NCBI RefSeq assembly: GCF_900108225.1
Contig: NZ_FNUZ01000004.1
Span: 186,001 to 250,000 of the forward strand
Source: Thalassococcus halodurans
GTDB taxonomy: Bacteria > Pseudomonadota > Alphaproteobacteria > Rhodobacterales > Rhodobacteraceae
Length of the DNA: 64,000 nt
Reading direction: 5' to 3'
Position 1 is the stretch's first letter; each line of letters starts with the position of its first letter. The position numbers and the translations under genes are program-made. A model generated the notes under the pieces. It saw only the letters and a program-made list of their open reading frames with translations. It was not told where the DNA came from and searched no databases. Below, piece by piece: positions 1 to 64,000 of this stretch.

Positions 1-169
1 GCTTCCTAGGGTTGTATTAATGCATCATTGTCTTGATGTGCGGCAGTTGTTGTAGAGAGCTTCTTGACCATAGACAGCGCCCTGTACCTATTCGCCAATA
101 GGTTTCGCTCGGTTACGAGTGGTCTGTGCAACTATTTAATGAAGCTAGTTTATAGTAGGGAGTTTTACA
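1..169. other. Leader region with no gene seen
   Basis: I see no convincing gene in the first 169 bases. There is a TTGACC hexamer at 64-69, but no good -10 at the usual distance, so a promoter for the following gene is only a guess. The stretch is AT-richer than most of the window. Confidence 0.4.
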
Positions 170-703
170 TTGAAGCGTGCATCAGTTTTGAGCGTCTTTC
201 TTTTCGGATTCTGTAGCCAAGCCTATGCATCAGACATAGCTGAAGACTTTTATGATAAATCCTATCTTCAGGTGGAGGCGTGTTTCGAAATTGATCCGGT
301 CCAGCGTGAGCAATGCGTAATTTCCGGAATTCAACGATGCGAGAAAGCTCTGGAAAAAGTGCTTTTTCGTAATGGATTGGGGAGTCCGGGGGGAGGCGCT
401 GTGTCACCGCGTGAATACTGTAACTTTATTGGTCTTGAGCGCGCAGACGAGCACCTGAATGCGGTTTATAACAGGATTTTGAAGCAAGGGCCGCTTATTG
501 CGCACGACGAAACGGCTTTGCCGAATTTGCGCAGCGCTCAGAGGCTCTGGCTTCAGTTTTCCAGCGAATTGTGTTCCGAAGATAATATCGTTGGTTGGCA
601 TGCGGGGGGCTCTGGCTGGGGAGCAGTTACCGCTGAGTGCACTACGCGCCTCTCGATTCAGCAAGCCGGTCATTTGGAGCGTTACTTCACAATCTCTGAT
701 TGA
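170..703 (+). CDS. Exported LprI/DUF1311-like protein
   Basis: The product has 177 residues and starts at a TTG codon; AGGGAG at 157-162, seven bases upstream, supports this start. A basic N-terminus, a hydrophobic run (about residues 5-17) and an AYAS-type cleavage site near residue 20 point to export to the periplasm. Residues about 80-160 resemble the LprI/DUF1311 family: a Cys, an ADEHLNAVYN-like helix, then AQRLWLQF followed by Cys residues that could form disulfides. Mycobacterial LprI inhibits lysozyme, but most relatives have no known role, so the function is open. The gene is AT-richer than its neighbours, which may reflect acquisition. Confidence 0.75.
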   Translation: MKRASVLSVFLFGFCSQAYASDIAEDFYDKSYLQVEACFEIDPVQREQCVISGIQRCEKALEKVLFRNGLGSPGGGAVSPREYCNFIGLERADEHLNAVYNRILKQGPLIAHDETALPNLRSAQRLWLQFSSELCSEDNIVGWHAGGSGWGAVTAECTTRLSIQQAGHLERYFTISD

Positions 704-762
704 ATTTCTGCGGGCGAGGTCAGTGGCCGATACCTGATACCGAAGAAGGTTGATGATCAAGC

Positions 763-930
763 ATGGACGACGCGCGCGGTGGCGATCCGGCCTATGAACT
801 CCTCGATTTTTCCCAACCAAATCCGAAGGAGTCCAGCGCTTTAAGCCAAGCCCGACAAATCGCCGCCGCGTGGGCGCGCGTCGTCGATGCGCGGCGGCCT
901 TCGGCCTTGATTCCGCGCTTTGGTCCTTAG
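763..930 (+). CDS. Small open frame or gene remnant, 55 codons
   Basis: An ATG-to-TAG frame of 55 codons sits between the LprI-like gene and the end of metG. The second half (QARQIAAAWARVVDARR) would form an amphipathic helix. A stop at 754-756 closes the frame upstream, so it is not simply the tail of a longer frame. GAAGAAGG at 741-748 is rather far from the ATG to be a good ribosome site. A GCCGCCGCG/CGCGGCGGC inverted repeat (862-870/890-898) lies inside it. It could be a small protein, a fragment of a lost gene, or chance; I do not recognise it. Confidence 0.3.
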   Translation: MDDARGGDPAYELLDFSQPNPKESSALSQARQIAAAWARVVDARRPSALIPRFGP

Positions 931-941
931 TCGATTAAGCC

Positions 942-2654
<1,713 letters not shown>

Positions 2655-2726
2655 ATGCCTGTCCCTAAGCGAAAGTCGCGTTTGATCTGTCCCTTAACTT
2701 ATGTCGCGGGCGGGGGAAAGTGTGCG

Positions 2727-3320
2727 TCACGGCTGTTGTGGCTTTGCAGGCCCGTTGGGGCCTAATTGCCAGCTTTTGGGCGGGGCCATTCGGGCGCGCA
2801 GACGGTCCAGTCGCCAGCGGGGGCTGTCGGGCGTGTGGGTCGGATCCATCCGGTAGCGCGTTTCCACACCCGCCGCGCCGCCATCGCCCGGTGTCAGCAG
2901 CAGGCCAAGGGGGCGACATTTGCCCAACTCGGCCCCGCTTTGCGCGGCGAGGTGCAGGCGACGTACCGGTGTCAGGGGCGGCGGGCCGGGCAGGTCGCAG
3001 ATGACTACGGGGGCCACGCCGGACCGCAACGCCTCTTCCATAGACCACAGCAGGTCTTCAGGGCGGCGGGGGGTGACAAACACCAGATTGCGTGGAGGCA
3101 CGATATCGGCCACCGCTACAGGGTTCAGTGGATCAGCGCCCCACGCAGGGGCAATCCACAGCACAGGCCCGCCCGTTTTGGCCGCAATACGCAAAGCCAA
3201 GGTGCGCCGCGCCCTCCCGCACAGTTCATGCACCCGCGAGACCGGCAAGGCGATATCGTCCCACAGCGCTAACGCCGGAGGTGGTGTGTGCGTGGTCCGT
3301 TTCAGCAGTGTATGAGTCAT
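2727..3320 (-). CDS. ImuA-like RecA-fold protein, orphan
   Basis: The product has 197 residues. The features VHELCGRARRTLALRIA near residue 30, GPVLWIAPAW near 51, LNPVAVADIVPPRNLVFV near 64 and LLWSMEEALRSG near 89 follow the ImuA family. ImuA normally works with ImuB and DnaE2 in SOS-induced translesion synthesis, and is usually encoded just before them. Here it is followed by metG, with no imuB or dnaE2 in the window. I found no GTTC-N7-GTTC LexA box upstream. It may be a stranded copy, or it may do another job in recombination control. No strong ribosome site precedes the ATG, so the exact start is uncertain. Confidence 0.65.
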   Translation of the reverse strand: MTHTLLKRTTHTPPPALALWDDIALPVSRVHELCGRARRTLALRIAAKTGGPVLWIAPAWGADPLNPVAVADIVPPRNLVFVTPRRPEDLLWSMEEALRSGVAPVVICDLPGPPPLTPVRRLHLAAQSGAELGKCRPLGLLLTPGDGGAAGVETRYRMDPTHTPDSPRWRLDRLRARMAPPKSWQLGPNGPAKPQQP

Positions 3321-3360
3321 GCGGGTGAGTATAAATGTTCACCAAATGCTCTCAAGGATG

Positions 3361-3398
3361 TTCGGCGACTTTTGCCGAAGGTCACAGAGGCTGTGACC
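3361..3398. promoter_or_regulatory. Two adjacent dyads, possible operators
   Basis: The 270-base gap between the ImuA-like gene and the exoprotein gene holds two back-to-back inverted repeats: TTCGGC-N7-GCCGAA at 3361-3379 and GGTCACAG-AGG-CTGTGACC at 3380-3398. Neither is followed by a T-run on either strand, so operators for the divergent genes are likelier than terminators. The cognate regulator is unknown. Confidence 0.4.
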
Positions 3399-3590
3399 CG
3401 CTCGTGAAAACAATGGATGTTCTGCGGTCGCATTTGTTTTGTGCGTAATGTTCAGAAGGCCTCAGGATTGTTTCCATTTTTGATACAAATCCTGTTGGTT
3501 TATGTCGATATTGCCATTCTGTTGGACCTCTGAGACCGATCCCGTTAGGGTTGATTCCAATTTTTATTAGTCATTTGGAGCTTGAGAATT

Positions 3591-5702
3591 ATGGCGAAGC
3601 CCAGCGGTAAAGGTAAAGGTGGCAACGATGGTGGGGACGGTACCACCGACAGTGGCGGCGGCAAGGTTCGCGGGACGAACGGCAATGACGTGTTCACTTC
3701 GACATCCGGCAACGAGCTGTTTCAGGGCCGCGAAGGTACTGACACGCTGATCCTAAACGGGTCGGTGTGGGATTATGACTGGAACGTCGAACTGCACGAA
3801 CGCGGCGTCGACTGGACCATTCTGGATACCACTGGCGCCGATGGCGAGGATTCCCTCAGCAGCGTTGAAATCCTGCAGTTCGACGACGCAACGATTGTTC
3901 TGGGCCAAGACACGCCCATGGAAATCATCGCGGATGCGCCGGAACGGTTTGTGGTCTACGAGGATGAGACCGACAGCTTTAATCTGATCATTCAGGATCT
4001 TGATGACACTGACGTTGATGTAAAATTCGAAACGGGTCTCTGGTCGCAGGATCGCGACTATGCGGACCTGACCATTTTGCAAAACCTCGACAGTGATCAT
4101 AATCGTTATGGTGCACATTCGGTGCAGCGGGTGTACGAGTTCACCTATGACTACGTCGAAGGCGACGTATCGCTGGCCGAAGGCGAGGAATACGTTCAGA
4201 CGGTCACGTTGATGGCAACCACAACGTCGTCGGAAGATTTCTTTGGCTACACCGAAGAGGAAACACGCGCGATCACCTTTGATCTGGTCATCATCGGCCA
4301 GAACGATGCGCCGACCATTGGCGCTGGCGCTAGCTTTACCACTAATCAAGTTGCTGGCGATGTGTTCGACCTGTCCGGCCTTGGTGATGATATCGACAGC
4401 GACGATGACGGGGCTACGCTCGACTATGAAATCGTCTCAGTCACGCAGCAATATACCTATTACAGCTATCCTCTTAGCTTCTCGACAGATGGCAGCACTT
4501 TGGTCATGTCTGGCGACGGCCTGCCCGTCGGTATGACAACAGACGAAGAGGCATGGGCCCAAGTCGAGTTTCGGGCGGTCGATCGCCATGGCGCGACGTC
4601 TGCAACCACGGCCGAGGTGGATATTGTCGTCCAAGGGACCGCCACAGAACGCGTTCGCGCCTCTGTTTTGGATGAAAATGGCAACATTGATCTGTCGTCG
4701 GTTGCCTTTGGTCCGGACGACGTTGTCGACTATGGTCCGGATATCCTTTTTGATACTATAGATCTCGATCCAGCACTGATCGCACCAATGTTGGAGTACA
4801 CGTTGGGTGATGACGTGCGCCATATTACGGCAGGCACCATCAGCGGTTTCGAATTCGAAACCGATGCCACAGCGACTGCCGATGGCGGCATCGGTGCAGA
4901 CACTCTGATATTCACTTTTGAAAGTCCGGTGGAATCGTACTTTGCCTTGAACTCGATCGAGACAGGATATGGTGAAGACGTGGTGATCGTCGATATTACC
5001 GGCGCGCCGGAAACATATCATTATGGCACCAGCATCGACACCGGAGCGCAGAGCGATCAGGTGATCATTCGACAGGATGCATCTGTGAATGCATGGCTAA
5101 TGCCGGATGTATTTACAGGGTCTGGCCATGACGTTGTCGATATCGAATTTGTCTGGGACGGCACGGGCGATTATTCGCAACTGATGTTGCAGCCGAATGT
5201 GAGCCTTTGGTCAGGCGATGACACGTTCCGGTTCGTTGCAACATCCAGCACCGGCAACGCAGCAGGTTATAATCTGACCTTTGGCGTGGATGCTGGCGAC
5301 GGTGATGACTATCTGGTCATCGACACGTCCGGACTGCCTGCGGGAACGCCGATCCCTGGTGGACTTGGTGACGCGTACAATATCTACAACGAACAATATC
5401 CGGGCGGCGCAGGCGGCCATATCTCATTGGGTGCCGGAAGCGACACGCTTGAACTGGCTGTCAGCGATCCGTTCTATGGTGAGCGCACTTTGGTTGTCAC
5501 TGGCAACGCGTTCTATGAGGAAGGAGCCGACTGGGATCACGTCATTCTGACCGAGTGGACCCAAGCCGATCTTGATATCAACATGTTCACCGATGATTAC
5601 GGTCGGGCTGGGTTCCGCTTGTCGACCGATGGCGGTCAGCATGTTGAACTGATCGGGATCCAACAGGTCACCTTTGCCGACGGCACGGATTGGGTTCTGT
5701 AA
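3591..5702 (+). CDS. Secreted RTX/cadherin-like calcium-binding protein
   Basis: An in-frame TTG at 3582 is only one base from the GGAG at 3577-3580. The ATG at 3591, ten bases beyond it, is the better start and gives 703 residues. There is no N-terminal signal peptide. After a Lys/Gly-rich head comes GTNGNDVFTSTSGNELFQG, an RTX-type nonapeptide stretch. Next follow cadherin/VCBS-like modules with a GQNDAPTI boundary, and then degenerate repeats such as SGDDTFRF, GDGDDYLVI and GAGSDTLEL. The acidic, Asp-rich chain and the C-terminal QQVTFADGTDWVL fit a type I secretion substrate. No type I transporter genes are nearby. Adhesin or matrix protein is the likeliest role. Confidence 0.75.
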   Translation: MAKPSGKGKGGNDGGDGTTDSGGGKVRGTNGNDVFTSTSGNELFQGREGTDTLILNGSVWDYDWNVELHERGVDWTILDTTGADGEDSLSSVEILQFDDATIVLGQDTPMEIIADAPERFVVYEDETDSFNLIIQDLDDTDVDVKFETGLWSQDRDYADLTILQNLDSDHNRYGAHSVQRVYEFTYDYVEGDVSLAEGEEYVQTVTLMATTTSSEDFFGYTEEETRAITFDLVIIGQNDAPTIGAGASFTTNQVAGDVFDLSGLGDDIDSDDDGATLDYEIVSVTQQYTYYSYPLSFSTDGSTLVMSGDGLPVGMTTDEEAWAQVEFRAVDRHGATSATTAEVDIVVQGTATERVRASVLDENGNIDLSSVAFGPDDVVDYGPDILFDTIDLDPALIAPMLEYTLGDDVRHITAGTISGFEFETDATATADGGIGADTLIFTFESPVESYFALNSIETGYGEDVVIVDITGAPETYHYGTSIDTGAQSDQVIIRQDASVNAWLMPDVFTGSGHDVVDIEFVWDGTGDYSQLMLQPNVSLWSGDDTFRFVATSSTGNAAGYNLTFGVDAGDGDDYLVIDTSGLPAGTPIPGGLGDAYNIYNEQYPGGAGGHISLGAGSDTLELAVSDPFYGERTLVVTGNAFYEEGADWDHVILTEWTQADLDINMFTDDYGRAGFRLSTDGGQHVELIGIQQVTFADGTDWVL

Positions 5703-5711
5703 GCGCTTGGA

Positions 5712-6635
5712 TCAACCAGCAGGGCGGGCGCCGGTCCAGTGGCCGTCCTCTAGCAGTTTCTGAATAACCGAATGCAACACATCCCTAACGGCTGTCTGTG
5801 CGCGGGTGGCGGGGCGGTTGCTTTGTGCGACCAGATGCACACGCCGCCACAGTCCAGGGGTGGTGACATGCACGGCTTTCAGGCGGCCATGGGACACGTC
5901 ACGCGCGACCGCGTGATAGGGCAGGATCGATGCGCCATAGCCTGAAGAGACAAGGCTTTTGATACTGGCGTAGGCGTCGATTTCGACGGCGATTTGCGGC
6001 GTGACGCCGATTTCCCCCAAGGCCAGGTCGATCAATGCCCGCAGGCCGTGGGCGGGGCTGGGCAGAACCATTTTCATGGCGTCCAAATCTGACAAGGAGA
6101 TCTCGGTTGGGCTGTCTACGTCGGCAGCAAGGATTAGCACCAACTCTTCATCCAAGAGCGGCTGCGATGTTACATCCGATCCATTCGGTGCGCTGTAAAG
6201 CACACCGATGTCCACGCGGCCTTCGGTCAGCCAGTCAGAGACGAAGCCGCTCATTCCCTCAAGGATATTCAGTGTCACGCCGGGGTATTGGGCGTGGACG
6301 GCCTCGATCAATGGCAGGGCGACGAGTTCTGCGATCGTGCCGGGAAGACCGATGCGCACAGTGCCTGTCGGGGCGGCCTCTAACGTGCGGATGTCATCGG
6401 TCATGCGGGCGACGTCATCCAGAATGCTGCGGGCGCGCGAGGCCAGCAGGCGACCGGCTTCGGTCGGGGTGACGCCAGCCGCGTGCCGCTCGAGCAACTT
6501 CGTGCCCAGTTCCGCCTCCATATTCTTCAGATGCAAAGACAGGGCAGGTTGCGCCACGCCCAATACCTCGGCCGCGCTGGTGATCGAACCGCGGTCGGTG
6601 ATAGCAAGGAAGTAACGAAGCTGGCGCAGGTTCAC
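5712..6635 (-). CDS. LysR-family transcriptional regulator
   Basis: The winged helix-turn-helix begins NLRQLRYFLAITDRGSITSAA, followed by the LysR dimer helix and a periplasmic-binding-protein-like effector domain. A longer frame reaches an ATG at 6677, but that has no ribosome site and would place the palindrome at 6666-6680 inside the gene. The GTG at 6635 gives 307 residues, the normal family length. The gene is divergent from the acyl-CoA dehydrogenase operon at 6741, which it most likely activates in response to a pathway CoA ester or acid. Sequence features recall the Nac/Cbl/CynR side of the family, but the effector cannot be read from sequence. Confidence 0.85.
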   Translation of the reverse strand: MNLRQLRYFLAITDRGSITSAAEVLGVAQPALSLHLKNMEAELGTKLLERHAAGVTPTEAGRLLASRARSILDDVARMTDDIRTLEAAPTGTVRIGLPGTIAELVALPLIEAVHAQYPGVTLNILEGMSGFVSDWLTEGRVDIGVLYSAPNGSDVTSQPLLDEELVLILAADVDSPTEISLSDLDAMKMVLPSPAHGLRALIDLALGEIGVTPQIAVEIDAYASIKSLVSSGYGASILPYHAVARDVSHGRLKAVHVTTPGLWRRVHLVAQSNRPATRAQTAVRDVLHSVIQKLLEDGHWTGARPAG

Positions 6636-6655
6636 AGGCAGTCCATATATATTTG

Positions 6656-6688
6656 TTATCGAATGTATATGCATCATATATTTGATAA
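6656..6688. promoter_or_regulatory. Probable LysR operator between divergent genes
   Basis: A perfect dyad TATATG-CAT-CATATA lies at 6666-6680. Outside it is a second pair, TTATC at 6656-6660 and GATAA at 6684-6688, with nearly the same centre. The stretch is strongly AT-rich and sits between the LysR gene and the operon starting at 6741, where a LysR-type box is expected. Confidence 0.5.
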
Positions 6689-6740
6689 ATGATAGCCCGC
6701 AGTCCTATGTGGTCTGAACCTGCAAAAGGACCAGACCCGA

Positions 6741-7901
6741 ATGACCTTGATCCAAGACGATTACCAAGACATCCGCGATGGCGTGCGTGCGCTGTGTGCC
6801 CAGTTCCCTGCCGAATATCACCGCAAGGTCGATGAACAACGCGGATACCCCGAAGAGTTCGTCGATGCGCTGACCAAAGAGGGCTGGATGGCGGCGCTGA
6901 TCCCCGAGGAATACGGCGGCTCGGGTCTTGGGTTGGCCGAGGCCTGCGTGATCATGGAAGAGATCAACCGCGCCGGCGGAAACTCGGGCGCGTGCCATGG
7001 CCAGATGTACAACATGAACACGCTGGTGCGACACGGGTCCGAAGAACAGCGCCAGCGTATTCTGCCGAAACTGGCGACCGGCGAATTGCGCCTGCAGTCC
7101 ATGGGCGTGACCGAACCCACAACGGGCACAGACACAACCAAGATCAAGACGACCGCCGTCAAGAAGGGTGATAAATACGTCATCAACGGCCAGAAAGTCT
7201 GGATCAGCCGCGTCCAGCATTCCGACCTGATGATCCTTCTGGCGCGGACCACGCCGCTGGCCGAGGTCAAAAAGAAGTCCGAAGGTCTGTCGATCTTTCT
7301 GGTCGATATCAAAGAGGCGATGAAAAACGGGATGGAGGTCAAGCCGATCCCGAACATGGTCAACCACGAAACCAATGAGCTTTTCTTCGATAATCTGGAA
7401 ATTCCGGAAGAAAACCTGATCGGGGAAGAGGGTAAGGGATTCAAATACATCCTGACGGGACTGAACGCTGAACGGACCCTGATCGCGGCGGAATGTATCG
7501 GGGATGGCTATTGGTTCACCGATAAGGTCACGGCCTATGTGAACGAACGCGAAGTTTTTGGCCGCCCCATCGGGATGAACCAAGGCGTGCAGTTCCCGAT
7601 TGCCGAGGCGTTCATCGAGGTCGAGGCAGCAAACCTGATGTGCCGCAAGGCCGCCGCGCTGTTCGATGCGGGCCAACCATGCGGGTCAGAGGCGAATATG
7701 GCGAAATATCTGGCTGCCAAAGCCAGCTGGGAAGCGGCCAACGCCTGTATCCAGTTCCACGGCGGGTTCGGCTTTGCCAATGAATACGATGTCGAACGCA
7801 AGTTCCGCGAAACGCGTTTGTACCAAGTGGCCCCGATTTCGACGAACCTGATCCTGTCCTACGTGGCCGAGCATGTGCTTGGCATGCCGAGGTCCTTCTG
7901 A
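6741..7901 (+). CDS. Acyl-CoA dehydrogenase, IVD-like catalytic pattern
   Basis: This 386-residue flavoprotein would desaturate an acyl-CoA at the alpha-beta bond, passing electrons to ETF. AAAGGA precedes the ATG by ten bases. The helical N-terminal domain, the beta domain (MGVTEPTTGTD near residue 121) and the C-terminal domain (QFHGGFGFANEYDVER) are complete. By eye, a Glu occurs at residue 244 in LNAERT, the position of the catalytic base in isovaleryl- and long-chain-CoA dehydrogenases, while the medium-chain position reads VAPIS rather than YEGTS. This suggests a branched or otherwise unusual substrate. Its stop overlaps the start of the CoA-transferase gene by one base. Confidence 0.9.
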   Translation: MTLIQDDYQDIRDGVRALCAQFPAEYHRKVDEQRGYPEEFVDALTKEGWMAALIPEEYGGSGLGLAEACVIMEEINRAGGNSGACHGQMYNMNTLVRHGSEEQRQRILPKLATGELRLQSMGVTEPTTGTDTTKIKTTAVKKGDKYVINGQKVWISRVQHSDLMILLARTTPLAEVKKKSEGLSIFLVDIKEAMKNGMEVKPIPNMVNHETNELFFDNLEIPEENLIGEEGKGFKYILTGLNAERTLIAAECIGDGYWFTDKVTAYVNEREVFGRPIGMNQGVQFPIAEAFIEVEAANLMCRKAAALFDAGQPCGSEANMAKYLAAKASWEAANACIQFHGGFGFANEYDVERKFRETRLYQVAPISTNLILSYVAEHVLGMPRSF

Positions 7902-9001
7902 TGCGCGCGCTTGAAGGCGTAAACGTCGTTGCCATCGAACAGGCGGTTGCGGCGCCCTTTGCCTCGTCCCGTCTGGCGGATGCTGGTGCCAAAGTCACCA
8001 AGGTCGAGCGGCCCGAGGGCGATTTTGCGCGCGGCTATGATGCTGCGGTCAAAGGCCAATCCAGCTATTTCGTCTGGCTGAACCGAGGCAAGGACACCGT
8101 CACGCTGGATTTACGTCAGGACGCGGACAAGGGCGTTCTGGCCGATCTGATCGGTCAGGCGGATGTTCTGCTGCAAAACCTGAAACCCGGCGCGCTGGAT
8201 CGTTTGGGTTTTGCGCCTGCGTCTTTGCGTGAAGCGAACCCCCGCCTGATCACCTGTTCCATCAGTGGCTATGGCGAAAGCGGGCCTATGGCCGATCGCA
8301 AGGCGTATGACCTGTTGATACAGGCCGAGGTTGGCTTGTGTTCCGTTACTGGCGGCCCGACCGAGCCGTCACGTGTGGGCGTCTCTGTTGTCGACATCGC
8401 TACGGGTGCTGCCGCCTATTCCGCGATCCTTGAGGCGCTGATCCGCCGCGGCATCACGGGGCAGGGCGCCGAAATTCAGGTATCGATGTTTGACGTTATC
8501 GCCGAATGGATGGCTGTGCCGCTGTTGAACCACGAAGGCGGCAATAGCCCGAAACGCATGGGGTTGGCGCATCCGTCCATTGCGCCTTACGGGGTGTTCA
8601 CGCCCAACTCCGGCGCGGATATCCTGATCTCGATTCAGAGCGACCGCGAGTGGCAGGTCCTGTGTGACCGATTTATCGGTCAGCCTGATCTGGCGACAGA
8701 CCCCCGTTTCGCCACCAATGTTGTGCGCGTTAAGAACCGCGATCAGACGGATGCGATCGTGGCCGAGGCGTTCGCGCGGTACGATGCCACCGAGGCAGTC
8801 CAGCTGTTGTCCGAGGCCAAGATCGCCTTGGCATCGGTGAATAACATGGCCGCGCTGAGCGATCATCCCCATTTGCGCCGTATCTGTTTTGACAGCCCGA
8901 ACGGCCCCGTATCAGTGCCCGCACCGGGCGTGCGGTTTGCTGGTGAAGACCGTGATTATGGCCCCGTGCCCGCCTTGAAACCTACCGGAGCTTCCACATG
9001 A
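7901..9001 (+). CDS. Class III (CaiB/BaiF) CoA-transferase
   Basis: The product has 366 residues and moves CoA between carboxylic acids through enzyme-bound anhydride steps. The probable catalytic Asp is D165 in SVVDIATG, matching the family pattern. N-terminal features include the DAGAKVTKVERPEGD run and the ISGYGESGP motif near residue 121. It overlaps the dehydrogenase upstream (TGATG) and the hydratase downstream (ATGA), so the three proteins are translationally coupled. Substrate is unknown; relatives act on carnitine, formate/oxalate, succinate and C5 dicarboxylates such as mesaconate, citramalate and itaconate. Confidence 0.9.
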   Translation: MRALEGVNVVAIEQAVAAPFASSRLADAGAKVTKVERPEGDFARGYDAAVKGQSSYFVWLNRGKDTVTLDLRQDADKGVLADLIGQADVLLQNLKPGALDRLGFAPASLREANPRLITCSISGYGESGPMADRKAYDLLIQAEVGLCSVTGGPTEPSRVGVSVVDIATGAAAYSAILEALIRRGITGQGAEIQVSMFDVIAEWMAVPLLNHEGGNSPKRMGLAHPSIAPYGVFTPNSGADILISIQSDREWQVLCDRFIGQPDLATDPRFATNVVRVKNRDQTDAIVAEAFARYDATEAVQLLSEAKIALASVNNMAALSDHPHLRRICFDSPNGPVSVPAPGVRFAGEDRDYGPVPALKPTGAST

Positions 9002-9831
9002 CCGACGTCGATATCGACCACCTGCGCAGCTGGATCGGGCGGCAAGAAACCGCCTCTGAAGGTCTGTCGCCGACGCTGGTTAAGCAATTCTGCACGACTT
9101 TGGGTGCCGAGGTGTCCGACGGTGACATCGCCCCGCAGGTGATCCATTTCTGCCTGACCCAGCCCGCCGCGCCGATGGATGCGCTGGGCCGCGACGGGCA
9201 TCCGGCGCGCGGTGGCTTCCTGCCGCCAGTGCCATTGCCCCGCCGCATGTGGGCCGGTGGCGCGCTGGAATTCCATGCGCCTTTGCGGGTTGGGCAAGAG
9301 GTTACGCGTAAGTCCGTGATCAAGGACGTGGTGATGAAACAAGGGCGCAGCGGGCCTTTGTGTTTCGTCACCGTCGAACATGAAATCCGTGGCGACGGAG
9401 AGTTGGCCGTCATGGAACGGCAGGATTTGGTCTACCGCGAAGACGGCTCAGGCGGTGCCGCACCGAAGCCCGTCGGCGACGTCCCGCAGGGCGATCACAC
9501 AACCAGCTTTATGCCTACTCCGACGCTGCTGTTCCGCTACTCGGCCATGACATTCAACGGCCACCGCATCCACTATGACCGCGACTACGCGCAACAGGTC
9601 GAAGGGTACCCCGGATTGGTCGTGCATGGCCCCATGAAGGCGACCTTGATGTGCCACTTCGCGGGAAAGATTGCAGGAAAACCGCCCAAAACCTTCCGCT
9701 TCCGCGGCTTGGCACCGGCCTTTGATGGTACGGAAATTACCCTACATGCCCGTAAGGAGGGCGACGGGATGAAGCTATGGACCGTGCCGGACGGTGGCCC
9801 CGTTTCGATGGAGGCCTGGGCGGGGTGGTGA
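8998..9831 (+). CDS. Double-hotdog enoyl-CoA hydratase, mesaconyl/itaconyl-CoA hydratase-like
   Basis: The 277-residue protein has two hotdog halves. The first carries the PLPRRMWAGGALEFHAPL stretch seen in mesaconyl-C4-CoA and FAS1-type hydratases. The second carries TFNGHRIHYD near residue 182, followed by EGYPGLVVHGPM, the catalytic MaoC-type helix region. It would add water to the double bond made by the dehydrogenase in the same operon. With a CoA-transferase beside it, degradation of a C5 dicarboxylic or branched acid is a reasonable inference, but the citrate-lyase-like enzyme that often completes such clusters is absent. The closing gene of the operon. Confidence 0.8.
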   Translation: MTDVDIDHLRSWIGRQETASEGLSPTLVKQFCTTLGAEVSDGDIAPQVIHFCLTQPAAPMDALGRDGHPARGGFLPPVPLPRRMWAGGALEFHAPLRVGQEVTRKSVIKDVVMKQGRSGPLCFVTVEHEIRGDGELAVMERQDLVYREDGSGGAAPKPVGDVPQGDHTTSFMPTPTLLFRYSAMTFNGHRIHYDRDYAQQVEGYPGLVVHGPMKATLMCHFAGKIAGKPPKTFRFRGLAPAFDGTEITLHARKEGDGMKLWTVPDGGPVSMEAWAGW

Positions 9832-9856
9832 TTGGTTGTAACAGGTGTGCATCAGT

Positions 9857-10450
9857 CTACAGATTGCAATAAGTGACGGCACCTGCGTCAACAGCGATAC
9901 GCCCTTGTTTTTCAAGAGCAGTAACGAGGTCTTCGCACTCCGCGATATCAAGGCTGTTGCCGAACATGCTTTTGATAGAATTTGCCAACGTTTGGGTTTT
10001 CTTGGGCAGATTTGCTTTTCGTGACTTTAAATTGGTAGTGACCAATTCAATTCTGTCTTTAATCAAGTCTTTTTGGTTAGCGGCGATAAATGGCAGCTCG
10101 CTGATCGATGTCCATCTTCGCACCTTTAAATTGTCGGCCCGCAGGTGCTCGATCAGGGGATCGTAGCCTTTGTCTTTTGATATTATGTGAAAGTAATCAC
10201 CGTCCTTAAGAGCGCACGCGCGGCCCAAGTAATAAGTGATATGAAAGTCCAAGGCATTGGCGCGAGTTTGCGAAATTGAGCAGTAAGTCGCTCTGTCGCC
10301 TAATGATTGAACCGCTTTCGCGACCTCAGTGGATATCGTTGTTTGGGTGGCTCCGACGAAAACGATTACTCGGACGTCATGCTCTAATAGGAGCCCAAAG
10401 TTCTTCGGTTGTACGTTTTCGAAATCTACAAATATGTGGTTTGTGCTCAA
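9857..10450 (-). CDS. PIN/NYN-like nuclease-fold protein
   Basis: The 197-residue product starts at TTG with GGGAC eight bases upstream. The N-terminal domain has the acidic pattern of PIN/NYN ribonuclease folds: IFVDFENVQ (D9), NALDFHITYYLG near residue 65 and FHIISKDKGYDPLIEHL near 86. A linker rich in Lys follows, then a small helical tail (about residues 150-197, TLANSIKS to VTYCNL) that could be a winged-helix or LOTUS-like RNA-binding unit. It stands alone, convergent with the hydratase gene, and is visibly AT-richer than its neighbours with different codon choice. RNA turnover or a defence role is possible; no partner gene is present. Confidence 0.65.
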   Translation of the reverse strand: MSTNHIFVDFENVQPKNFGLLLEHDVRVIVFVGATQTTISTEVAKAVQSLGDRATYCSISQTRANALDFHITYYLGRACALKDGDYFHIISKDKGYDPLIEHLRADNLKVRRWTSISELPFIAANQKDLIKDRIELVTTNLKSRKANLPKKTQTLANSIKSMFGNSLDIAECEDLVTALEKQGRIAVDAGAVTYCNL

Positions 10451-10599
10451 CGCGAATGTCCCAAATTCAAAAATCTGCCACTCTAAATCGGCGGCTAAAC
10501 TAACAGTAATTGATTGGGATTGATCAAAGCACGGTGTTCAATGATTTCAAGTCCAAAGTTTCGATCAGACCTTGAGACTGAATTTATAACTTTGTGCGG

Positions 10600-11409
10600 C
10601 TAGAGAAGTGATCCTAGTAGCTTACGTGTCGCCTCCATGACCCGTTGCAAAACTGGGCGCGGGCCTTCGGCCTCCAAAAGACCCGTCATTGGTACTTCCA
10701 GACCTAAAGGCAAATCATCCGGCAAAGCGCCTAGGAAATCGTGCAGGGGGATGTCCCCTTCACCCGGTGCCAAACGTTCGGCACGGCCCGCGAAGAGCAG
10801 GTCGTCGGTTGTATAGCTCGGCATGACGGGTGCATCGCAGAGGTGCGCAAAGCGTAGTCTGTCGCGCGGGATGGCCCGTAGCTGTTCCAGCGTGCTGCCT
10901 GATCGGTTGAAGTGCAAGCTATCGACGAGAATGCCCACTTCAGGCCCCGCGCGTTCGACCAAAGCCAAGGCGGACGTCAGGTCGGGCACAACTGTCCACG
11001 GAAAGAACTCGAACGACACGTTCAATCCGCGTTCCTGTGCCAAATCGGATAACTGGCCCAAGCGGTCTGCAAGGCGGTTGAGGTCGGGGTCATAGGGCGC
11101 GGTGATCACTTCGCGAGCGCCCAATTCGACACCTGCGTCGAGGAAGGGGATCAGGGACTTAACATCGGTGTCAGGTTCGATTTTGACGAACTCGATGTCA
11201 TGTACCTTCAGCCCAGTGTCTTTCAGCGCGGCCTTGGTGGCGCGCATCATGGCGGGATCGTCCATCAGCGGATAGCCGGGGCTGGCGTCGGTCACGCGGA
11301 TCAGACGCAGGCCCACGGCGTCAAAACCCACGTCCGCGGCCGCGTGGATCAAGTCCGGCGGGGGAAGGGTGATCGCGGTCAGATGGGCGAGGGAAAGAAG
11401 CCGTGTCAT
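10600..11409 (-). CDS. TIM-barrel sugar isomerase/epimerase-family protein
   Basis: This 269-residue protein belongs to the xylose-isomerase-like/AP endonuclease 2 superfamily. Visible metal-site landmarks are VSFEFFPWTVVP near residue 130, GILVDSLHFNRSG near 159, RLRFAHLCDAP near 185, and LGLEVPMTG near the end. Members include 3-dehydroshikimate dehydratases, inosose dehydratases and epimerases. It overlaps the upstream flavoprotein by four bases (ATGA), so the two are made together. Because the palindrome upstream of that pair is repeated before the quinate/shikimate-type operon, it may work on a related cyclic hydroxy acid; this is inference. Confidence 0.8.
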   Translation of the reverse strand: MTRLLSLAHLTAITLPPPDLIHAAADVGFDAVGLRLIRVTDASPGYPLMDDPAMMRATKAALKDTGLKVHDIEFVKIEPDTDVKSLIPFLDAGVELGAREVITAPYDPDLNRLADRLGQLSDLAQERGLNVSFEFFPWTVVPDLTSALALVERAGPEVGILVDSLHFNRSGSTLEQLRAIPRDRLRFAHLCDAPVMPSYTTDDLLFAGRAERLAPGEGDIPLHDFLGALPDDLPLGLEVPMTGLLEAEGPRPVLQRVMEATRKLLGSLL

Positions 11410-13109
11410 GATGAGCTTTCTGCTGCGTGGCGGCCTGCAATAAATCCGAAAGTCAGGGCGGGGCCCAGATTGATGCCGCCGGCGGGGTAGTGCCCGCCCA
11501 TGACGCTGGCCATGTCCGTGCCTGCCGCATAAAGGCCCGGGACGGGCGTGCCGGTGTCATCCAGAACGCGGGCTGAACCGTCTGTTTGCAGGCCCGCAAA
11601 GGTGCCGAAACTGCCGGGGATGACTTTGACCGCGTAGAACGGCGCTTTGAGGATCGGGGCGACGTTGGGGTTTGGTGTGACGTCTGGGTCGCCCTGAAGA
11701 CGCATGTAGGCGGTTGTGCCGCGTCCGAAGGCAGGGTCTTCGCCCTGTTCGGCGTGCTCATTGTAGGCCGTCACTGTGCCAGTCAGTCCATCGGGATCAA
11801 TCCCGCAGGCGCGGGCCAGATCAGCGATGGTCTTGCCGGTTTTCAGATAGCCGGACTTGATCCAACTTTGGTGCGGGACAGGTGCAAGGCGCACGATGCC
11901 CAGGCCATAGCGGCGCAGAAAGTGGTGATCGCAGATCAGCCAAGAGGCTGCTTCGGCACCTTCTGGCAGCGCGGTCAGCATGTCGCGGACGTAATCGTGA
12001 TAGCCTAAACCTTCGTTGCAGAACCGTTTTCCGTCCGCCAGCACCCCAATCACGCCGGGTTTGCCGCGGTCGATGATGTGGGGGAAAACGCCTGTCTTGC
12101 CATCCGGCCAGGTCACCTCGGACACAGGGCACCACGCACCATAGGACGCCAGATCATCCGCCTGATGGCCGCCTGCATCTTCGCCCAGTCGCAACCCGTC
12201 ACCGGTGGAGGCTTCGGTCGCAAGGGCGCGATGGGTTTCGGGATGCGGGAAGGTCCGTTTGCGGCGGGGCAGGTCGTGGGAATAACCACCGCTGGCCAGC
12301 ACGACGCCACGTTTGGCGAGGATATCGATTTCACCGTCTGGGGTGTGTAGCGTGGCCCCTTCGACTTTGCCATTGTTCTGGATCAGACGGGCGACGGCGT
12401 GTTCAGGGCGGATATCGACACCGGCATCCAGCGCGCTGCGCAGCAATCGACCAACAAGCGCGTTGCCGTTCCGAAGCTGCATGCCCCTCCCGTAAAACGC
12501 CAGATCCAACAGATGGCGGGTCACGCGACGGGTGACATAGGCCAGCGATTTCACCGACCGCATCACCGTCATAAAGGCGCGCAGGTCGGGGCCTGCCTGA
12601 ATGGTCATGCCCCAAAAGGTGGTTTCGCGCATAGGCTTGCGCAGCAGCTCCAAGTCCTTGCCCAACTTCCGCGCGTCATAGGGCCGGGCGATGACGGACC
12701 GCCCGCCGAACCCTGCGCCGGGTAGGTGGCTGTAGGTGTCAGGGATCACAGCGCCGCAGTCGAATGTCAGGTCGGTTTTGTCTTCGAAGAAGCCGACCAT
12801 TTCGGGGGCGGCCTGCAGAAAGGCATCGACCAGTTCAGGATTGAAATTGTTGCCTAAAACCGCCTCGAGGTATGTGCGCGGTCCGCTGGTGTCTTCGTCG
12901 ATGCCGTGGCGTTTTGCGACCGGATTGCAGGGGGCCCAAATCCAGCCGCCGGACCATGCCGTGGTGCCGCCGATCACGGGTTCTTTTTCAGCAAGGATCA
13001 CTTGCAGACCCGATTTCGCGGCTGTTACCGCCGCAGCGAGACCCGCAGCGCCAGAGCCGACCACCAAGAGGTCGCATGTTTCAGAAGTGGATGATGAATG
13101 CGTTGGCAC
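11406..13109 (-). CDS. KstD-family FAD-dependent oxidoreductase
   Basis: The 567-residue protein starts at GTG. It opens with the FAD-binding VVGSGAAGLAAAV (residues about 15-27) and GGTTAWSGGWIW, and ends with the flavin-contacting AAGTDMASVMGGHYPAGG and LGPALTFGFIAGRHAA. This is the pattern of 3-ketosteroid delta-1-dehydrogenases and the fumarate reductase flavoprotein group. Members of this branch also desaturate 4-oxocyclohexanecarboxylate. In this setting, dehydrogenation of a ring acid related to quinate or shikimate is more likely than steroid attack; that is inference. It is divergent from the LysR gene at 13220 and co-operonic with the TIM-barrel gene. Confidence 0.85.
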   Translation of the reverse strand: MPTHSSSTSETCDLLVVGSGAAGLAAAVTAAKSGLQVILAEKEPVIGGTTAWSGGWIWAPCNPVAKRHGIDEDTSGPRTYLEAVLGNNFNPELVDAFLQAAPEMVGFFEDKTDLTFDCGAVIPDTYSHLPGAGFGGRSVIARPYDARKLGKDLELLRKPMRETTFWGMTIQAGPDLRAFMTVMRSVKSLAYVTRRVTRHLLDLAFYGRGMQLRNGNALVGRLLRSALDAGVDIRPEHAVARLIQNNGKVEGATLHTPDGEIDILAKRGVVLASGGYSHDLPRRKRTFPHPETHRALATEASTGDGLRLGEDAGGHQADDLASYGAWCPVSEVTWPDGKTGVFPHIIDRGKPGVIGVLADGKRFCNEGLGYHDYVRDMLTALPEGAEAASWLICDHHFLRRYGLGIVRLAPVPHQSWIKSGYLKTGKTIADLARACGIDPDGLTGTVTAYNEHAEQGEDPAFGRGTTAYMRLQGDPDVTPNPNVAPILKAPFYAVKVIPGSFGTFAGLQTDGSARVLDDTGTPVPGLYAAGTDMASVMGGHYPAGGINLGPALTFGFIAGRHAAESSS

Positions 13110-13182
13110 AGAAAGCTTCCCGATTTTGCGCCAAAATCAGGGGCGGTGGCCTGTAACGTCAAATGCTTTTCTTTGCACCTTT

Positions 13183-13197
13183 TTAACATCGTGTTAA
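13183..13197. promoter_or_regulatory. LysR operator, copy 1
   Basis: TTAACATCGTGTTAA is a perfect 6+3+6 palindrome containing the LysR T-N11-A pattern. It lies between the divergent flavoprotein and LysR genes. A second copy differing only in the spacer is at 14143-14157. Confidence 0.75.
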
Positions 13198-13219
13198 GTC
13201 GCGGGAAGGAGGTGCTGCT

Positions 13220-14146
13220 ATGCCCGAAATGACGCTTAGACAAATCGAAGTGATCCGTGCCGTGATGATGACCGGCACGATCAGCGGGGCGGCTGACATG
13301 CTGAACGTGTCTGCGCCGGGCATCAGCCGATTGGTCAAACATACCGAAGAGTCGCTGGGCATCCGCCTGTTCGAACGCAAGGCAGGGCTGTTCGTGCCGT
13401 CGATCGAGGCCAGCAAGGTCTTTGATCAGGTGCGCGAGGTCTATAAAGGCGTGGCCAACCTGCAAAGCGCGGTGGGTGCCCTTCAGCAGGGCGATGATGT
13501 TGTGCTGGCCTTCGCCTCGGCCCCGTCTATCGCGCAATTCATCGCGGCGCGGGTTCTGAAACGGGTCAGGTCGCGGTATTCCGATCTGTTTATCGATCTG
13601 AACATCCTGAAAATCGAAGAGACGGTGGATTATCTGCTGCTGGAACGGGGCGAGTTCGTGATCATGAGTTCGCCGGTGCAGAACGCAGCGGTCGAGAATG
13701 ACCATATTGCCGAAGGGCGGTTGGTGGTGATTCTGCCTGAAGGTCATCGGTTGGCCGAGAAACAGGCGATCTCGGTTCATGATCTGGCCAAAGAAGACAT
13801 GATCGGGATCGATCCGAACGATCCTTATGGCCGGTTGATCAGCCAACCCTTTACCGAGGCGGGGCTAGAGTTGAAGCACTCAATGCGCGGCCGGTTTGCG
13901 CAAACGGTGGTTAGCCTTGTGCGCCACGGGTTGGGCGTGGCCGTTATCGACGAATTTTCTGTGGCCGAGGTCTATATGCCCGGTGTGGTTCGTAAACCTT
14001 TGGAACAGCACATCCCGATTTCGACGTTCGTTGTGCGTAAAAAGGGGCGGGTGCTGTCCAACTTTGCCGAATTCACCATCCAGCAATTTCGGCGTGAATT
14101 GGCCAAAGCGGTCGAAGATGGGCCGTGGTACCGCTCACATTATTAA
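13220..14146 (+). CDS. LysR-family regulator of the quinate/shikimate-type regulon
   Basis: The product has 308 residues; AAGGAGG at 206 of that kilobase (13206-13212) gives a strong ribosome site. The helix-turn-helix is MTLRQIEVIRAVMMTGTISG, with the recognition helix at VSAPGISRLVKHTEE. The remainder is the LysR effector-binding domain. The gene lies between two copies of the same palindrome: one in its own promoter and one overlapping its stop codon, directly before tctC. It therefore probably controls itself, the flavoprotein/TIM-barrel pair and the TctCBA operon. The inducer is likely a ring acid or an intermediate such as protocatechuate or dehydroshikimate, by context. Confidence 0.9.
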   Translation: MPEMTLRQIEVIRAVMMTGTISGAADMLNVSAPGISRLVKHTEESLGIRLFERKAGLFVPSIEASKVFDQVREVYKGVANLQSAVGALQQGDDVVLAFASAPSIAQFIAARVLKRVRSRYSDLFIDLNILKIEETVDYLLLERGEFVIMSSPVQNAAVENDHIAEGRLVVILPEGHRLAEKQAISVHDLAKEDMIGIDPNDPYGRLISQPFTEAGLELKHSMRGRFAQTVVSLVRHGLGVAVIDEFSVAEVYMPGVVRKPLEQHIPISTFVVRKKGRVLSNFAEFTIQQFRRELAKAVEDGPWYRSHY

Positions 14147-14157
14147 CATCATGTTAA
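14143..14157. promoter_or_regulatory. LysR operator, copy 2
   Basis: TTAACATCATGTTAA overlaps the LysR stop codon (TAA at 14144-14146) and lies about 110 bases before the tctC start. Both half-sites are identical to those of copy 1 at 13183-13197. Confidence 0.75.
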
Positions 14158-14266
14158 TCTCAGCTAATAATTGATATTTGCAGTTATCTTCTGTCAGGCT
14201 CATGACATTAAGGTCATTCGCTGGAATTGCCGGCGAACGAGAACGTGACTTGATGGGAGGACATTC

Positions 14267-15268
14267 ATGAAACGTTATCTTATCGGCGCCATCAGTGCGC
14301 TGGCTTTGACCGCGACAACCGTTGCTGCCGAATACCCCGAGAAAGAAATTCAGGGCATCATCCAGTGGGGCGCTGGTGGCTCGACTGACACTGTTATGCG
14401 TTCGGTCACCCCGCACGCCGAAGCCGCGCTTGGCGGCACTGTTGTCATGCAGAACATGACTGGCGCTGTTGGTGCGATCGCGCTGAACTACGTCGCTGAC
14501 GCCGAAGCAGACGGTTACACCGTTCTGATGGGCGCAGAAAACCCGATGCTCTACAAGATCATGGGTCTGGGCGACAAAGATTATGGCGAATTCGTTCCGA
14601 TCAACATCCTTGCACGCGGCACGCCGCTGCTGGTTGCGAACAACGACGCGCCCTTCAACTCGTACTCCGAGATGATCGCCTACGTAAAAGAAAACCCCGG
14701 CACAGTGCGCTTTGGTTCCACTGGCCCCGGCGGTCTGCCGTCTGTTGTGACAGCGATGATCAACGCGGTTGAAGGTGAGCTGGACGTAATCGCCGTTCCT
14801 TACGACGGTGACGGCCCGGCCCTGACAGGTCTGCAAGGCGGCGCAATCGATGTGATGCCTGCGGTTCTGGGTGCGGCGATCGAAGGCGTTCGCGCTGGCA
14901 ACATGAAGGCGCTGGCCGTTTTCGACACAGCCGAAAACGATAAGCTGCCGGGCGTTGAGGCCGTTGCAGAGGTAAACGACGGTTACAACACATACCTGCC
15001 GTGGGGCCCGTTCTTTGGCGTATTCGTCCCCAAAGGCACACCTGATGACGCGGTTGCCAAACTGTCTGCCGCCTATGCCGAAGGCGCGAAGAACCCCGAG
15101 TTCATCGAGCTGATGGAAGGCCGCGGCTTTACCCTGATGGGGATCTCCGGTGACGAAGCCGAAGCGTTCCTGTCCAAGTGGCAGCAAGGCACAGCATGGC
15201 TTCTGCAGGACGCAGGTCTGACCAAAGCGTCGCCCGAGGAATTCGGCATCGCACGTCCGGGCGAATAA
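14267..15268 (+). CDS. Tripartite tricarboxylate transporter substrate-binding protein (TctC family)
   Basis: The 333-residue protein has a signal peptide (MKRYLIGAISALALTATTVAA) and acts in the periplasm. GGGAGG precedes the ATG by six bases. YPEKEIQGIIQWGAGGSTDTVMR is the Bug/TctC start of lobe one; GSTGPGGLPSV near residue 146 and PYDGDGPALTGLQGGAIDV near 176 are ligand-contact regions of the family. It delivers substrate to the TctAB permease encoded next. The genes that follow suggest quinate, shikimate or dehydroshikimate as ligand, though this family binds many carboxylates. Confidence 0.93.
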   Translation: MKRYLIGAISALALTATTVAAEYPEKEIQGIIQWGAGGSTDTVMRSVTPHAEAALGGTVVMQNMTGAVGAIALNYVADAEADGYTVLMGAENPMLYKIMGLGDKDYGEFVPINILARGTPLLVANNDAPFNSYSEMIAYVKENPGTVRFGSTGPGGLPSVVTAMINAVEGELDVIAVPYDGDGPALTGLQGGAIDVMPAVLGAAIEGVRAGNMKALAVFDTAENDKLPGVEAVAEVNDGYNTYLPWGPFFGVFVPKGTPDDAVAKLSAAYAEGAKNPEFIELMEGRGFTLMGISGDEAEAFLSKWQQGTAWLLQDAGLTKASPEEFGIARPGE

Positions 15269-15377
15269 GCACCATCCCCGTCGCAGGTCACTGTGACCTG
15301 CCGGACCTTGGACGTCGCATTTCATAAAAGAGGTGCGGCGTCCTTTGACTTTAAGACGACAACACTGGGGGAGGCCC

Positions 15378-15944
15378 ATGCAACACATCGATCCGGACCA
15401 CCACGATGGCACATCCGATGCCACACCCGGCGGAGAGCCGGACAAGCGCAGACCGGGAGAGCTGGTTTTTGCCCTTGTGATGTTGCTGGCCAGCCTTTTC
15501 CTTTTGAACAGCGCCTATGGCATTGCGGGCTTTGATGCCCTGTCATCGCCGGGGGCCATTCCGATGGCCACAACGGCGGCCATGGTGCTGAGTGCTGCTG
15601 TCATTCTGTGGAACACGGCGAAACTGCCGTTGGATCGCACAGAAAGCCTAATCAAAGACATCCTGCCGCTGACTGTTGTGATGTTCGCGCTGTTTCTGGT
15701 GGCCTTCGGTGTTCTGCTGAAACCCTTGGGCTTTCTGCCCACATCGGCATTGTTCCTGATCGCCGCGATCAAGATCCTTGGCAAGCGTAGCTGGCTCTGG
15801 ACCGTGGGAATCGCGGTGTTCAGCCTTGTGGTGGTCTGGCTGATCTTCCGCATTGTGTTCACCGTTCTGATGCCCGCCGGCATCGTGCCCGAGGCCGAGT
15901 TGATCCAGTTTTTCCGAAACGTCTTTGCAGGAGGGGCGCAGTGA
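15378..15944 (+). CDS. TctB-family small permease subunit
   Basis: The small membrane subunit of the tripartite transporter has about four hydrophobic segments after a hydrophilic head of 30 residues. An in-frame GTG at 15333 would add 15 residues, but GGGGGAGG at 15367-15374 lies directly before the ATG at 15378, which gives 188 residues. The spacing is short. The stop overlaps the tctA start (TGATG). Its role with TctA in the inner membrane follows from the family. Confidence 0.88.
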   Translation: MQHIDPDHHDGTSDATPGGEPDKRRPGELVFALVMLLASLFLLNSAYGIAGFDALSSPGAIPMATTAAMVLSAAVILWNTAKLPLDRTESLIKDILPLTVVMFALFLVAFGVLLKPLGFLPTSALFLIAAIKILGKRSWLWTVGIAVFSLVVVWLIFRIVFTVLMPAGIVPEAELIQFFRNVFAGGAQ

Positions 15945-17455
15945 TGGAAACGTTGATGCACTTCCTGACCGTTTTCTCGGACCCGCAGTTGTTGCTGCTC
16001 GTGGGTCTTGGCACCTTTGCCGGTGTCTATGTCGGTGCGATCCCCGGCCTGTCGGTGACGATGGCCGTGTCGATCCTGATCTCCTTTACCTTCTCGTGGG
16101 ATGTCTATCCGGCGATCTCGTTGATGATCGGCATCTATATGGGGGGCGTTTACGGTGGCTCGCGGACGGCGATCCTGTTGAATATCCCAGGTGCCCCTTC
16201 GGCGATTGCAACAGCGTTGGATGGCTATCCCATGGCCAAACGCGGCGAGGCGGGTACAGCCATTGGTGTGACCACGGTTATGTCCTTCATCGGTGGCTTT
16301 ATCGGCATCGGCGTTCTGGCGCTGGCGGCACCCTTCGTGTCGGACTTCGCGCTGAAATTCCAGCCGCGCGACTACATGCTGCTGGCGATCCTTGGTATTC
16401 TGCTGGTGGGCTCGCTGAGCCAAGGCAGCCTTGTGAAGGGCATCTTCGCCGGTGCTTTGGGCATCGCGATTGGCGCAGTGGGCCGTGACCCGCTGACCTT
16501 TGCGGAACGCTTTACCTTTGACTTCCGCCTGATGGAGGGCGGTATTTCGTTCATCGCGGTGATGATCGGTATGTTCGGCGTGTCCGAGGCGCTGCTGCAA
16601 CTTCACCACGTCGACAAGGACGCCGTGCGTCAAAAGATCACCCGCATTGTGCCGTCGCTGGCGACCGTGAAAAAACACCTGCCGCTGTCTGTGCAGACAT
16701 CAACTATCGGGGTGACCATTGGCGCACTGCCGGGCACCGGTGGCGATATCGCGGCGCTGATGGCCTATGACCACGCCAAGCGTGTCACCAAGAACCCTGA
16801 TCGTGAATTCGGCGATGGCGCGATGGAGGGTCTTGTGGCCCCTGAGACCGCCAACAACGCCGCCGTGGGCGGGGCCTTTATCCCGATGATGACACTGGGC
16901 ATCCCCGGTGATGCGGTCACCGCGATCATGATCGGTGCGCTGTTCATTCACGGCCTGAACCCCGGCCCCATGCTGATGATCGACCAGCCGGATATGTTCT
17001 GGTTCATCGTTGGCTGTCTGGTGATGGCAAACTGCTTTATGCTTCTGTTCGGCCTGACAGGGATCAAGCTGTTCACCAAGATCGTCGAAATGCCCCGCAG
17101 TGTGCTGATCCCGTTGATCATGCTGCTGTCCATCGTGGGTGCGTTTGCGGTGAATAACTCGATCACCGATGTCTACTGGATGCTGGGCTTTGGTGTCTTT
17201 GGCTACTTCATGCGCCACTACGGCTATCCGTTGGGGCCGGTCATTCTGGGCGTGATCCTGTCGCGCCTTCTGGACGACAACTGGCGCCGCGCGATCATTT
17301 CGGAACGTGAAGATCTGGGCAACTTCTTTGCCGGTGTCTTCGGCAGCCCGCTGTCCACCGTTCTTCTGATCGCAGTGGTTCTGATTTTTGTCAGCCAGAC
17401 ACCGGTCTGGGCATGGGGCAAATCCCGCATCTTCGCAAAAAAGGAAAACACCTGA
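15944..17455 (+). CDS. TctA-family large permease subunit
   Basis: This 503-residue membrane protein has about twelve hydrophobic segments and forms the translocation path, probably driven by an ion gradient. Family landmarks are AIPGLSVTMAVSIL near residue 30, GGSRTAILLNIPGAPSA near 70 and GALPGTGGDIAALMAYDHAKR near 260. GGAGG at 15930-15934 serves the ATG at 15944; a GTG at 15941 is also in frame. The stop overlaps the dehydrogenase start by one base (TGATG), so uptake and first oxidation are co-translated. Confidence 0.93.
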   Translation: METLMHFLTVFSDPQLLLLVGLGTFAGVYVGAIPGLSVTMAVSILISFTFSWDVYPAISLMIGIYMGGVYGGSRTAILLNIPGAPSAIATALDGYPMAKRGEAGTAIGVTTVMSFIGGFIGIGVLALAAPFVSDFALKFQPRDYMLLAILGILLVGSLSQGSLVKGIFAGALGIAIGAVGRDPLTFAERFTFDFRLMEGGISFIAVMIGMFGVSEALLQLHHVDKDAVRQKITRIVPSLATVKKHLPLSVQTSTIGVTIGALPGTGGDIAALMAYDHAKRVTKNPDREFGDGAMEGLVAPETANNAAVGGAFIPMMTLGIPGDAVTAIMIGALFIHGLNPGPMLMIDQPDMFWFIVGCLVMANCFMLLFGLTGIKLFTKIVEMPRSVLIPLIMLLSIVGAFAVNNSITDVYWMLGFGVFGYFMRHYGYPLGPVILGVILSRLLDDNWRRAIISEREDLGNFFAGVFGSPLSTVLLIAVVLIFVSQTPVWAWGKSRIFAKKENT

Positions 17456-18318
17456 TGACGGCCAAGCCGGATCTTAAACTGGGTCTGATCGGCGACAATA
17501 TCGCGCGGTCTCGCTCTCCCTTGCTGCACCGGCTGGCTGGCCAGCAGAATGGCATGGAGGTGCAGTACGACCGTCTGATCCCCAAGGATATGAACGAAGA
17601 CTTCGATACTGTGTTCGGCAAATGCGTCGAGCGCGGGTATCGCGGGATCAACGTGACTTATCCCTACAAGGAGCGCGCGGCCAAGGTTGTGACCATCGAC
17701 GATCCGATGGTCCGCGCCATCGGTGCCGTGAACACTGTTCTGTTCGAAGCCGACGGCCCGAAAGGCCAGAACACCGATTACAGCGGATTTATCGCGGCCT
17801 ATCGTCTGGCCCGTGCTGACAAAGCGCCGGGCGTTTGCTGTCTGATCGGCACCGGCGGTGTGGGACGTGCGCTTGCCTTTGGGCTGGTCGAGCTGGGCGC
17901 ATCGGAACTACGGCTGGTGGATCGTGAGGCGGATAAGGCCAAGGCGCTGGCGGATGAACTGGCGGCATTGGGCAGCAAGACAAAGATCGTTGTGGAAACC
18001 GACGCGGTTGTGGCTGCAACCGGTGCAACGGGTCTGCTGAACGGCACGCCTGTTGGCATGGTCGGCTATGGCGGCACACCGCTTGCGGCGTCGGCAATGG
18101 ATGGCGCGGAATGGGCCTTTGATGCGGTCTATACGCCCGTTGATACGCAATTCCTGACCGATGCCGAAGCTGCCGGTCTGGATGTGATTTCCGGTTACGA
18201 GTTGTTTTTCTTCCAAGGCGTTCATGCATGGGCGCATTTCTCTGGCACGGCACTGGATCAGGACGGGCTGCGCAAAGCCCTGCTTGAAACGGTCGAGCCA
18301 GAGCTGAAGTCCGCTTAA
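17455..18318 (+). CDS. Shikimate/quinate dehydrogenase-family protein
   Basis: The 287-residue AroE-fold protein would oxidise quinate or shikimate to the 3-dehydro compound with NAD(P). The substrate domain shows SRSPLLHRLAG near residue 20, GINVTYPYKE near 65 and GAVNTV near 86. The nucleotide domain opens with GTGGVGRALAFGLVELG near residue 126. It has the catalytic Lys of the NVTYPYK motif. Placement between a carboxylate transporter and a dehydroshikimate dehydratase points to catabolic (QuiA/YdiB-like) rather than biosynthetic duty; no other aroE-like gene is in the window. Confidence 0.88.
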   Translation: MTAKPDLKLGLIGDNIARSRSPLLHRLAGQQNGMEVQYDRLIPKDMNEDFDTVFGKCVERGYRGINVTYPYKERAAKVVTIDDPMVRAIGAVNTVLFEADGPKGQNTDYSGFIAAYRLARADKAPGVCCLIGTGGVGRALAFGLVELGASELRLVDREADKAKALADELAALGSKTKIVVETDAVVAATGATGLLNGTPVGMVGYGGTPLAASAMDGAEWAFDAVYTPVDTQFLTDAEAAGLDVISGYELFFFQGVHAWAHFSGTALDQDGLRKALLETVEPELKSA

Positions 18319-18373
18319 CGCGGCGATCAAGGTGCGGGTAAGCCGGCGCTGGTGTGACAGAGAAGGACAAAAG

Positions 18374-20263
18374 ATGAAGACTTCAATCGCGACCGTCTCG
18401 ATTTCCGGAAACCTTCGGGAAAAATTGCATGCCATTGCCAAGGCTGGCTTTGACGGCATCGAAATCTTTGAACAGGATTTCATCGCCGACGAAGGCACCC
18501 CGCGTGAAATCGGCCAGATGATCCGTGACCATGGGCTTGAGATTACCCTGTTCCAGCCGTTTCGCGATTTCGAAGGCCTGACAGGCGATCTTCGCCAGCG
18601 GGCCTTTGACCGCGCGAAGGCCAAGTTCGACACGATGGCGGAACTGGGCACAGATCGCATTCTGGTTTGTTCCACGGTGCACCCTGCCTCTGTTGGCGGG
18701 ATCGATCGTGCGGCGGATGATTTTGCAGAGCTGGGTGAAATCGCCAAGCCTTACGGCATTCAGGTCGGGTACGAGGCGCTGGCGTGGGGCCGTCACATCC
18801 ATGATCACCGCGATGCATGGGAAATCGTGCGACGTGCCGATCATCCGAACGTGGGCATCATTCTGGACAGCTTCCACACACTGTCCCGCAAGATTGATCC
18901 GAACTCGATCCGCAGCATTCCGTCGGACAAGATCGTCTTCGTGCAGTTGGCAGATGCGCCGCTGATCGACATGGATCTGCTCTATTGGTCGCGCCACTTC
19001 CGCAACATGCCGGGCGAGGGCGATCTGCCCGTGACCGATTTTATGCGTGCGGTGGCCGCCACCGGTTATGACGACTGGATCAGTCTTGAGATTTTCAACG
19101 ACCAGTTTCGCGGCGGACGCCCCGTCGGGCTGGCGCGGGATGGCTACCGATCGTTGATCGCCCTGATGGACGACGTGCGCCGGATCGAACCCGATATCGC
19201 CGCCACTGTGCCGGATATTCCGGCGCGTCTGACCGTTGATGGTGTGGCGTTTGTCGAATTCACCACGCGCGGGTCCGAGGCGGATGCTCTGGGCAAGTTG
19301 CTGTCCTCGATGGGCTTTACACACGTGGGCAACCACGTGTCGAAAAAGGTGGCGCTTTGGCAGCAGGGCGATATCCGGATCGTGCTGAACCAGGAAGAAA
19401 CCGGCTTTGCTGGGTCGGCCTATACGATGCACGGCACCTCGGTTTGTGACGTAGGTCTGCGCGTGTCCAATGCGACCGATACGACCATCCGTGCCAAAGC
19501 GTTGGGCGAGGACCTGTTCAGCCAGCCGGTCGGACCCGGTGAATTGGAAATCCCAGCAATCCGCAGTGTCGGTGGTAGCGTTCTGCATTTTATCGACGAA
19601 GCCAGCGGTCTGAGCGACGTTTGGGATGTGGAATTCCGGCCATCCGGGCAAGGGCCCGAGAATAAAGTGGGCCTGTCACGGATCGACCATGTGGCCGAGA
19701 CGATGAACTATGACGAAATGCTCAGCTGGTCGCTGTTCTACACCTCGATTTTCGACATGAAGCGCGCGCCGATGAATGACGTTATCGACCCCGACGGGTT
19801 GGTGCGCAGTCAGGCGATTGAGACGCCGGACGGACAGGTGCGTATCACGCTGAACGGCGCGGAAACGCACCGGACGCTGGCGGGCAGTTTCCTGGCCGAA
19901 AGTTTTGGTGGCGCGGTCCAGCATCTGGCGTTCCAGGCGGACGATATCTTTGCCACTGCCGAAGAAATGGCGGGCCTTGGATTTGAGCCGCTGCCGATGA
20001 CAGGGAACTACTACCGCGACCTGAAGGCGCGGTTCGCGATTGATGATGCGCAGTTGGAGAAACTGAAAGCCCATCACATCCTGTATGACGAAGACGCACA
20101 GGGCGGGTTCTATCAGTTCTATTCGAAACCTTTTGCGGGCGGCTTCTTTTTCGAGATCGTGCAACGCGTCGATCACTACGACGGATATGGCGCGCCGAAC
20201 GCGCCGTTCCGGATTGCGGCGCAGAAACGTCTGTTGCGGCCCAAAGGCATGCCCAAGGCATAA
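18374..20263 (+). CDS. quiC: Two-domain 3-dehydroshikimate dehydratase (TIM barrel plus HPPD-like)
   Basis: The ATG at 18374 follows AGAAGGA (18361-18367) and gives 629 residues. Residues 1 to about 275 are a TIM barrel of the 3-dehydroshikimate dehydratase type (KAGFDGIEIFEQDF, VGYEALAWGRHIHDH, GIILDSFHT, FVQLADAP). Residues about 290-629 form a double vicinal-oxygen-chelate region like 4-hydroxyphenylpyruvate dioxygenase (RIDHVAETM, FLAESFGGAVQHLAF, GGFFFEIVQR). This is the architecture of the QuiC1 fusion. The product, protocatechuate, would feed the pcaB/pcaD genes at 57-60 kb. Last gene of the tct operon. Confidence 0.88.
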   Translation: MKTSIATVSISGNLREKLHAIAKAGFDGIEIFEQDFIADEGTPREIGQMIRDHGLEITLFQPFRDFEGLTGDLRQRAFDRAKAKFDTMAELGTDRILVCSTVHPASVGGIDRAADDFAELGEIAKPYGIQVGYEALAWGRHIHDHRDAWEIVRRADHPNVGIILDSFHTLSRKIDPNSIRSIPSDKIVFVQLADAPLIDMDLLYWSRHFRNMPGEGDLPVTDFMRAVAATGYDDWISLEIFNDQFRGGRPVGLARDGYRSLIALMDDVRRIEPDIAATVPDIPARLTVDGVAFVEFTTRGSEADALGKLLSSMGFTHVGNHVSKKVALWQQGDIRIVLNQEETGFAGSAYTMHGTSVCDVGLRVSNATDTTIRAKALGEDLFSQPVGPGELEIPAIRSVGGSVLHFIDEASGLSDVWDVEFRPSGQGPENKVGLSRIDHVAETMNYDEMLSWSLFYTSIFDMKRAPMNDVIDPDGLVRSQAIETPDGQVRITLNGAETHRTLAGSFLAESFGGAVQHLAFQADDIFATAEEMAGLGFEPLPMTGNYYRDLKARFAIDDAQLEKLKAHHILYDEDAQGGFYQFYSKPFAGGFFFEIVQRVDHYDGYGAPNAPFRIAAQKRLLRPKGMPKA

Positions 20264-20278
20264 ATCCTTGCGTCGCGC

Positions 20279-21307
20279 CTAGATGTTTTCCGGTGTGAAA
20301 ATGTCAAAGCCCAACGCCACCCGTTGCGCCCCTGCGCCGGGGCCAAGGTCTTTGGACTTGATCATGGTGGCGATGGCCTCGCGGGCGAAGGCCTCCATCG
20401 GGTGGGCGATCAGCATGGTCAGCGTCCCGTCGGCCAATGCGCTGCGGGTGACATCGAACAACTCATAGCCGACTGCCACGAAATCATCGCGACGCGGATT
20501 GTCACGCAGGGCACCGATGGCCCCCGTGATCCCGCCACCCGAGATGAAAAGGCCGCACAGGTCAGGGTGATCGCGCAGCATCTGCTCAACGATATCGCGG
20601 GCTGCTGCGGCGGACTCGTAGGTCGCCTGAGGTTCCAGCAGGGTGAAGTTGGGATTGTATTCCCGCATATAGGACCGGAAGCCGCTTTCGTTCATTTCTT
20701 GATTGCGGAAGCGGTGGTTGCCCACAAGGATGCCGATCTTGCCGGGGTTGCGGACCATTTTGTCAAAGGCCCATGCGGCGGTGCGGCCGATCTTCCAGTT
20801 ATCAAGCCCGACAAAGCTGACATTCCCGCGCGCTGACAGGGGGCCGATCAGGGCCGCGACAGGCACGCCGTTGTCCAGAACCGTGTCGATGGCATTGGCG
20901 ACGATAGGATGCTGTGCCGCGACAACGGCAATCGATTCGCATCTTTCACCCAATGAGATGATCTGTTGGGCCACATTTTCAGGAGACAGGTTGCTGACGA
21001 ACTCAAGCGTCAGTTTGATCCTGCAATTTGGATGCATCTCAGCTGCGCTGCGAATCGCCTTCCCGAGTTCGTCGTAAAACGTCCTGCCGCTTTGCTGGAG
21101 CAGAACGCCCAGATGATAGGTTTTTCGTTGTGCCATAACGGATTGCGTCATGGCGCCAAGGCCATAGAAGCCAATTTCTTCAGCCGTTCTTAGCACCGAT
21201 TCCCGCGTCGATTCGCGCACATTTTCGGCGCCGTTGATGATTCTGTTCACTGTCGAAACCGAAACCCCAGCGGCTTCGGCGAGATCGGGAATGGTGGGGC
21301 GTTTCAT
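20279..21307 (-). CDS. LacI-family transcriptional repressor of the sugar cluster
   Basis: The 342-residue product opens with the LacI headpiece TIPDLAEAAGVSVSTVNRII and the hinge region, then a ribose-binding-protein-like sensor (HLGVLLQQSGRTFYDELGKA, IAVVAAQHP, FISGGGITGAIGAL). It is convergent with the quinate operon and divergent from the hydroxylase/ABC operon. A perfect LacI-type palindrome with central CG (TTAGCGCTAA, 21439-21448) lies just before that operon. It very likely represses the operon until the sugar or cyclitol substrate is bound. Confidence 0.92.
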   Translation of the reverse strand: MKRPTIPDLAEAAGVSVSTVNRIINGAENVRESTRESVLRTAEEIGFYGLGAMTQSVMAQRKTYHLGVLLQQSGRTFYDELGKAIRSAAEMHPNCRIKLTLEFVSNLSPENVAQQIISLGERCESIAVVAAQHPIVANAIDTVLDNGVPVAALIGPLSARGNVSFVGLDNWKIGRTAAWAFDKMVRNPGKIGILVGNHRFRNQEMNESGFRSYMREYNPNFTLLEPQATYESAAAARDIVEQMLRDHPDLCGLFISGGGITGAIGALRDNPRRDDFVAVGYELFDVTRSALADGTLTMLIAHPMEAFAREAIATMIKSKDLGPGAGAQRVALGFDIFTPENI

Positions 21308-21321
21308 TGTGCCTCTTTCGT

Positions 21322-21348
21322 ATCATTTTATCTCATTCAGGAAATGAT
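21322..21348. promoter_or_regulatory. Inverted repeat before the LacI gene
   Basis: ATCATTT at 21322-21328 is matched by AAATGAT at 21342-21348, just upstream of the LacI start on the minus strand. It lacks the central CG of a LacI operator, so it may be a promoter element or a site for another factor. Confidence 0.3.
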
Positions 21349-21438
21349 CTGACATGTTTTGAAACGAAATTGCAACGAAAAGTATCAGACTATTGATCGA
21401 AAATGTGTCGTTCTGGCAGAACCCAGGTCCAGCAAATC

Positions 21439-21448
21439 TTAGCGCTAA
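21439..21448. promoter_or_regulatory. LacI-family operator
   Basis: TTAGCGCTAA is a perfect ten-base palindrome with the central CG typical of LacI/GalR operators. The flank on one side extends to CTTAGCGCTAACA. It lies 35 bases before the hydroxylase gene and about 130 bases from the LacI start, in the divergent promoter region (21308-21482). Confidence 0.75.
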
Positions 21449-21482
21449 CAAGTGGCGCTTGATTGCGGATGGGAGGGAATGA

Positions 21483-22511
21483 ATGGACGATCTGCTTTAC
21501 GGCACACGCGACAAACGCGGCAATTGGGCCCCGAATGAACAAGCCAAGCCAGCACCTATCTGGCAGCGCCCGTTCAGTCTTCGGAAGGTTCTTGCCTGGG
21601 TGCCCGAGTACTTGTGGCCGTGGAATGCGTTCCATCTGGCGACAGCGATCATTTGGGTCACTCTGCTGATCCCGAGTTGGGAAAGCCTCGCGACGCTTTC
21701 CATCACGAATTACCTTTGGCTGTATGGCCTGAACGCGGCTGGACTGTTTGTCTTTCTGGGCAGCTTCGAGCTGATCTACTACGTCAAGCGCAAGCAGGGG
21801 AACCGGTTCAAGTACAACGGCAAGTTCCCGTCGGAAAACCCGTCAGACGTCTTCTGGTTCAAAAGCCAGAACATCGACAACTTCCTGCGGTCGTTTTTTA
21901 TCACCGTGCCGCTGTGGACGGTCGTCGAGATCGTGATGCTATGGGCCTATGCCAACAGCTGGGCGGTCTGGTTGCCGTGGACGACGCATTGGGTCTGGCT
22001 GACGGTGGTGATCCTTTTGGCACCGGCTGTGCATGAGATCTATTTCTTCTGTCTCCACCGCCTGATCCATACGCCTTTCTTGTACAAACACATCCATTCC
22101 GTTCACCACAACTCGATCAACCCGAGCCCATGGTCGTCGCTGTCGATGCACCCCGGTGAAGGCTTTCCTTACATGGCCGAGGCGTGGCTGCACCTGCTGA
22201 TCCCGTCCAACCCGATTTGCGCGTATTTCACGCTGCATGCGGCAGGCTTCGGGGCGATCAACGGGCACCTTGGCTTCGAGAAACTCGAACTGACCGAAGA
22301 CACCACTTTGGATAGCCACGCCTACGTTCACTACCTGCACCACAAGTACTTTGAGGTGAACTACGGCGGCGACGGTGTTGTGCCCCTCGATATGCTGTTC
22401 GGCACTTGGCACGACGGCTCGAAAGAGGCGGACGAGAAGATGAAGGCGCGTTTCCGCAAGAAAAAGGAAAAGCAGAATTCAAGAAAACCAACGGCAACGC
22501 CTGCGGAATAG
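21483..22511 (+). CDS. Membrane di-iron fatty acid hydroxylase/sterol desaturase-family oxygenase
   Basis: The 342-residue protein starts after GGGAGG. Hydrophobic segments lie at about residues 50-65, 80-100, 138-158 and 168-190. The histidine clusters of the family are complete: HRLIH (H192, H196), HSVHH (H205, H208, H209) and HYLHH (H283, H286, H287). The tail is Lys-rich and cytoplasmic. Such enzymes use O2 and electrons from a ferredoxin or cytochrome b5 to hydroxylate C-H bonds. It leads a sugar/cyclitol uptake and catabolism operon, with a Rieske ferredoxin five genes on, so hydroxylation of an O-methyl group (oxidative demethylation) is plausible. It is not a housekeeping lipid enzyme by context. 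Confidence 0.85.
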   Translation: MDDLLYGTRDKRGNWAPNEQAKPAPIWQRPFSLRKVLAWVPEYLWPWNAFHLATAIIWVTLLIPSWESLATLSITNYLWLYGLNAAGLFVFLGSFELIYYVKRKQGNRFKYNGKFPSENPSDVFWFKSQNIDNFLRSFFITVPLWTVVEIVMLWAYANSWAVWLPWTTHWVWLTVVILLAPAVHEIYFFCLHRLIHTPFLYKHIHSVHHNSINPSPWSSLSMHPGEGFPYMAEAWLHLLIPSNPICAYFTLHAAGFGAINGHLGFEKLELTEDTTLDSHAYVHYLHHKYFEVNYGGDGVVPLDMLFGTWHDGSKEADEKMKARFRKKKEKQNSRKPTATPAE

Positions 22512-22612
22512 GTCGACTGACCTGAAGAGCTGCGCGTCACAGCGCAAAACGGCCCCACGGCCATAACCAATGTCACCCGTAAGAGGAACGGGACCACTAG
22601 GGAGGATATGAC

Positions 22613-23566
22613 ATGAAACTGAAGGCAATCATCACGGCGGCGGCGACCGCCACGCTGATGGCAACGGGCGCATATGCGCAGGACATCGCGGTTATCGCGG
22701 GCTCTGTCGAAGATGCGTTCATGGACAAGATCAAAAAAGGTGTCGATGACGCGACACACATGGTCGAAGCCAACGGCGGTACAGTTCAGTACCTGCGTAC
22801 ACAGAACTACGAAAACTTCGGTCCCGATCTGGTGACACTGATCAACCAAGCGGTTGCGCAGGGCGTAGACGGCATCGCGATCCCCGTCTGGGTTCCGGAC
22901 GCACAGATCCCCGCACTGCAGGCCGCAGGCGAGCAGGGCATCAAGATCATGCAGTACAACTCGGGTCTGCCGGTCAAAGCTGACATCAACGCGATCAACT
23001 ACTTCGGTTCTGACGAATACGAAGCGGGCTTCGGCGGTGGTAAGTACCTTGCTGAAAAAGGCGCGAAGCACATCCTTTGCCACATCCAGGTTCCGGGCGC
23101 GATCAACCTTGAAGAGCGTTGCCGCGGTGTAACCGACGGTGCTGCAGAAGCAGGCGCGAAAGTGACTGTTCTGAACACACCTGCGAACCTTGACGGTGAC
23201 GTCACAGGTACAGCGGAGGCGCTGAAAGCGGAATTCATCGGCGACAGCTCGATCGACGCGATGGTATCCTGCGCGGACTTCGGTGCGGCCGCTGGTGCAA
23301 ACGCGGTTGAGCAGACCGGTCTGGACATCATGGTTTCCGCCTTTGACTTCTCGCCCGCATCGCTTGAGCGTATCTCGGCCGGTACCCAGACAATGGCTAT
23401 CGACCAGCAGCCTTATCTCCAGGGCTTCCTTGCAACGTCCATGCTGTTCGCCAACCTGAAGTTTGGCACAGAGATTTCGACAGATCCGGTTCTGACCGGT
23501 CCGGCGATCATCGACGCATCGAACGTTGACGCTGTCAAAGCAGGCGCAGCACTCGGCGCACGCTAA
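22613..23566 (+). CDS. Sugar ABC transporter periplasmic binding protein (ribose type)
   Basis: The 317-residue protein has a signal peptide ending GAYAQD near residue 24. It follows GGGAGG with good spacing. The chain belongs to the ribose/galactose/inositol-binding group: AVIAGSVEDAFMDKIKKG, INQAVAQGVDGIAIPVW and VSAFDFSPASLERISAGT. The mature protein would capture the substrate for the permease and ATPase encoded next. Its ligand is unknown; family precedents with the same partners include myo-inositol, rhizopine and fructose. The gap before it (22512-22612) shows no operator. Confidence 0.92.
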   Translation: MKLKAIITAAATATLMATGAYAQDIAVIAGSVEDAFMDKIKKGVDDATHMVEANGGTVQYLRTQNYENFGPDLVTLINQAVAQGVDGIAIPVWVPDAQIPALQAAGEQGIKIMQYNSGLPVKADINAINYFGSDEYEAGFGGGKYLAEKGAKHILCHIQVPGAINLEERCRGVTDGAAEAGAKVTVLNTPANLDGDVTGTAEALKAEFIGDSSIDAMVSCADFGAAAGANAVEQTGLDIMVSAFDFSPASLERISAGTQTMAIDQQPYLQGFLATSMLFANLKFGTEISTDPVLTGPAIIDASNVDAVKAGAALGAR

Positions 23567-23665
23567 TCAGCACATTCGCCCGGCTGGCCCATGCTGGCCG
23601 GGCAACTCATTGCGCCCGTAACATCGGACATGCGCAAAAGGCAAAAGTTCACCTTGGGGAATAAA

Positions 23666-24745
23666 ATGGCGGACACACAATCAACAAAGAACGAGTCTTC
23701 AGAAGGAGGGTTTTCACTCCTCAGCTTGTTCAGACGCCCAGAAGCGGGCGCGGCAGCCGGTTTCGTACTGATCTTTCTTTTCTTCAGCTTCTTCGGTTGG
23801 GATAAGAACTTTCTGACACCGCTCGGCGCATCGACCTGGCTCAATTTCGCCTCCAAGGTGGGTATTATCGCTATTCCGATCGGATTTCTGATGATCGCGG
23901 GCGAGCTGGATATTTCGGTCGGGGCGGTTATCCCTGCCGGTGGTATCGTGCTGGCCATGGCGGTCGAGATCTTCGGTTTCAATTTCTGGGTCGCAGTCCT
24001 GTTCAGCTTTGCTGTCGCTGCCGCCATCGGCTGGATAAACGGGATGCTGGTGACCCGCACGCAGGTGCCGTCGCTGATCGTAACGCTTGCCACACTCTTC
24101 GTTGTGGCCGGTCTGAACGCTTATGTCTCCAAGCAAATCGCGGGCACCACACAGCATAGCCTGCCTGATGTGGGTGCCATCTCTGAATTCCTGATGGGCG
24201 ATTATCATTCGCTGGTGATCGGTGAGGGCGAAAGCGCGTTCACAATCTTCCGCAGCCTGCAAAGCTCGTTCTTTATCTGGATCGTTGTGGCGGTCATGTG
24301 CTTCTACATCCTGCACGTTTCCCCTTGGGGCAACTGGATCTTCGCTATGGGCGGTGATCAGGAAAGCGCTCGCAACGCAGGTATCCCGACCAACCGTCTG
24401 AAGATTGCGCTGTTTATGCTGTCTGCCATGGCCGCCGCACTGGTCGGCATGACCGAAGCGGTTCTGGCGAACACGGCAAGTACGACAACCCAGTTCGGCA
24501 TGATCTTTAACACCATCATCTGTGTGGTTGTTGGCGGCGTGCTTCTGACCGGTGGTTTCGGGACAGTGACAGGGGTTGTGTTCGGCACGCTGACATTCGG
24601 CATCGTGTTCCAGGGCATCAACTTCACCACCTTCGACAAAGACCTGAACATGCTGTTCATCGGCGCGCTTCTTCTGATCGCGGTTCTGATGAATGACACC
24701 TTCCGTAATCTCGCGACCAGTGCGTCGACGTCCAAGAAGAAGTGA
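23666..24745 (+). CDS. Sugar ABC transporter permease (RbsC/FrcC type)
   Basis: A longer frame begins at 23591, but GGGGA at 23656-23660 points to the ATG at 23666, giving 359 residues. About ten hydrophobic segments are visible. IAGELDISVGAVIPAGG near residue 78 and the GGDQESARNAGIPTNRLK loop near 230 are the family's signature substrate-path and ATPase-contact regions. One gene encodes the permease, which probably works as a homodimer in the inner membrane. Confidence 0.92.
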   Translation: MADTQSTKNESSEGGFSLLSLFRRPEAGAAAGFVLIFLFFSFFGWDKNFLTPLGASTWLNFASKVGIIAIPIGFLMIAGELDISVGAVIPAGGIVLAMAVEIFGFNFWVAVLFSFAVAAAIGWINGMLVTRTQVPSLIVTLATLFVVAGLNAYVSKQIAGTTQHSLPDVGAISEFLMGDYHSLVIGEGESAFTIFRSLQSSFFIWIVVAVMCFYILHVSPWGNWIFAMGGDQESARNAGIPTNRLKIALFMLSAMAAALVGMTEAVLANTASTTTQFGMIFNTIICVVVGGVLLTGGFGTVTGVVFGTLTFGIVFQGINFTTFDKDLNMLFIGALLLIAVLMNDTFRNLATSASTSKKK

Positions 24746-24755
24746 GGTCTTAACG

Positions 24756-25550
24756 ATGTCTGATAAAGCTCCTGTATTGGAAATGCGCAACGTCGACAAA
24801 AGCTTTGGCCCGATCGACGTTCTCCACGAAATCTCGCTCAAGGTGCACGAAGGCGAAGTTCTTTGTCTGCTGGGCGACAACGGTGCCGGCAAGTCCACGC
24901 TGATCAAAACGCTGTCGGGTGTGCATCAGCCGACCCGTGGCCAGATGATGATGGACGGCCAAGAGGTCCGCTTCCCGCGTCCGCGCGATGCGCAGGAAAT
25001 GGGGATCGCGACTGTGCACCAGTTCGGCGGGACCTATCCGCTGATGTCGGTGGGCCGGAACTTTTTTGCCGGTGCGGAACCGACCAAAGGCTTTGGCCCG
25101 TTCAAGGTGTTTGATCGCCAGAAGGCCAACCAGATCGCGGTCGAGGAAGTCCAGAAGATGGGCATCACCCGCATCACCGATGGCGACCGTTTGGTTGGTG
25201 GCCTGTCGGGTGGTGAGCGTCAGTCGCTGGCGATTGCCCGCGCGGTGTATTTCGGTGCCCGCGTTCTGATTTTGGACGAACCGACAGCGGCCCTTGGCGT
25301 GAAACAGGCAGCCCACGTTCTGCGGATCGTGAACGAAGCCAAACGTCGTGGTCTGGCGGTGATCTTCATCACCCACCAGGTCATGCATGCGATGGCCGTT
25401 GGCGACCACTTCGCGGTTCTGATCCGCGGCGCGATCGCGGCGGACTTCCGCAAAGGCGAAAAGAGCCGAGAAGAAATCGCCGACCTGATGGCGGGCGGTG
25501 AATCCATGGCAGATCTGGAAGCCAATATCGACGGAATGGCCGACGCGTAA
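24756..25550 (+). CDS. Sugar ABC transporter ATPase, single-domain (FrcA type)
   Basis: The ATG at 24756, with GAGG at 24744-24747, gives 264 residues. Walker A is GDNGAGKST (residues 40-48), the signature is LSGGERQ, Walker B runs into DEPTAALG, and the switch His is in FITHQ. There is only one nucleotide-binding domain, unlike the tandem RbsA/MglA ATPases usually paired with ribose-type permeases, so two copies must pair. This half-size form is known from the fructose importer FrcBCA and related rhizobial and Roseobacter systems. Confidence 0.92.
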   Translation: MSDKAPVLEMRNVDKSFGPIDVLHEISLKVHEGEVLCLLGDNGAGKSTLIKTLSGVHQPTRGQMMMDGQEVRFPRPRDAQEMGIATVHQFGGTYPLMSVGRNFFAGAEPTKGFGPFKVFDRQKANQIAVEEVQKMGITRITDGDRLVGGLSGGERQSLAIARAVYFGARVLILDEPTAALGVKQAAHVLRIVNEAKRRGLAVIFITHQVMHAMAVGDHFAVLIRGAIAADFRKGEKSREEIADLMAGGESMADLEANIDGMADA

Positions 25551-25664
25551 TCGCGCGTCGACCACTAGGACAAACCACCTGAATGGGCTGACTTCCCATT
25601 CTTCCCCCCTGACGGCCTGGCGCTTCGCCGGGTCGTCGCATCACTCTTTAGGTCAGATAGAAAC

Positions 25665-26669
25665 ATGACAACACGACTTGCTATCATTGGGGCTGGCTTG
25701 ATGGGCGAAGATCACGCCCGAATTTTCGCTCAGGAAGTGCCCGGTGCGACACTTCAGGTGATCTGTGATCCCGACAACAACCGCGCGGCTGCGGTTGCAG
25801 ACAAATTTTCGGCGGCGGATGTGGCGACAGATGCCGCAGCGACCATCGCACGGCCAGATGTTGACGCTGTTGTCATCGCAAGCCCCGACTTCACCCACGC
25901 GGACCTGACACGACAGTGCATCGACGCGGGCAAACGTGTGCTGTGCGAAAAGCCGTTGTCGCAGAAATCGTCCGAATGCCTTGAGGTCATGCAGGCCGAA
26001 GTTCTTCTGAACGCGCGCCACGTGATGCTGGGCTTTATGCGTCGCTATGATCAATCCTACATAGACATGCGCGCGGCATTGACCGGCGGCAAACTGGGTC
26101 GTGCGTTGATGATGCACAACTTCCACCGCAACGTGGAAACGCCTGCGTCGGACTTTACCGGTGCAATGGCAATTACCAACTCGGCCCCGCATGAATTCGA
26201 CGTTGTGCGACATGTCATGGGTGTTGAATACACCTCGATCACAGCGCATCAGCCGCGCCGGTCGGACAGCCGCGTGGCACCCGTTGTGATGGTGCTGGAA
26301 ACCTCTGATGACCAGCTTGTCATGATCGAGATCAACAACAACGCGGCCTATGGCTATGACGTGCGTGCCGAACTGGTGGGCGAAGCCGGTTCCATCGCGA
26401 TCAACAACGTGGCCTACACGCGCACCGACAGCCGTTTCACCTCCAGCACGCCTTATGATGCGGACTGGCGCAGCCGTTACGCGGACGCCTATCGCCGTCA
26501 GAACCGTGAATTCATCCGCTTTGTCGAAACCGGCGAATTCCCAGGCATCGCGTCGGATGCGTGGGATGGTTACTGCGCCGCAGTTGTCGCCGAAGCGGGC
26601 GTGCGCGCGCTGGAAAGCGGCCAGACAAGCCCTGTTTCCCTGATCGAAAAGCCGGAGTTGTACGCATGA
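25665..26669 (+). CDS. Gfo/Idh/MocA-family dehydrogenase, first copy
   Basis: The 334-residue NAD(P)-dependent oxidoreductase has the Rossmann start LAIIGAGLMGEDHARIF and the family motif CEKPLSQ (residues about 94-100), whose Lys is catalytic. HEFDVVRHVMG near residue 176 supplies the active-site Asp and His. Members oxidise a secondary hydroxyl of cyclitols or sugars; inositol 2-dehydrogenase and MocA are models. It overlaps the next gene by four bases (ATGA). The 114-base gap before it holds a weak AATGGG/CCCATT hairpin (25582-25600) that might tune expression. Confidence 0.92.
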   Translation: MTTRLAIIGAGLMGEDHARIFAQEVPGATLQVICDPDNNRAAAVADKFSAADVATDAAATIARPDVDAVVIASPDFTHADLTRQCIDAGKRVLCEKPLSQKSSECLEVMQAEVLLNARHVMLGFMRRYDQSYIDMRAALTGGKLGRALMMHNFHRNVETPASDFTGAMAITNSAPHEFDVVRHVMGVEYTSITAHQPRRSDSRVAPVVMVLETSDDQLVMIEINNNAAYGYDVRAELVGEAGSIAINNVAYTRTDSRFTSSTPYDADWRSRYADAYRRQNREFIRFVETGEFPGIASDAWDGYCAAVVAEAGVRALESGQTSPVSLIEKPELYA

Positions 26670-27625
26670 AGCTTGGTTTCGTTTCCGACAGCCTTGGTGG
26701 CATGAGCCTTGATCACCTGCTTGATAGCGCGGTGCGCATGGGTGTTTCGGGTATTGAGGTGAATACCTGTGGCTGGTCCACAGCGCCGCATTTCGATCTG
26801 CAAACGATGTTGAAAGACGCCAGCGCGCGGAAAGAGTTTCTGAACGCTTTCGGCGAACGCGCGCTTGAGGTGATCAGCCTGAACGCCAACGGCAACCCGT
26901 TGCATCCCACCGACCCCAAGCAAGGCAGCGACCTAAAGGATACAATCCGCGTTGCCGGTGAGATGGGTATCAAGACCGTGTGCACCATGTCCGGCCTGCC
27001 TGCGGGCAATGCCAATGACACGATGCCCAACTGGGTTGTGTCCAGCTGGCCGCCGGAAACTCAGGCGATCCTGAACTACCAGTGGAACGATGTTCTGATC
27101 CCGTTCTGGCAAGAGATCGTTGAACTGGCAAAAGAATGCGGTGTCGAGCGCATCGCGTTGGAATTGCACGGTAACCAGTGTGTTTATAACGTACCCTCCC
27201 TCCTGAAACTGCGCGACGCGGTCGGGCCCGTGGTTGGGGCCAACCTCGACCCGTCGCACCTTTTCTGGATGGGCGCCGATCCTTTGGCTGCGGCCGAGGC
27301 GTTGGGCGATGCGATCTATCACGTGCATGCCAAAGACACGATGCTGAACGCCCCTGTCCAGGCCACGACCGGTCTGCTGGAAAACGGATCCCTGATGGAT
27401 ATTCCGGCGCGCAGCTGGTCCTACATCACGCTTGGCTTCGGCCACGGCGAAGAATGGTGGCGCCAGTTCTGCTACCGCCTGAAAATGGCCGGCTACGACG
27501 GCTGGCTGTCTATCGAACACGAAGACGTTCTGTTGAACTCTTTGGAAGGGTTGGAGAAATCCGTGACCCTTCTGCAGGGCGTGATGCCAAGCGCGCCCGC
27601 TGACTTCAAACCCCAAGACATCTGA
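26666..27625 (+). CDS. TIM-barrel sugar isomerase/epimerase-family protein, first copy
   Basis: The gene starts at the ATG overlapping the previous stop and encodes 319 residues. Metal-site strands are visible at RIALELHGNQ near residue 170, GANLDPSHLFWMG near 193, YHVHAKDTM near 219 and GWLSIEHEDVLL near 280. The family includes inosose dehydratase (IolE/MocC), xylose isomerase and 3-keto-sugar-acting enzymes. Following a Gfo/Idh dehydrogenase, it probably isomerises or dehydrates the keto product. Confidence 0.9.
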   Translation: MKLGFVSDSLGGMSLDHLLDSAVRMGVSGIEVNTCGWSTAPHFDLQTMLKDASARKEFLNAFGERALEVISLNANGNPLHPTDPKQGSDLKDTIRVAGEMGIKTVCTMSGLPAGNANDTMPNWVVSSWPPETQAILNYQWNDVLIPFWQEIVELAKECGVERIALELHGNQCVYNVPSLLKLRDAVGPVVGANLDPSHLFWMGADPLAAAEALGDAIYHVHAKDTMLNAPVQATTGLLENGSLMDIPARSWSYITLGFGHGEEWWRQFCYRLKMAGYDGWLSIEHEDVLLNSLEGLEKSVTLLQGVMPSAPADFKPQDI

Positions 27626-27635
27626 GGAAAGACCA

Positions 27636-27947
27636 ATGCCAACTTGGATTGATGCCTGCGCTGCTGAAGATATCGATGAAGAAGATGTCATCCGTTTCGA
27701 TCACGGGGACCGCACCTTTATCATCGTTCGCGATCACGAAGATAACTACTATTGCACAGATGGTCTGTGCACCCACGAAGACGTGCACCTGTGCGACGGT
27801 CTGGTTGTCGAAGCGACAATCGAATGCCCGAAACACGCGTCGATTTTCGACATGACCAACGGCGAAGTGGAAACGCCGCCTGCATGTGAAAACCTGCACA
27901 CCTACCAAACCAAGGTCGAAGACGGCCGCGTGTTCGTGGAAATCTGA
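27636..27947 (+). CDS. MocE-like Rieske [2Fe-2S] ferredoxin
   Basis: The 103-residue soluble protein carries a perfect Rieske motif: C45-T-H47, then C64-P-K-H67. Its small size and bacterial ferredoxin-type sequence (GLCTHEDVHLCDG, IECPKHASIFDMTNGE) resemble MocE, the ferredoxin of rhizopine catabolism, and BphF/TodB-type electron donors. It most likely supplies electrons to the membrane di-iron hydroxylase that opens this operon. No ferredoxin reductase gene is in the operon, so a housekeeping reductase must serve. It lies between two TIM-barrel genes with only a few bases on either side. Confidence 0.92.
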   Translation: MPTWIDACAAEDIDEEDVIRFDHGDRTFIIVRDHEDNYYCTDGLCTHEDVHLCDGLVVEATIECPKHASIFDMTNGEVETPPACENLHTYQTKVEDGRVFVEI

Positions 27948-27948
27948 T

Positions 27949-28722
27949 ATGGCGTTCCAACTGGCCGCTTGTGCGGAAATGCTCTGGCAGGACAAGCCTA
28001 TTGCATGGCGCGCGTCGCGATTGAAAGAGCTGGGGTTTGGTGTCGGGCTTTGGAACTGGCCGGATTGGGACTTGGACGCGCTTGAGAAAACAGGTGCGAC
28101 CTTCACCATCATGAACGGATATCTGGAAGGCCGTCTTGCAGATGCCGAGGGGGCGGACATGTTGATCAAGTCCGCCCGCGAAGCAGCGCAGGTCGGCAAG
28201 CGTTTGGGCGTCCACCGCCTGAACCTGCATGGCACCGGTCTGGGGGATATGGGCATTCCGATCCCGCAGATGGCGCATGTGGCGCCTGGCATGTGGCTGC
28301 GCGCCCGCGACACGCTGCACCGGATTTGCGATATGGCCGAGGAAGAAGGCGTGATGTTCACGCTGGAAAACCTGAACCTGCGCGAACACCCCGGCTGTCC
28401 GTTCAATTCCACCGCTGACGTTCTGTCACTGGTTGCCGCTGTGGATCGCCCGCAGTTGCGCATCAACCTTGATCTTTATCACACGCAAATCGGCGAGGGC
28501 GATGTGATCCGCCACGCCGAAGCCTGCCTGCCGTGGATCGGCGAAGTGCAGGTTGCAGACAACCCCGGTCGCTGTGAACCCGGCACCGGCGAAATGAACT
28601 GGCCCATGATCGCCAAGGCATTGCACGCGATGGGCTATGACGGCCCCGTCGGCATGGAAGCCTTTGCCAAAGACGATCCCGAGGACGCGCTGGACGCGTT
28701 CCGTGCGGCCTTTACCCTCTAA
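27949..28722 (+). CDS. TIM-barrel sugar isomerase-family protein, second copy (hydroxypyruvate isomerase-like)
   Basis: The ATG at 27949 lies one base after the ferredoxin stop and gives 257 residues. Features of the Hyi/xylose-isomerase-like group include LNLHGTGLGD near residue 90, FTLENLNLREHPG near 137, RINLDLYHTQIGEGD near 173 and EVQVADNPGRCEPGTGE near 200. It is closer to hydroxypyruvate isomerase or 2-oxo-tetronate isomerase than to IolE. Its partner in the pathway is unknown; the PanB-like gene follows after 14 bases. Confidence 0.88.
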   Translation: MAFQLAACAEMLWQDKPIAWRASRLKELGFGVGLWNWPDWDLDALEKTGATFTIMNGYLEGRLADAEGADMLIKSAREAAQVGKRLGVHRLNLHGTGLGDMGIPIPQMAHVAPGMWLRARDTLHRICDMAEEEGVMFTLENLNLREHPGCPFNSTADVLSLVAAVDRPQLRINLDLYHTQIGEGDVIRHAEACLPWIGEVQVADNPGRCEPGTGEMNWPMIAKALHAMGYDGPVGMEAFAKDDPEDALDAFRAAFTL

Positions 28723-28736
28723 AGAAGGAACCCCAG

Positions 28737-29561
28737 ATGTACCACAATCGTCCCCATGTCGAAGACCTCCGTGCGATGAAAAAGCGTGGCGAAAAGATTT
28801 CGATGCTGTTCGTCACCACACCGGAAGAAGCGGCTGCGGCCAATGCGGCTGGCATTCACATGCTGTCGATCGAAGGCAAGTTCTTTGACGCAGAGATGCG
28901 CGAAGCGGCGGGCGATTGTTTCGTTCAGGTCGGTCTGCCTTATGGCGGTTGGGGCCGGTTTGAAGGCCGTCCCATCGCAACGGGCGAAGACTATTTGCGC
29001 GCGGCGTTCCATTACGCGGGCATCGGCGGTGACGCCTACTATTGCTCGGCGTCCTACGACATTCAGAAGCTGCTCTGTGACAACCACTTGCCAGTTGTTG
29101 GCCACATCGGTCTGATCCCGTCCTACATCACATGGACTGGCTGGCGCGCAGTTGGCAAAACCGCGGACGAAGCGCTGGCGTTGTGGAAGCACACCCAGAT
29201 GCTGGAAAAGATCGGTGTCTTCGGTGCCGAGCTTGAGGTCGTGCCGGATCGCGTTGCGAAATACCTGACAGAAAACTCGTCGCTGCTGATGCTGGGTATG
29301 GGCGCAGGCAAACATGCCGACGCGCAGTACCTGTTTACCGAAGACGTCTGCGGCTACGGCAAAAACCACAAGCCGCGTCACGGCAAGGTCTATCGCAACT
29401 TCGCGCCAGAACTTGAGCGTCTGCAAAACGAACGCATCGCGGCGTTCAAAGACTTCAAGGCGGACGTGGACAACGGCGGCTACCCCGAAGCCTGCCATTC
29501 GGTGGCGATCAAGGACGATCAGTTCGATGCGTTCCTCGAGCAGGCAAAAAACGATGCTTAA
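28737..29561 (+). CDS. PanB-like protein lacking canonical metal ligands
   Basis: The 274-residue product is related to ketopantoate hydroxymethyltransferase: VVGHIGLIPS (120-129), GWRAVGKTADEALALWKHTQMLEKIGVF, AELEVVPDRVAKYL, GMGAG (187-191) and HKPRHGKVY. The His of VGHIG (H123) and the catalytic Glu of LEVVP (E167) are kept. By eye, the Mg2+-binding Asp residues correspond to G47 and G66, and the substrate-binding Lys/Glu pair to Y102 and S104. So it probably does not make pantothenate precursor. In this operon it may handle a C1 unit or split an alpha-keto acid; the reaction is unknown. Confidence 0.8.
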   Translation: MYHNRPHVEDLRAMKKRGEKISMLFVTTPEEAAAANAAGIHMLSIEGKFFDAEMREAAGDCFVQVGLPYGGWGRFEGRPIATGEDYLRAAFHYAGIGGDAYYCSASYDIQKLLCDNHLPVVGHIGLIPSYITWTGWRAVGKTADEALALWKHTQMLEKIGVFGAELEVVPDRVAKYLTENSSLLMLGMGAGKHADAQYLFTEDVCGYGKNHKPRHGKVYRNFAPELERLQNERIAAFKDFKADVDNGGYPEACHSVAIKDDQFDAFLEQAKNDA

Positions 29562-30582
29562 GGTTGGCGTTGTAGGATACGGCACCGGTGGTCAGCATTT
29601 CCATACGCCGTTTATCGCAGCGGCCGAGGGCTGTTCGTTGGCAGGCATCGTTGCACGGGCCGAGGCGACTGTCGCCAAGGCGCGTGCCGACTGGCCGGAT
29701 GTTCCGATTTTCCCAAGCCTGACGGCCATGATCGAAGCGGGCGTTTGCGATGCGGTGACCATCACCACACCGCCCCAGACGCGCCGTGATCTTGTTCTGG
29801 AAGCGATCAATGCTGGCCTGCACGTGGTGGCGGACAAACCCTTTGCCCCGAATTACGAGGGCGCAATGGAGTTGGACGCAGCGGCCAAGGCCAAGGGCGT
29901 GACACTGGGTGTGTACCAGAACCGCCGCTACGATTCCGATTTGCAGACCTTGGCCAAGATCATCAGGGATGGTCGTCTGGGTCAGGTCTGGCGCATTCAC
30001 AGCCGGATGGATTTCGACGATCCCGCAACGCTTGAGGCCGGCCCGACAGGCGGTCTGTTGCGCGATCTGGGCAGCCATCTGGTGGACCAGATGATCTGGT
30101 TGAACGGTCCGGTCACGTCGGTTTCGGTGCACATGGATCACGTTGATCTGCCCGAGGGTCGTACGGACGCCAGCTTTGTCATCACACTGAACCACGAAAG
30201 CGGTCCGGTGTCTGTGGTGTCGGCATCAAAACTGAACCGCCTTAGCACCCGTGAACTGCGGGCCTATGGCGACAAAGGCGCCTACGTCAGCTACGGCACC
30301 GACGTGCAGGCGCAACAGATTTTCGCGGGCCAGCAACCCACCGATGATCCGGATGCCTGGGGCTATGAGCCTGAAAGCAACTGGGGCACGCTTTATACCG
30401 ACGAAGGTCCGGCAAAAGTACCAGCCGAGCAGGGGCGCTATCACGACTACTACGCCGCCTTCGCCAAAGCGGTCGCCGACGGCACCGAGCCGCCCGTGAC
30501 GGCCGAAACAGGTGCGCGGACGCTTGCCGTTCTGGATGCCGCGCGGCAAAGCGCGGAAGAAGGCCGGTCCATCCAGCTTTGA
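29554..30582 (+). CDS. Gfo/Idh/MocA-family dehydrogenase, second copy
   Basis: The gene starts at the ATG at 29554, inside the end of the PanB-like gene (8-base overlap), and encodes 342 residues. The Rossmann motif is VGVVGYGTGGQHFHTPF; VADKPFAPN near residue 90 carries the catalytic Lys. RDLGSHLVDQMIWLNG near 170 gives the family Asp/His region. The GGQHFHTPF start and long C-terminal part (YEPESNWGTLYTDEG) recall YdgJ/scyllo-inositol dehydrogenase IolW. A role in oxidising or reducing a cyclitol or 3-keto sugar fits. Confidence 0.9.
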   Translation: MLKVGVVGYGTGGQHFHTPFIAAAEGCSLAGIVARAEATVAKARADWPDVPIFPSLTAMIEAGVCDAVTITTPPQTRRDLVLEAINAGLHVVADKPFAPNYEGAMELDAAAKAKGVTLGVYQNRRYDSDLQTLAKIIRDGRLGQVWRIHSRMDFDDPATLEAGPTGGLLRDLGSHLVDQMIWLNGPVTSVSVHMDHVDLPEGRTDASFVITLNHESGPVSVVSASKLNRLSTRELRAYGDKGAYVSYGTDVQAQQIFAGQQPTDDPDAWGYEPESNWGTLYTDEGPAKVPAEQGRYHDYYAAFAKAVADGTEPPVTAETGARTLAVLDAARQSAEEGRSIQL

Positions 30583-30624
30583 AACAACAGGGGTAAAGGG
30601 CCCCGATCATCAGGAAATACACAT

Positions 30625-31626
30625 ATGATTAAAGTCGGACTTCTAGGCGCAGGTCGCATCGCTGGTGTGCACGCAACCGCCATTTCTTCGCACCCGGGCA
30701 GCGAACTGGCTGCGGTATCGGATTACTTCCCCGAAGCGGCGCAGAAACTGGCGTCGCAATACGGCACGGTTGCCCGCACGACCGAGGAAATTATTGCTGA
30801 CGACAGCATCGACGCGGTTCTGATCGCCACCTCGACCGACACACACTCGGATCTGATCGAGGCCGCAACTGCGGCTGGTAAGGCCGTGTTGTGCGAAAAG
30901 CCCGTGGACCTGAGCCTTGAGCGCGCGCAGGCCTGTCAGGTGGCGGTCGCCAAAACCGACCGTCCCGTCATGATCGGCTTCAACCGCCGCTTTGATCCGA
31001 ACTTCGGTGCATTGAAAAATGCGCTCGTCGCTGGCGAAATCGGCAAGGCCGAACTTCTGTCGATCACATCCTTCGATCCGGCCCCGCCGCCGCTTGAGTA
31101 TGTGAAGGTTTCGGGCGGTCTGTTCCGCGACATGATGATCCATGACTTCGACATGGCGAATTTCATTATGGGCGATCTGCCTGTGTCCGTCACAGCCGTT
31201 GGCACATCCATCGTCGATCCGGCTATTGGTGATGCAGGCGATGTGGACACAGCTGCGGTTACACTGACCTATGCAGATGGGCGCATTGCGGTGATCAAAA
31301 ACTCGCGCCGTGCGGTCTATGGCTATGATCAGCGTGTTGAACTGCTGGGATCCGAGGGCCTTCTGCAAGCGCAGAACATGCTGGAAAATACTGTGGTCAA
31401 AAGCACGACTGCGGGCGTGACCGGTGCTAAGCCGACCTACTTCTTCCTTGAGCGCTATATGCCTGCCTATGCGGCGGAATGGGCGGCGTTTGTCGAGGCG
31501 TTGACCAACGGTGGCGCGCTGCCCGTGACACTGGCAGACGGCGTAGCCGCGCTGGCCATGGCCGAAGCGGCAACACGGTCGGCCAAAACCGGTGCGCCAG
31601 TGATGATGGCTAATATTCTGTCCTAA
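30625..31626 (+). CDS. Gfo/Idh/MocA-family dehydrogenase, third copy (inositol 2-dehydrogenase-like)
   Basis: The 333-residue protein has VGLLGAGRIAGVHATAI, then VLCEKPVDLS near residue 89 (catalytic Lys), FNRRFDPNF near 119 and MMIHDFDMANFIMG near 169 (Asp/His). This is very like myo-inositol 2-dehydrogenase IolG. It closes the operon; three paralogous dehydrogenases in a single transcript imply either several oxidation steps or a substrate mixture. A GC-rich hairpin follows at 31633-31662. Confidence 0.92.
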   Translation: MIKVGLLGAGRIAGVHATAISSHPGSELAAVSDYFPEAAQKLASQYGTVARTTEEIIADDSIDAVLIATSTDTHSDLIEAATAAGKAVLCEKPVDLSLERAQACQVAVAKTDRPVMIGFNRRFDPNFGALKNALVAGEIGKAELLSITSFDPAPPPLEYVKVSGGLFRDMMIHDFDMANFIMGDLPVSVTAVGTSIVDPAIGDAGDVDTAAVTLTYADGRIAVIKNSRRAVYGYDQRVELLGSEGLLQAQNMLENTVVKSTTAGVTGAKPTYFFLERYMPAYAAEWAAFVEALTNGGALPVTLADGVAALAMAEAATRSAKTGAPVMMANILS

Positions 31627-31632
31627 AACTTC

Positions 31633-31662
31633 CGCGCCGGACGGCGGGTTTCGTCCGGCGCG
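31633..31662. terminator. Hairpin after the sugar operon
   Basis: CGCGCCGGAC (31633-31642) pairs with GTCCGGCGCG (31653-31662) around a ten-base loop. No long T-run follows, so it may end transcription only partly or protect the 3' end. Confidence 0.5.
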
Positions 31663-31733
31663 ACACTTTGGTCGGCTTGCTCATCGCCGCCTTTCGGGAC
31701 AAGGTTCACCTGACTAATCCGGTGACTGTGTCC

Positions 31734-32480
31734 ATGCTTCGTTTTCTTCTGTCTTTCTGGCTGTTTGCCGCGCCTGCTTGGGCTGCGGACCTGACCGTGT
31801 TTGTTGCCGCCAGCATGGGCGATGTGCTGGGCGAGGCGGCGGATGTTTGGGAAGACAAAACAGGCCAGCATGTCACCATCGCCCCAGCAGGAAGTTCGGT
31901 TCTGGCCCGCCAGATCGCGGCTGGCGCGCCTGCCGACATCTTTGTGTCTGCAAGCCCAGAATGGATGGATTGGCTGGATCAGAAGGGGATGATCGCGCCT
32001 GATACGCGGCGCGATCTGGCGGCGAATGCATTGGTTTTGATCGGGCATGGTTCGGGCGAAGCGGGTGATATGCCCACGGACATTGCGGCACTTCTGCCCG
32101 ACGATACACGGCTGGCCATGGCGCTGGTCGATGCGGTGCCTGCGGGTATCTACGGCAAGGCGGCGCTGGCGCATCTGGGGCAATGGGATGCCTTGGCTCC
32201 ACGTGTGGCGCAGACGGATAACGTGCGGTCTGCGCTTGCCTTGGTTGCGCTGGGTGAGGCGCCGTTGGGCATCGTCTATGCCACCGATGCAGCCTCGGAT
32301 GACCGTGTCCATGTGGTTGCGCAGTTCCCCGAAGATAGCCATCCGCCCATCACCTATCCTGCCGCTATCACAGCCGATGCGTTGAACGCTGATGCGGCGC
32401 GGGCGTTTCTGGAATGGCTGGCAAGTGCCGAAGGTCAGGCGCTTTTTGCCCGATACGGCTTTGTTCCTGTGACCGAGTAA
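31734..32480 (+). CDS. modA: Molybdate ABC transporter substrate-binding protein
   Basis: Starting at the ATG at 31734, the 248-residue protein has a clean signal peptide (LLSFWLFAAPAWAADL). The mature chain starts TVFVAASMGDVL, with the ModA contact motifs APAGSSVLARQIAAGAPADIF and later DAVPAGIYGKAAL and APLGIVYATDA. It binds molybdate (or tungstate) in the periplasm for ModBC. Several longer starts are open, but only this one places the signal peptide at the N-terminus. Confidence 0.95.
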   Translation: MLRFLLSFWLFAAPAWAADLTVFVAASMGDVLGEAADVWEDKTGQHVTIAPAGSSVLARQIAAGAPADIFVSASPEWMDWLDQKGMIAPDTRRDLAANALVLIGHGSGEAGDMPTDIAALLPDDTRLAMALVDAVPAGIYGKAALAHLGQWDALAPRVAQTDNVRSALALVALGEAPLGIVYATDAASDDRVHVVAQFPEDSHPPITYPAAITADALNADAARAFLEWLASAEGQALFARYGFVPVTE

Positions 32481-32494
32481 GCTAAGCAATCATC

Positions 32495-33190
32495 ATGGAT
32501 TACCTAGGACAAGAGGCATGGCAGGCGGTGGCGCTGTCGCTCAAGGTGGCCTTCTGGGCCACGGTCCTTAGCTTGCCTTTGGGGATTGTAACGGCCTACG
32601 CGCTGGCGCGGGGGCGGTTTGTGGGGCGTCAGATATTGAACGGTCTTGTGCTGGTGCCACTGATCATGCCGCCGGTGGTGACAGGCTATCTGTTGTTGCT
32701 TACATTCGGGCGGCAGGGGCCGGTTGGCGGGCTGCTTTATGACTGGTTCGGGGTGACATTGGCGTTTCGCTGGACAGGCGCGGCGCTGGCGGCGGCGATT
32801 ATGGCGTTCCCGCTGATGGTGCGTGCGATCCGGTTGGCGATCGAGGCTGTGGACCCGAAACTGGAAGACGCGGCTGCCACATTAGGCGCATCACGGCTGC
32901 GCGTGTTTTGCACAGTCACCCTGCCGCTGATCGCACCGGGGATCATCGCAGGGGCAGTGATGGCCTTTGCCAAAGCGGTCGGTGAATTCGGCGCAACGAT
33001 TACTTTCGTGTCGAACATCCCCGGCCAGACCCAGACGATCCCGTCAGCCATCTATGCCTTCCTGCAAGTGCCCGGCGGCGAAAACGCGGCGCTGACGCTG
33101 GTGGTGATTTCCATCACGCTGGCTTTGGGCGCAGTTGCCCTGTCGGAATGGCTGGCGCGTCGTGTGGCACATAGGATTTCCGGCAAATGA
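32495..33190 (+). CDS. modB: Molybdate ABC transporter permease
   Basis: The 231-residue inner-membrane protein has five hydrophobic segments and the EAA-type loop DAAATLGASRLRVFCTVTLPLIAPGI near residue 127, which contacts ModC. It is 14 bases from modA and overlaps modC by four bases (ATGA). Confidence 0.95.
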   Translation: MDYLGQEAWQAVALSLKVAFWATVLSLPLGIVTAYALARGRFVGRQILNGLVLVPLIMPPVVTGYLLLLTFGRQGPVGGLLYDWFGVTLAFRWTGAALAAAIMAFPLMVRAIRLAIEAVDPKLEDAAATLGASRLRVFCTVTLPLIAPGIIAGAVMAFAKAVGEFGATITFVSNIPGQTQTIPSAIYAFLQVPGGENAALTLVVISITLALGAVALSEWLARRVAHRISGK

Positions 33191-34284
33191 CGCTGTCGGT
33201 GAACATAAAACGCCGCCTTGGCGATTTCGCCCTGGACGTCAGTTTCGACGCGCCGGACGGGGTGACCGTTCTGTTCGGTCGCTCTGGGTCGGGCAAAACA
33301 TCGGTGGTGAACGTGGTTGCCGGTTTGCTGCGACCCGATGAGGGGCGGATCGCTTTGCATGACCGCGTGCTGTTTGATGCAGGCGCGGGCGTCGATGTGC
33401 CGGTTCACAAACGCCGTCTTGGCTATGTCTTCCAAGAAGCACGGCTGTTCCCGCATATGTCGGTGCGCGACAACCTGCTTTATGGGCGCAAGGCTTCGGG
33501 CCTGAAGGGGCAGGGTGATCTTCGCCGCGTGGCCCAGATGCTGGGGATCGAGGGCCTGTTGGACCGTCGCCCCGCGCGACTGTCGGGCGGCGAAGCGCAG
33601 CGCGTGGCGATTGGCCGTGCCTTGTTGTCCGAGCCCGAAATCCTGTTGATGGACGAACCGCTGGCCGCGCTTGATGCGCCGCGCAAGGCGGAAATCTTGC
33701 CCTATCTGGAACGCCTGCGCGCCGAAAGCGGCTGTCCGATCATCTACGTCAGCCACAATCTGGCCGAGGTCGCACGGCTTGCGACCCATCTGGTGGTTCT
33801 GGAAGACGGCAAGGTTCTGAAGGACGGTGCTGTCAGTGATCTGCTGTCCGATCCGTCGATGGTCCGCGTCTTTGGTGTGCGCGATGCGGGTTCGGTCCTG
33901 ACCGCGCAGGTCGTGGATCATGCCGATGATGGTGTGACGGAACTGAAAGTATCTGGCGGAACGCTTTGGCTGCCCACAGTGCCAGCCGAGGTTGGTAGCC
34001 ACTTGCGCGTGCGCATTCTGGCACAAGAAGTTTTGATCGCGGCGGACCGGCCTGTTGGATTGTCGGCGCTGAACGTCCTGCCGGTGACTGTGCTGTCGAT
34101 GAAACGTGGCGACGGGCCGGGTGTGATCGTGCAGCTAAAAGCAGGCGATGACACGCTTCTGGCGCGTGTCACACGGCGCAGTGCGGATGCCTTGGGCCTG
34201 CATGAAGGGGGCACATGTTTCGCCGTTCTCAAATCCGTGGCGGTGGCTCCGGCTGACGTGGGTGGGGGCTTGCAGTCAGGGTGA
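33187..34284 (+). CDS. modC: Molybdate ABC transporter ATPase
   Basis: The 365-residue protein has Walker A FGRSGSGKTS near residue 30, the signature LSGGEAQR, and Walker B running into LMDEPLAALD. The C-terminal third (about residues 290-355, GLSALNVLPVTVLSM onward) is a TOBE/Mop domain that binds molybdate and can gate transport. It completes modABC. No ModE gene or molybdopterin-cofactor riboswitch was noticed upstream, so the regulation is not visible here. Confidence 0.95.
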   Translation: MTLSVNIKRRLGDFALDVSFDAPDGVTVLFGRSGSGKTSVVNVVAGLLRPDEGRIALHDRVLFDAGAGVDVPVHKRRLGYVFQEARLFPHMSVRDNLLYGRKASGLKGQGDLRRVAQMLGIEGLLDRRPARLSGGEAQRVAIGRALLSEPEILLMDEPLAALDAPRKAEILPYLERLRAESGCPIIYVSHNLAEVARLATHLVVLEDGKVLKDGAVSDLLSDPSMVRVFGVRDAGSVLTAQVVDHADDGVTELKVSGGTLWLPTVPAEVGSHLRVRILAQEVLIAADRPVGLSALNVLPVTVLSMKRGDGPGVIVQLKAGDDTLLARVTRRSADALGLHEGGTCFAVLKSVAVAPADVGGGLQSG

Positions 34285-34327
34285 GAGCGCGTAAGGTCCG
34301 CCGCAAACACCAATAAGGAGCGCCCCC

Positions 34328-35368
34328 ATGAAAATGCGACCGCTGGGAAGCACAGGCATCGAAGTTTCCGAACTCTGCCTTGGCACCATGACTTTCGGCA
34401 ACCAGACACCCGCCGAAGAGGGCCACGCACAAATCGAATATGCCTTTGATCATGGCGTGAATTTCATGGACACGGCCGAGATGTATCCGGTCAATCCGGT
34501 CAAGGCCGAAACCGTCGGCAACACCGAGGCGATCATCGGCGACTGGTTCGAAAAGACGGGACGCCGCAATGACTGGATCCTAGCGACCAAGCTGACCGGT
34601 CCCAGCCAGTTGGTCCGCGACGGGGCACCCATGTCGCCGGACACCATGCGCGCCGCGCTGGAAGGGTCGCTGAAGCGTCTGAAAACCGATGTGATCGACC
34701 TTTATCAGCTGCACTGGCCGAACCGTGGCAGCTATGGCTTCCGTCAGAACTGGAAATACGATCCGTCCAAACAGAACCGCGAAGACAACCTTCAGCACAT
34801 GGCGGATATGTTGGGTGCGCTTCAGGATGAAATCACACGCGGTACCATCCGCCACATTGGCCTGTCGAATGAATCCGCTTGGGGCCTGACCAACTGGATC
34901 CGCGTCGCGGAAAAGATGGGCGGCCCGCGTATGGAAACGGTTCAGAACGAATATTCGCTGATGTACCGGATGGCTGACACCGATCTGGCCGAGGCGCTGA
35001 TCAACGAAGGCGCGGGCCTTCTGCCCTATTCGCCGCTGGGTGCCGGCCTGTTGTCGGGCAAATACCAGAACGGTGCGTTGCCGGAAGGCAGCCGGATGGC
35101 GATCAACGGTGATCTGGGCGGGCGCAAGACCGACCGGGCGTTCCTTGCGGTGGATGCCTACCTTGAGGTGGCCAAGAAGTTCGGGATTGATCCGGTGCAC
35201 ATGGCGTTTGCTTGGTCTGCGCGTCGTCCGTTTGTGTCTTCGTCGATCTTCGGCGCGACCACGATGGAGCAATTGAAAGTCGCGCTTGCCTCTGCGGATG
35301 TCGAGTTGTCCGAAGAACTGCTGACAGCGCTGGACGAGACGCACAAACAGCATCCTTTCCCCTTCTGA
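34328..35368 (+). CDS. Aldo/keto reductase (Tas-like)
   Basis: This 346-residue (beta/alpha)8 NADPH-dependent oxidoreductase begins KMRPLGSTGIEVSELCLGTMTFG. The catalytic set is visible as NFMDTAEMYP (Asp, Tyr), WILATKLTG (Lys) and DLYQLHWPNR (His). The long form with EGHAQIEYAFDHG and MAFAWSARRPFVSSSIFGATTMEQL matches the Tas/YeaE-type family of bacterial AKRs. AAGGAG precedes the ATG with good spacing. Physiological substrate is unknown; detoxification of carbonyls is common. Confidence 0.93.
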   Translation: MKMRPLGSTGIEVSELCLGTMTFGNQTPAEEGHAQIEYAFDHGVNFMDTAEMYPVNPVKAETVGNTEAIIGDWFEKTGRRNDWILATKLTGPSQLVRDGAPMSPDTMRAALEGSLKRLKTDVIDLYQLHWPNRGSYGFRQNWKYDPSKQNREDNLQHMADMLGALQDEITRGTIRHIGLSNESAWGLTNWIRVAEKMGGPRMETVQNEYSLMYRMADTDLAEALINEGAGLLPYSPLGAGLLSGKYQNGALPEGSRMAINGDLGGRKTDRAFLAVDAYLEVAKKFGIDPVHMAFAWSARRPFVSSSIFGATTMEQLKVALASADVELSEELLTALDETHKQHPFPF

Positions 35369-35380
35369 TCGGGTTTAAAC

Positions 35381-36283
35381 ATGGAATTGTGGATCGTCTT
35401 TGCCATCGCCGCGGCGCTGTTTCAGACGATCCGCTTTATGTTACAAAAGGTGCTGAGCACAGGAACGCTTAGCACCGCAGGCGCTACCATTGCGCGGTTT
35501 GCCTATGCGATGCCTGCGGCTTTGGTTCTGACCAGCGGCTATCTGTTTTACACTGGTCAATCTGTGCCAGCTTTGGGCGGTGTTTTCTGGCCCTACGCCT
35601 TGGCTGGTGCCATCGGCCAGATTATGGCGACGCTGTGCGTGGTGGCCCTGTTCCGGCAGCGTAATTTCGCAGTCGGTATCACCTTCAAGAAAACCGAAGT
35701 GATCCAGACCGCGCTGGCTGGCTGGATCGTGCTTTCCGAACCTTTAAGCGGCTACGGCTGGCTGGCGATCCTGATCGGGCTGGTTGGCGTTCTGATCCTG
35801 TCCGACACGCCAAATACCAACGGCTCCTTCCGCGAACGGTTCCTGACGCGGGCGGTGGCGCTGGGTCTGTTGTCGGGCGCGTTTTTCGCCATGGCGGCCA
35901 TCGGCTATCGCGGTGCGACGCTTCAGGTTGCCAGCGATGATCCCATCATCCGCGCAGGTGTTTCGCTTGTTCTGGTGACCCTTTCCCAAACAGTGATGAT
36001 GGGGCTGTGGATGCGGTTCAAACAGCCGGGTGAACTGACCCGTGTCTGGCAGGCGCGGCGCACGGCGGTCTGGGTGGGTATCACTTCCATGGCGGGCAGT
36101 TTCGGCTGGTTCGTTGCCTTTACCCTGCAAACCGCCGCCTATGTTCAGGCCGTGGGTCAGATCGAACTGATCTTTTCGATCATGGCCTCGACCCTTTTCT
36201 TCAAGGAAAAGATCACGGCCAAGGAGATCGCGGGTATCGCGGTCCTGACCCTGTCGATTTTGATGCTGATCCTGATCCTGTGA
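35381..36283 (+). CDS. DMT/EamA-family transporter
   Basis: The 300-residue product has about ten hydrophobic segments in two EamA halves, as in the drug/metabolite transporter superfamily. It is only 12 bases downstream of the aldo/keto reductase and probably shares its transcript. It may export a metabolite or amino-acid derivative. The substrate cannot be judged from the sequence. Confidence 0.9.
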   Translation: MELWIVFAIAAALFQTIRFMLQKVLSTGTLSTAGATIARFAYAMPAALVLTSGYLFYTGQSVPALGGVFWPYALAGAIGQIMATLCVVALFRQRNFAVGITFKKTEVIQTALAGWIVLSEPLSGYGWLAILIGLVGVLILSDTPNTNGSFRERFLTRAVALGLLSGAFFAMAAIGYRGATLQVASDDPIIRAGVSLVLVTLSQTVMMGLWMRFKQPGELTRVWQARRTAVWVGITSMAGSFGWFVAFTLQTAAYVQAVGQIELIFSIMASTLFFKEKITAKEIAGIAVLTLSILMLILIL

Positions 36284-36353
36284 CGGTTCGATCTGCGTCC
36301 GACACAAGCCCAACTTCTTGACCTTAAGCGCGCTCTGTTGCATGGCGCGTCCC

Positions 36354-37067
36354 ATGTCAGAGAAAAAGCACCCCTCGGGCGCCCCGTGGCGCAATTTCTA
36401 TGGTCGGTTCAAGGGCAAGACCCTGAGACCGAAGCAGGAAGAATATCTGGAAAACGATCTGGCGGCTCTGTCCCCCGGAGCGGTCGGTTGGGACGTAAAC
36501 CCTGACCGCGAAAAGCTGGATATCGACGCGTTGTTCGGTGGTCGGCCCTTGTGGCTGGAGATCGGCTTTGGCGGTGGTGAACATCTGGTGCATCAAGCCA
36601 AGAACAATCCGGACAAAGGGTTTATCGGGTGTGAACCGTTTATCAACGGCGTCGCGATGCTGTTGGGCAAGGTGAAGGACGCAGGGCTGGATAACCTTCG
36701 TATCCATCCCGGCGATGCGCGTGACCTGTTCGACGTGCTGCCCGATGGTGTGGTTGAGAAGGCATTCCTGCTCTATCCCGACCCATGGCCCAAAAAGCGC
36801 CATCACCGTCGGCGCTTTGTCACGCAAGAACATCTGGAGCCCTTGCATCAGGTGATGCGGGAAGGAGCCGAGTTCCGTGTTGCGACGGACATTCCCGACT
36901 ATGTGCGCCAGACCATGTTAGAAGTGCCGAAAGCCGGTTTCGAATGGCTGGCCGAAGGCCCGTCCGACTGGCGTGACCCGTGGGATGATTGGCTGTCGAC
37001 ACGGTATGAGCAGAAGGCGCTCCGCGAAGGCCGCACGCCCCATTATATGACGTTCCGCCGGACCTGA
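36354..37067 (+). CDS. trmB: tRNA (guanine(46)-N7)-methyltransferase
   Basis: TrmB methylates G46 in the variable loop of tRNAs, using S-adenosylmethionine. PLWLEIGFGGGEHLVHQA near residue 60 is the SAM-binding loop, and LLYPDPWPKKRHHRRRF is the family signature. Several in-frame starts are open (36318, 36342, 36354) and none has a good ribosome site; I prefer the ATG at 36354 because homologues begin close to APWRNFYGRFKGK. That gives 237 residues. Confidence 0.93.
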   Translation: MSEKKHPSGAPWRNFYGRFKGKTLRPKQEEYLENDLAALSPGAVGWDVNPDREKLDIDALFGGRPLWLEIGFGGGEHLVHQAKNNPDKGFIGCEPFINGVAMLLGKVKDAGLDNLRIHPGDARDLFDVLPDGVVEKAFLLYPDPWPKKRHHRRRFVTQEHLEPLHQVMREGAEFRVATDIPDYVRQTMLEVPKAGFEWLAEGPSDWRDPWDDWLSTRYEQKALREGRTPHYMTFRRT

Positions 37068-37074
37068 GGTGGCT

Positions 37075-37104
37075 GGGGGCTTTGCCCCCTTGGCCTTTGG
37101 CCAA
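37075..37104. repeat. Double-hairpin REP-like intergenic element
   Basis: Two hairpins stand side by side after trmB: GGGGGC-TTT-GCCCCC at 37075-37089 and TTGGCC-TTT-GGCCAA at 37090-37104, followed by CCCCAAGGTATTTGTGG. I know this kind of GC-rich double stem with a GGTATTT tail from many Rhodobacterales intergenic regions; only one copy is in the window. It may end the trmB transcript. Confidence 0.5.
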
Positions 37105-37246
37105 TTTCCCCAAGGTATTTGTGGAAAGAAAATACAATGGTTTGGGCTTGATCGCGGCTTTTGTCGCGTTTGAGGGCCGTGGAAGGTGTGGACCTTGCGC
37201 GGCGGGACAAGTATCAAACCGCGACTGATGAATAAGGAAGGTTTCT

Positions 37247-38587
37247 ATGTCGAGCCACGGCCCCGCCACTCCTATGTCTGCACATAAATCCTCGGGTCTG
37301 TCCGGTGAGGCGCATGTCCCCGGTGACAAGTCGATTTCACACCGTTCGTTGATCTTTGGCGCGATGGCTGTGGGCGAGACCCGCGTGACCGGCCTTTTGG
37401 AAGGTCAGGACGTGCTGGATACGGCCAAGGCGATGCGGTCCTTTGGTGCCGATGTGGAAAAGCAGGGCGACACTTGGGTCGTGCATGGCGTGGGTGTCGG
37501 TGGTTTTGCCGAGCCCGATCACGTGATCGATTGCGGCAACTCTGGCACTGGCGTGCGCCTGATCATGGGCGCGATGGCGACCTGTCCGATTGCGGCGACG
37601 TTCACAGGTGATGCCAGCCTGAACAAACGCCCCATGGCGCGTGTGACCGATCCTTTGGCGCTGTTCGGGGCACGGTCCTATGGCCGGTCAGGTGGCCGTT
37701 TGCCGATGACGATCATCGGTGCGGAAAACCCTGTGCCCGTGACCTACACCACGCCGGTGCCGTCCGCGCAGGTGAAGTCGGCTGTTCTGTTGGCGGGTCT
37801 GAATGCGCCGGGGCAGACCGTGGTGATCGAACGCGAAGCTACACGCGATCACTCCGAGCGGATGTTGGCGGGCTTTGGTGCACAGATCGTGACCGAAGAT
37901 ACCGATGAGGGCCACGTTATTACGCTGACCGGCCAACCCGAGCTGAAACCGCAGACCATCATCGTGCCGCGCGATCCGTCCTCGGCGGCGTTCCCTGTCT
38001 GCGCGGCGCTGATCACCGAAGGATCGGATGTGTTGGTGCCGAACATCGGCCTGAACCCGACGCGCGCGGGGCTGTTCTATACTCTACAGGACATGGGCGC
38101 TGATCTGACGTTTGAAAACATGCGCGAAGAGGGCGGCGAACCTGTCGCCGATCTGCGCGCCAAGTATTCTCCCGATCTGAAGGGCATCGAGGTGCCGGCA
38201 GAACGTGCGGCGTCGATGATCGACGAATATCCTGTGCTGTCCGTCGTTGCGGCCTTTGCCGAGGGCAAAACCTATATGCCGGGCGTGAAAGAGCTGCGCG
38301 TCAAGGAAAGCGACCGGATCGATGCGATGGCTACCGGCCTTCGTGCGGCGGGTGTGGACGTGGATGAGGGCGAGGACTGGTGGACTGTTCATGGCCGTGG
38401 CTTTGGCGACGTTGCCGGTGGTGTCACGGTGAAAACCCATCTGGATCACCGCATTGCGATGTCCTTCCTTGTGATGGGCTTTGCAACGAATGCGCCGATG
38501 ACGGTTGATGACTCGGGTCCGATTTCCACATCCTTCCCGATCTTCGAAAGCCTGATGACCCAGTTGGGTGCCAAGCTGACACAGTAA
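37247..38587 (+). CDS. aroA: 3-phosphoshikimate 1-carboxyvinyltransferase (EPSP synthase)
   Basis: The 446-residue enzyme condenses shikimate-3-phosphate with PEP in the shikimate pathway. Motifs include [14 protein letters not shown] near residue 28, [12 protein letters not shown] near 126, [15 protein letters not shown] near 200, [13 protein letters not shown] near 347 and [14 protein letters not shown]. The RDHSERML and [11 protein letters not shown] forms place it with the class II (Agrobacterium CP4-like) enzymes. However, the PEP-site loop reads GNSGTG, with Gly where the CP4 enzyme has Ala. AAGGAAGG precedes the ATG. Confidence 0.96.
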
Positions 38588-38610
38588 GGGTTGAAGGGTA
38601 GGGGGCGACC

Positions 38611-39222
38611 ATGGCGTTTACGATTGCAATCGACGGACCTGCGGCAGCGGGGAAGGGAACGATCAGTAAGGCTGTGGCAGCCCACTATGGCTTTGCCCAT
38701 CTGGACACGGGCCTGTTGTACCGCGCCGTCGGCAAGCAGGTTCTGACCGGTACTGCGGCAATTGAGGCCGCGCAGAATCTACGTGCCGAGGATTTGCAAG
38801 CCGACGATCTGCGCACGCCCGAGGTGGCGCAGGCCGCGTCCAAGGTTGCTGTGATCCCCGAAGTGCGTGCGGCACTGGTAGATTTCCAGCGGGTTTTTGC
38901 CCGCCGGTCGGGCGGTGCGGTTCTGGACGGGCGCGATATCGGGACGGTGATCTGTCCGGATGCCGAGGCCAAGCTGTTCGTCACGGCCTCTGCCGAAATC
39001 CGTGCTGATCGCCGGTTCCGCGAATTGGTGGCAAACGGGCTGCGTGTGGATTTCGAAACGGTTTTGGATGATGTGCGCCAACGTGATGCCCGAGATATGG
39101 GGCGCAAGGATGCGCCGCTGCGTCCTGCCGATGACGCCATTCAGATTGATACGTCCGAGCTGTCCATTGATGAGGCCATCGCAACGGCTATTCGGGAAAT
39201 CGACGCGCGCCGCGCAGGCTGA
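38611..39222 (+). CDS. cmk: Cytidylate kinase
   Basis: The 203-residue P-loop kinase phosphorylates CMP and dCMP. The N-terminus [18 protein letters not shown] is the nucleotide-binding loop; GLLYRAVG and [16 protein letters not shown] are CMP-site motifs, and [15 protein letters not shown] is the lid region. It follows aroA by 23 bases, as in most alphaproteobacteria. A small dyad (AATTCCG/CGGAATT, 39222-39237) overlaps its stop. Confidence 0.95.
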
Positions 39223-39243
39223 ATTCCGGTCGGAATTGGTGCG

Positions 39244-39852
39244 TTAGTTCGCGTCCTTGGGGCTGCGCATGATGCGCTTGGCCGCCAACATCACGGCAAG
39301 AACCACAGCCAAACCCAACATTTTGCTTCCAAAGAACACGACCAGATCCGTTGACGGCGGTGTCGTGTATGGATGTGTGCCTGCCAGAATGTGCGTTGCT
39401 AGGGTTTCGACCATCGCGATCATGATGCTTCCCGACGCAAGGATGCGCCAGCCTGAAGGCGTATTGAGCATCTCAATATGGGGGACAGGGGATGCCCAGT
39501 CGAAAAGCATGAAGATCACTGGCGCGGCCGTAAGCAGGATCAGCATGACCAAGCCATTTTCGAAATGCAGCCCAAGGATGGTCTGGCTTGTGGCATCAAG
39601 AACCAAGGCTGCGGGGGCAAAGAAGATTATGGATTTAAAACCTGCCAAATAGGCCCCCAGCACGCGCAGGCCAAAGGTCAGGCAAATGATCGGTATTTCG
39701 ACTTGTGCCGCCGTATCTGCGCGGAATGTTGTGTAGGGGATAAGAGCCTGTTCGATCAGCGACGCAAACAAAAGGAAAAAGCTGAAAACCGCTATTTGAA
39801 GCAGGGTTTCCAAAATGCTGGTTTGCTTTTTGGTCGCGTCGAAATCAGACAT
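39244..39852 (-). CDS. Integral membrane protein of unknown function
   Basis: The ATG at 39852, preceded by AGGAGG, is better than the upstream one at 39891 and gives 202 residues. Five or six hydrophobic segments are visible, starting at about residues 14-32, with a longer loop near TFRADTAAQ. I recognise no family motif. It is convergent with cmk and downstream of the MarR-like gene on the same strand, separated from it by a strong terminator, so it is transcribed on its own. Confidence 0.7.
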   Translation of the reverse strand: MSDFDATKKQTSILETLLQIAVFSFFLLFASLIEQALIPYTTFRADTAAQVEIPIICLTFGLRVLGAYLAGFKSIIFFAPAALVLDATSQTILGLHFENGLVMLILLTAAPVIFMLFDWASPVPHIEMLNTPSGWRILASGSIMIAMVETLATHILAGTHPYTTPPSTDLVVFFGSKMLGLAVVLAVMLAAKRIMRSPKDAN

Positions 39853-39891
39853 GGCGCCTCCTATCGGGTTCGGGCGCGGAAATGAAAACAA

Positions 39892-39928
39892 TAAAAAAAC
39901 TGATCAGCAGAGCTTTGCTGATCAGTTT
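39892..39928 (-). terminator. Rho-independent terminator of the MarR-like gene
   Basis: A 13-base-pair stem (39897-39909 with 39916-39928) closes a GAGCTT loop. Reading the minus strand, the stem is followed by a T-rich run, so this ends the transcript of the 39968-40285 gene just before the membrane-protein promoter. Confidence 0.85.
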
Positions 39929-39967
39929 CAATTTCTAGTAGATTTCTGCCAAAGCGCCTAGTGTTTT

Positions 39968-40285
39968 TCAGGCACGGGGGCTTTCTGACGGAAGCACATA
40001 AGTGCCCAAAGGCAGATCATCCGACTGAATCACCAACCCTTTGTCCAACAAACGGCGCAAGGTGCGGTGAAAAGTAGGTTGAGAAATCCGAGAAACCGTC
40101 GGATGTGCACGTACTTTGTCTGTTGTGCAGACATAACCAACATCGGCGCGTTCAGCGGCATTCGCGTAAAATGCCAACAAAATGTCCCGTTCATTCGAGC
40201 TTAGGCTATCCAGCCCAAGATCCCGTTCCATGGAGCTAAGCAGATCCCTCAACTGTGCGACCTGTGTCCAGATACCCATTACCAT
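39968..40285 (-). CDS. Small MarR-like winged-helix protein
   Basis: The 105-residue protein has an N-terminal helix (WTQVAQLRDLLSSMERDLG), then a winged helix: LSSNERDILLAFY, VSRISQPTFHRTLRRLLDKGLVIQS and a short wing. The order resembles MarR/BlaI-type DNA-binding domains, but the length is only a little more than the domain itself. It could respond to a ligand or act as an adaptor. ATG codons at 40285 and 40279 are both possible. A strong terminator follows. Confidence 0.65.
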   Translation of the reverse strand: MVMGIWTQVAQLRDLLSSMERDLGLDSLSSNERDILLAFYANAAERADVGYVCTTDKVRAHPTVSRISQPTFHRTLRRLLDKGLVIQSDDLPLGTYVLPSESPRA

Positions 40286-40390
40286 AACCCAACCTACGTT
40301 ACTAATTCATAGTCACTTTGATAACTTAGGTTGGGCGGGTCTATCAATCTATCCGTATGGTTAGATTGGGGAGAAAAAGTATGGCGTGTT

Positions 40391-40963
40391 TTACGAGAAA
40401 AACTCGCCCTTTAGGCGAAGGTTTGTGTTTCGGCAGGCAAGGCCCATTCCGCGGAGCAGTTCAGAGTCACTGATCGGCATCCGCAATGAACAGTCGGCAA
40501 TGGCGCGGCGTTCTAACGTCGTGTCATTATGATGGAAGTGGCTAGAAACGATAATCGTTGTCAGCCCCGGACTTGCGCGCCGCAAGTGCAACAGCTTCGG
40601 AACCGCGTCGCCATCGCTAGGCAGTGTGTCGAGGTCCATTACAAAGATACTTTTCAGTCCGTCAGCATACTTTGCACAGCGCAGCGCGCTTCTGGGTTGA
40701 TCGATGATGCTCAGTGCCTCGAAATGCGCGGACAGGCGTGTCAGGGCGTTTTCGATGGCGGATCCGGGTTCGGACATGACCAGAACCTCTTTGTCCCAGA
40801 GGCTGCGCTCCCAATCAATTTGATCATATCTTTGGTGCGTGTTGTGTTGTGGCGCCGGGGCGGTTGAATTCTGCGGTGAAGGAACCTCTTTCGGTTCTAT
40901 CATGATGTCTGTGAAAATGGTGCCGTAATCATTAAAACCGAAGAAATTATTCTCGAACTTCAT
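40391..40963 (-). CDS. Degenerate receiver-domain protein
   Basis: The ATG at 40963 follows AAGGAGAA and gives 190 residues. Residues about 57-180 follow the CheY-like order: VLVMSEPG in place of the usual acidic strand, IFVMDLDTL with a possible phospho-acceptor D110, TTIIVSS, and a last strand CSLRMPIS in which the invariant Lys is replaced by Arg (R161). An N-terminal tail of 55 residues has no domain. There is no output domain and no histidine kinase nearby. It may be a phosphorylation-independent signalling protein. It is divergent from rpsA. Confidence 0.55.
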   Translation of the reverse strand: MKFENNFFGFNDYGTIFTDIMIEPKEVPSPQNSTAPAPQHNTHQRYDQIDWERSLWDKEVLVMSEPGSAIENALTRLSAHFEALSIIDQPRSALRCAKYADGLKSIFVMDLDTLPSDGDAVPKLLHLRRASPGLTTIIVSSHFHHNDTTLERRAIADCSLRMPISDSELLRGMGLACRNTNLRLKGEFFS

Positions 40964-41371
40964 AGCGAGTTCTCCTTCGACTTTGAGTTGTATGTAGATA
41001 TTAAAGTGAGCGCATTCAGTTTGACTATCAAGGGCTACTATTGGTGTAAAAACAACAAAAAAGATAAACAATTTGTTTCCGGAACCAAATGTAATGGCGA
41101 GAAATGGCTGGTGTTTTCGCCGGTGAAGGCCGAAATAGGCGGAAAACCCAAGTTTTCTTGACGAAATCGCACTTACCCTTGCCACACAGTAAAGAGGCAG
41201 GTATATCGCGCGCGTCGACAAGGCGTAAACGCAGCAACACAGATGATCGAGCGGGGTCGAATACCATCGGCCCTTTTTTGTGTTCAGCAGCGTCTGAAGT
41301 GACCAACCCCAAGACCGGTGGAGACAACCACCCGGCCAGATAAACCGAAGTTAAAGGAAACCAGAGACCAC
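40964..41371. other. Divergent promoter region and rpsA leader
   Basis: This 408-base gap has no gene that I can support. The half nearest the receiver-like gene is AT-rich, with a TAATAT on the minus strand (40998-41003) that could be its -10. The other half would hold the rpsA promoter and a leader, expected to be long because ribosomal protein S1 genes are often autoregulated through their leader. TTGACG at 41158-41163 is a -35 candidate, without a good -10. Confidence 0.4.
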
Positions 41372-43051
41372 ATGGCTCAGAACGCATCTATGGAGGAATT
41401 CGAAGCCCTCCTTAACGAAAGCTTCGAAATGGACACACCCGAAGAGGGTTCTGTCGTTAAAGGTAAAGTCATTGCTGTAGAAGCTGGCCAAGCCATCATC
41501 GACGTAGGCTACAAAATGGAAGGCCGCGTTGATCTTAAAGAATTCGCAAACCCTGGCGAAGCTCCCGAAATTTCCGTTGGTGACGAAGTAGAAGTCTTCC
41601 TTCGTTCCGCAGAAAACGCCCGTGGCGAAGCTGTCATTTCCCGTGAAATGGCGCGCCGTGAAGAGGCATGGGACCGTCTGGAAAAAGCATACGCAGACGA
41701 TGCACGCGTCGAAGGCGCGATCTTCGGCCGCGTCAAAGGCGGCTTCACAGTCGACCTGGGCGGCGCAGTTGCCTTCCTTCCCGGTTCGCAGGTTGACGTT
41801 CGCCCCGTGCGCGACGCTGGTCCGCTGATGGGTCTGAAGCAGCCGTTCCAGATCCTGAAAATGGACCGTCGTCGTGGCAACATCGTTGTATCGCGTCGTG
41901 CGATCCTCGAAGAGTCCCGCGCGGAACAGCGTGCAGAAGTTATCGGCAACCTGTCCGAAGGTCAGGCAGTCGAGGGTGTGGTCAAGAACATCACCGAATA
42001 CGGTGCATTCGTTGACCTGGGCGGCGTTGACGGCCTGCTGCACGTCACAGACATGGCATGGCGCCGTGTGAACCACCCGTCCGAGATCCTGACAATCGGC
42101 GAAACCGTCAAGGTTCAGGTTATCAAGATCAACAAAGAAACACACCGCATCAGCCTCGGCATGAAGCAGCTGCAGGAAGATCCGTGGGATCTGGTTGCTG
42201 CGAAATACCCGCTGGAATCGGTACACACCGGTCGCGTCACCAACATCACCGACTACGGTGCATTTGTTGAGCTGGAGCCGGGCGTTGAAGGTCTGGTCCA
42301 CGTCTCCGAGATGTCCTGGACCAAGAAAAACGTCCACCCGGGCAAAATCGTGTCCACTTCGCAAGAAGTCGAAGTCATGGTTCTGGAAATCGATGGCGCC
42401 AAGCGTCGCGTTTCCCTTGGTCTCAAGCAGACCATGCGCAACCCGTGGGAAGTCTTTGCAGAGACACACCCTGCCGGCACCGTTGTCGAAGGCGAAGTCA
42501 AGAACATCACCGAATTCGGTCTGTTCATCGGCCTCGAAGGCGAGATCGACGGCATGGTTCACCTCTCCGACCTGTCCTGGGACGAGCGTGGCGAAGATGC
42601 GATCCAGAACTACCGCAAAGGCGACATGGTTCAGGCCGTTGTTTCCGAAGTCGACACCGACAAGGAACGCATCTCTCTGTCCATCAAAAACCTGGGCGGC
42701 GACAAGTTCGCTGACGCCGTTGGCGGCGTGAAGCGCGGTTCGATCATCACTGTTGAAGTTACAGCAATCGAAGACGGTGGCGTAGAAGTCGAATACGAAG
42801 GCATGAAATCGTTCATCCGTCGTTCCGACCTGTCCCGTGACCGTGCCGAACAGCGCCCCGAGCGTTTCTCGGTTGGTGACAAGATCGACGTTCGCGTCAC
42901 AAACGTTGACTCCAAGACACGTCGTCTGGGTCTGTCGATCAAAGCACGCGAAATCGCAGAAGAGAAAGAAGCGGTGGAACAGTACGGCTCGTCCGACTCC
43001 GGCGCATCGCTCGGTGATATTCTGGGCGCAGCTCTGAAGGGCGACGAATAA
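41372..43051 (+). CDS. rpsA: 30S ribosomal protein S1
   Basis: The 559-residue protein has six S1 RNA-binding repeats, with boundaries visible at GSVVKGKVIAVEAG, GAIFGRVKGGFTVDLGG, GQAVEGVVKNITEYGAFVDLG, TGRVTNITDYGAFVELEPG, EGEVKNITEFGLFIGLEGE and GSIITVEVTAIEDGG. S1 binds mRNA leaders on the small subunit. A longer open frame begins at 41318, but the family start is MAQNASMEEFEALL at 41372. It normally follows cmk; here three minus-strand genes intervene. A strong terminator follows at 43081. Confidence 0.97.
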   Translation: MAQNASMEEFEALLNESFEMDTPEEGSVVKGKVIAVEAGQAIIDVGYKMEGRVDLKEFANPGEAPEISVGDEVEVFLRSAENARGEAVISREMARREEAWDRLEKAYADDARVEGAIFGRVKGGFTVDLGGAVAFLPGSQVDVRPVRDAGPLMGLKQPFQILKMDRRRGNIVVSRRAILEESRAEQRAEVIGNLSEGQAVEGVVKNITEYGAFVDLGGVDGLLHVTDMAWRRVNHPSEILTIGETVKVQVIKINKETHRISLGMKQLQEDPWDLVAAKYPLESVHTGRVTNITDYGAFVELEPGVEGLVHVSEMSWTKKNVHPGKIVSTSQEVEVMVLEIDGAKRRVSLGLKQTMRNPWEVFAETHPAGTVVEGEVKNITEFGLFIGLEGEIDGMVHLSDLSWDERGEDAIQNYRKGDMVQAVVSEVDTDKERISLSIKNLGGDKFADAVGGVKRGSIITVEVTAIEDGGVEVEYEGMKSFIRRSDLSRDRAEQRPERFSVGDKIDVRVTNVDSKTRRLGLSIKAREIAEEKEAVEQYGSSDSGASLGDILGAALKGDE

Positions 43052-43080
43052 GTCACCTTCAGCTGATGCTGACAAATAAG

Positions 43081-43110
43081 AAAGCCCCGTGGTTCGCCAC
43101 GGGGCTTTTT
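43081..43110 (+). terminator. Rho-independent terminator of rpsA
   Basis: AAAGCCCCGTGG and CCACGGGGCTTTTT form a long GC-rich stem with a TTCG loop and a following T-run, thirty bases after the rpsA stop. Confidence 0.9.
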
Positions 43111-43178
43111 GCGTCTTTGGTGCTGTTGACCAAGATACCAAGCTGTGGATTGCTCTTCTCTTGAGGGAGATTGCATTC

Positions 43179-43808
43179 ATGGATTTAGGTATTTGGATTA
43201 CGTTCGTCACGGCCTCGATGGTTTTGTTGATCATCCCCGGGCCGACAATTTTGCTGGTTTTAAGTTATGCCAATAGCCAAGGGCGCAGAACCGCGCTGGC
43301 GACGGCGCTTGGCGTGGCTGTGGGGGATTTGATCGCCATGACCGCGTCGTTGGCGGGGCTGGGGGCCTTGGTTCTGGCTTCGGCAACCGCGTTTACGGTG
43401 CTGAAATGGATCGGTGCCGCGTACCTTGTCTATCTGGGCGTGAAAATGTTCCGCAGTGCCGAGGGCGCGACACTGGGTGCGCTGGCGCAAACCAGAAATG
43501 AAAGCAGGCTGCGGATGTTCGGGCATGCGGCCACGGTCACAGCGTTGAACCCGAAATCCATCGTCTTCTTCATCGCCTTCGTGCCGCAATTTGTCACAGC
43601 GGATGGCCCCTTGCTGCCGCAGTTTGCCATTCTGACAGCAACCTTCGTGGCGTTGGCGGGCGGCAACGCGATTATCTACGCGTTGATGGCGGATCGCGTG
43701 CGGCAAAAGATTGCCAGACAACATGTGATCAAATGGGTCACACGCGCGGGCGGCACGGCGTTGGTTCTGATGGGCATTGTCACCGCGACAGTCAGGCGGT
43801 CGGCCTAA
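43179..43808 (+). CDS. LysE/RhtB-family amino acid exporter
   Basis: The ATG at 43179 follows GAGGGA and gives 209 residues. The family start is WITFVTASMVLLIIPGPTILLVL, with the characteristic Pro-Gly-Pro, followed by about five more hydrophobic segments and the NPKSIVFFIAFVPQFV motif near residue 125. Members pump amino acids such as homoserine, threonine or leucine outwards. It lies between rpsA and ihfB, a pair usually adjacent in related genomes, so it looks like an insertion. Confidence 0.9.
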   Translation: MDLGIWITFVTASMVLLIIPGPTILLVLSYANSQGRRTALATALGVAVGDLIAMTASLAGLGALVLASATAFTVLKWIGAAYLVYLGVKMFRSAEGATLGALAQTRNESRLRMFGHAATVTALNPKSIVFFIAFVPQFVTADGPLLPQFAILTATFVALAGGNAIIYALMADRVRQKIARQHVIKWVTRAGGTALVLMGIVTATVRRSA

Positions 43809-43881
43809 GGACCCGGCGATGGGGGTGTGCGAATCGGCACCATCGCCAAAGGCAATGCCGCAGAGCAGCATCTTGAATAAC

Positions 43882-43900
43882 CTGCCAATTCGTTTGGCAG
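43882..43900 (+). terminator. Possible terminator hairpin after the LysE gene
   Basis: CTGCCAA (43882-43888) and TTGGCAG (43894-43900) form a stem with a TTCGT loop. An upstream GGCGATGG/CCATCGCC dyad (43816-43823/43841-43848) might also fold. Neither has a clear T-run directly after it. The rest of the 215-base gap to ihfB should hold the ihfB promoter. Confidence 0.35.
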
Positions 43901-44023
43901 ACCGCCTTTAAGGGCTGTTTTCTGTACGTAATTTCAGCGCTTTCGTCGATTCACACGGTTTTCGAATGCCATATTCGCCCCTATAGTCAGTGACATATAA
44001 AAAAGCCACGGGGAGAGGGATGG

Positions 44024-44305
44024 ATGATCAGATCCGAACTCATTCAAAAAATTGCTGACGATAATCCTCATTTGTACCAGCGCGATGTCGAACGCATCGT
44101 GAATACCATTTTTGATGAAATTACCGATGCCATGTCGCGTGGTGACCGGGTCGAGCTGCGCGGGTTTGGCGCGTTCTCGGTTAAAAAGCGCGATGCGCGT
44201 GTGGGACGGAACCCACGCACGGGCGAGTCTGTTCCTGTCGAGGAAAAGCATGTACCCTTCTTCAAGACGGGCAAATTGCTTCGTGATCGACTGAACGGAA
44301 AGTAA
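44024..44305 (+). CDS. ihfB: Integration host factor subunit beta
   Basis: The 93-residue DNA-bending protein begins [39 protein letters not shown] and GRNPRTGES are the beta-arm region, with the intercalating Pro in NPRTGE. It pairs with IhfA and bends DNA in nucleoid organisation, replication and regulation. The lapA-like gene follows after eight bases. Confidence 0.95.
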
Positions 44306-44313
44306 TCAAATCT

Positions 44314-44664
44314 ATGCGGTATATTCGCTACTTCTTTTTGGGCGCCTTGGCGCTTGTGCTGATTTCGGTGGCTCTGGCCAACCGTGAACTTGTGAACCTG
44401 CAACTGCTGCCGACAGGTCTGTCCGATCTGCTGGGCATCCAGCACCAGATTTCCCTGCCGTTGTTCATCGTCATCTTTGGCGGTGTCATCGCGGGTCTGC
44501 TGGTCGGGTTTGTTTGGGAATGGCTGCGTGAACACAAGCACCGTGCAGAAGCGGCACGCAAAGGCACCGAGGTTCGCCAGTTGCAGCGCGAACTCAAGCG
44601 CACCCAGAAAGAACGCGATAAGGATAAGGACGAAGTGCTGGCGATCCTGGATCAAGCCAGCTGA
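44314..44664 (+). CDS. lapA: LapA/DUF1049-domain membrane protein
   Basis: The 116-residue product has two hydrophobic segments (about residues 5-22 and 45-68), then a charged cytoplasmic coiled coil (LREHKHRAEAARKGTEVRQLQRELKR). This is the LapA (DUF1049) layout. In enterobacteria LapA works with LapB on lipopolysaccharide assembly and control. In alphaproteobacteria it is usually found after ihfB, as here, and its role there is not settled. Confidence 0.85.
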   Translation: MRYIRYFFLGALALVLISVALANRELVNLQLLPTGLSDLLGIQHQISLPLFIVIFGGVIAGLLVGFVWEWLREHKHRAEAARKGTEVRQLQRELKRTQKERDKDKDEVLAILDQAS

Positions 44665-44680
44665 AGTCCACAGCGGGTCA

Positions 44681-44705
44681 GGGGCGCAGACGATGCGCCC
44701 CTTTT
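44681..44705 (+). terminator. Rho-independent terminator after lapA
   Basis: GGGGCGCA (44681-44688) pairs with TGCGCCCC (44694-44701) around GACGA, followed by TTTT. It separates ihfB-lapA from trpF. Confidence 0.85.
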
Positions 44706-44774
44706 CCGTTTTGCATTGACCCCATCGGGTCTGCGCCCCATCTGACACCAATCATCTGAAAGAGCAGCCCAGTC

Positions 44775-45434
44775 ATGGCCGACGTGCGCGTAAAAATTTG
44801 TGGTCTGAAACGCCCCGAAGAGGTGATCGCCGCCGCCGAGGCGGGCGCAGCCTATTGCGGGTTTGTCTTCTTTCCCAAATCGCCCCGCAACGTGACAATC
44901 GAACAGGCGGCGGAACTGGCTTTGGCCGCGCCCATCGGTCTGGCCAAGGTCGCTTTGGTCGTCGATCCGGATGATGCGCTTTTAGATCAGATCACGGCCA
45001 AGGTGCCGCTGGATATGATCCAGCTACACGGCAAGGAAACGCCCGAGCGTGTGCGTCAGGTGAAATCCCGCTACGGCCTGCCGGTGATGAAGGCTGTTGG
45101 GATCGCCAGCGCAGAGGACGTGGAAAAGCTTGATCCTTACGAGGATGTGGCGGACCAGATCCTTGTGGATGCGAAAAAGCCTAAAGATGGGGAACTGCCG
45201 GGTGGGAATGGTCTGGCTTTTGATTGGCGGCTGATCGCGGGTCGCGCATGGCGCGCGCCTTGGATGCTGGCCGGTGGTCTGACACCTGAAAACGTTGCGC
45301 AGGCTGTCGCGCTGACAGGGGCCCGTCAGGTGGATTTGTCGTCTGGGGTGGAAAGCGCGCCGGGTGTCAAAGACATCAGCAAATTCGCGCCGTTCATTCG
45401 CGCGGCGCAGGCCGATGCCCCGCCGCGCCTGTAA
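44775..45434 (+). CDS. trpF: Phosphoribosylanthranilate isomerase
   Basis: The 219-residue (beta/alpha)8 enzyme performs the Amadori rearrangement of the third committed step of tryptophan synthesis. [11 protein letters not shown] holds the catalytic Cys; [21 protein letters not shown] (catalytic Asp) and [12 protein letters not shown] followed by [14 protein letters not shown] are family motifs. trpB would be expected next but the following gene is on the other strand, so the trp genes are split here. Confidence 0.95.
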
Positions 45435-45437
45435 CGC

Positions 45438-45785
45438 TTAGTCCAACAACGCCAGAACGTTTTCCGGTGGTCGCCCGATCGCGGCCTTGTCGCCTGCAAA
45501 GGCGATGGGGCGTTCGATCAGTTTCGGCGTTGCCACCATCGCGGCGATCAACTCGGCGTCGTCGCTGTCTTTGGTCAGGCCCGTGTCTTTGAACTCGACC
45601 TCTTTGGTGCGCATCATCTGGATGGGCGTGATGCCCAACGTATCCAGCGCGGCCTTGATCTCGGCCTCAGTTGGCGCGTCTTCCAGATATTTGCGCACGC
45701 TGACGTCAGCGCCGCGTTCTTCCAGCAGCGCAAGCGCCTGACGGGATTTCGAACAACGGGGGTTATGCCAAAGGGTTATAGCCAT
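45438..45785 (-). CDS. arsC: ArsC-family arsenate reductase (glutaredoxin type)
   Basis: The 115-residue thioredoxin-fold protein has [11 protein letters not shown], with the active Cys at residue 11, and the RPIAF stretch whose Arg helps position substrate. It ends in the family's [11 protein letters not shown]. Full ArsC proteins have an extra Arg triad; the short form and the lack of any arsB/acr3 neighbour mean it could be a general thiol reductase of the ArsC/YffB group. It overlaps pyrD by ten bases. Confidence 0.85.
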
Positions 45786-46834
45786 GCGTCACGTCCTGTT
45801 CCGATCACTTCTTCGACCGAGTTGAATCCGTTTTTCGCCAGACGATCATCCAGACCTTCGACGATCTCTTGGACCAGCGACAGACCGCCATAAACCAGCG
45901 CTGTGTATAACTGGACGGCGGACGCGCCTGCGCGCAGCTTTTGGTAGGCTTGCTCGGCCGAACCGATACCGCCGACGCCGATCAACGGAATGTCGCCTTC
46001 GGTCAGTTGCGACAGGCGGGCCAGAACGCGGGTCGATTTGTCGAACAGTGGCTGACCGGACAAACCACCCATCTGATCGCTGTGCTGCGATTTCAGACCA
46101 TCGCGCGACAGTGTGGTGTTGGTGGCGATGATCCCGTCGATGCCTGTGGCGCGGGCGACTTCGGCCACGTCTTTGAAGCCGTCATCGTCCAGATCGGGCG
46201 CGATTTTCAGGAAGACGGGAATGCGGCGTTCCAGCCCGTTGCGCGCGTCCAGAACGCCGCCCAGCAGCGCCGTTAGGGCGTCTTTGCCTTGCAGGTCGCG
46301 CAGCTTTTCGGTGTTGGGCGAGCTGACGTTGACCGTTGCGAAATCAAGGTAGGGGCCGCAGCGGGTCAGAACGGTCGCGAAATCGGCTGCGCGGTCTTCG
46401 CTGTCTTTGTTGGCGCCAAGGTTCAGGCCCAGCACCATTTCAGACGGGCGCTTTTCCAAACGGGCCGCGATGGCGTGCATACCTTGGTTGTTGAAGCCGA
46501 ACCGGTTGATCGCGGCTTTGTCTTCGCTCAGGCGATAAAGGCGGGGCTTCGGGTTGCCTTCTTGCGGGCGGGGGGTGGCGGCGCCCACCTCGACAAAGCC
46601 GAAACCGGCGCGGGCCAGACCGCGCAGCGCCTCGGCGTTCTTGTCGAAACCGGCGGCCAGACCAACGGGGTTGGGCAGGCCCAGACCCGCCACCTGACAG
46701 CGCAGCCGGTCCGATGTCAAAAGCCCGGGCGAGGGCGCGACACCGGCCTGAAGGGCTTTGATGGCCAGCCCGTGGGCGGCTTCCGGATCGATCTGGTGCA
46801 TGGCTTTCAGGCCAAGCTGTTCAAAGAATTTCAT
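45776..46834 (-). CDS. pyrD: Dihydroorotate dehydrogenase (quinone)
   Basis: The class 2 enzyme, 352 residues from the ATG at 46834, oxidises dihydroorotate to orotate at the membrane and passes electrons to ubiquinone. An N-terminal helix ([23 protein letters not shown]) provides the quinone tunnel. [39 protein letters not shown] (catalytic Ser), LKIAPDL and [13 protein letters not shown] follow. A longer frame to 46993 exists but lies over the next gene. It overlaps the DUF1330 gene by four bases. Confidence 0.95.
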
Positions 46835-47259
46835 GCGAATTGGTCTTTCGTTTCGGACGGGGCGCAGCGGATCAGGCGGGAGGTCAGAACCGCAGCCTGA
46901 CGGTGAATCACCGCGCGTTGATAGTCGGGGTCTTTTACCATGGCCAGAAAGGCGTGGGCATCGGGATAGCGGGCGATGAACATAAAGTCCCACTGCTCAT
47001 CTGGTGGGCCGATCAAGGTGGCCTGATAGGCCCCGCGCCACAGGATCGATCCGCCAACGCGTTTCAAAACCGGCGCGCTGTCGCGGCCATAGTTTTCATA
47101 GGCCTGATGGCCGGTCAGGCTGTCGGCGGCCAAAGGATGGTCAGCGGGGTATGCCGCCTGATCCCGAACACGCACAAGGTTCAGCATTTCAATCGGGTGA
47201 TCGCGGGGCAGCGATTTGAAAAGCTCGAACTGGGGGCGGTCCGGATCAATGTAGGTCAT
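46831..47259 (-). CDS. DUF1330-family protein
   Basis: The 142-residue protein has the ferredoxin-like alpha/beta barrel look of DUF1330: [12 protein letters not shown] near residue 22, [45 protein letters not shown]. No enzymatic motif is clear. It is translationally coupled to both DUF952 (upstream) and pyrD (downstream) by four-base overlaps. Its function is unknown. Confidence 0.8.
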
Positions 47260-47594
47260 GCGAACCCTTCGGGAAATTCGTGGCCATCCGCACCGAGGGG
47301 CAGGGGTTTCGCCCAGAGCGCCTGATCATGGCGCAAGGGGGCGTAAAGATGCGGGAACAGTTGGTCGTTGCGGGACTTTTCCCACTTCATGGCTTCGCCC
47401 AATTGTTCGCTGTCGTAAGCCAGAAGCATCAGGTTTTCCTCACCAGCGAAGTGTTTGGCCGCAGTTTCGCGGGCCTGTTCGGCAGTGGAAAAATGGATGT
47501 AGCCATCGGCCACGTCGACGGGCGCACCTTGGGTTTCGCCAAGGTTCTGCAGGTCTGCCCATTCGGCAGCGCGGAGAATTTTATAGATCAGCAT
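47256..47594 (-). CDS. DUF952-family protein
   Basis: Starting at the ATG at 47594, the 112-residue product matches DUF952: YKILRAAEWADL, DVADGYIHFSTAEQARETAAKHFAG, LLLAYDSEQLG-like strand and FPHLYAPL. Together with pyrD this is a common Rhodobacterales order. Function is unknown; ADP-ribosyltransferase-like folds have been proposed for the family. First gene of a coupled four-gene operon. Confidence 0.85.
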   Translation of the reverse strand: MLIYKILRAAEWADLQNLGETQGAPVDVADGYIHFSTAEQARETAAKHFAGEENLMLLAYDSEQLGEAMKWEKSRNDQLFPHLYAPLRHDQALWAKPLPLGADGHEFPEGFA

Positions 47595-47660
47595 AGGATG
47601 GTGATGCCGCCTTGATCGCGCGGGGTCAAGCGGGCGCACGCGTGGCAGTCAATCTGCCTG

Positions 47661-47678
47661 TTGTCATAGCAGTGTCAT
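47661..47678 (+). promoter_or_regulatory. Pho box
   Basis: TTGTCAT-AGCA-GTGTCAT is two direct seven-base repeats separated by four bases, one mismatch each from the PhoB half-site CTGTCAT. It lies about 95 bases before the 5'-nucleotidase gene, a typical Pho-regulon member. Confidence 0.7.
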
Positions 47679-47771
47679 GGAAATCCGACATTTGACCGTA
47701 AGGTAAACTTTGACAGAATCCCTAGCACGAGGCAGGCTCCTTGTGTTCAACTTCCGACAGAGAGGACAGAT

Positions 47772-49334
47772 ATGTCTCTTCGCCTATTTACAAGCGCGGC
47801 AGCCTTGGCCCTGACAGCGGGTATGGCCCAAGCCGACTACACTCTTCACGTCATTCATATTAATGATTTGCACAGCCGTATTGAGCCTATCAGCAAATAC
47901 GATGGCACCTGCGATGCCGAAAGCAATGCCGAGGGCAAATGCTTTGGCGGCGTTGCGCGTGTTTACACCAAAATCAACGAATTGCGCGAGCAACTGGCCG
48001 GCGAGAACGTAATCGTTCTGGATGCGGGCGACCAGTATCAGGGCTCTTTGATGTACACCACGTACAAGGGTGACGTCGAAATCGAGATGATGAACAAGAT
48101 CGGTTTTGATGCCATGGCCGTGGGCAACCACGAGTTTGATGATGGTGACGAAGGTCTTGCCAAGCTGCTGGATGGCGCGTCTTTCCCGGTTCTGTCGGGC
48201 AACCTCGATGTGTCGTCGTCCAACATCCTTGGTGGCAAGCTGAAGGATACCGTGATCCTTGAGGTTGGTGGCGAGAAAATCGGCATCGTATCGGCACTGG
48301 CGACCGATACTGTCGAAACCTCGAGCCCCTCTGCTGCTGTGATCTTCTCGGACGAGATCGAGAACCTGCAACAAGACGTCGCAACACTGACGGATGCGGG
48401 TGTCAGCAAGATCATCGCGCTGAACCACGTGGGCGTCACTAAGGACATGGCGATTGCCGAGGCCGTTGATGGTCTGGACGCGGTTGTTGGCGGCCATTCC
48501 CACACCAAATTTTCCAACACCGAAGAAGGCGCAATGGCCTATCCGACAATGGTGGGCGACGTGCCTGTGGTGCAGGCCTATGCCTATTCCAAATACGTCG
48601 GTCACCTGACGCTGGTGTTTGATGATGCGGGCAATGTGACGTCTGCGACAGGCGACACAATCTTGCTGGATGCCTCCGTTGCAGAGGACGAGGCCATCAA
48701 AGCGCGTATCGCCGAACTGGCGGGTCCGATCGAGGAAATGAAAACCCGCGTTGTTGCTGACGCTGGTGACGTGATCGTGGGCGACCGCGATGTTTGCCGC
48801 GCTATGGAATGTTCCATGGGCAACCTTGTGGCGGATGCCATGCTGGACCGCGTGAAGGATCAGGGCGTTGAAATCGCGATCCAGAACGGTGGTGGTCTGC
48901 GCGCGTCGATTGATGCGGGTGAGGTGACCATGGGCGAGGTTCTGACGGTTCTGCCGTTCCAGAACACGCTGTCCACATTCCAGGTGACAGGTGAAACCAT
49001 CGTCGCCGCGCTGGAAAACGGTGTGAGCCAGATGGAAGAGGGCGCCGGCCGTTTCCCGCAGGTTGCTGGCATGAGCTTTACCGTTGATCCATCGGCAGAA
49101 GCCGGTTCGCGGATTTCCGATGTGATGGTTGGCGGTGCGCCGATTGATCTGGGCAAGACCTATGGTGTTGTGTCGAACAACTATGTTCGCAATGGCGGTG
49201 ACGGCTACAAGATGTTTGTAGACGCGATGAACGCCTACGACTTCGGCCCAGATCTGGCAGATGTGACCGCAGAATACATCGCGGCCAACGCGCCGTACAC
49301 GCCCTACACAGACGGTCGTATCACAGTGAAATAA
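47772..49334 (+). CDS. Periplasmic bifunctional metallophosphatase/5'-nucleotidase
   Basis: The 520-residue protein has a signal peptide ending MAQADY. The catalytic domain contains VIHINDLHSRIEP, LDAGDQYQGS, AVGNHEFDDGDEG, LNHVGVT and GGHSHT, all metal-site motifs of the UshA/CD73 family. The C-terminal domain (NGGGLRASIDAGEVTMGEVL and YVRNGGDGYKMF) binds the nucleotide. It would release phosphate and nucleoside from external nucleotides, consistent with the Pho box upstream. A strong terminator follows. Cys residues near residues 38 and 49 may form a disulfide. Confidence 0.95.
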   Translation: MSLRLFTSAAALALTAGMAQADYTLHVIHINDLHSRIEPISKYDGTCDAESNAEGKCFGGVARVYTKINELREQLAGENVIVLDAGDQYQGSLMYTTYKGDVEIEMMNKIGFDAMAVGNHEFDDGDEGLAKLLDGASFPVLSGNLDVSSSNILGGKLKDTVILEVGGEKIGIVSALATDTVETSSPSAAVIFSDEIENLQQDVATLTDAGVSKIIALNHVGVTKDMAIAEAVDGLDAVVGGHSHTKFSNTEEGAMAYPTMVGDVPVVQAYAYSKYVGHLTLVFDDAGNVTSATGDTILLDASVAEDEAIKARIAELAGPIEEMKTRVVADAGDVIVGDRDVCRAMECSMGNLVADAMLDRVKDQGVEIAIQNGGGLRASIDAGEVTMGEVLTVLPFQNTLSTFQVTGETIVAALENGVSQMEEGAGRFPQVAGMSFTVDPSAEAGSRISDVMVGGAPIDLGKTYGVVSNNYVRNGGDGYKMFVDAMNAYDFGPDLADVTAEYIAANAPYTPYTDGRITVK

Positions 49335-49360
49335 TCTTCGGCTTTAATCGAAGGTTCAGG

Positions 49361-49390
49361 CGGCGCGAGGGACCCCTCGCGCCGTTTTTT
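49361..49390 (+). terminator. Rho-independent terminator of the nucleotidase gene
   Basis: CGGCGCGAGG pairs with CCTCGCGCCG around GACC, followed by a run of six T residues. Confidence 0.9.
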
Positions 49391-49517
49391 ATTGGGCGGT
49401 CGCGCTGGCGCGCGTCAGGTTTATCTCGTCCATCGCCTTCGGCGCTGGACTGCGGGCCGCGCTTGATGATGTGGCGTGGGGATTGCGCGTTGGGCGCGTG
49501 TGGGTAGGGTAGGGCGC

Positions 49518-50183
49518 ATGTGTGGAAGATTTGCCGTTACCCTGCCGCAAGATGCCATGGCGCAGCTGTTCGAGGCGCGCCCTGCGAATGATTTGCCCGA
49601 TGTTCCGAATTTCAACGTCTGCCCGACGAACGCGGTGCATGTGGTGCACAATCGGGGCGAGGGGCGCGATTTGGTGTCGATGCGCTGGGGGTTCATCCCG
49701 CATTGGTACAAATCGCTCACCGATGGCCCGTTGTTGATCAATGCGCGGTCCGAAACGATTGCCGAAAAGCCCGCGTTTCGGGCGGCCTGCCGTGAACGGC
49801 GTTGTTTGATACCGGCGACGGGATTTTACGAATGGACCAAAGATGATGAGGGCAAGCGGTTGCCTTGGTACATTTATCCCGCTGACGAACAGCCTTTGGT
49901 CTTTGCCGGTGTCTGGCAGGATTGGGAGCGTGACGGCGAGCGGCATCGCACATGTGCGATTGTGACCTGCAAGGCCAATCCGACAATGTCACAAATCCAC
50001 GCGCGCATGCCGGTAGTCCTGACACCTGATCAGTGGGCTTTATGGCTGGGTGAAAATGGACATGGCGCAGCGCGTCTGATGACGGCTGCGCCAGATGATT
50101 TTCTTGAGTTCTACCGCGTTGACCCGGCCGTGAATTCGAACCGCGCAAAGGGGCCTGAGTTGATCACACCGATTGAGGTGTGA
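49518..50183 (+). CDS. SRAP-domain protein (HMCES/YedK family)
   Basis: The ATG at 49518 gives 221 residues beginning MCGRFAV; after removal of Met the Cys becomes the N-terminal nucleophile that crosslinks to abasic sites in single-stranded DNA. The other active residues are present: NARSETIAEKPAF, CLIPATGFYEW (Glu) and IHARMPVVL (His). A longer start at 49476 would bury the Cys and is rejected. The family protects abasic sites at replication forks. Confidence 0.93.
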   Translation: MCGRFAVTLPQDAMAQLFEARPANDLPDVPNFNVCPTNAVHVVHNRGEGRDLVSMRWGFIPHWYKSLTDGPLLINARSETIAEKPAFRAACRERRCLIPATGFYEWTKDDEGKRLPWYIYPADEQPLVFAGVWQDWERDGERHRTCAIVTCKANPTMSQIHARMPVVLTPDQWALWLGENGHGAARLMTAAPDDFLEFYRVDPAVNSNRAKGPELITPIEV

Positions 50184-50206
50184 TCGCAGCGACAGCAGAT
50201 CGTCGA

Positions 50207-50686
50207 TTACAGGCCGCCGTCCTCGGATACCGGAATGCCGTCACCCAAGCTGATGATCGGTGCGGGCACGTCGATTGCGAATTCGCCGGATGCAAACAGG
50301 GGCGAGGGGACTTCAACAAAAGAATCGGTCGTTTCATTGATGTAAAGCGCGTCATCAATGGCCGCTTGGTTGGCCAGAATTGCCTCGTCTGTGTACTGCG
50401 CACGCGCGAAGAAATCCTCGAAAGATGCCGTCATGCCGCTGGTGATCACCAGTGTATAGCTGCTGAACGGTTCCATCTGGCCGGTGGACCAGGATTCGTC
50501 TGATGCACCAATAATGGCAACGCTTTCGCCAAGGTTATGGAAGTTGATGATGTCGCCCGGCTGCACGTAAGTGATGGTCGGGAAAAAACCCTGACCCATC
50601 AGGGCCACTTCATAGGTTTCGGCCGCCGCTTGTTGCGTGAACAAGAGACCAAGGGCCAGAGCGTAACCGCCAGTTTTCCGCAGCAT
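50207..50686 (-). CDS. Secreted cupredoxin-like protein without copper ligands
   Basis: The ATG at 50686 follows AGAGGA and gives 159 residues. A signal peptide (LALGLLFTQQAAAE) is followed by YEVALMGQGFFPTITYVQPGDIINFHNLGESV, the start of a cupredoxin/plastocyanin-like beta barrel. The mature chain has no Cys, and the usual first His ligand is absent, so type-1 copper binding looks impossible. A Glu/Asp-rich C-terminal third has no recognisable domain. It is convergent with the SRAP gene. Function unknown. Confidence 0.6.
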   Translation of the reverse strand: MLRKTGGYALALGLLFTQQAAAETYEVALMGQGFFPTITYVQPGDIINFHNLGESVAIIGASDESWSTGQMEPFSSYTLVITSGMTASFEDFFARAQYTDEAILANQAAIDDALYINETTDSFVEVPSPLFASGEFAIDVPAPIISLGDGIPVSEDGGL

Positions 50687-50839
50687 GCAGATTTCCTCTT
50701 TAATTACCGGCCCCCACCGATATTCAGAGACTGTCTTAAGTTTTAAATCTGTCAAAAGTTTGACACTTCTGACGAAAGTTTTTTACGCGCATTGGTGGTC
50801 TTGACCCCCTTTGCCGCCTAGACTAATCACATCCCGAGC

Positions 50840-50913
50840 GCGGGTATGGTGTAATGGTAGCGCCCTAGCCTTCCAAGCTAGTCGTGCGGGTTCGATTCCC
50901 GCTACCCGCTCCA
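50840..50913 (+). tRNA. tRNA-Gly (anticodon TCC)
   Basis: The acceptor stem GCGGGTA/TACCCGC, the anticodon arm CTAGC-CTTCCAA-GCTAG and the TTCGATT T-loop are all intact, and the 3' CCA is encoded. The anticodon TCC reads GGA/GGG glycine codons. Confidence 0.97.
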
Positions 50914-51016
50914 AAACTTCCCCAACACAGTGCAACCTTTGGCCACATCGGCCCTTGGATCGCTTGACCCTTCGCCTTCGCACCGTCAAAAAGCGTTCTA
51001 GACTGTAGGAGGTGTT

Positions 51017-52816
51017 ATGGCCCGTAGGACAGGACCCGCATCGGGCCAGGAAGAACGAGATAAGTCACGCAATATCGGCGCGATGCGTCGTTTGTGGCCG
51101 TTCATGCGCCCGTACAAGACTTTGCTGGTATTTGCGCTTCTGGCTTTGGTGCTGACGGCTTCGGTATCGCTTGTGCTGCCGATGGCGGTGCGCCGCGTGG
51201 TCGATAATTTTGAAATCGGTAGTGGCGCGTTGTTGAACCAGTATTTCGCTGCAGCGCTTGGCATCACGGGCCTTTTGGCCGTGGGCACGGCGCTGCGCTA
51301 TGCTTTGGTGACGCGTCTGGGTGAACGGGTTGTGACCGATATCCGGAAAGAGGTGTTTGCCCGCGTTATCGGCCTGTCGCCTGCTTTCTACGAAAAGATC
51401 ATGACCGGCGAGGTTCTAAGCCGGATCACCACTGACACCACCTTGATTCTAAGCGTGATCGGGTCATCGATTTCCATCGCGCTGCGCAATGCGTTGATTT
51501 TCGTCGGTGGTTTGGCGCTGATGCTGTTCACGTCGTGGAAGCTGACATTGATGGTGCTGCTGATCGTGCCTGCCGTGATCGTGCCGATCATGACGCTGGG
51601 CCGCAAATTGCGAAAGCTGTCGCGCGAAAATCAGGATTGGATCGCGGATTCCTCGGGCAATGCATCCGAGGCGCTGGGATCAGTTCAGACGGTTCAGGCT
51701 TTTACGCACGAAGCGCGTACTGTCGCCGCCTTCAATGAAGTGACCGAGAAAAGCTTTGACGCGGCCCGCCGTCGTATCTGGACACGAGCGTTGATGACCG
51801 CGATTGTGATTTTCCTGATCTTCAGCGGTGTTGTGGGTGTTCTCTGGATTGGCGCGTGGGACGTGCGGGCAGGGGACATGAGCATCGGTGCGCTTGTCCA
51901 GTTTGTGATCTATTCGGTCATGGTGGCAGGTTCGGTCGCGGCGCTGTCCGAAATCTTTGGTGAATTGCAACGCGCAGCTGGTGCGACCGAACGGTTGGTC
52001 GAGCTGCTGGAAACCACCGACAGCGTGAAGGACACCACCACGCCCCTGCCGCTTAGCACGCCGGTTAAGGGCGAAATCGTGTTTGACGATGTCCTGTTCC
52101 ATTATCCGGCGCGCCCTGATGTGGCCGCTTTGGACCACGTGTCTTTGACTATTGCGCCGGGGGAAACCGTGGCTCTGGTCGGGCCGTCTGGCGCTGGCAA
52201 GACCACCATCATCCAGATGATCCAGCGCTTTTATGATCCCGAAAGCGGATCGGTGCGTCTGGATGGGCAGGCTCTGACCGATCTGGCGCGGACCGAGTTC
52301 CGTAAATACCTGTCGCTGGTGCCGCAGGATCCGGTGATCTTTGCGACGTCGGCGCGTGAAAACATCCGTTTCGGTCGCCCCGATGCGACTGATGCCGAGA
52401 TTGAAGAAGCTGCACGCACAGCGGCAGCACATGACTTTATCGCGGCCTTGCCCGATGGCTACGATAGCTATCTTGGTGAACGCGGTGTGATGCTGTCCGG
52501 TGGTCAGAAACAGCGGATCGCCATTGCCCGCGCCATCCTGCGCGACGCGCCAGTCCTGCTGCTGGACGAGGCGACATCGGCGCTGGATGCCGAAAGCGAA
52601 CGTCTGGTGCAACGCGCTGTGGACAAGCTGGCTAAGGGCCGCACTACGGTTATTGTCGCACACCGCCTTGCGACCGTGAAAAAGGCCGACCGGATTGTGG
52701 TGATGGATCAAGGGCGCATCGTTGCCACTGGCACGCATGACGAACTGGTGGCGGAAGGCGGGCTTTATTCCCGACTGGCGCGTTTGCAGTTCACGGACGG
52801 AATTGCTGCGGAATAG
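51017..52816 (+). CDS. ABC exporter, fused permease-ATPase (MsbA-like)
   Basis: The 599-residue protein has six hydrophobic segments over about residues 30-310, then an ATPase domain. Walker A is GPSGAGKTT near residue 390, the signature LSGGQKQR, and Walker B VLLLDEATSALD. It works as a homodimer in the inner membrane and exports lipid, drug or a peptide-like substrate. It belongs to the heterogeneous MsbA/LmrA-type group, so the substrate cannot be told. The AGGAGG-like GGAGG upstream gives a good start. Confidence 0.92.
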   Translation: MARRTGPASGQEERDKSRNIGAMRRLWPFMRPYKTLLVFALLALVLTASVSLVLPMAVRRVVDNFEIGSGALLNQYFAAALGITGLLAVGTALRYALVTRLGERVVTDIRKEVFARVIGLSPAFYEKIMTGEVLSRITTDTTLILSVIGSSISIALRNALIFVGGLALMLFTSWKLTLMVLLIVPAVIVPIMTLGRKLRKLSRENQDWIADSSGNASEALGSVQTVQAFTHEARTVAAFNEVTEKSFDAARRRIWTRALMTAIVIFLIFSGVVGVLWIGAWDVRAGDMSIGALVQFVIYSVMVAGSVAALSEIFGELQRAAGATERLVELLETTDSVKDTTTPLPLSTPVKGEIVFDDVLFHYPARPDVAALDHVSLTIAPGETVALVGPSGAGKTTIIQMIQRFYDPESGSVRLDGQALTDLARTEFRKYLSLVPQDPVIFATSARENIRFGRPDATDAEIEEAARTAAAHDFIAALPDGYDSYLGERGVMLSGGQKQRIAIARAILRDAPVLLLDEATSALDAESERLVQRAVDKLAKGRTTVIVAHRLATVKKADRIVVMDQGRIVATGTHDELVAEGGLYSRLARLQFTDGIAAE

Positions 52817-52824
52817 CAAGAAAT

Positions 52825-52928
52825 TGCACGCTTTTTTGCAGTCGCAGAAAGGCGTGCATGTCTGACGCGACGCGAAACGTAACGTCAGAGAAAGCTTCCG
52901 TCGCGTCCGTTTGACTTGTACGAAAGTC
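52825..52928. promoter_or_regulatory. Inverted repeats before the acyl-CoA synthetase
   Basis: Three dyads fill this gap: TGCACGC/GCGTGCA (52825-52831/52852-52858), TCTGACG/CGTCAGA (52861-52867/52883-52889) and GACTT/AAGTC (52913-52917/52924-52928). The last overlaps a TTGACT (52911-52916) that could be a -35, which would suit a fatty-acid-responsive repressor. The first may serve as the end of the exporter transcript. Confidence 0.3.
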
Positions 52929-52972
52929 TAATCCCTTACACACTGTCCCGGAAGATTTTGGGAGGAGCTTCG

Positions 52973-54847
52973 ATGAGTTTTGCTTCGATGGACGATCGCA
53001 ATGCGATTGAACAGCAGATGCCTTGGGCCGATCGCGATGTGCCTGCAACCTTGTATGGTCTGCTGTCGCGCACCGCGGGCCAACACCCTGACCGGCCTGC
53101 TGTCAGCTATCAGATTTTCTCGGGGCCGGACGACAAAGCGGAAACCCTGACATGGGCCGAACTGCGTGCCAAAGTTGCGCAAACGGCGAACCTGTTCCGG
53201 TCTTTGGGGATCGGTGAAAAGGATGTCGTCGCCTATGTTCTGCCCAACTGTAACGAAACAACGCTGACGCTGTTGGGCGGTGCGGTTGCGGGCATCGTGA
53301 ACCCGATCAACCCGCTTCTGGAACCCGAACAGATCGCGTCGATCCTGCGCGAAACCAAAGCCAAGGTCGTCGTCACGCTGAAGCCGTTCCCGAAAACGGA
53401 TGTGGCGCAAAAAGTGGCCGAAGCTGTGCGCCACGCACCCGGTGTAAAAACCGTGGTCGAGGTAGACCTGAACCGCTACCTGACGCCGCCCAAGTCCTGG
53501 ATTGTTCCGATGATCCGCCCCAAGGCGCCCAAGGTGACGGCGGATGTGATCAACTTCAACAAGGCTATCAAGAAGCAGAACACAGAACTGGATTTTGCCG
53601 ATAGCGAAGGCGACCGTATTGCAGCCTACTTCCACACAGGCGGCACGACCGGCATGCCGAAAGTGGCGCAGCACAAATATTCCGGCATGATCTATAACGG
53701 TTGGCTGGGCGATACGCTGCTGTTCACAGAAGAAGACAACATCATCTGTCCGCTGCCGCTGTTCCACGTCTTTGCTTGCCACGTGATCCTGATGGCGGCT
53801 GTGTCGTCGGGCGCGCATGTGGTTTTCCCGACGCCGCAGGGCTATCGCGGCGAGGGCGTGTTCGACAACTTCTGGAAGCTGTGCGAACGCTGGAAGATCA
53901 GCTTTATTATCACCGTTCCGACAGCAGTGTCGGCGCTTATGCAGCGTCCGGTGGATGCGGATATCTCGTCGGTGAAAACGTCGTTCTCGGGGTCGGCCCC
54001 GATGCCGATGGAACTGTTCCGCCGTTTCCAAGAGGCCGCAGGCGTCACCATCGTCGAAGGTTACGGCCTGACCGAGGCAACCTGCCTTGTGTCAGTAAAC
54101 CCCGCCGAGGGCGTGCAGAAGGTCGGCTCGGTCGGTATTCCGTTCCCTTACACGGATGTGCGCATCATCAAACACAACGGCAATGGCCCAGAAGAATGCG
54201 GCCCTGACGAAGTGGGTGAAATCTGTGTTCTCAGCCCGGGCGTTTTCTCGGGTCACACCTACACGGAAGAAGACAAGAACGTAGACCTGTTCTATCAGGG
54301 CACGCACCTGCGCACGGGCGATCTGGGTCGCATTGATGGGGATGGCTATCTGTGGATCACAGGCCGTGCCAAAGACCTGATCATCCGCGGCGGTCACAAC
54401 ATCGACCCCGCCGAGATCGAAGAGGCCCTGCTGGGTCACGATGCTGTGGCCTTTGCCGGTGCAATCGGTCAGCCCGATGCCCATTCGGGCGAGCTGCCTT
54501 GCGCCTTTGTCGAACTGGTTGAAGGCAAATCCGTGACGGAAGATGAATTGCTGGAATACTGCCGCGTGCACGTTCACGAACGCGCGGCACATCCTAAGCA
54601 TATGACCATTCTGCCCGAGTTGCCGAAAACAGCTGTCGGTAAGGTCTTTAAACCCGATCTGCGTAAAATGGCGATCACACGGGTTTACAACGGCGCGCTG
54701 GAAAAGGGCGATGTGGCGGCGCGTGTCGTGTCTGTCATTGATGACAAGAAGCGCGGTCTTGTGGCCCAGGTCGATCTGAAAGGCGCGTCCGAGGCGGACG
54801 TGGGCACAATTCTTGGCGATTACACAAGACCATGGGAGCCCGTTTAA
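52973..54847 (+). CDS. AMP-forming acyl-CoA synthetase
   Basis: The ATG at 52973 follows GGGAGGAG and gives 624 residues. The adenylate-forming core is complete: AAYFHTGGTTGMPKVAQH (the P-loop-like motif), GYGLTEATCLVS near residue 362, HLRTGDLGRIDGDGYLWITGRAKDLIIRGG and the C-terminal catalytic Lys in PKTAVGKVFKPDL. It activates a carboxylic acid to its CoA thioester. Length and order resemble long-chain or FadD-like enzymes of Rhodobacterales. Its stop is only 12 bases from the convergent ArsR-family gene. Confidence 0.92.
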   Translation: MSFASMDDRNAIEQQMPWADRDVPATLYGLLSRTAGQHPDRPAVSYQIFSGPDDKAETLTWAELRAKVAQTANLFRSLGIGEKDVVAYVLPNCNETTLTLLGGAVAGIVNPINPLLEPEQIASILRETKAKVVVTLKPFPKTDVAQKVAEAVRHAPGVKTVVEVDLNRYLTPPKSWIVPMIRPKAPKVTADVINFNKAIKKQNTELDFADSEGDRIAAYFHTGGTTGMPKVAQHKYSGMIYNGWLGDTLLFTEEDNIICPLPLFHVFACHVILMAAVSSGAHVVFPTPQGYRGEGVFDNFWKLCERWKISFIITVPTAVSALMQRPVDADISSVKTSFSGSAPMPMELFRRFQEAAGVTIVEGYGLTEATCLVSVNPAEGVQKVGSVGIPFPYTDVRIIKHNGNGPEECGPDEVGEICVLSPGVFSGHTYTEEDKNVDLFYQGTHLRTGDLGRIDGDGYLWITGRAKDLIIRGGHNIDPAEIEEALLGHDAVAFAGAIGQPDAHSGELPCAFVELVEGKSVTEDELLEYCRVHVHERAAHPKHMTILPELPKTAVGKVFKPDLRKMAITRVYNGALEKGDVAARVVSVIDDKKRGLVAQVDLKGASEADVGTILGDYTRPWEPV

Positions 54848-54859
54848 GGGCTTCCTCAG

Positions 54860-55201
54860 TTAAACAAACAATTCTACCAGCAGATCGATCATCTGTTTGG
54901 TCTCGGGACGGGCAAGACTATAGCGCATGGACTTGCCCTCTCGGCTTGCTTGGACCAAGCCTTCTTCCCGCAAACGCGACAGCATCTGGCTGACCGTTGA
55001 TTGGCGCATATCCAGAAGTTGTTCCAGTTCGGAAACGGTTCGCGGCTTTTCAGCAAGGTGACACAGGATCGACAAACGCCCTTCATGGGCGAGTGTTTTT
55101 AGGTAAAGCGTAACGGTAGGAACTCGTTCAACGAGTTCCGAAGACTGGTTATTGTACATAGACATAGGTCCGAAATTGCAAAAATGATTAGGCATCTGCA
55201 T
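54860..55201 (-). CDS. ArsR-family transcriptional regulator with two Cys residues
   Basis: The 113-residue protein has the ArsR winged helix: LKTLAHEGRLSILCHLAEKPRTVSELEQLLDMRQSTVSQMLSRLREEGLV. Cys residues occur in HFCNF (near residue 8) and in SILCHL (near 47). The second is at the position of a redox Cys in BigR/SqrR-type sulfide sensors. An internal start at 55165 (MSMYNN) would lose the first Cys. It lies downstream of the alcohol dehydrogenase on the same strand, 65 bases apart. Confidence 0.82.
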   Translation of the reverse strand: MQMPNHFCNFGPMSMYNNQSSELVERVPTVTLYLKTLAHEGRLSILCHLAEKPRTVSELEQLLDMRQSTVSQMLSRLREEGLVQASREGKSMRYSLARPETKQMIDLLVELFV

Positions 55202-55266
55202 AGTTGCATCACGGATAAAGTATCTGTCCGGCCCCCGAACAGTTAGGGGGAAACTTCGTTAAAAAT

Positions 55267-56346
55267 CTACAAAACCAGAACGTTGCGGATTGCTGACCCC
55301 TCCAGCGTGTTGGCAATGGCTTCGTTGATTTGCTCTAAGTCCCACGTTTTAGTAACTAAATCGTCCAGATTCAGGCGGCCTTGTTCGTACAAATCAATCA
55401 TCCAGGGGATGTCGCGGGATATCACAACGTCGCCCATTTTTGATCCAATCATGCCTTGACCGGTGTATGCCGCGCGCAAGGGTTCGTAACTTGCGGTTGA
55501 ACCAGCGTGCGGCATCCCGACCATCACAAGCCGTCCGCCCCAGCCCAGATAACGGGGCGCGCTGTCGTAGGCGGGGATCGCGCCGACCGTTACAACGCAA
55601 AGGTCAGCGCCCTTGCGAAGGATGCGCTGGACCTGTTTCCACGGGGCTTTGTCTGTGGCCAGAACGCCATCGGTCGCGCCAAAGGATTTGGCCTGTTCCA
55701 GACGGTCTTCGGTCATATCCACCGCGATGATGCGACGCGCACCTGCGATGCGTGCGCCTTGGATCGCATTCAGGCCAACGCCGCCCGCACCGATCACGAC
55801 CACATCTTCGCCCGCGCGCAGTTTGCCCGCGTTAACCACTGCTCCGATGCCGGTGATCACGCCACAGCCCAAAAGGGCCGCAACCTCGGGGCGGATGTCG
55901 TTCGTGAAGGGCACGACCTGACTTTGATCGACAATAACCTGTTCGGCAAAGGCGCCGCAGTCCATTTCCGCCACGACGTTGGTGCCGTCATCCATGGTCA
56001 GGGGCGAAGGCCCGCGTTTGGTCGTCTGGCAGATGGTCGGGCGGCCCGTCGTGCAGGTGGGGCAGGTGCCGCAGCTGCGGATCAGCGTGACGACAACCTT
56101 ATCACCGACCTTGGCTGTGGTGACGCCATCGCCCACGGCAACAACCTCGCCTGCCGCCTCGTGGCCAAAGACCGCGGGCAGTTCGCCGCCAAAGGACCCT
56201 TCGGCATAGTGGATATCGGAATGGCAGATCGCCACGGCGGAAATTTTGACCGAAACCTCACCCGCCAGCGGATCGCGCAGGTTCAGGGTTTCGATGGTCA
56301 TAGGCTGGCCGTGTTGACGGCAGACCGCGGCTTTAATGACTGTCAT
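55267..56346 (-). CDS. Zinc-dependent alcohol dehydrogenase (MDR family)
   Basis: The 359-residue enzyme has both zinc sites: catalytic AICHSDIHY and FGHEAAGEV, and structural CGTCPTC...TIC. The NAD-binding loop is GAGGVGLNAIQGARIAGA. AGGAGG precedes the ATG with seven-base spacing. It oxidises a primary alcohol or reduces an aldehyde, possibly in C1 or glutathione-linked detoxification, but the specific branch is not certain. The ArsR-family gene follows; the MFS gene lies upstream on the same strand. Confidence 0.9.
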   Translation of the reverse strand: MTVIKAAVCRQHGQPMTIETLNLRDPLAGEVSVKISAVAICHSDIHYAEGSFGGELPAVFGHEAAGEVVAVGDGVTTAKVGDKVVVTLIRSCGTCPTCTTGRPTICQTTKRGPSPLTMDDGTNVVAEMDCGAFAEQVIVDQSQVVPFTNDIRPEVAALLGCGVITGIGAVVNAGKLRAGEDVVVIGAGGVGLNAIQGARIAGARRIIAVDMTEDRLEQAKSFGATDGVLATDKAPWKQVQRILRKGADLCVVTVGAIPAYDSAPRYLGWGGRLVMVGMPHAGSTASYEPLRAAYTGQGMIGSKMGDVVISRDIPWMIDLYEQGRLNLDDLVTKTWDLEQINEAIANTLEGSAIRNVLVL

Positions 56347-56398
56347 ACAATATCCTCCTGCGGGCAGAGTGGCGGCGCATCAGGGAAGGTTCAAGCCT

Positions 56399-57607
56399 TT
56401 AAATGATCGTTTGTTCACGACGTTGCGGCCAAAAGAGAACCGCAAAGGCTGCAAGCAGTATGACAATGGATGCGATGAATGGCGCACCGGGGAAATAGAG
56501 TGCGGCACCTTCATGGGTGAAGCCGAAGAAGATCGTTGTCATCAGGGGTGGTGAGGCAATGGCGGCCAAGGCTGCCGCCGACAGGAACACGCCCTGAAGC
56601 GCGCCTTGTTCGTTGTCGCCAACGCGCTGGCTGAGCATGCCTTGGATCGCGGGTGAAGTGACGGCACCCATTGCGGCCAAGGGCGTCAGGATCAGTGCGA
56701 TATGGCCCGAGGTGACAAAGGAAATCGCCAGAAATGCGATCATGTTAAAGGTCAGCCCGTAGATGACGGTGCCACGTTCCCCGAGGTATTTCAGGATGTA
56801 CCGGATCAGCACGGCCTGAACGATGGCAACGGACAGGCCGAATATGGTCAGGGATAGGCCGATCAGCCCGGCATCCCAGCCAAAGCGTTCTGTGCCGAAA
56901 TAGCTCCAGATCGACGGATAGACGTGAAAGGCTGTTTGCAGCAGGAAAAACACCGCAATCCCGCGCGCGACGCCGTCCATCCGGTTCAGCGCCTTGAATG
57001 CGCCAAGCGGGTTCAGGCGGGATCGTTCGATGGGGCGGCGGATCGCGTCTGTCACGGTTTCCGGCAGAACGAAATAGCCCAGCACCATATTCATGCCTGC
57101 GAGCACAGCGGCGGCGATAAAGGGGGCGCGTGTCCCGAAGCCGCCCAGAAACCCGCCGAGCAGGGGCCCCAGAACAAAGCCCAAGCCAATGGCAGCCCCC
57201 ACAAGGCCAAAGTTCTGCGCCTTTTTCTTGGGATCGGATAAGTCGGCGATTGCGGCAGAGGCTGCGGTCTGTGTGGCGGCCGTGATGCCCGCGACGATGC
57301 GGCCAATCAGCAGCAACCAGATGCTGCCTGCAAGCGCCATAATGACGTAGTCGATGGCCATTACACCAAGGGCTGTCAGCAAAATGGGGCGACGTCCGAA
57401 CCTGTCGGACAGCGATCCCAGCATCGGGCCGAACAGAAACTGCATCAGGGCAAAGACGGTTGATAACAACCCACCCCAAAGCGCGGCTTGGGCCAATGTG
57501 CCGCCCGTCACCTCTTCGATCAGTTCCGGCATCACCGGAAGGATCAATCCGATCCCCATCGAGTCGATCATCACAGTGAGCAACAAGAAGAGGATCGGCA
57601 ATCGCAT
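56399..57607 (-). CDS. TetA-like MFS exporter
   Basis: The 402-residue membrane protein has twelve hydrophobic segments. GSLSDRFGRRPILL near residue 64 is the MFS loop-2 motif; LPVMPELIEEVTG and PLLGGFLGGFG are features of the TCR/Tet group of drug:H+ antiporters. It starts four bases after the pcaB stop, so it is in the same transcript as pcaBD. It could export, or import, an aromatic compound rather than an antibiotic. Confidence 0.88.
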   Translation of the reverse strand: MRLPILFLLLTVMIDSMGIGLILPVMPELIEEVTGGTLAQAALWGGLLSTVFALMQFLFGPMLGSLSDRFGRRPILLTALGVMAIDYVIMALAGSIWLLLIGRIVAGITAATQTAASAAIADLSDPKKKAQNFGLVGAAIGLGFVLGPLLGGFLGGFGTRAPFIAAAVLAGMNMVLGYFVLPETVTDAIRRPIERSRLNPLGAFKALNRMDGVARGIAVFFLLQTAFHVYPSIWSYFGTERFGWDAGLIGLSLTIFGLSVAIVQAVLIRYILKYLGERGTVIYGLTFNMIAFLAISFVTSGHIALILTPLAAMGAVTSPAIQGMLSQRVGDNEQGALQGVFLSAAALAAIASPPLMTTIFFGFTHEGAALYFPGAPFIASIVILLAAFAVLFWPQRREQTII

Positions 57608-57611
57608 CAGG

Positions 57612-58934
57612 TCAAATCGCCTTTACGGCGGCGATAAAGGCGCGCGCCTCGGACGGGGCTTCACCCATCTGTTGGGTCGGATCGAACAGCCCCGCGTTCA
57701 GGTCGGGCCATTTGGCCAGTGCTGCATCGCGCAGGTGCGTGCCGTTGGCGATGACCTCTTTGCACAGGTCCTTGACCTGCGCCTGCGCGTCGGGGCGCGA
57801 CATGCGGTCGGTCAGGGCAAACGACAGTGCCTCGGCCGCGAGCAACCCTTGGGCGCTGTCCAGCGTGGCCATCATCGCGTCGCCATCCGGTGTGACCGAT
57901 TGGGTCAGCCGTTCTGCGTGATCCAGCGCGGCGGACAGGGCAAGGCACAGTTGCGGCACAACCATCCATTCGGTGAACCACGCAGACCCGTCGCGCTGTT
58001 GGCGCGGGGTGCCTGCGGCGTGAAGCGTGCCGTTCAGCCCTTGGATATGGCGGTTCAGTGCCACGAGGGCCGAGGGCCCAACAGGGTTCTGTTTCTGCGG
58101 CATGGTCGACGATCCGCCAGCACCGGACAGGCGCACTTCGCCCACGCCGGATTGCGTGGCGGCAATCAGGTCTTCGCCCATTTTGCCCAAACCATCGCCG
58201 ACCCGCGCGATCCAGCCGCCCAGTTGCAGCATGATCGACCGGTCCGCGTGCCAGCTGCGTTTCGGATCGGCCAGTCCCAACGCCTCGGCCAACGCCGCGC
58301 GCAGGGCGGGGGCGTCAGAGCCAAGTTCGGACGCGGTGCCGGCAGCGCCGGACAAAGAGACGGGCAAAGCATCGGACAGTCGTTGCAGATCGTCCAAAGC
58401 AGACAACAGCGGCCAGCCCCACGCGGCCACAACCGCGCCAAAGGACGTGGGCGTTGCGAACTGGCCGTAGGTGCGTGCGGCCATGGGCTGTGCGACGTGT
58501 GCTTCGGCCAATACAGATAGGCCCGACAGAATGGCGCGGATGCGGGCGTCATATTGCGCCAGCACCTTTTTGATCCGTAGCATGAGGCCCGTGTCCATGA
58601 TGTCCTGCGATGTGGCACCCCAGTGCAGGTATTGCGCGTGCTCAGGCGCTTGCATCAATTCGCGGAACGCCCCGACCAGCGCGGGTACGCAAACGCCGTT
58701 GGTGCCTGTCGCCTTGGCCAGACCCGATGGATCAATCTGCAATTCCATCGACGCGCGGTGGATGGCCTGCGCGCTGATTTCGGGGATCACGCCGGCCTGT
58801 CCCTGCACCTTGGCCAAAGCGCCTTCGACCAGCATCATGGCGCGGACTTCGGCGGTGTCGGTGAACAGCTTGCCCACATCGCCCGTTGGAAACAGTTTTG
58901 CATACATACCGCTGTCGAAAACGGAACCGGCCAT
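57612..58934 (-). CDS. pcaB: 3-carboxy-cis,cis-muconate cycloisomerase-family lyase
   Basis: The 440-residue protein is in the fumarase/aspartase superfamily, with signature GSSTMPQKQNP near residue 270, preceded by a conserved YGQFATPTSFGAVV (residues about 158-171) and THLRDA. It is read as PcaB, which cyclises 3-carboxymuconate in the protocatechuate branch of the beta-ketoadipate pathway. The pcaD-like gene is two genes upstream. An adenylosuccinate-lyase-type alternative is less likely because of that partner. It is four bases from the esterase gene. Confidence 0.88.
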   Translation of the reverse strand: MAGSVFDSGMYAKLFPTGDVGKLFTDTAEVRAMMLVEGALAKVQGQAGVIPEISAQAIHRASMELQIDPSGLAKATGTNGVCVPALVGAFRELMQAPEHAQYLHWGATSQDIMDTGLMLRIKKVLAQYDARIRAILSGLSVLAEAHVAQPMAARTYGQFATPTSFGAVVAAWGWPLLSALDDLQRLSDALPVSLSGAAGTASELGSDAPALRAALAEALGLADPKRSWHADRSIMLQLGGWIARVGDGLGKMGEDLIAATQSGVGEVRLSGAGGSSTMPQKQNPVGPSALVALNRHIQGLNGTLHAAGTPRQQRDGSAWFTEWMVVPQLCLALSAALDHAERLTQSVTPDGDAMMATLDSAQGLLAAEALSFALTDRMSRPDAQAQVKDLCKEVIANGTHLRDAALAKWPDLNAGLFDPTQQMGEAPSEARAFIAAVKAI

Positions 58935-58937
58935 ACC

Positions 58938-59648
58938 TTAGCTTTCTGAGATTTTGTGAACCAGCTGCGCAAGCGCGGCAGGTTGCGAGAAGAAGGGGGA
59001 ATGCGAAGTGTCCATGCGGAACACATCCTGCGGCACGAAATCTTCGGCCATGGTTTCCTGAAACTCGGACGGGATCGCGCTGTCCTGTTCGCAGACGATA
59101 TAGCTTCGCGGGACCGACTTATAGTTCTCGCCCAAGGTCACCTTGGTCGCCTGCGGCAGGATCGCCTGAGGACAGATGTTGTTCAGCGCGAACTCGAACG
59201 CCTCGTCAGGAATGTCGTGGTAGAACACTTCGCGCGCATGTTCGGGCTTGATCGAAAACGTCACGCCGTCCTCGGCCTTTTCGATGGCCTTCATGATCGG
59301 CTGACGGGGCGCGCGCAGGCGCATTTCGACCAGCGAATGATCATCCCACGGCACATAAGCGCACAGATAGATCAGGCGGCTGATGTTGGTCGGGTCCAGA
59401 TCGGCGGCGCGGCTGATCGGATAGCCGCCCATGGAATGGCCCATCACAATCGTCGGGCCGTCCAGCGCATCCAGAATGGTCTGCGCGTACATATCCAGCG
59501 TGACATCGCCCACAGGTGTTTTGTCATCGCCGTGGGATGGCAGATCGATGGCGCGGGCGTTGTGGCCGCGCGCCTGTAGTTCGGGGATCAGATCACGCCA
59601 GCACCATGCGCCGTGGCACGACCCGTGGACCAGTAGGATATCAGCCAT
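58938..59648 (-). CDS. Alpha/beta hydrolase, plant-esterase-like
   Basis: The 236-residue protein opens LLVHGSCHGAWCWRDLIPEL and has GHSMGGYPIS (nucleophile Ser near residue 80), with SHSPFFSQP for the His. This resembles methyl esterases and hydroxynitrile lyases. It overlaps pcaD by eight bases, so it belongs to the pca transcript. It may release an aromatic acid from an ester before ring cleavage; that is inference. Confidence 0.85.
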   Translation of the reverse strand: MADILLVHGSCHGAWCWRDLIPELQARGHNARAIDLPSHGDDKTPVGDVTLDMYAQTILDALDGPTIVMGHSMGGYPISRAADLDPTNISRLIYLCAYVPWDDHSLVEMRLRAPRQPIMKAIEKAEDGVTFSIKPEHAREVFYHDIPDEAFEFALNNICPQAILPQATKVTLGENYKSVPRSYIVCEQDSAIPSEFQETMAEDFVPQDVFRMDTSHSPFFSQPAALAQLVHKISES

Positions 59649-60429
59649 GCCCCTGCGCCTTCAGGAAATCGGTCAGGATCTGCGCGTATTCCTCGGGCTT
59701 TTCAACGCAAGGAAGGTGACCTGCACCGCGGATCAGTTTGAAATCCGAACCCGGAATCAGATCGATGGTTTCACGCACCAGATCAGGCGGGGTCGAGCCA
59801 TCCTCAGAGCCCGCGATGCCCAAAGCGGGCAGGCGCAGGCCGGATGTGGGGGTGATGAAATCCGTGCCAGCGATTGCCGAACAGCAGCCCATGTATCCGG
59901 TTTTGGTCTGACGGATCAGCATGTTGTGCCATGCCCAGAAGGCAGGCGTGTCGCGGAAGGATTTCGAAAACCACCGTTCAAGGATCGGATCGGCCAGCGC
60001 CTCGATCCCGCCTGCGTCCACGGCGGCAATACGGTCTGCCCACATCTCGCGCGTGCCGATTTTTGCGCCGGTGTTGGACAGAACCATCGCGCGGACAAGG
60101 TCCATACGCTTGGCGGCCAAGCCTTGTGCGATCATCCCGCCGATAGAGAGGCCGACAAAGACGCAGTCCTTAACGCCCAGAAAATCCAGCAGCTTTTCAA
60201 CGTCAGACACCAGCGCGCCCATGCTGTAGGGGCCTTCAGGGCAGTCCGACAGACCGTGGCCGCGTTTGTCGTAACGGATATAGCAGTACTCTTGCGGCAG
60301 AATGGGCATGACCTGATCCCACAGGCGCAGGTCTGTTCCCAAAGAGTTGGCAAATACAACCGGTGCCCCATCGGGGTTGCCGTCGATGCGATAATGCAAA
60401 CGGGGGCCGTCAATCTCTGCGATCCGCAC
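59641..60429 (-). CDS. pcaD: 3-oxoadipate enol-lactonase
   Basis: The GTG at 60429, preceded by AAGGAG, gives 262 residues, the usual PcaD length. An upstream frame to 60498 is open but has no ribosome site. GLSIGGMIAQGLAA holds the nucleophile Ser, and GAGHLPCVEKPEEYA the His. It hydrolyses beta-ketoadipate enol-lactone in protocatechuate breakdown. The gap before it (60430-60548) has a CCAAGCA/TGCTTGG dyad but no clear terminator. Confidence 0.9.
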   Translation of the reverse strand: MRIAEIDGPRLHYRIDGNPDGAPVVFANSLGTDLRLWDQVMPILPQEYCYIRYDKRGHGLSDCPEGPYSMGALVSDVEKLLDFLGVKDCVFVGLSIGGMIAQGLAAKRMDLVRAMVLSNTGAKIGTREMWADRIAAVDAGGIEALADPILERWFSKSFRDTPAFWAWHNMLIRQTKTGYMGCCSAIAGTDFITPTSGLRLPALGIAGSEDGSTPPDLVRETIDLIPGSDFKLIRGAGHLPCVEKPEEYAQILTDFLKAQGHG

Positions 60430-60548
60430 GGGCGTCTCCTTATATTCCTGATGGGACCTGATTAAAGGCTCACCACCGGAAAGGGAATAACCAAGCAACG
60501 GTTTCGCGACTGCCAGAGGGCTGCTTGGAATGCAGCCATTGAAGGCGT

Positions 60549-61283
60549 TCAGCGGCGTTTCAGAATGTAGCTGTCCATGATCCAGCCGTGCTGTTCCCGT
60601 GCGGCTGCGCGGGTTTCCACGATTTGGCTTGCGACGTCTGCCAAGGGGCCTTCGATCAGGATCTGTTGGTCAGATCCAAGATAAGCCCCCCACCAGATGT
60701 GCCAGCCGTCTGCATCAAGGTTCTGGAACGAACACAGCCCGTCCAGCATGACGACAGTGGTTTCGGCATTGTGCGGAAGTCCTTCGGCACGCAGGCGACG
60801 ACCGGTGGTGATCATGACCGATCCGTCGACGGTGTTCAGGGGAATGGCGTGCGCAGCGGTCAGGGCCTGAATTGCGGTGATCCCGGGGATCACGCGGACC
60901 TGCGGGGCAGGGGAAAGTCGTTCGGCAATACGAAGCGTGCTGTCGTAAAGCGACGGATCGCCCCAAACCAGCAGGGCCACCGGACCCGTGATGTCGACAC
61001 CGGCGATTGCGACCTGCCAGCGGCGGGCGATTTCGTCGTGCCACTGTTTGACCCGCTCCTGATAGGGCAGGTCGGGATCGCGGACAGGGTATTCGAAATG
61101 AACGATGCGGGCCTGTGATCCGGTTTCTTCGATGATGCGGTGGCGGATTTCGGCAAGGTCGTCTTTCTGGTCGCCCTTGCGCGGCACCAAAATCACTGCG
61201 GCCTGCTGAAGGGCCTTCACCCCCTCAAGCGTGATGTGAGAGAGGCTGCCCGTGCCGATACCAACAAGCCAGAGAGTGTCCAT
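60549..61283 (-). CDS. cobF: Precorrin-6A synthase (deacetylating)
   Basis: The 244-residue methyltransferase of the CobA/CobI superfamily begins LWLVGIGTGSLSHITLEG. LVWGDPSLYDST and VIPGITAIQALTAAHAIPLN are the SAM and substrate loops. It methylates C1 and removes acetate from precorrin-5 in the aerobic (oxygen-requiring) cobalamin route, which indicates that this organism makes B12 aerobically. It is the last of the minus-strand cob/cbt genes here. Confidence 0.93.
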   Translation of the reverse strand: MDTLWLVGIGTGSLSHITLEGVKALQQAAVILVPRKGDQKDDLAEIRHRIIEETGSQARIVHFEYPVRDPDLPYQERVKQWHDEIARRWQVAIAGVDITGPVALLVWGDPSLYDSTLRIAERLSPAPQVRVIPGITAIQALTAAHAIPLNTVDGSVMITTGRRLRAEGLPHNAETTVVMLDGLCSFQNLDADGWHIWWGAYLGSDQQILIEGPLADVASQIVETRAAAREQHGWIMDSYILKRR

Positions 61284-61340
61284 GAAACCGGTCTCTTGAA
61301 TGAAACGGGCCGGATGATGTCATCCGGCCAGTGTGGTGTT

Positions 61341-62048
61341 TCAGGTGTTCGGGTCTGTCAGCCGTGCCACCAAGGCACCCAACAAAGCCCAACTAAAGAA
61401 GGCAACGCCAATGACGCGGGTCGCAAAGGTTGCCGACAGTTCCGGCGGCGCAACGCCATAGAACTCGTCCAGAACCGGCGCACCGATGACGTGGGGCAGC
61501 GCAATCAGCACAAAGCCCACGGCGATCGTCAGCACAGAGGGGCGCAAGAACATCAGCCCGAGGCCGATTGCCGTCGCGGCCATTGTGCCGAACCACCAAT
61601 ATTGGCGCATATTGATATCTTCAGCGATTGTGCCCGGAAGATTGGGCGCAAGACCCATCGACGGTGCCATCTGGACCACAGCAAACCCTGCCAGCCCCCA
61701 CAGCACACCCTGCATCGCTGTCACATCGTGACCGCGAGCCCGGACGAACTGGAAGATCGCAGCCAGGATCAGGCCGTAACCTGCATAGATCAGTCCCGCA
61801 AAAAGCATGGTCAGCAGGTTTCGGTTGAAATCCGAGCCTTCGCCAGCGTCACCGTGGCTATGGGAATGGCCGTCGGCCGCGTCACCATGATCGTGCGCTT
61901 CTACCTGACCAAAATGGATCAGGTCGCGAGATTCATAGAGCTCGGCCTGAAGAATGATATCCTGAAGGAACCCAAAATGCAGAGCGCCCGCGACAATACC
62001 CGTAGCACAGCCGCCGATTAGGGCGCCTGTTAGCGTTTTGATATTCAT
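61341..62048 (-). CDS. cbtA: Cobalt transporter subunit CbtA
   Basis: The 235-residue membrane protein has about five hydrophobic segments, and a His-rich loop near residues 50-66 (AHDHGDAADGHSHSHGD) that would bind cobalt. With CbtB it forms a B12-regulated cobalt importer. It follows cbtB by 17 bases and lies downstream of the cobalamin riboswitch. Confidence 0.93.
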   Translation of the reverse strand: MNIKTLTGALIGGCATGIVAGALHFGFLQDIILQAELYESRDLIHFGQVEAHDHGDAADGHSHSHGDAGEGSDFNRNLLTMLFAGLIYAGYGLILAAIFQFVRARGHDVTAMQGVLWGLAGFAVVQMAPSMGLAPNLPGTIAEDINMRQYWWFGTMAATAIGLGLMFLRPSVLTIAVGFVLIALPHVIGAPVLDEFYGVAPPELSATFATRVIGVAFFSWALLGALVARLTDPNT

Positions 62049-62065
62049 GGGATGTCAGCTGTGCG

Positions 62066-62242
62066 TCAGTGGCAGGGGAAGCCGGTGCCGTGACGGATGT
62101 CGTGTGCCGCGTCGTGCAGCGTAGCGGACTGCGCGTGACCAGCAAGGAACACGATACCCATACCCAGGAACGCTGTCAGGACGATGCCCATCAGGCCGGA
62201 TTGAGCGGTTGCAGTGCTGCGAGTTGCGATGGTCTGCGACAT
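62066..62242 (-). CDS. cbtB: Cobalt transporter subunit CbtB
   Basis: This 58-residue protein has one transmembrane helix (about residues 16-36) and a C-terminal His tail: TLHDAAHDIRHGTGFPCH. Length, helix and His pattern match CbtB. The start is the ATG at 62242, just below the riboswitch. The order riboswitch-cbtB-cbtA is the known B12-controlled arrangement. Confidence 0.93.
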   Translation of the reverse strand: MSQTIATRSTATAQSGLMGIVLTAFLGMGIVFLAGHAQSATLHDAAHDIRHGTGFPCH

Positions 62243-62297
62243 ATTTCTTTACTCCTGGACCGTCACACCCGACGGCTGTTTGGGTTTCATTTGGCGT

Positions 62298-62480
62298 GGC
62301 CGGTCTCCTGACTCTCGGGTCGTCGCGGGCCTTTCCCCTTCCCACCAAGCACCAAGGCTTCGGCAGTGGGTCTTTGAAAGGTCGCTCGCCGCATACAGTC
62401 GCGGGGGCGGTCTGGGTTTACTGGTTGATTATCCCTGTTCCCGAATTAAGCTCCTTCCCTTCAGGGTTGGAACACCACGC
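62298..62480 (-). ncRNA. Cobalamin riboswitch
   Basis: On the minus strand the B12 box AGTCAGGAGACCGGCC (62298-62313) is preceded by the GCGACTGTATGCGG core, CCCACTGCC and GAAGGGAA elements, in the conserved order. It would switch off cbtBA when B12 is plentiful. The rest of the 328-base gap holds the promoter and expression platform. Confidence 0.93.
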
Positions 62481-62570
62481 GTCTTTATCCCGCCGAGGGT
62501 GCTACCCAGTCAATAGCGAAACCGAATTTATAGCGCGTCAAAGCGACATAGGTCGCATCGGTCACACCAC

Positions 62571-62906
62571 CTAGCCCGGAATTCTGGCGATCGCTTTGAA
62601 CCGCAGGTCGCCCAGAACGCGGGCGTCTTCGAAATCGCCTGTGTCCGAGTCGCGATAGTGACGCAGAAACCTATCGATCAGCTCTGCATCCGCGTCGGTC
62701 AAGTCACCGAAAAGATAGGCGGTTTTTCCCGCGCTTCTGACGGCTACAGTTGACGGTCGGGTGCACCCAGACATGCAGTCGCGCTTAGCGACCACAACGT
62801 CCTTGTGATCAGCGGCCAACCTTTCACGCAACGTGTCGGCAAATCCTGCAAGCCCCATGGGACATGAGGTGCAGACCGTGACAGTGATGGCCGCATGTTT
62901 GCTCAT
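62571..62906 (-). CDS. DUF1636-family metal-binding protein
   Basis: Starting at the ATG at 62906, the 111-residue protein has Cys at 12, 15, 44 and 48 (CTSCPMG and RDCMSGC), suggesting a metal or iron-sulfur site in a thioredoxin-like/ferredoxin-like fold. DUF1636 members often sit in cobalamin clusters, as here, and may help insert cobalt; direct proof is lacking. It overlaps cobA by four bases (ATGA). Confidence 0.85.
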   Translation of the reverse strand: MSKHAAITVTVCTSCPMGLAGFADTLRERLAADHKDVVVAKRDCMSGCTRPSTVAVRSAGKTAYLFGDLTDADAELIDRFLRHYRDSDTGDFEDARVLGDLRFKAIARIPG

Positions 62907-63619
62907 GTGGCAAGCGGCCCGTACAGGATCAGCGCAGGCTGATCGCCGATTTCGCGTTCCAACTGGTCGGACAGGGATCGAATCGTGTGGCGCTCGATAT
63001 TTTGCTCCGGTGTGCTGACCGCCTCGGCCAAAAGGGCGGGGGTATCCTCGGGCAGGCCCGCATCGCACAGCATCGCGGCCAGTTTCGGGAAGGTCCGTTT
63101 GCCCATGAACACAACGGTCGAAGCCGCCGGATCGGCCAGTGCGGCAAGGTTCATGTTTTCGGGCAACTGACCGGTCACATCATGACCGGTGATAAACTGC
63201 ACGCGGCGTGCCGTCAGTCGGCGGGTCAGCGGAATGCCCGCCGCCGCAGCGGCCGCAATGGCGGACGGGATGCCGGGGATGATCTCATACGGAATGCCGG
63301 CTTCACGCAGCGCGGTGATTTCTTCTTCCAGTCGGCCGAAAATACCGCTGTCACCGGATTTCAGTCGCACAACGTGTTGGTCTTGTAGCGCGTAATCCAC
63401 CAGCAAACGGCTGACGTGGTCCTGTTTGGGCGATGGCCGACCGGCCCGTTTTCCCACGGCAACCAGATCGGCCCCGCTGCGCACGTAGCTTAGGATCGGG
63501 CCTGACGACAGGTCATCAAACAGCACCGCATCGGCGCGCTTGAGACGGTCCACGGCCTTGAGTGTCAGAAGCTCGGGATCGCCCGGACCGGAACTCACAA
63601 AGCTGACGAGGCGTGTCAT
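62903..63619 (-). CDS. cobA: Uroporphyrinogen-III C-methyltransferase
   Basis: The 238-residue enzyme adds two methyl groups from SAM to uroporphyrinogen III, giving precorrin-2. VSSGPGDPELLTLKAVDRL is the N-terminal SAM loop, followed by VAVGKRAGRPSPKQD, RLKSGDSGIFGRLEEE and EIIPGIPSAIAAAAAAGIPLTRR. It lacks the CysG dehydrogenase domain, so it is the dedicated B12 form. It overlaps cobB by four bases. Confidence 0.95.
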   Translation of the reverse strand: MTRLVSFVSSGPGDPELLTLKAVDRLKRADAVLFDDLSSGPILSYVRSGADLVAVGKRAGRPSPKQDHVSRLLVDYALQDQHVVRLKSGDSGIFGRLEEEITALREAGIPYEIIPGIPSAIAAAAAAGIPLTRRLTARRVQFITGHDVTGQLPENMNLAALADPAASTVVFMGKRTFPKLAAMLCDAGLPEDTPALLAEAVSTPEQNIERHTIRSLSDQLEREIGDQPALILYGPLAT

Positions 63620-64000
63620 GCGGTTTCCTCTTGCGTGATCAGGTGAAAGAACGTGCCCGAGGCATGGCCCCGATGCGATCCGGTTTCGGGGACAAGGTTG
63701 CCGTCCGCGTCGCGCACCTCGGCCAGTGGCGCGTCGGGTTGTTCCAGAATGGTCGAGTAGTGGAATTCATGGCCGCGCAGGGCGGTGTCCACCGCAAAGC
63801 CGGGTAGCGGCGCCTGAAGCACGGCGCGGCGATAACCCAGATGAAATTTGCGCTTTTCATAGCTGGTCACCAGCCCGAGCAGCCCGAGCATCTGGTGACG
63901 CGAGCCGGTTTTGTCGATCAACGCCTCGCCCAAGGCCATGTAACCACCGCATTCCCCGTGAACGGGACGCGTTTCTGCGTGACGGCGCACGCCCGCGCGG
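63616..64000 (-). CDS. cobB: Cobyrinate a,c-diamide synthase, 3' part (cut by window edge)
   Basis: The open frame runs off the end of the window; only about the last 127 residues are seen. RPVHGECGGYMALGEALID contains the glutaminase Cys of the class I-like amidotransferase domain, and HEFHYS the catalytic His region. CobB amidates the a and c side chains of hydrogenobyrinate. The N-terminal ATP-binding part lies outside. Confidence 0.93.
   Translation of the reverse strand, partial: RAGVRRHAETRPVHGECGGYMALGEALIDKTGSRHQMLGLLGLVTSYEKRKFHLGYRRAVLQAPLPGFAVDTALRGHEFHYSTILEQPDAPLAEVRDADGNLVPETGSHRGHASGTFFHLITQEETA

Follow-up and report, generated by a model that had tools for sequence, protein, structure and literature searches.

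The mocDEF module of rhizopine catabolism, reportedly described by Bahar et al. in 1998, demethylates 3-O-methyl-scyllo-inosamine. FolD and PurU together convert methylene-THF to formate and THF. For E. coli ketopantoate hydroxymethyltransferase (PanB), D45 and D84 are assumed here to be the Mg2+ ligands, K112 and E114 the keto-acid ligands, and E181 and H136 the residues acting in catalysis. PanB hydroxymethylates a keto acid with methylene-THF as the donor, and a metal ion promotes the formation of the enol, according to the available part of PMC7770189. The use of mocDEF in rhizopine catabolism is stated in the available text on the moc genes (PMC10107442), in which a panB-like gene is not named. 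According to the available passages of PMC7073904, growth by the spontaneous condensation of formaldehyde with THF would proceed with a doubling time of more than three weeks; an activating enzyme that uses THF is named there as a mere possibility. A panB-like gene of Rhizobium etli CFN42, RHE_PE00443, is located on plasmid p42e. According to the accessible excerpts of PMC3082293, its product keeps 5 of the 12 invariable active-site residues, its metal-binding domain is not detectable, and it does not complement a panB mutant. In these excerpts, the protein is reported only as not being PanB, and neither partner genes nor a function are named for it.

The window is the whole stretch of DNA that was analysed, 64,000 nucleotides of the Thalassococcus halodurans genome. 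It contains an operon with a PanB-like gene, the product of which is termed PanBL, a name given here to the separate PanB-like clade to which it belongs. The features of this operon are listed in Table 1. The PanBL open reading frame encodes 274 amino acids and is a real gene, with an ATG located 14 bp past the stop codon of the preceding gene, an AGAAGGA-like ribosome site ahead of this ATG, and up to 94% identity to the protein of another genus, Vannielia. A MocF homologue is not detected in the window by tblastn (E <= 1e-6), and MocF, FolD and PurU are not found in the operon. The oxygenase at the place of mocD belongs to the FA_hydroxylase family and not to the FA_desaturase family (PF00487). 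The presence of IolG in the operon, of iolD in the T. halodurans genome and of a cyclitol-like ABC transporter suggests that the substrate of this operon is an O-methyl-inositol, and the contexts of other PanBL loci suggest other methylated sugars. The operon is directly followed on the same strand by genes resembling those of a molybdate-type ABC transporter (for a binding protein, a permease and an ATPase; 31668-34284), at the position that is occupied by folD/purU or iol genes in some relatives. The original prediction placed the gene in a sugar operon and not beside panC, and the window genes bear this out.

Table 1. Features of the PanBL operon and its divergent regulator gene in the window
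Feature	Position	Strand	Profile evidence and remarks
LacI-family regulator, divergent from operon	20279..21307	-	PF00356 and PF13407
Membrane oxygenase of the fatty-acid-hydroxylase family, at the place of mocD	21483..22511	+	PF04116, 67.5 bits; relatives adjoin PanBL in many loci
Sugar/cyclitol ABC substrate-binding protein (SBP)	22613..23566	+	Top NCBIfam is the rhizopine SBP NF052284, 126 versus cut-off 420
ABC permease	23591..24745	+	PF02653
ABC ATPase	24753..25550	+	PF00005
Gfo/Idh dehydrogenase, closest to inositol/chiro-inositol dehydrogenase	25665..26669	+	Below cut-off
Xylose-isomerase-like TIM barrel, weak IolE likeness	26663..27625	+	PF01261
MocE-family Rieske [2Fe-2S] ferredoxin	27636..27947	+	TIGR02377, 146.1 bits, cut-off 136.15
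Xylose-isomerase-like TIM barrel, hydroxypyruvate-isomerase-like, below cut-off	27955..28722	+	PF01261; TIGR03234, 110 versus 353
PanBL, PanB fold; PanB metal and keto-acid ligands absent, H123 and E167 kept, E165 and H215 gained	28737..29561	+	
Gfo/Idh dehydrogenase	29554..30582	+	Profile matches
IolG, inositol 2-dehydrogenase	30625..31626	+	TIGR04380, 427 bits, cut-off 355

PanBL is predicted to be a PanB-fold protein. Its AlphaFold model, built with 30 sequences, has a pLDDT of 92.5 and a pTM of 0.84. The top 28 rows of a Foldseek search with this model are PanB chains, and VIA-align gives a Z of 25.8 for PanB (rmsd 2.8, 214 residues) and of 15.5 for the next fold, 2-methylisocitrate lyase. 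The match to Pfam PF02548 is confined to residues 109-251 (112 bits, cut-off 28.7), and the score to the PanB equivalog TIGR00222 (77.8 bits) does not reach its cut-off of 207.55. The residues of PanBL were mapped to those of E. coli PanB by an alignment of 105 PanBL and 37 other PanB sequences, and the mapping was cross-checked by a profile-profile alignment (hhalign E 4.9e-52). D45, D84, K112, E114, H136 and E181 of the E. coli protein, all of which are present in 37/37 of the other PanB rows, correspond to G47, G66, Y102, S104, H123 and E167 of PanBL respectively. Thus, the structural comparison and both alignments confirm a PanB fold with changed ligands, as predicted, and agree with the replacement of the Lys/Glu pair by Tyr102 and Ser104. 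The possibility that the metal ligands are merely displaced through misalignment is rejected, because the two alignments agree.

Conservation of these positions differs across the 105 PanBL sequences. H123 and E167, the retention of which had been predicted, are present in all of them. Position 84 of the E. coli numbering is Gly in 97 and Ala in five, with Asp in one; position 112 is Tyr in 101; and position 114 is Ser in 49 and Ala in 42. Position 45 is variable (Gly in 41, Pro in 19 and Asp in 12), and Asp is found there in the second PanBL copy of the T. halodurans genome. The claim that both metal-binding Asp residues are Gly therefore holds for the window protein (G47, G66), but Asp45 is not simply lost from PanBL as a whole. 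A 19-residue loop, E. coli residues 48-66, is deleted in 104-105 of the 105 sequences. V179, K228 and F229 of E. coli PanB are replaced by E165, R214 and H215 in 105/105, and these three are also invariant in a set of 47 diverse members, which has 21 invariant columns; the charged ones are E165, E167, H123, D203, R214 and H215. A distant member (L194) has Lys at position 228. Two acidic residues, E46 and the newly gained E165, lie close by in the sequence, and PanBL may have a new metal site. Judged from its residues, PanBL resembles a functional protein with a remodelled site rather than a relic.

In a tree of 47 rows, 28 PanBL sequences form one clade (support 100/100, stem of 1.33 changes per site), 15 ordinary PanB sequences lie outside, and four alphaproteobacterial proteins branch between the two. 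In these four and three more intermediates, D45 and K112 are kept, and Ser or Cys at position 84, Gln at 114 and Glu at 179 are already present. The intermediate clade occurs in Alphaproteobacteria (L195-L198, L234-L240), with TRAP transporter genes near one member (L238). The intermediate form is the only PF02548 protein found in two genomes (G380 and G474); other carriers also have canonical PanB. With the intermediates set aside, 16 of the 289 genomes sampled from the class contain PanBL at E <= 1e-40, and six more contain only the intermediate form. A plasmid collection contains 274 records with a match at E <= 1e-20; in 267 of these, at least 80% of the query is covered at one place. Three PanBL copies contain in-frame stops (G161:C4:1721-2497, G099:C9:31999-32784 and G014:C20:31303-31803), one of them in the other genome of Thalassococcus. 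A genome of 1.6 Mb with a GC content of 30% (G453; L228, L229, L233) has four PanBL copies, two of them in tandem.

The steady partner of PanBL is a mocDE(F)-type oxygenase module. Neighbours were counted within 5 kb on each side of 102 distinct PanBL genes (tblastn > 90 bits), with truncated loci left out; low-GC loci were read by tblastn, and one locus (L275) was picked for its expected context. MocE is present near 81 of these genes, a MocD-type oxygenase near 71, both near 61, at least one of them near 91, and a MocF-type reductase near 27. With duplicates included and no such cut, 106 of 136 PanBL loci have MocE and/or MocD. MocE or MocD is found near 40/41 of the genes with at least 60% identity to the window protein, 36/39 of those with 40-60% and 15/22 of those below 40%. 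Seven of the 11 genes with neither partner belong to these 22. The presence of these 11 genes suggests that part of the family may do something else, and the deepest PanBL subclade, which more often lies apart from MocDE, may have a different function. Eight loci lacking MocDE (L138, L159, L170, L188, L224, L226, L227/L190 and L232/L194) have no common alternative partner; their neighbours are DctM, HlyD, MDMPI_N, RbsD/FucU, PfkB, HI0933-like, FtsW-like, chromate transporter, AAA and rhodanese proteins, and two neighbours have no family.

The association is also seen against a matched control. In 295 genomes, MocE lies within 6 kb of 66 of the 108 listed PanBL rows, a count that includes 15 MocE matches just under the cut-off, and within 6 kb of only 1 of the 150 canonical panB genes listed for these genomes. 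The PanBL rows extend to E of about 2e-22, and weaker rows were counted as ordinary PanB. The control takes one panB per genome, 150 being listed for the 169 genomes with canonical PanB and the places in the other 19 genomes being unlisted. Its single exception (G199, locus L204) has panB and panC beside MocE-MocD and no PanBL. The matched control replaces one of 29 other PanB loci, mostly of other phyla or of the intermediate type, in which MocE, MocD, MocF, PurU and FolD are found near none (0/29) and panC near six. Both PanBL and MocE are present in 48 of the 295 genomes, MocE only in 19, PanBL only in 19 and neither in 209 (Fisher P 2.5e-24, ignoring relatedness). Of 89 MocE genes over the cut-off, 57 lie within 6 kb of PanBL. 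The other 32 have no listed PanBL there, some of them in otherwise alike operons, indicating that PanBL is not needed for MocDE as such. Among the MocE/MocD loci that lack PanBL (L199-L218), some have the same LacI-TIM-ABC-iolG neighbours, one (L207) is beside a sulfatase gene, and L204 is the locus beside panB and panC. Such loci could reveal which oxygenase substrates need PanBL.

The oxygenase beside PanBL belongs to either the FA_desaturase or the FA_hydroxylase family, and the link persists across both. The rest of the operon varies, with inositol genes, amylase and LacI genes, levoglucosan-dehydrogenase-like and SDR genes, or a ribokinase gene. The gene order is MocD-MocF-MocE-PanBL-MocD in a locus of the 30% GC genome (G453), and homologues of MocD, MocE and MocF are encoded directly upstream of PanBL, behind a divergent LacI gene, on pSymB of Sinorhizobium meliloti. 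In strain 1021, LacI-mocD-mocE-mocF corresponds to SM_b20817-20820, as given in the available part of PMC11387232. On plasmids of Bradyrhizobium and Mesorhizobium (L272, L273), the order is ribokinase-PanBL-sterol desaturase-Rieske-(TIM)-FAD oxidoreductase; in these two loci, the module is recombined with another regulator (AraC) and a kinase. The original prediction asked whether the protein belongs to a separate clade tied to Gfo/Idh operons. PanBL does form a separate clade, and its nearest members lie in Gfo/Idh operons, but the Gfo/Idh genes are local sugar context that depends on the locus.

Genes of one-carbon metabolism are located near some PanBL genes. The order is PanBL-folD-purU-iolG in Neotabrizicola shimadae, and PanBL is followed by a Gfo/Idh gene, folD and purU in Rhodobacter amnigenus. 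The second PanBL operon of T. halodurans (L113, G000:C12:54701-74700) has the order mocD-mocE-PanBL-LacI-TIM-SBP-permease-ATPase-iolG-mocF-purU, contains a PF00487 oxygenase and MocF, and has, about 8 kb from PanBL, the only PurU of the genome over the family cut-off. Among the 102 PanBL matches, FolD is found within 5 kb of two and PurU within 5 kb of nine. Six of these nine are full-length, five on the same strand and one convergent (L126); the remaining three are two fragments (L041, L063) and a weak partial match (L145). With the 108 listed PanBL rows, three PurU-PanBL pairs within 10 kb are observed versus 0.13 expected (P 3e-4), the T. halodurans pair and the convergent pair included. 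In contrast, purU and folD are not found at the 20 loci examined of the 32 with MocE but not PanBL. The link between PanBL and purU/folD is real, and it comes from few operons. Because FolD and PurU turn methylene-THF into formate and THF, such operons hint at a production of methylene-THF on a catabolic scale.

It is proposed, with about an even chance of being right, that PanBL serves mocDE(F)-type oxidative demethylation as its one-carbon partner and loads formaldehyde or a hydroxymethyl group onto THF. The operon would serve the breakdown of a methylated sugar or cyclitol, probably O-methyl-inositol in the window because IolG is encoded in the operon. The membrane di-iron oxygenase would hydroxylate the O-methyl group and would be fed by the ferredoxin MocE together with a ferredoxin reductase from another locus, such as the one encoded in the second PanBL operon. 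The product, R-O-CH2OH, would then release formaldehyde. PanBL would have inherited its THF-binding site from PanB. With E167, H123 and the newly acquired E165, it would convert formaldehyde, or the hydroxymethyl group directly, to 5,10-methylene-THF, from which FolD and PurU would produce formate and free THF. The Mg2+ ligands, Lys112, Glu114 and loop 48-66 would represent the keto-acid half of the PanB site, which would be dispensed with because no keto acid takes part. Since this half is lost, the Glu/His pair is kept and formaldehyde would come from the oxygenase, the natural reading is that PanBL carries out the other half of the PanB reaction. The spontaneous condensation of formaldehyde with THF is too slow for good growth, so that an enzyme would pay. 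Demethylation by MocD, THF as the cosubstrate, the direction of the reaction and the substrate are all points that we infer. That PanBL is a THF-specific formaldehyde-activating enzyme, or one that accepts the hydroxymethyl group directly from the product of the oxygenase, and guards against a leak of formaldehyde in the oxidative demethylation of sugars and cyclitols across Alphaproteobacteria is suggested tentatively, with slightly less than an even chance. Two reactions were offered in the original prediction. The MocD/MocE(/MocF) neighbours and the few purU/folD operons favour the use of C1 units from demethylation, and the loss of precisely the metal and keto-acid site speaks against the cleavage of a C-C bond in a keto acid.

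Alternatively, PanBL may make or break a C-C bond: a hydroxymethyl group would pass between a sugar-derived carbonyl compound and either formaldehyde or methylene-THF, through acid/base enolization that dispenses with the metal of PanB or relies on a newly formed metal site. E165, E167, H123 and H215 could form a new site. The parent family consists of class II aldolase-like enzymes, keto-sugar enzymes are encoded in the operons, and, according to the accessible portion of PMC7610986, E. coli PanB and its variants act on formaldehyde and aldosugars in reactions that do not need THF. This alternative is nevertheless rather unlikely, in view of the loss of the Mg2+ ligands, the keto-acid ligands and loop 48-66. 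In addition, the sugar enzymes differ between loci while the oxygenase module stays constant, and a single fixed sugar acceptor is therefore unlikely.

It is similarly doubtful that PanBL acts on the sugar or the oxygenase product with no one-carbon chemistry, for example by hydrolysing or isomerizing the hydroxylated product, or by conferring specificity on MocD as one of its subunits. The tight link to MocD/MocE, and the existence of MocDE loci that lack PanBL, as for a substrate-specific accessory, are consistent with such a role, but the acid/base pair of a one-carbon transferase (E167 and H123) is kept throughout PanBL, and the purU/folD operons point to one-carbon chemistry.

That PanBL is a second PanB is very improbable. 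The T. halodurans genome encodes, adjoining panC, an ordinary PanB (362 bits to PF02548), and panC is found within 5 kb of none of the 102 distinct PanBL genes. Canonical PanB (PF02548, E <= 1e-80) is present in 42/67 of the PanBL genomes of the family set versus 127/228 of those lacking PanBL (P 0.33). Because canonical PanB is no rarer in the genomes that carry PanBL, PanBL is not a substitute for it, nor does PanBL depend on the presence of PanB. An earlier statement that PanBL genomes also carry canonical PanB, based on 8/8 genomes at first, was dropped in view of the count for the whole set. The panB-like gene of p42e, which encodes 271 residues with 48% identity to the window protein, has Tyr, Ala, His, Glu, Glu, Arg and His at E. 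coli positions 112, 114, 136, 179, 181, 228 and 229 respectively, and lies in the order LacI-desaturase-MocE-FAD reductase-PanBL. We take it to be RHE_PE00443, judging from plasmid, annotation and length (270 residues in the available text of PMC3082293). The complementation of a panB mutant by a PanBL protein has thus already been examined, with a negative result in the excerpts of that paper. The changed reaction that was expected is supported. A second working PanB in T. halodurans is rejected in view of the separate panBC and this negative result.

It is highly improbable that PanBL functions as a ketopantoate hydroxymethyltransferase whose metal ligands have shifted, even in those genomes that lack another PanB. 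The PF02548 score over the cut-off is consistent with such an activity, and PanBL is annotated as a pantothenate enzyme in 16 of the 60 plasmid rows listed, the other 44 being unannotated there. Moreover, 25/67 of the PanBL genomes (e.g. G093 and G188) have no PF02548 protein at E <= 1e-80, so that, judged from gene content alone, PanBL may act as PanB there. However, the score to the PanB equivalog is below its cut-off, PanBL is not the only PanB in T. halodurans, canonical PanB is absent no more often from PanBL genomes than from the others (101/228), and a PanB role is refuted for the R. etli homologue by the complementation result. There is very little probability that PanBL is a degenerate relic or binds a ligand without catalysis, because the changes at four PanB active-site positions and the in-frame stops in three copies in relatives are outweighed by the 21 invariant columns, charged residues included, over 47 diverse members.

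The fold family, the finding that a homologue is not PanB, and mocDEF are already known. A PanB-like protein in a demethylation module, mocDEF chemistry and pinitol demethylation were not found in a literature search of titles and the openings of abstracts, and PanBL as a coherent clade with a rebuilt site and a tie to MocDE(F) and purU/folD was not found in titles, openings of abstracts and passages. The public name "pantothenate enzyme" is very probably wrong for PanBL and hides a distinct family. If PanBL does transfer formaldehyde to THF, the question left open in the available passages of PMC7073904 would be answered. PanBL would then be the fourth part of the mocDEF module, would explain how formaldehyde from methylated sugars is handled in these bacteria, and would be a part for synthetic methylotrophy. 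The PanBL genes of Rhizobium and Sinorhizobium make this idea testable now.

PanBL resembles PanB (EC 2.1.2.11; 1M3U, 3VAV, 1O68 and 1OY0) in its TIM-barrel fold (Z 24-26, 23-27% identity over 200-222 residues), in the GHxGLxP and G-A-G motifs and in the counterparts of Glu181 and His136. It differs from PanB in that D45, D84, K112 and E114 are replaced, residues 48-66 are missing, E165 is new, the clade is separate and panC is not nearby. R. etli RHE_PE00443 belongs to the same family as the window PanBL and likewise has MocE-type neighbours. The window operon resembles the mocDEF module of S. meliloti and R. leguminosarum in having a MocE over the family cut-off and a MocD-type di-iron oxygenase, but this oxygenase is of the other family, mocF is missing, and the SBP scores far below the rhizopine cut-off. 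The function proposed for PanBL, the condensation of formaldehyde with a pterin carrier, is the same as that of Fae, the formaldehyde-activating enzyme for tetrahydromethanopterin. The fold of Fae is unrelated to that of PanBL, and PanBL, unlike Fae, would use THF.
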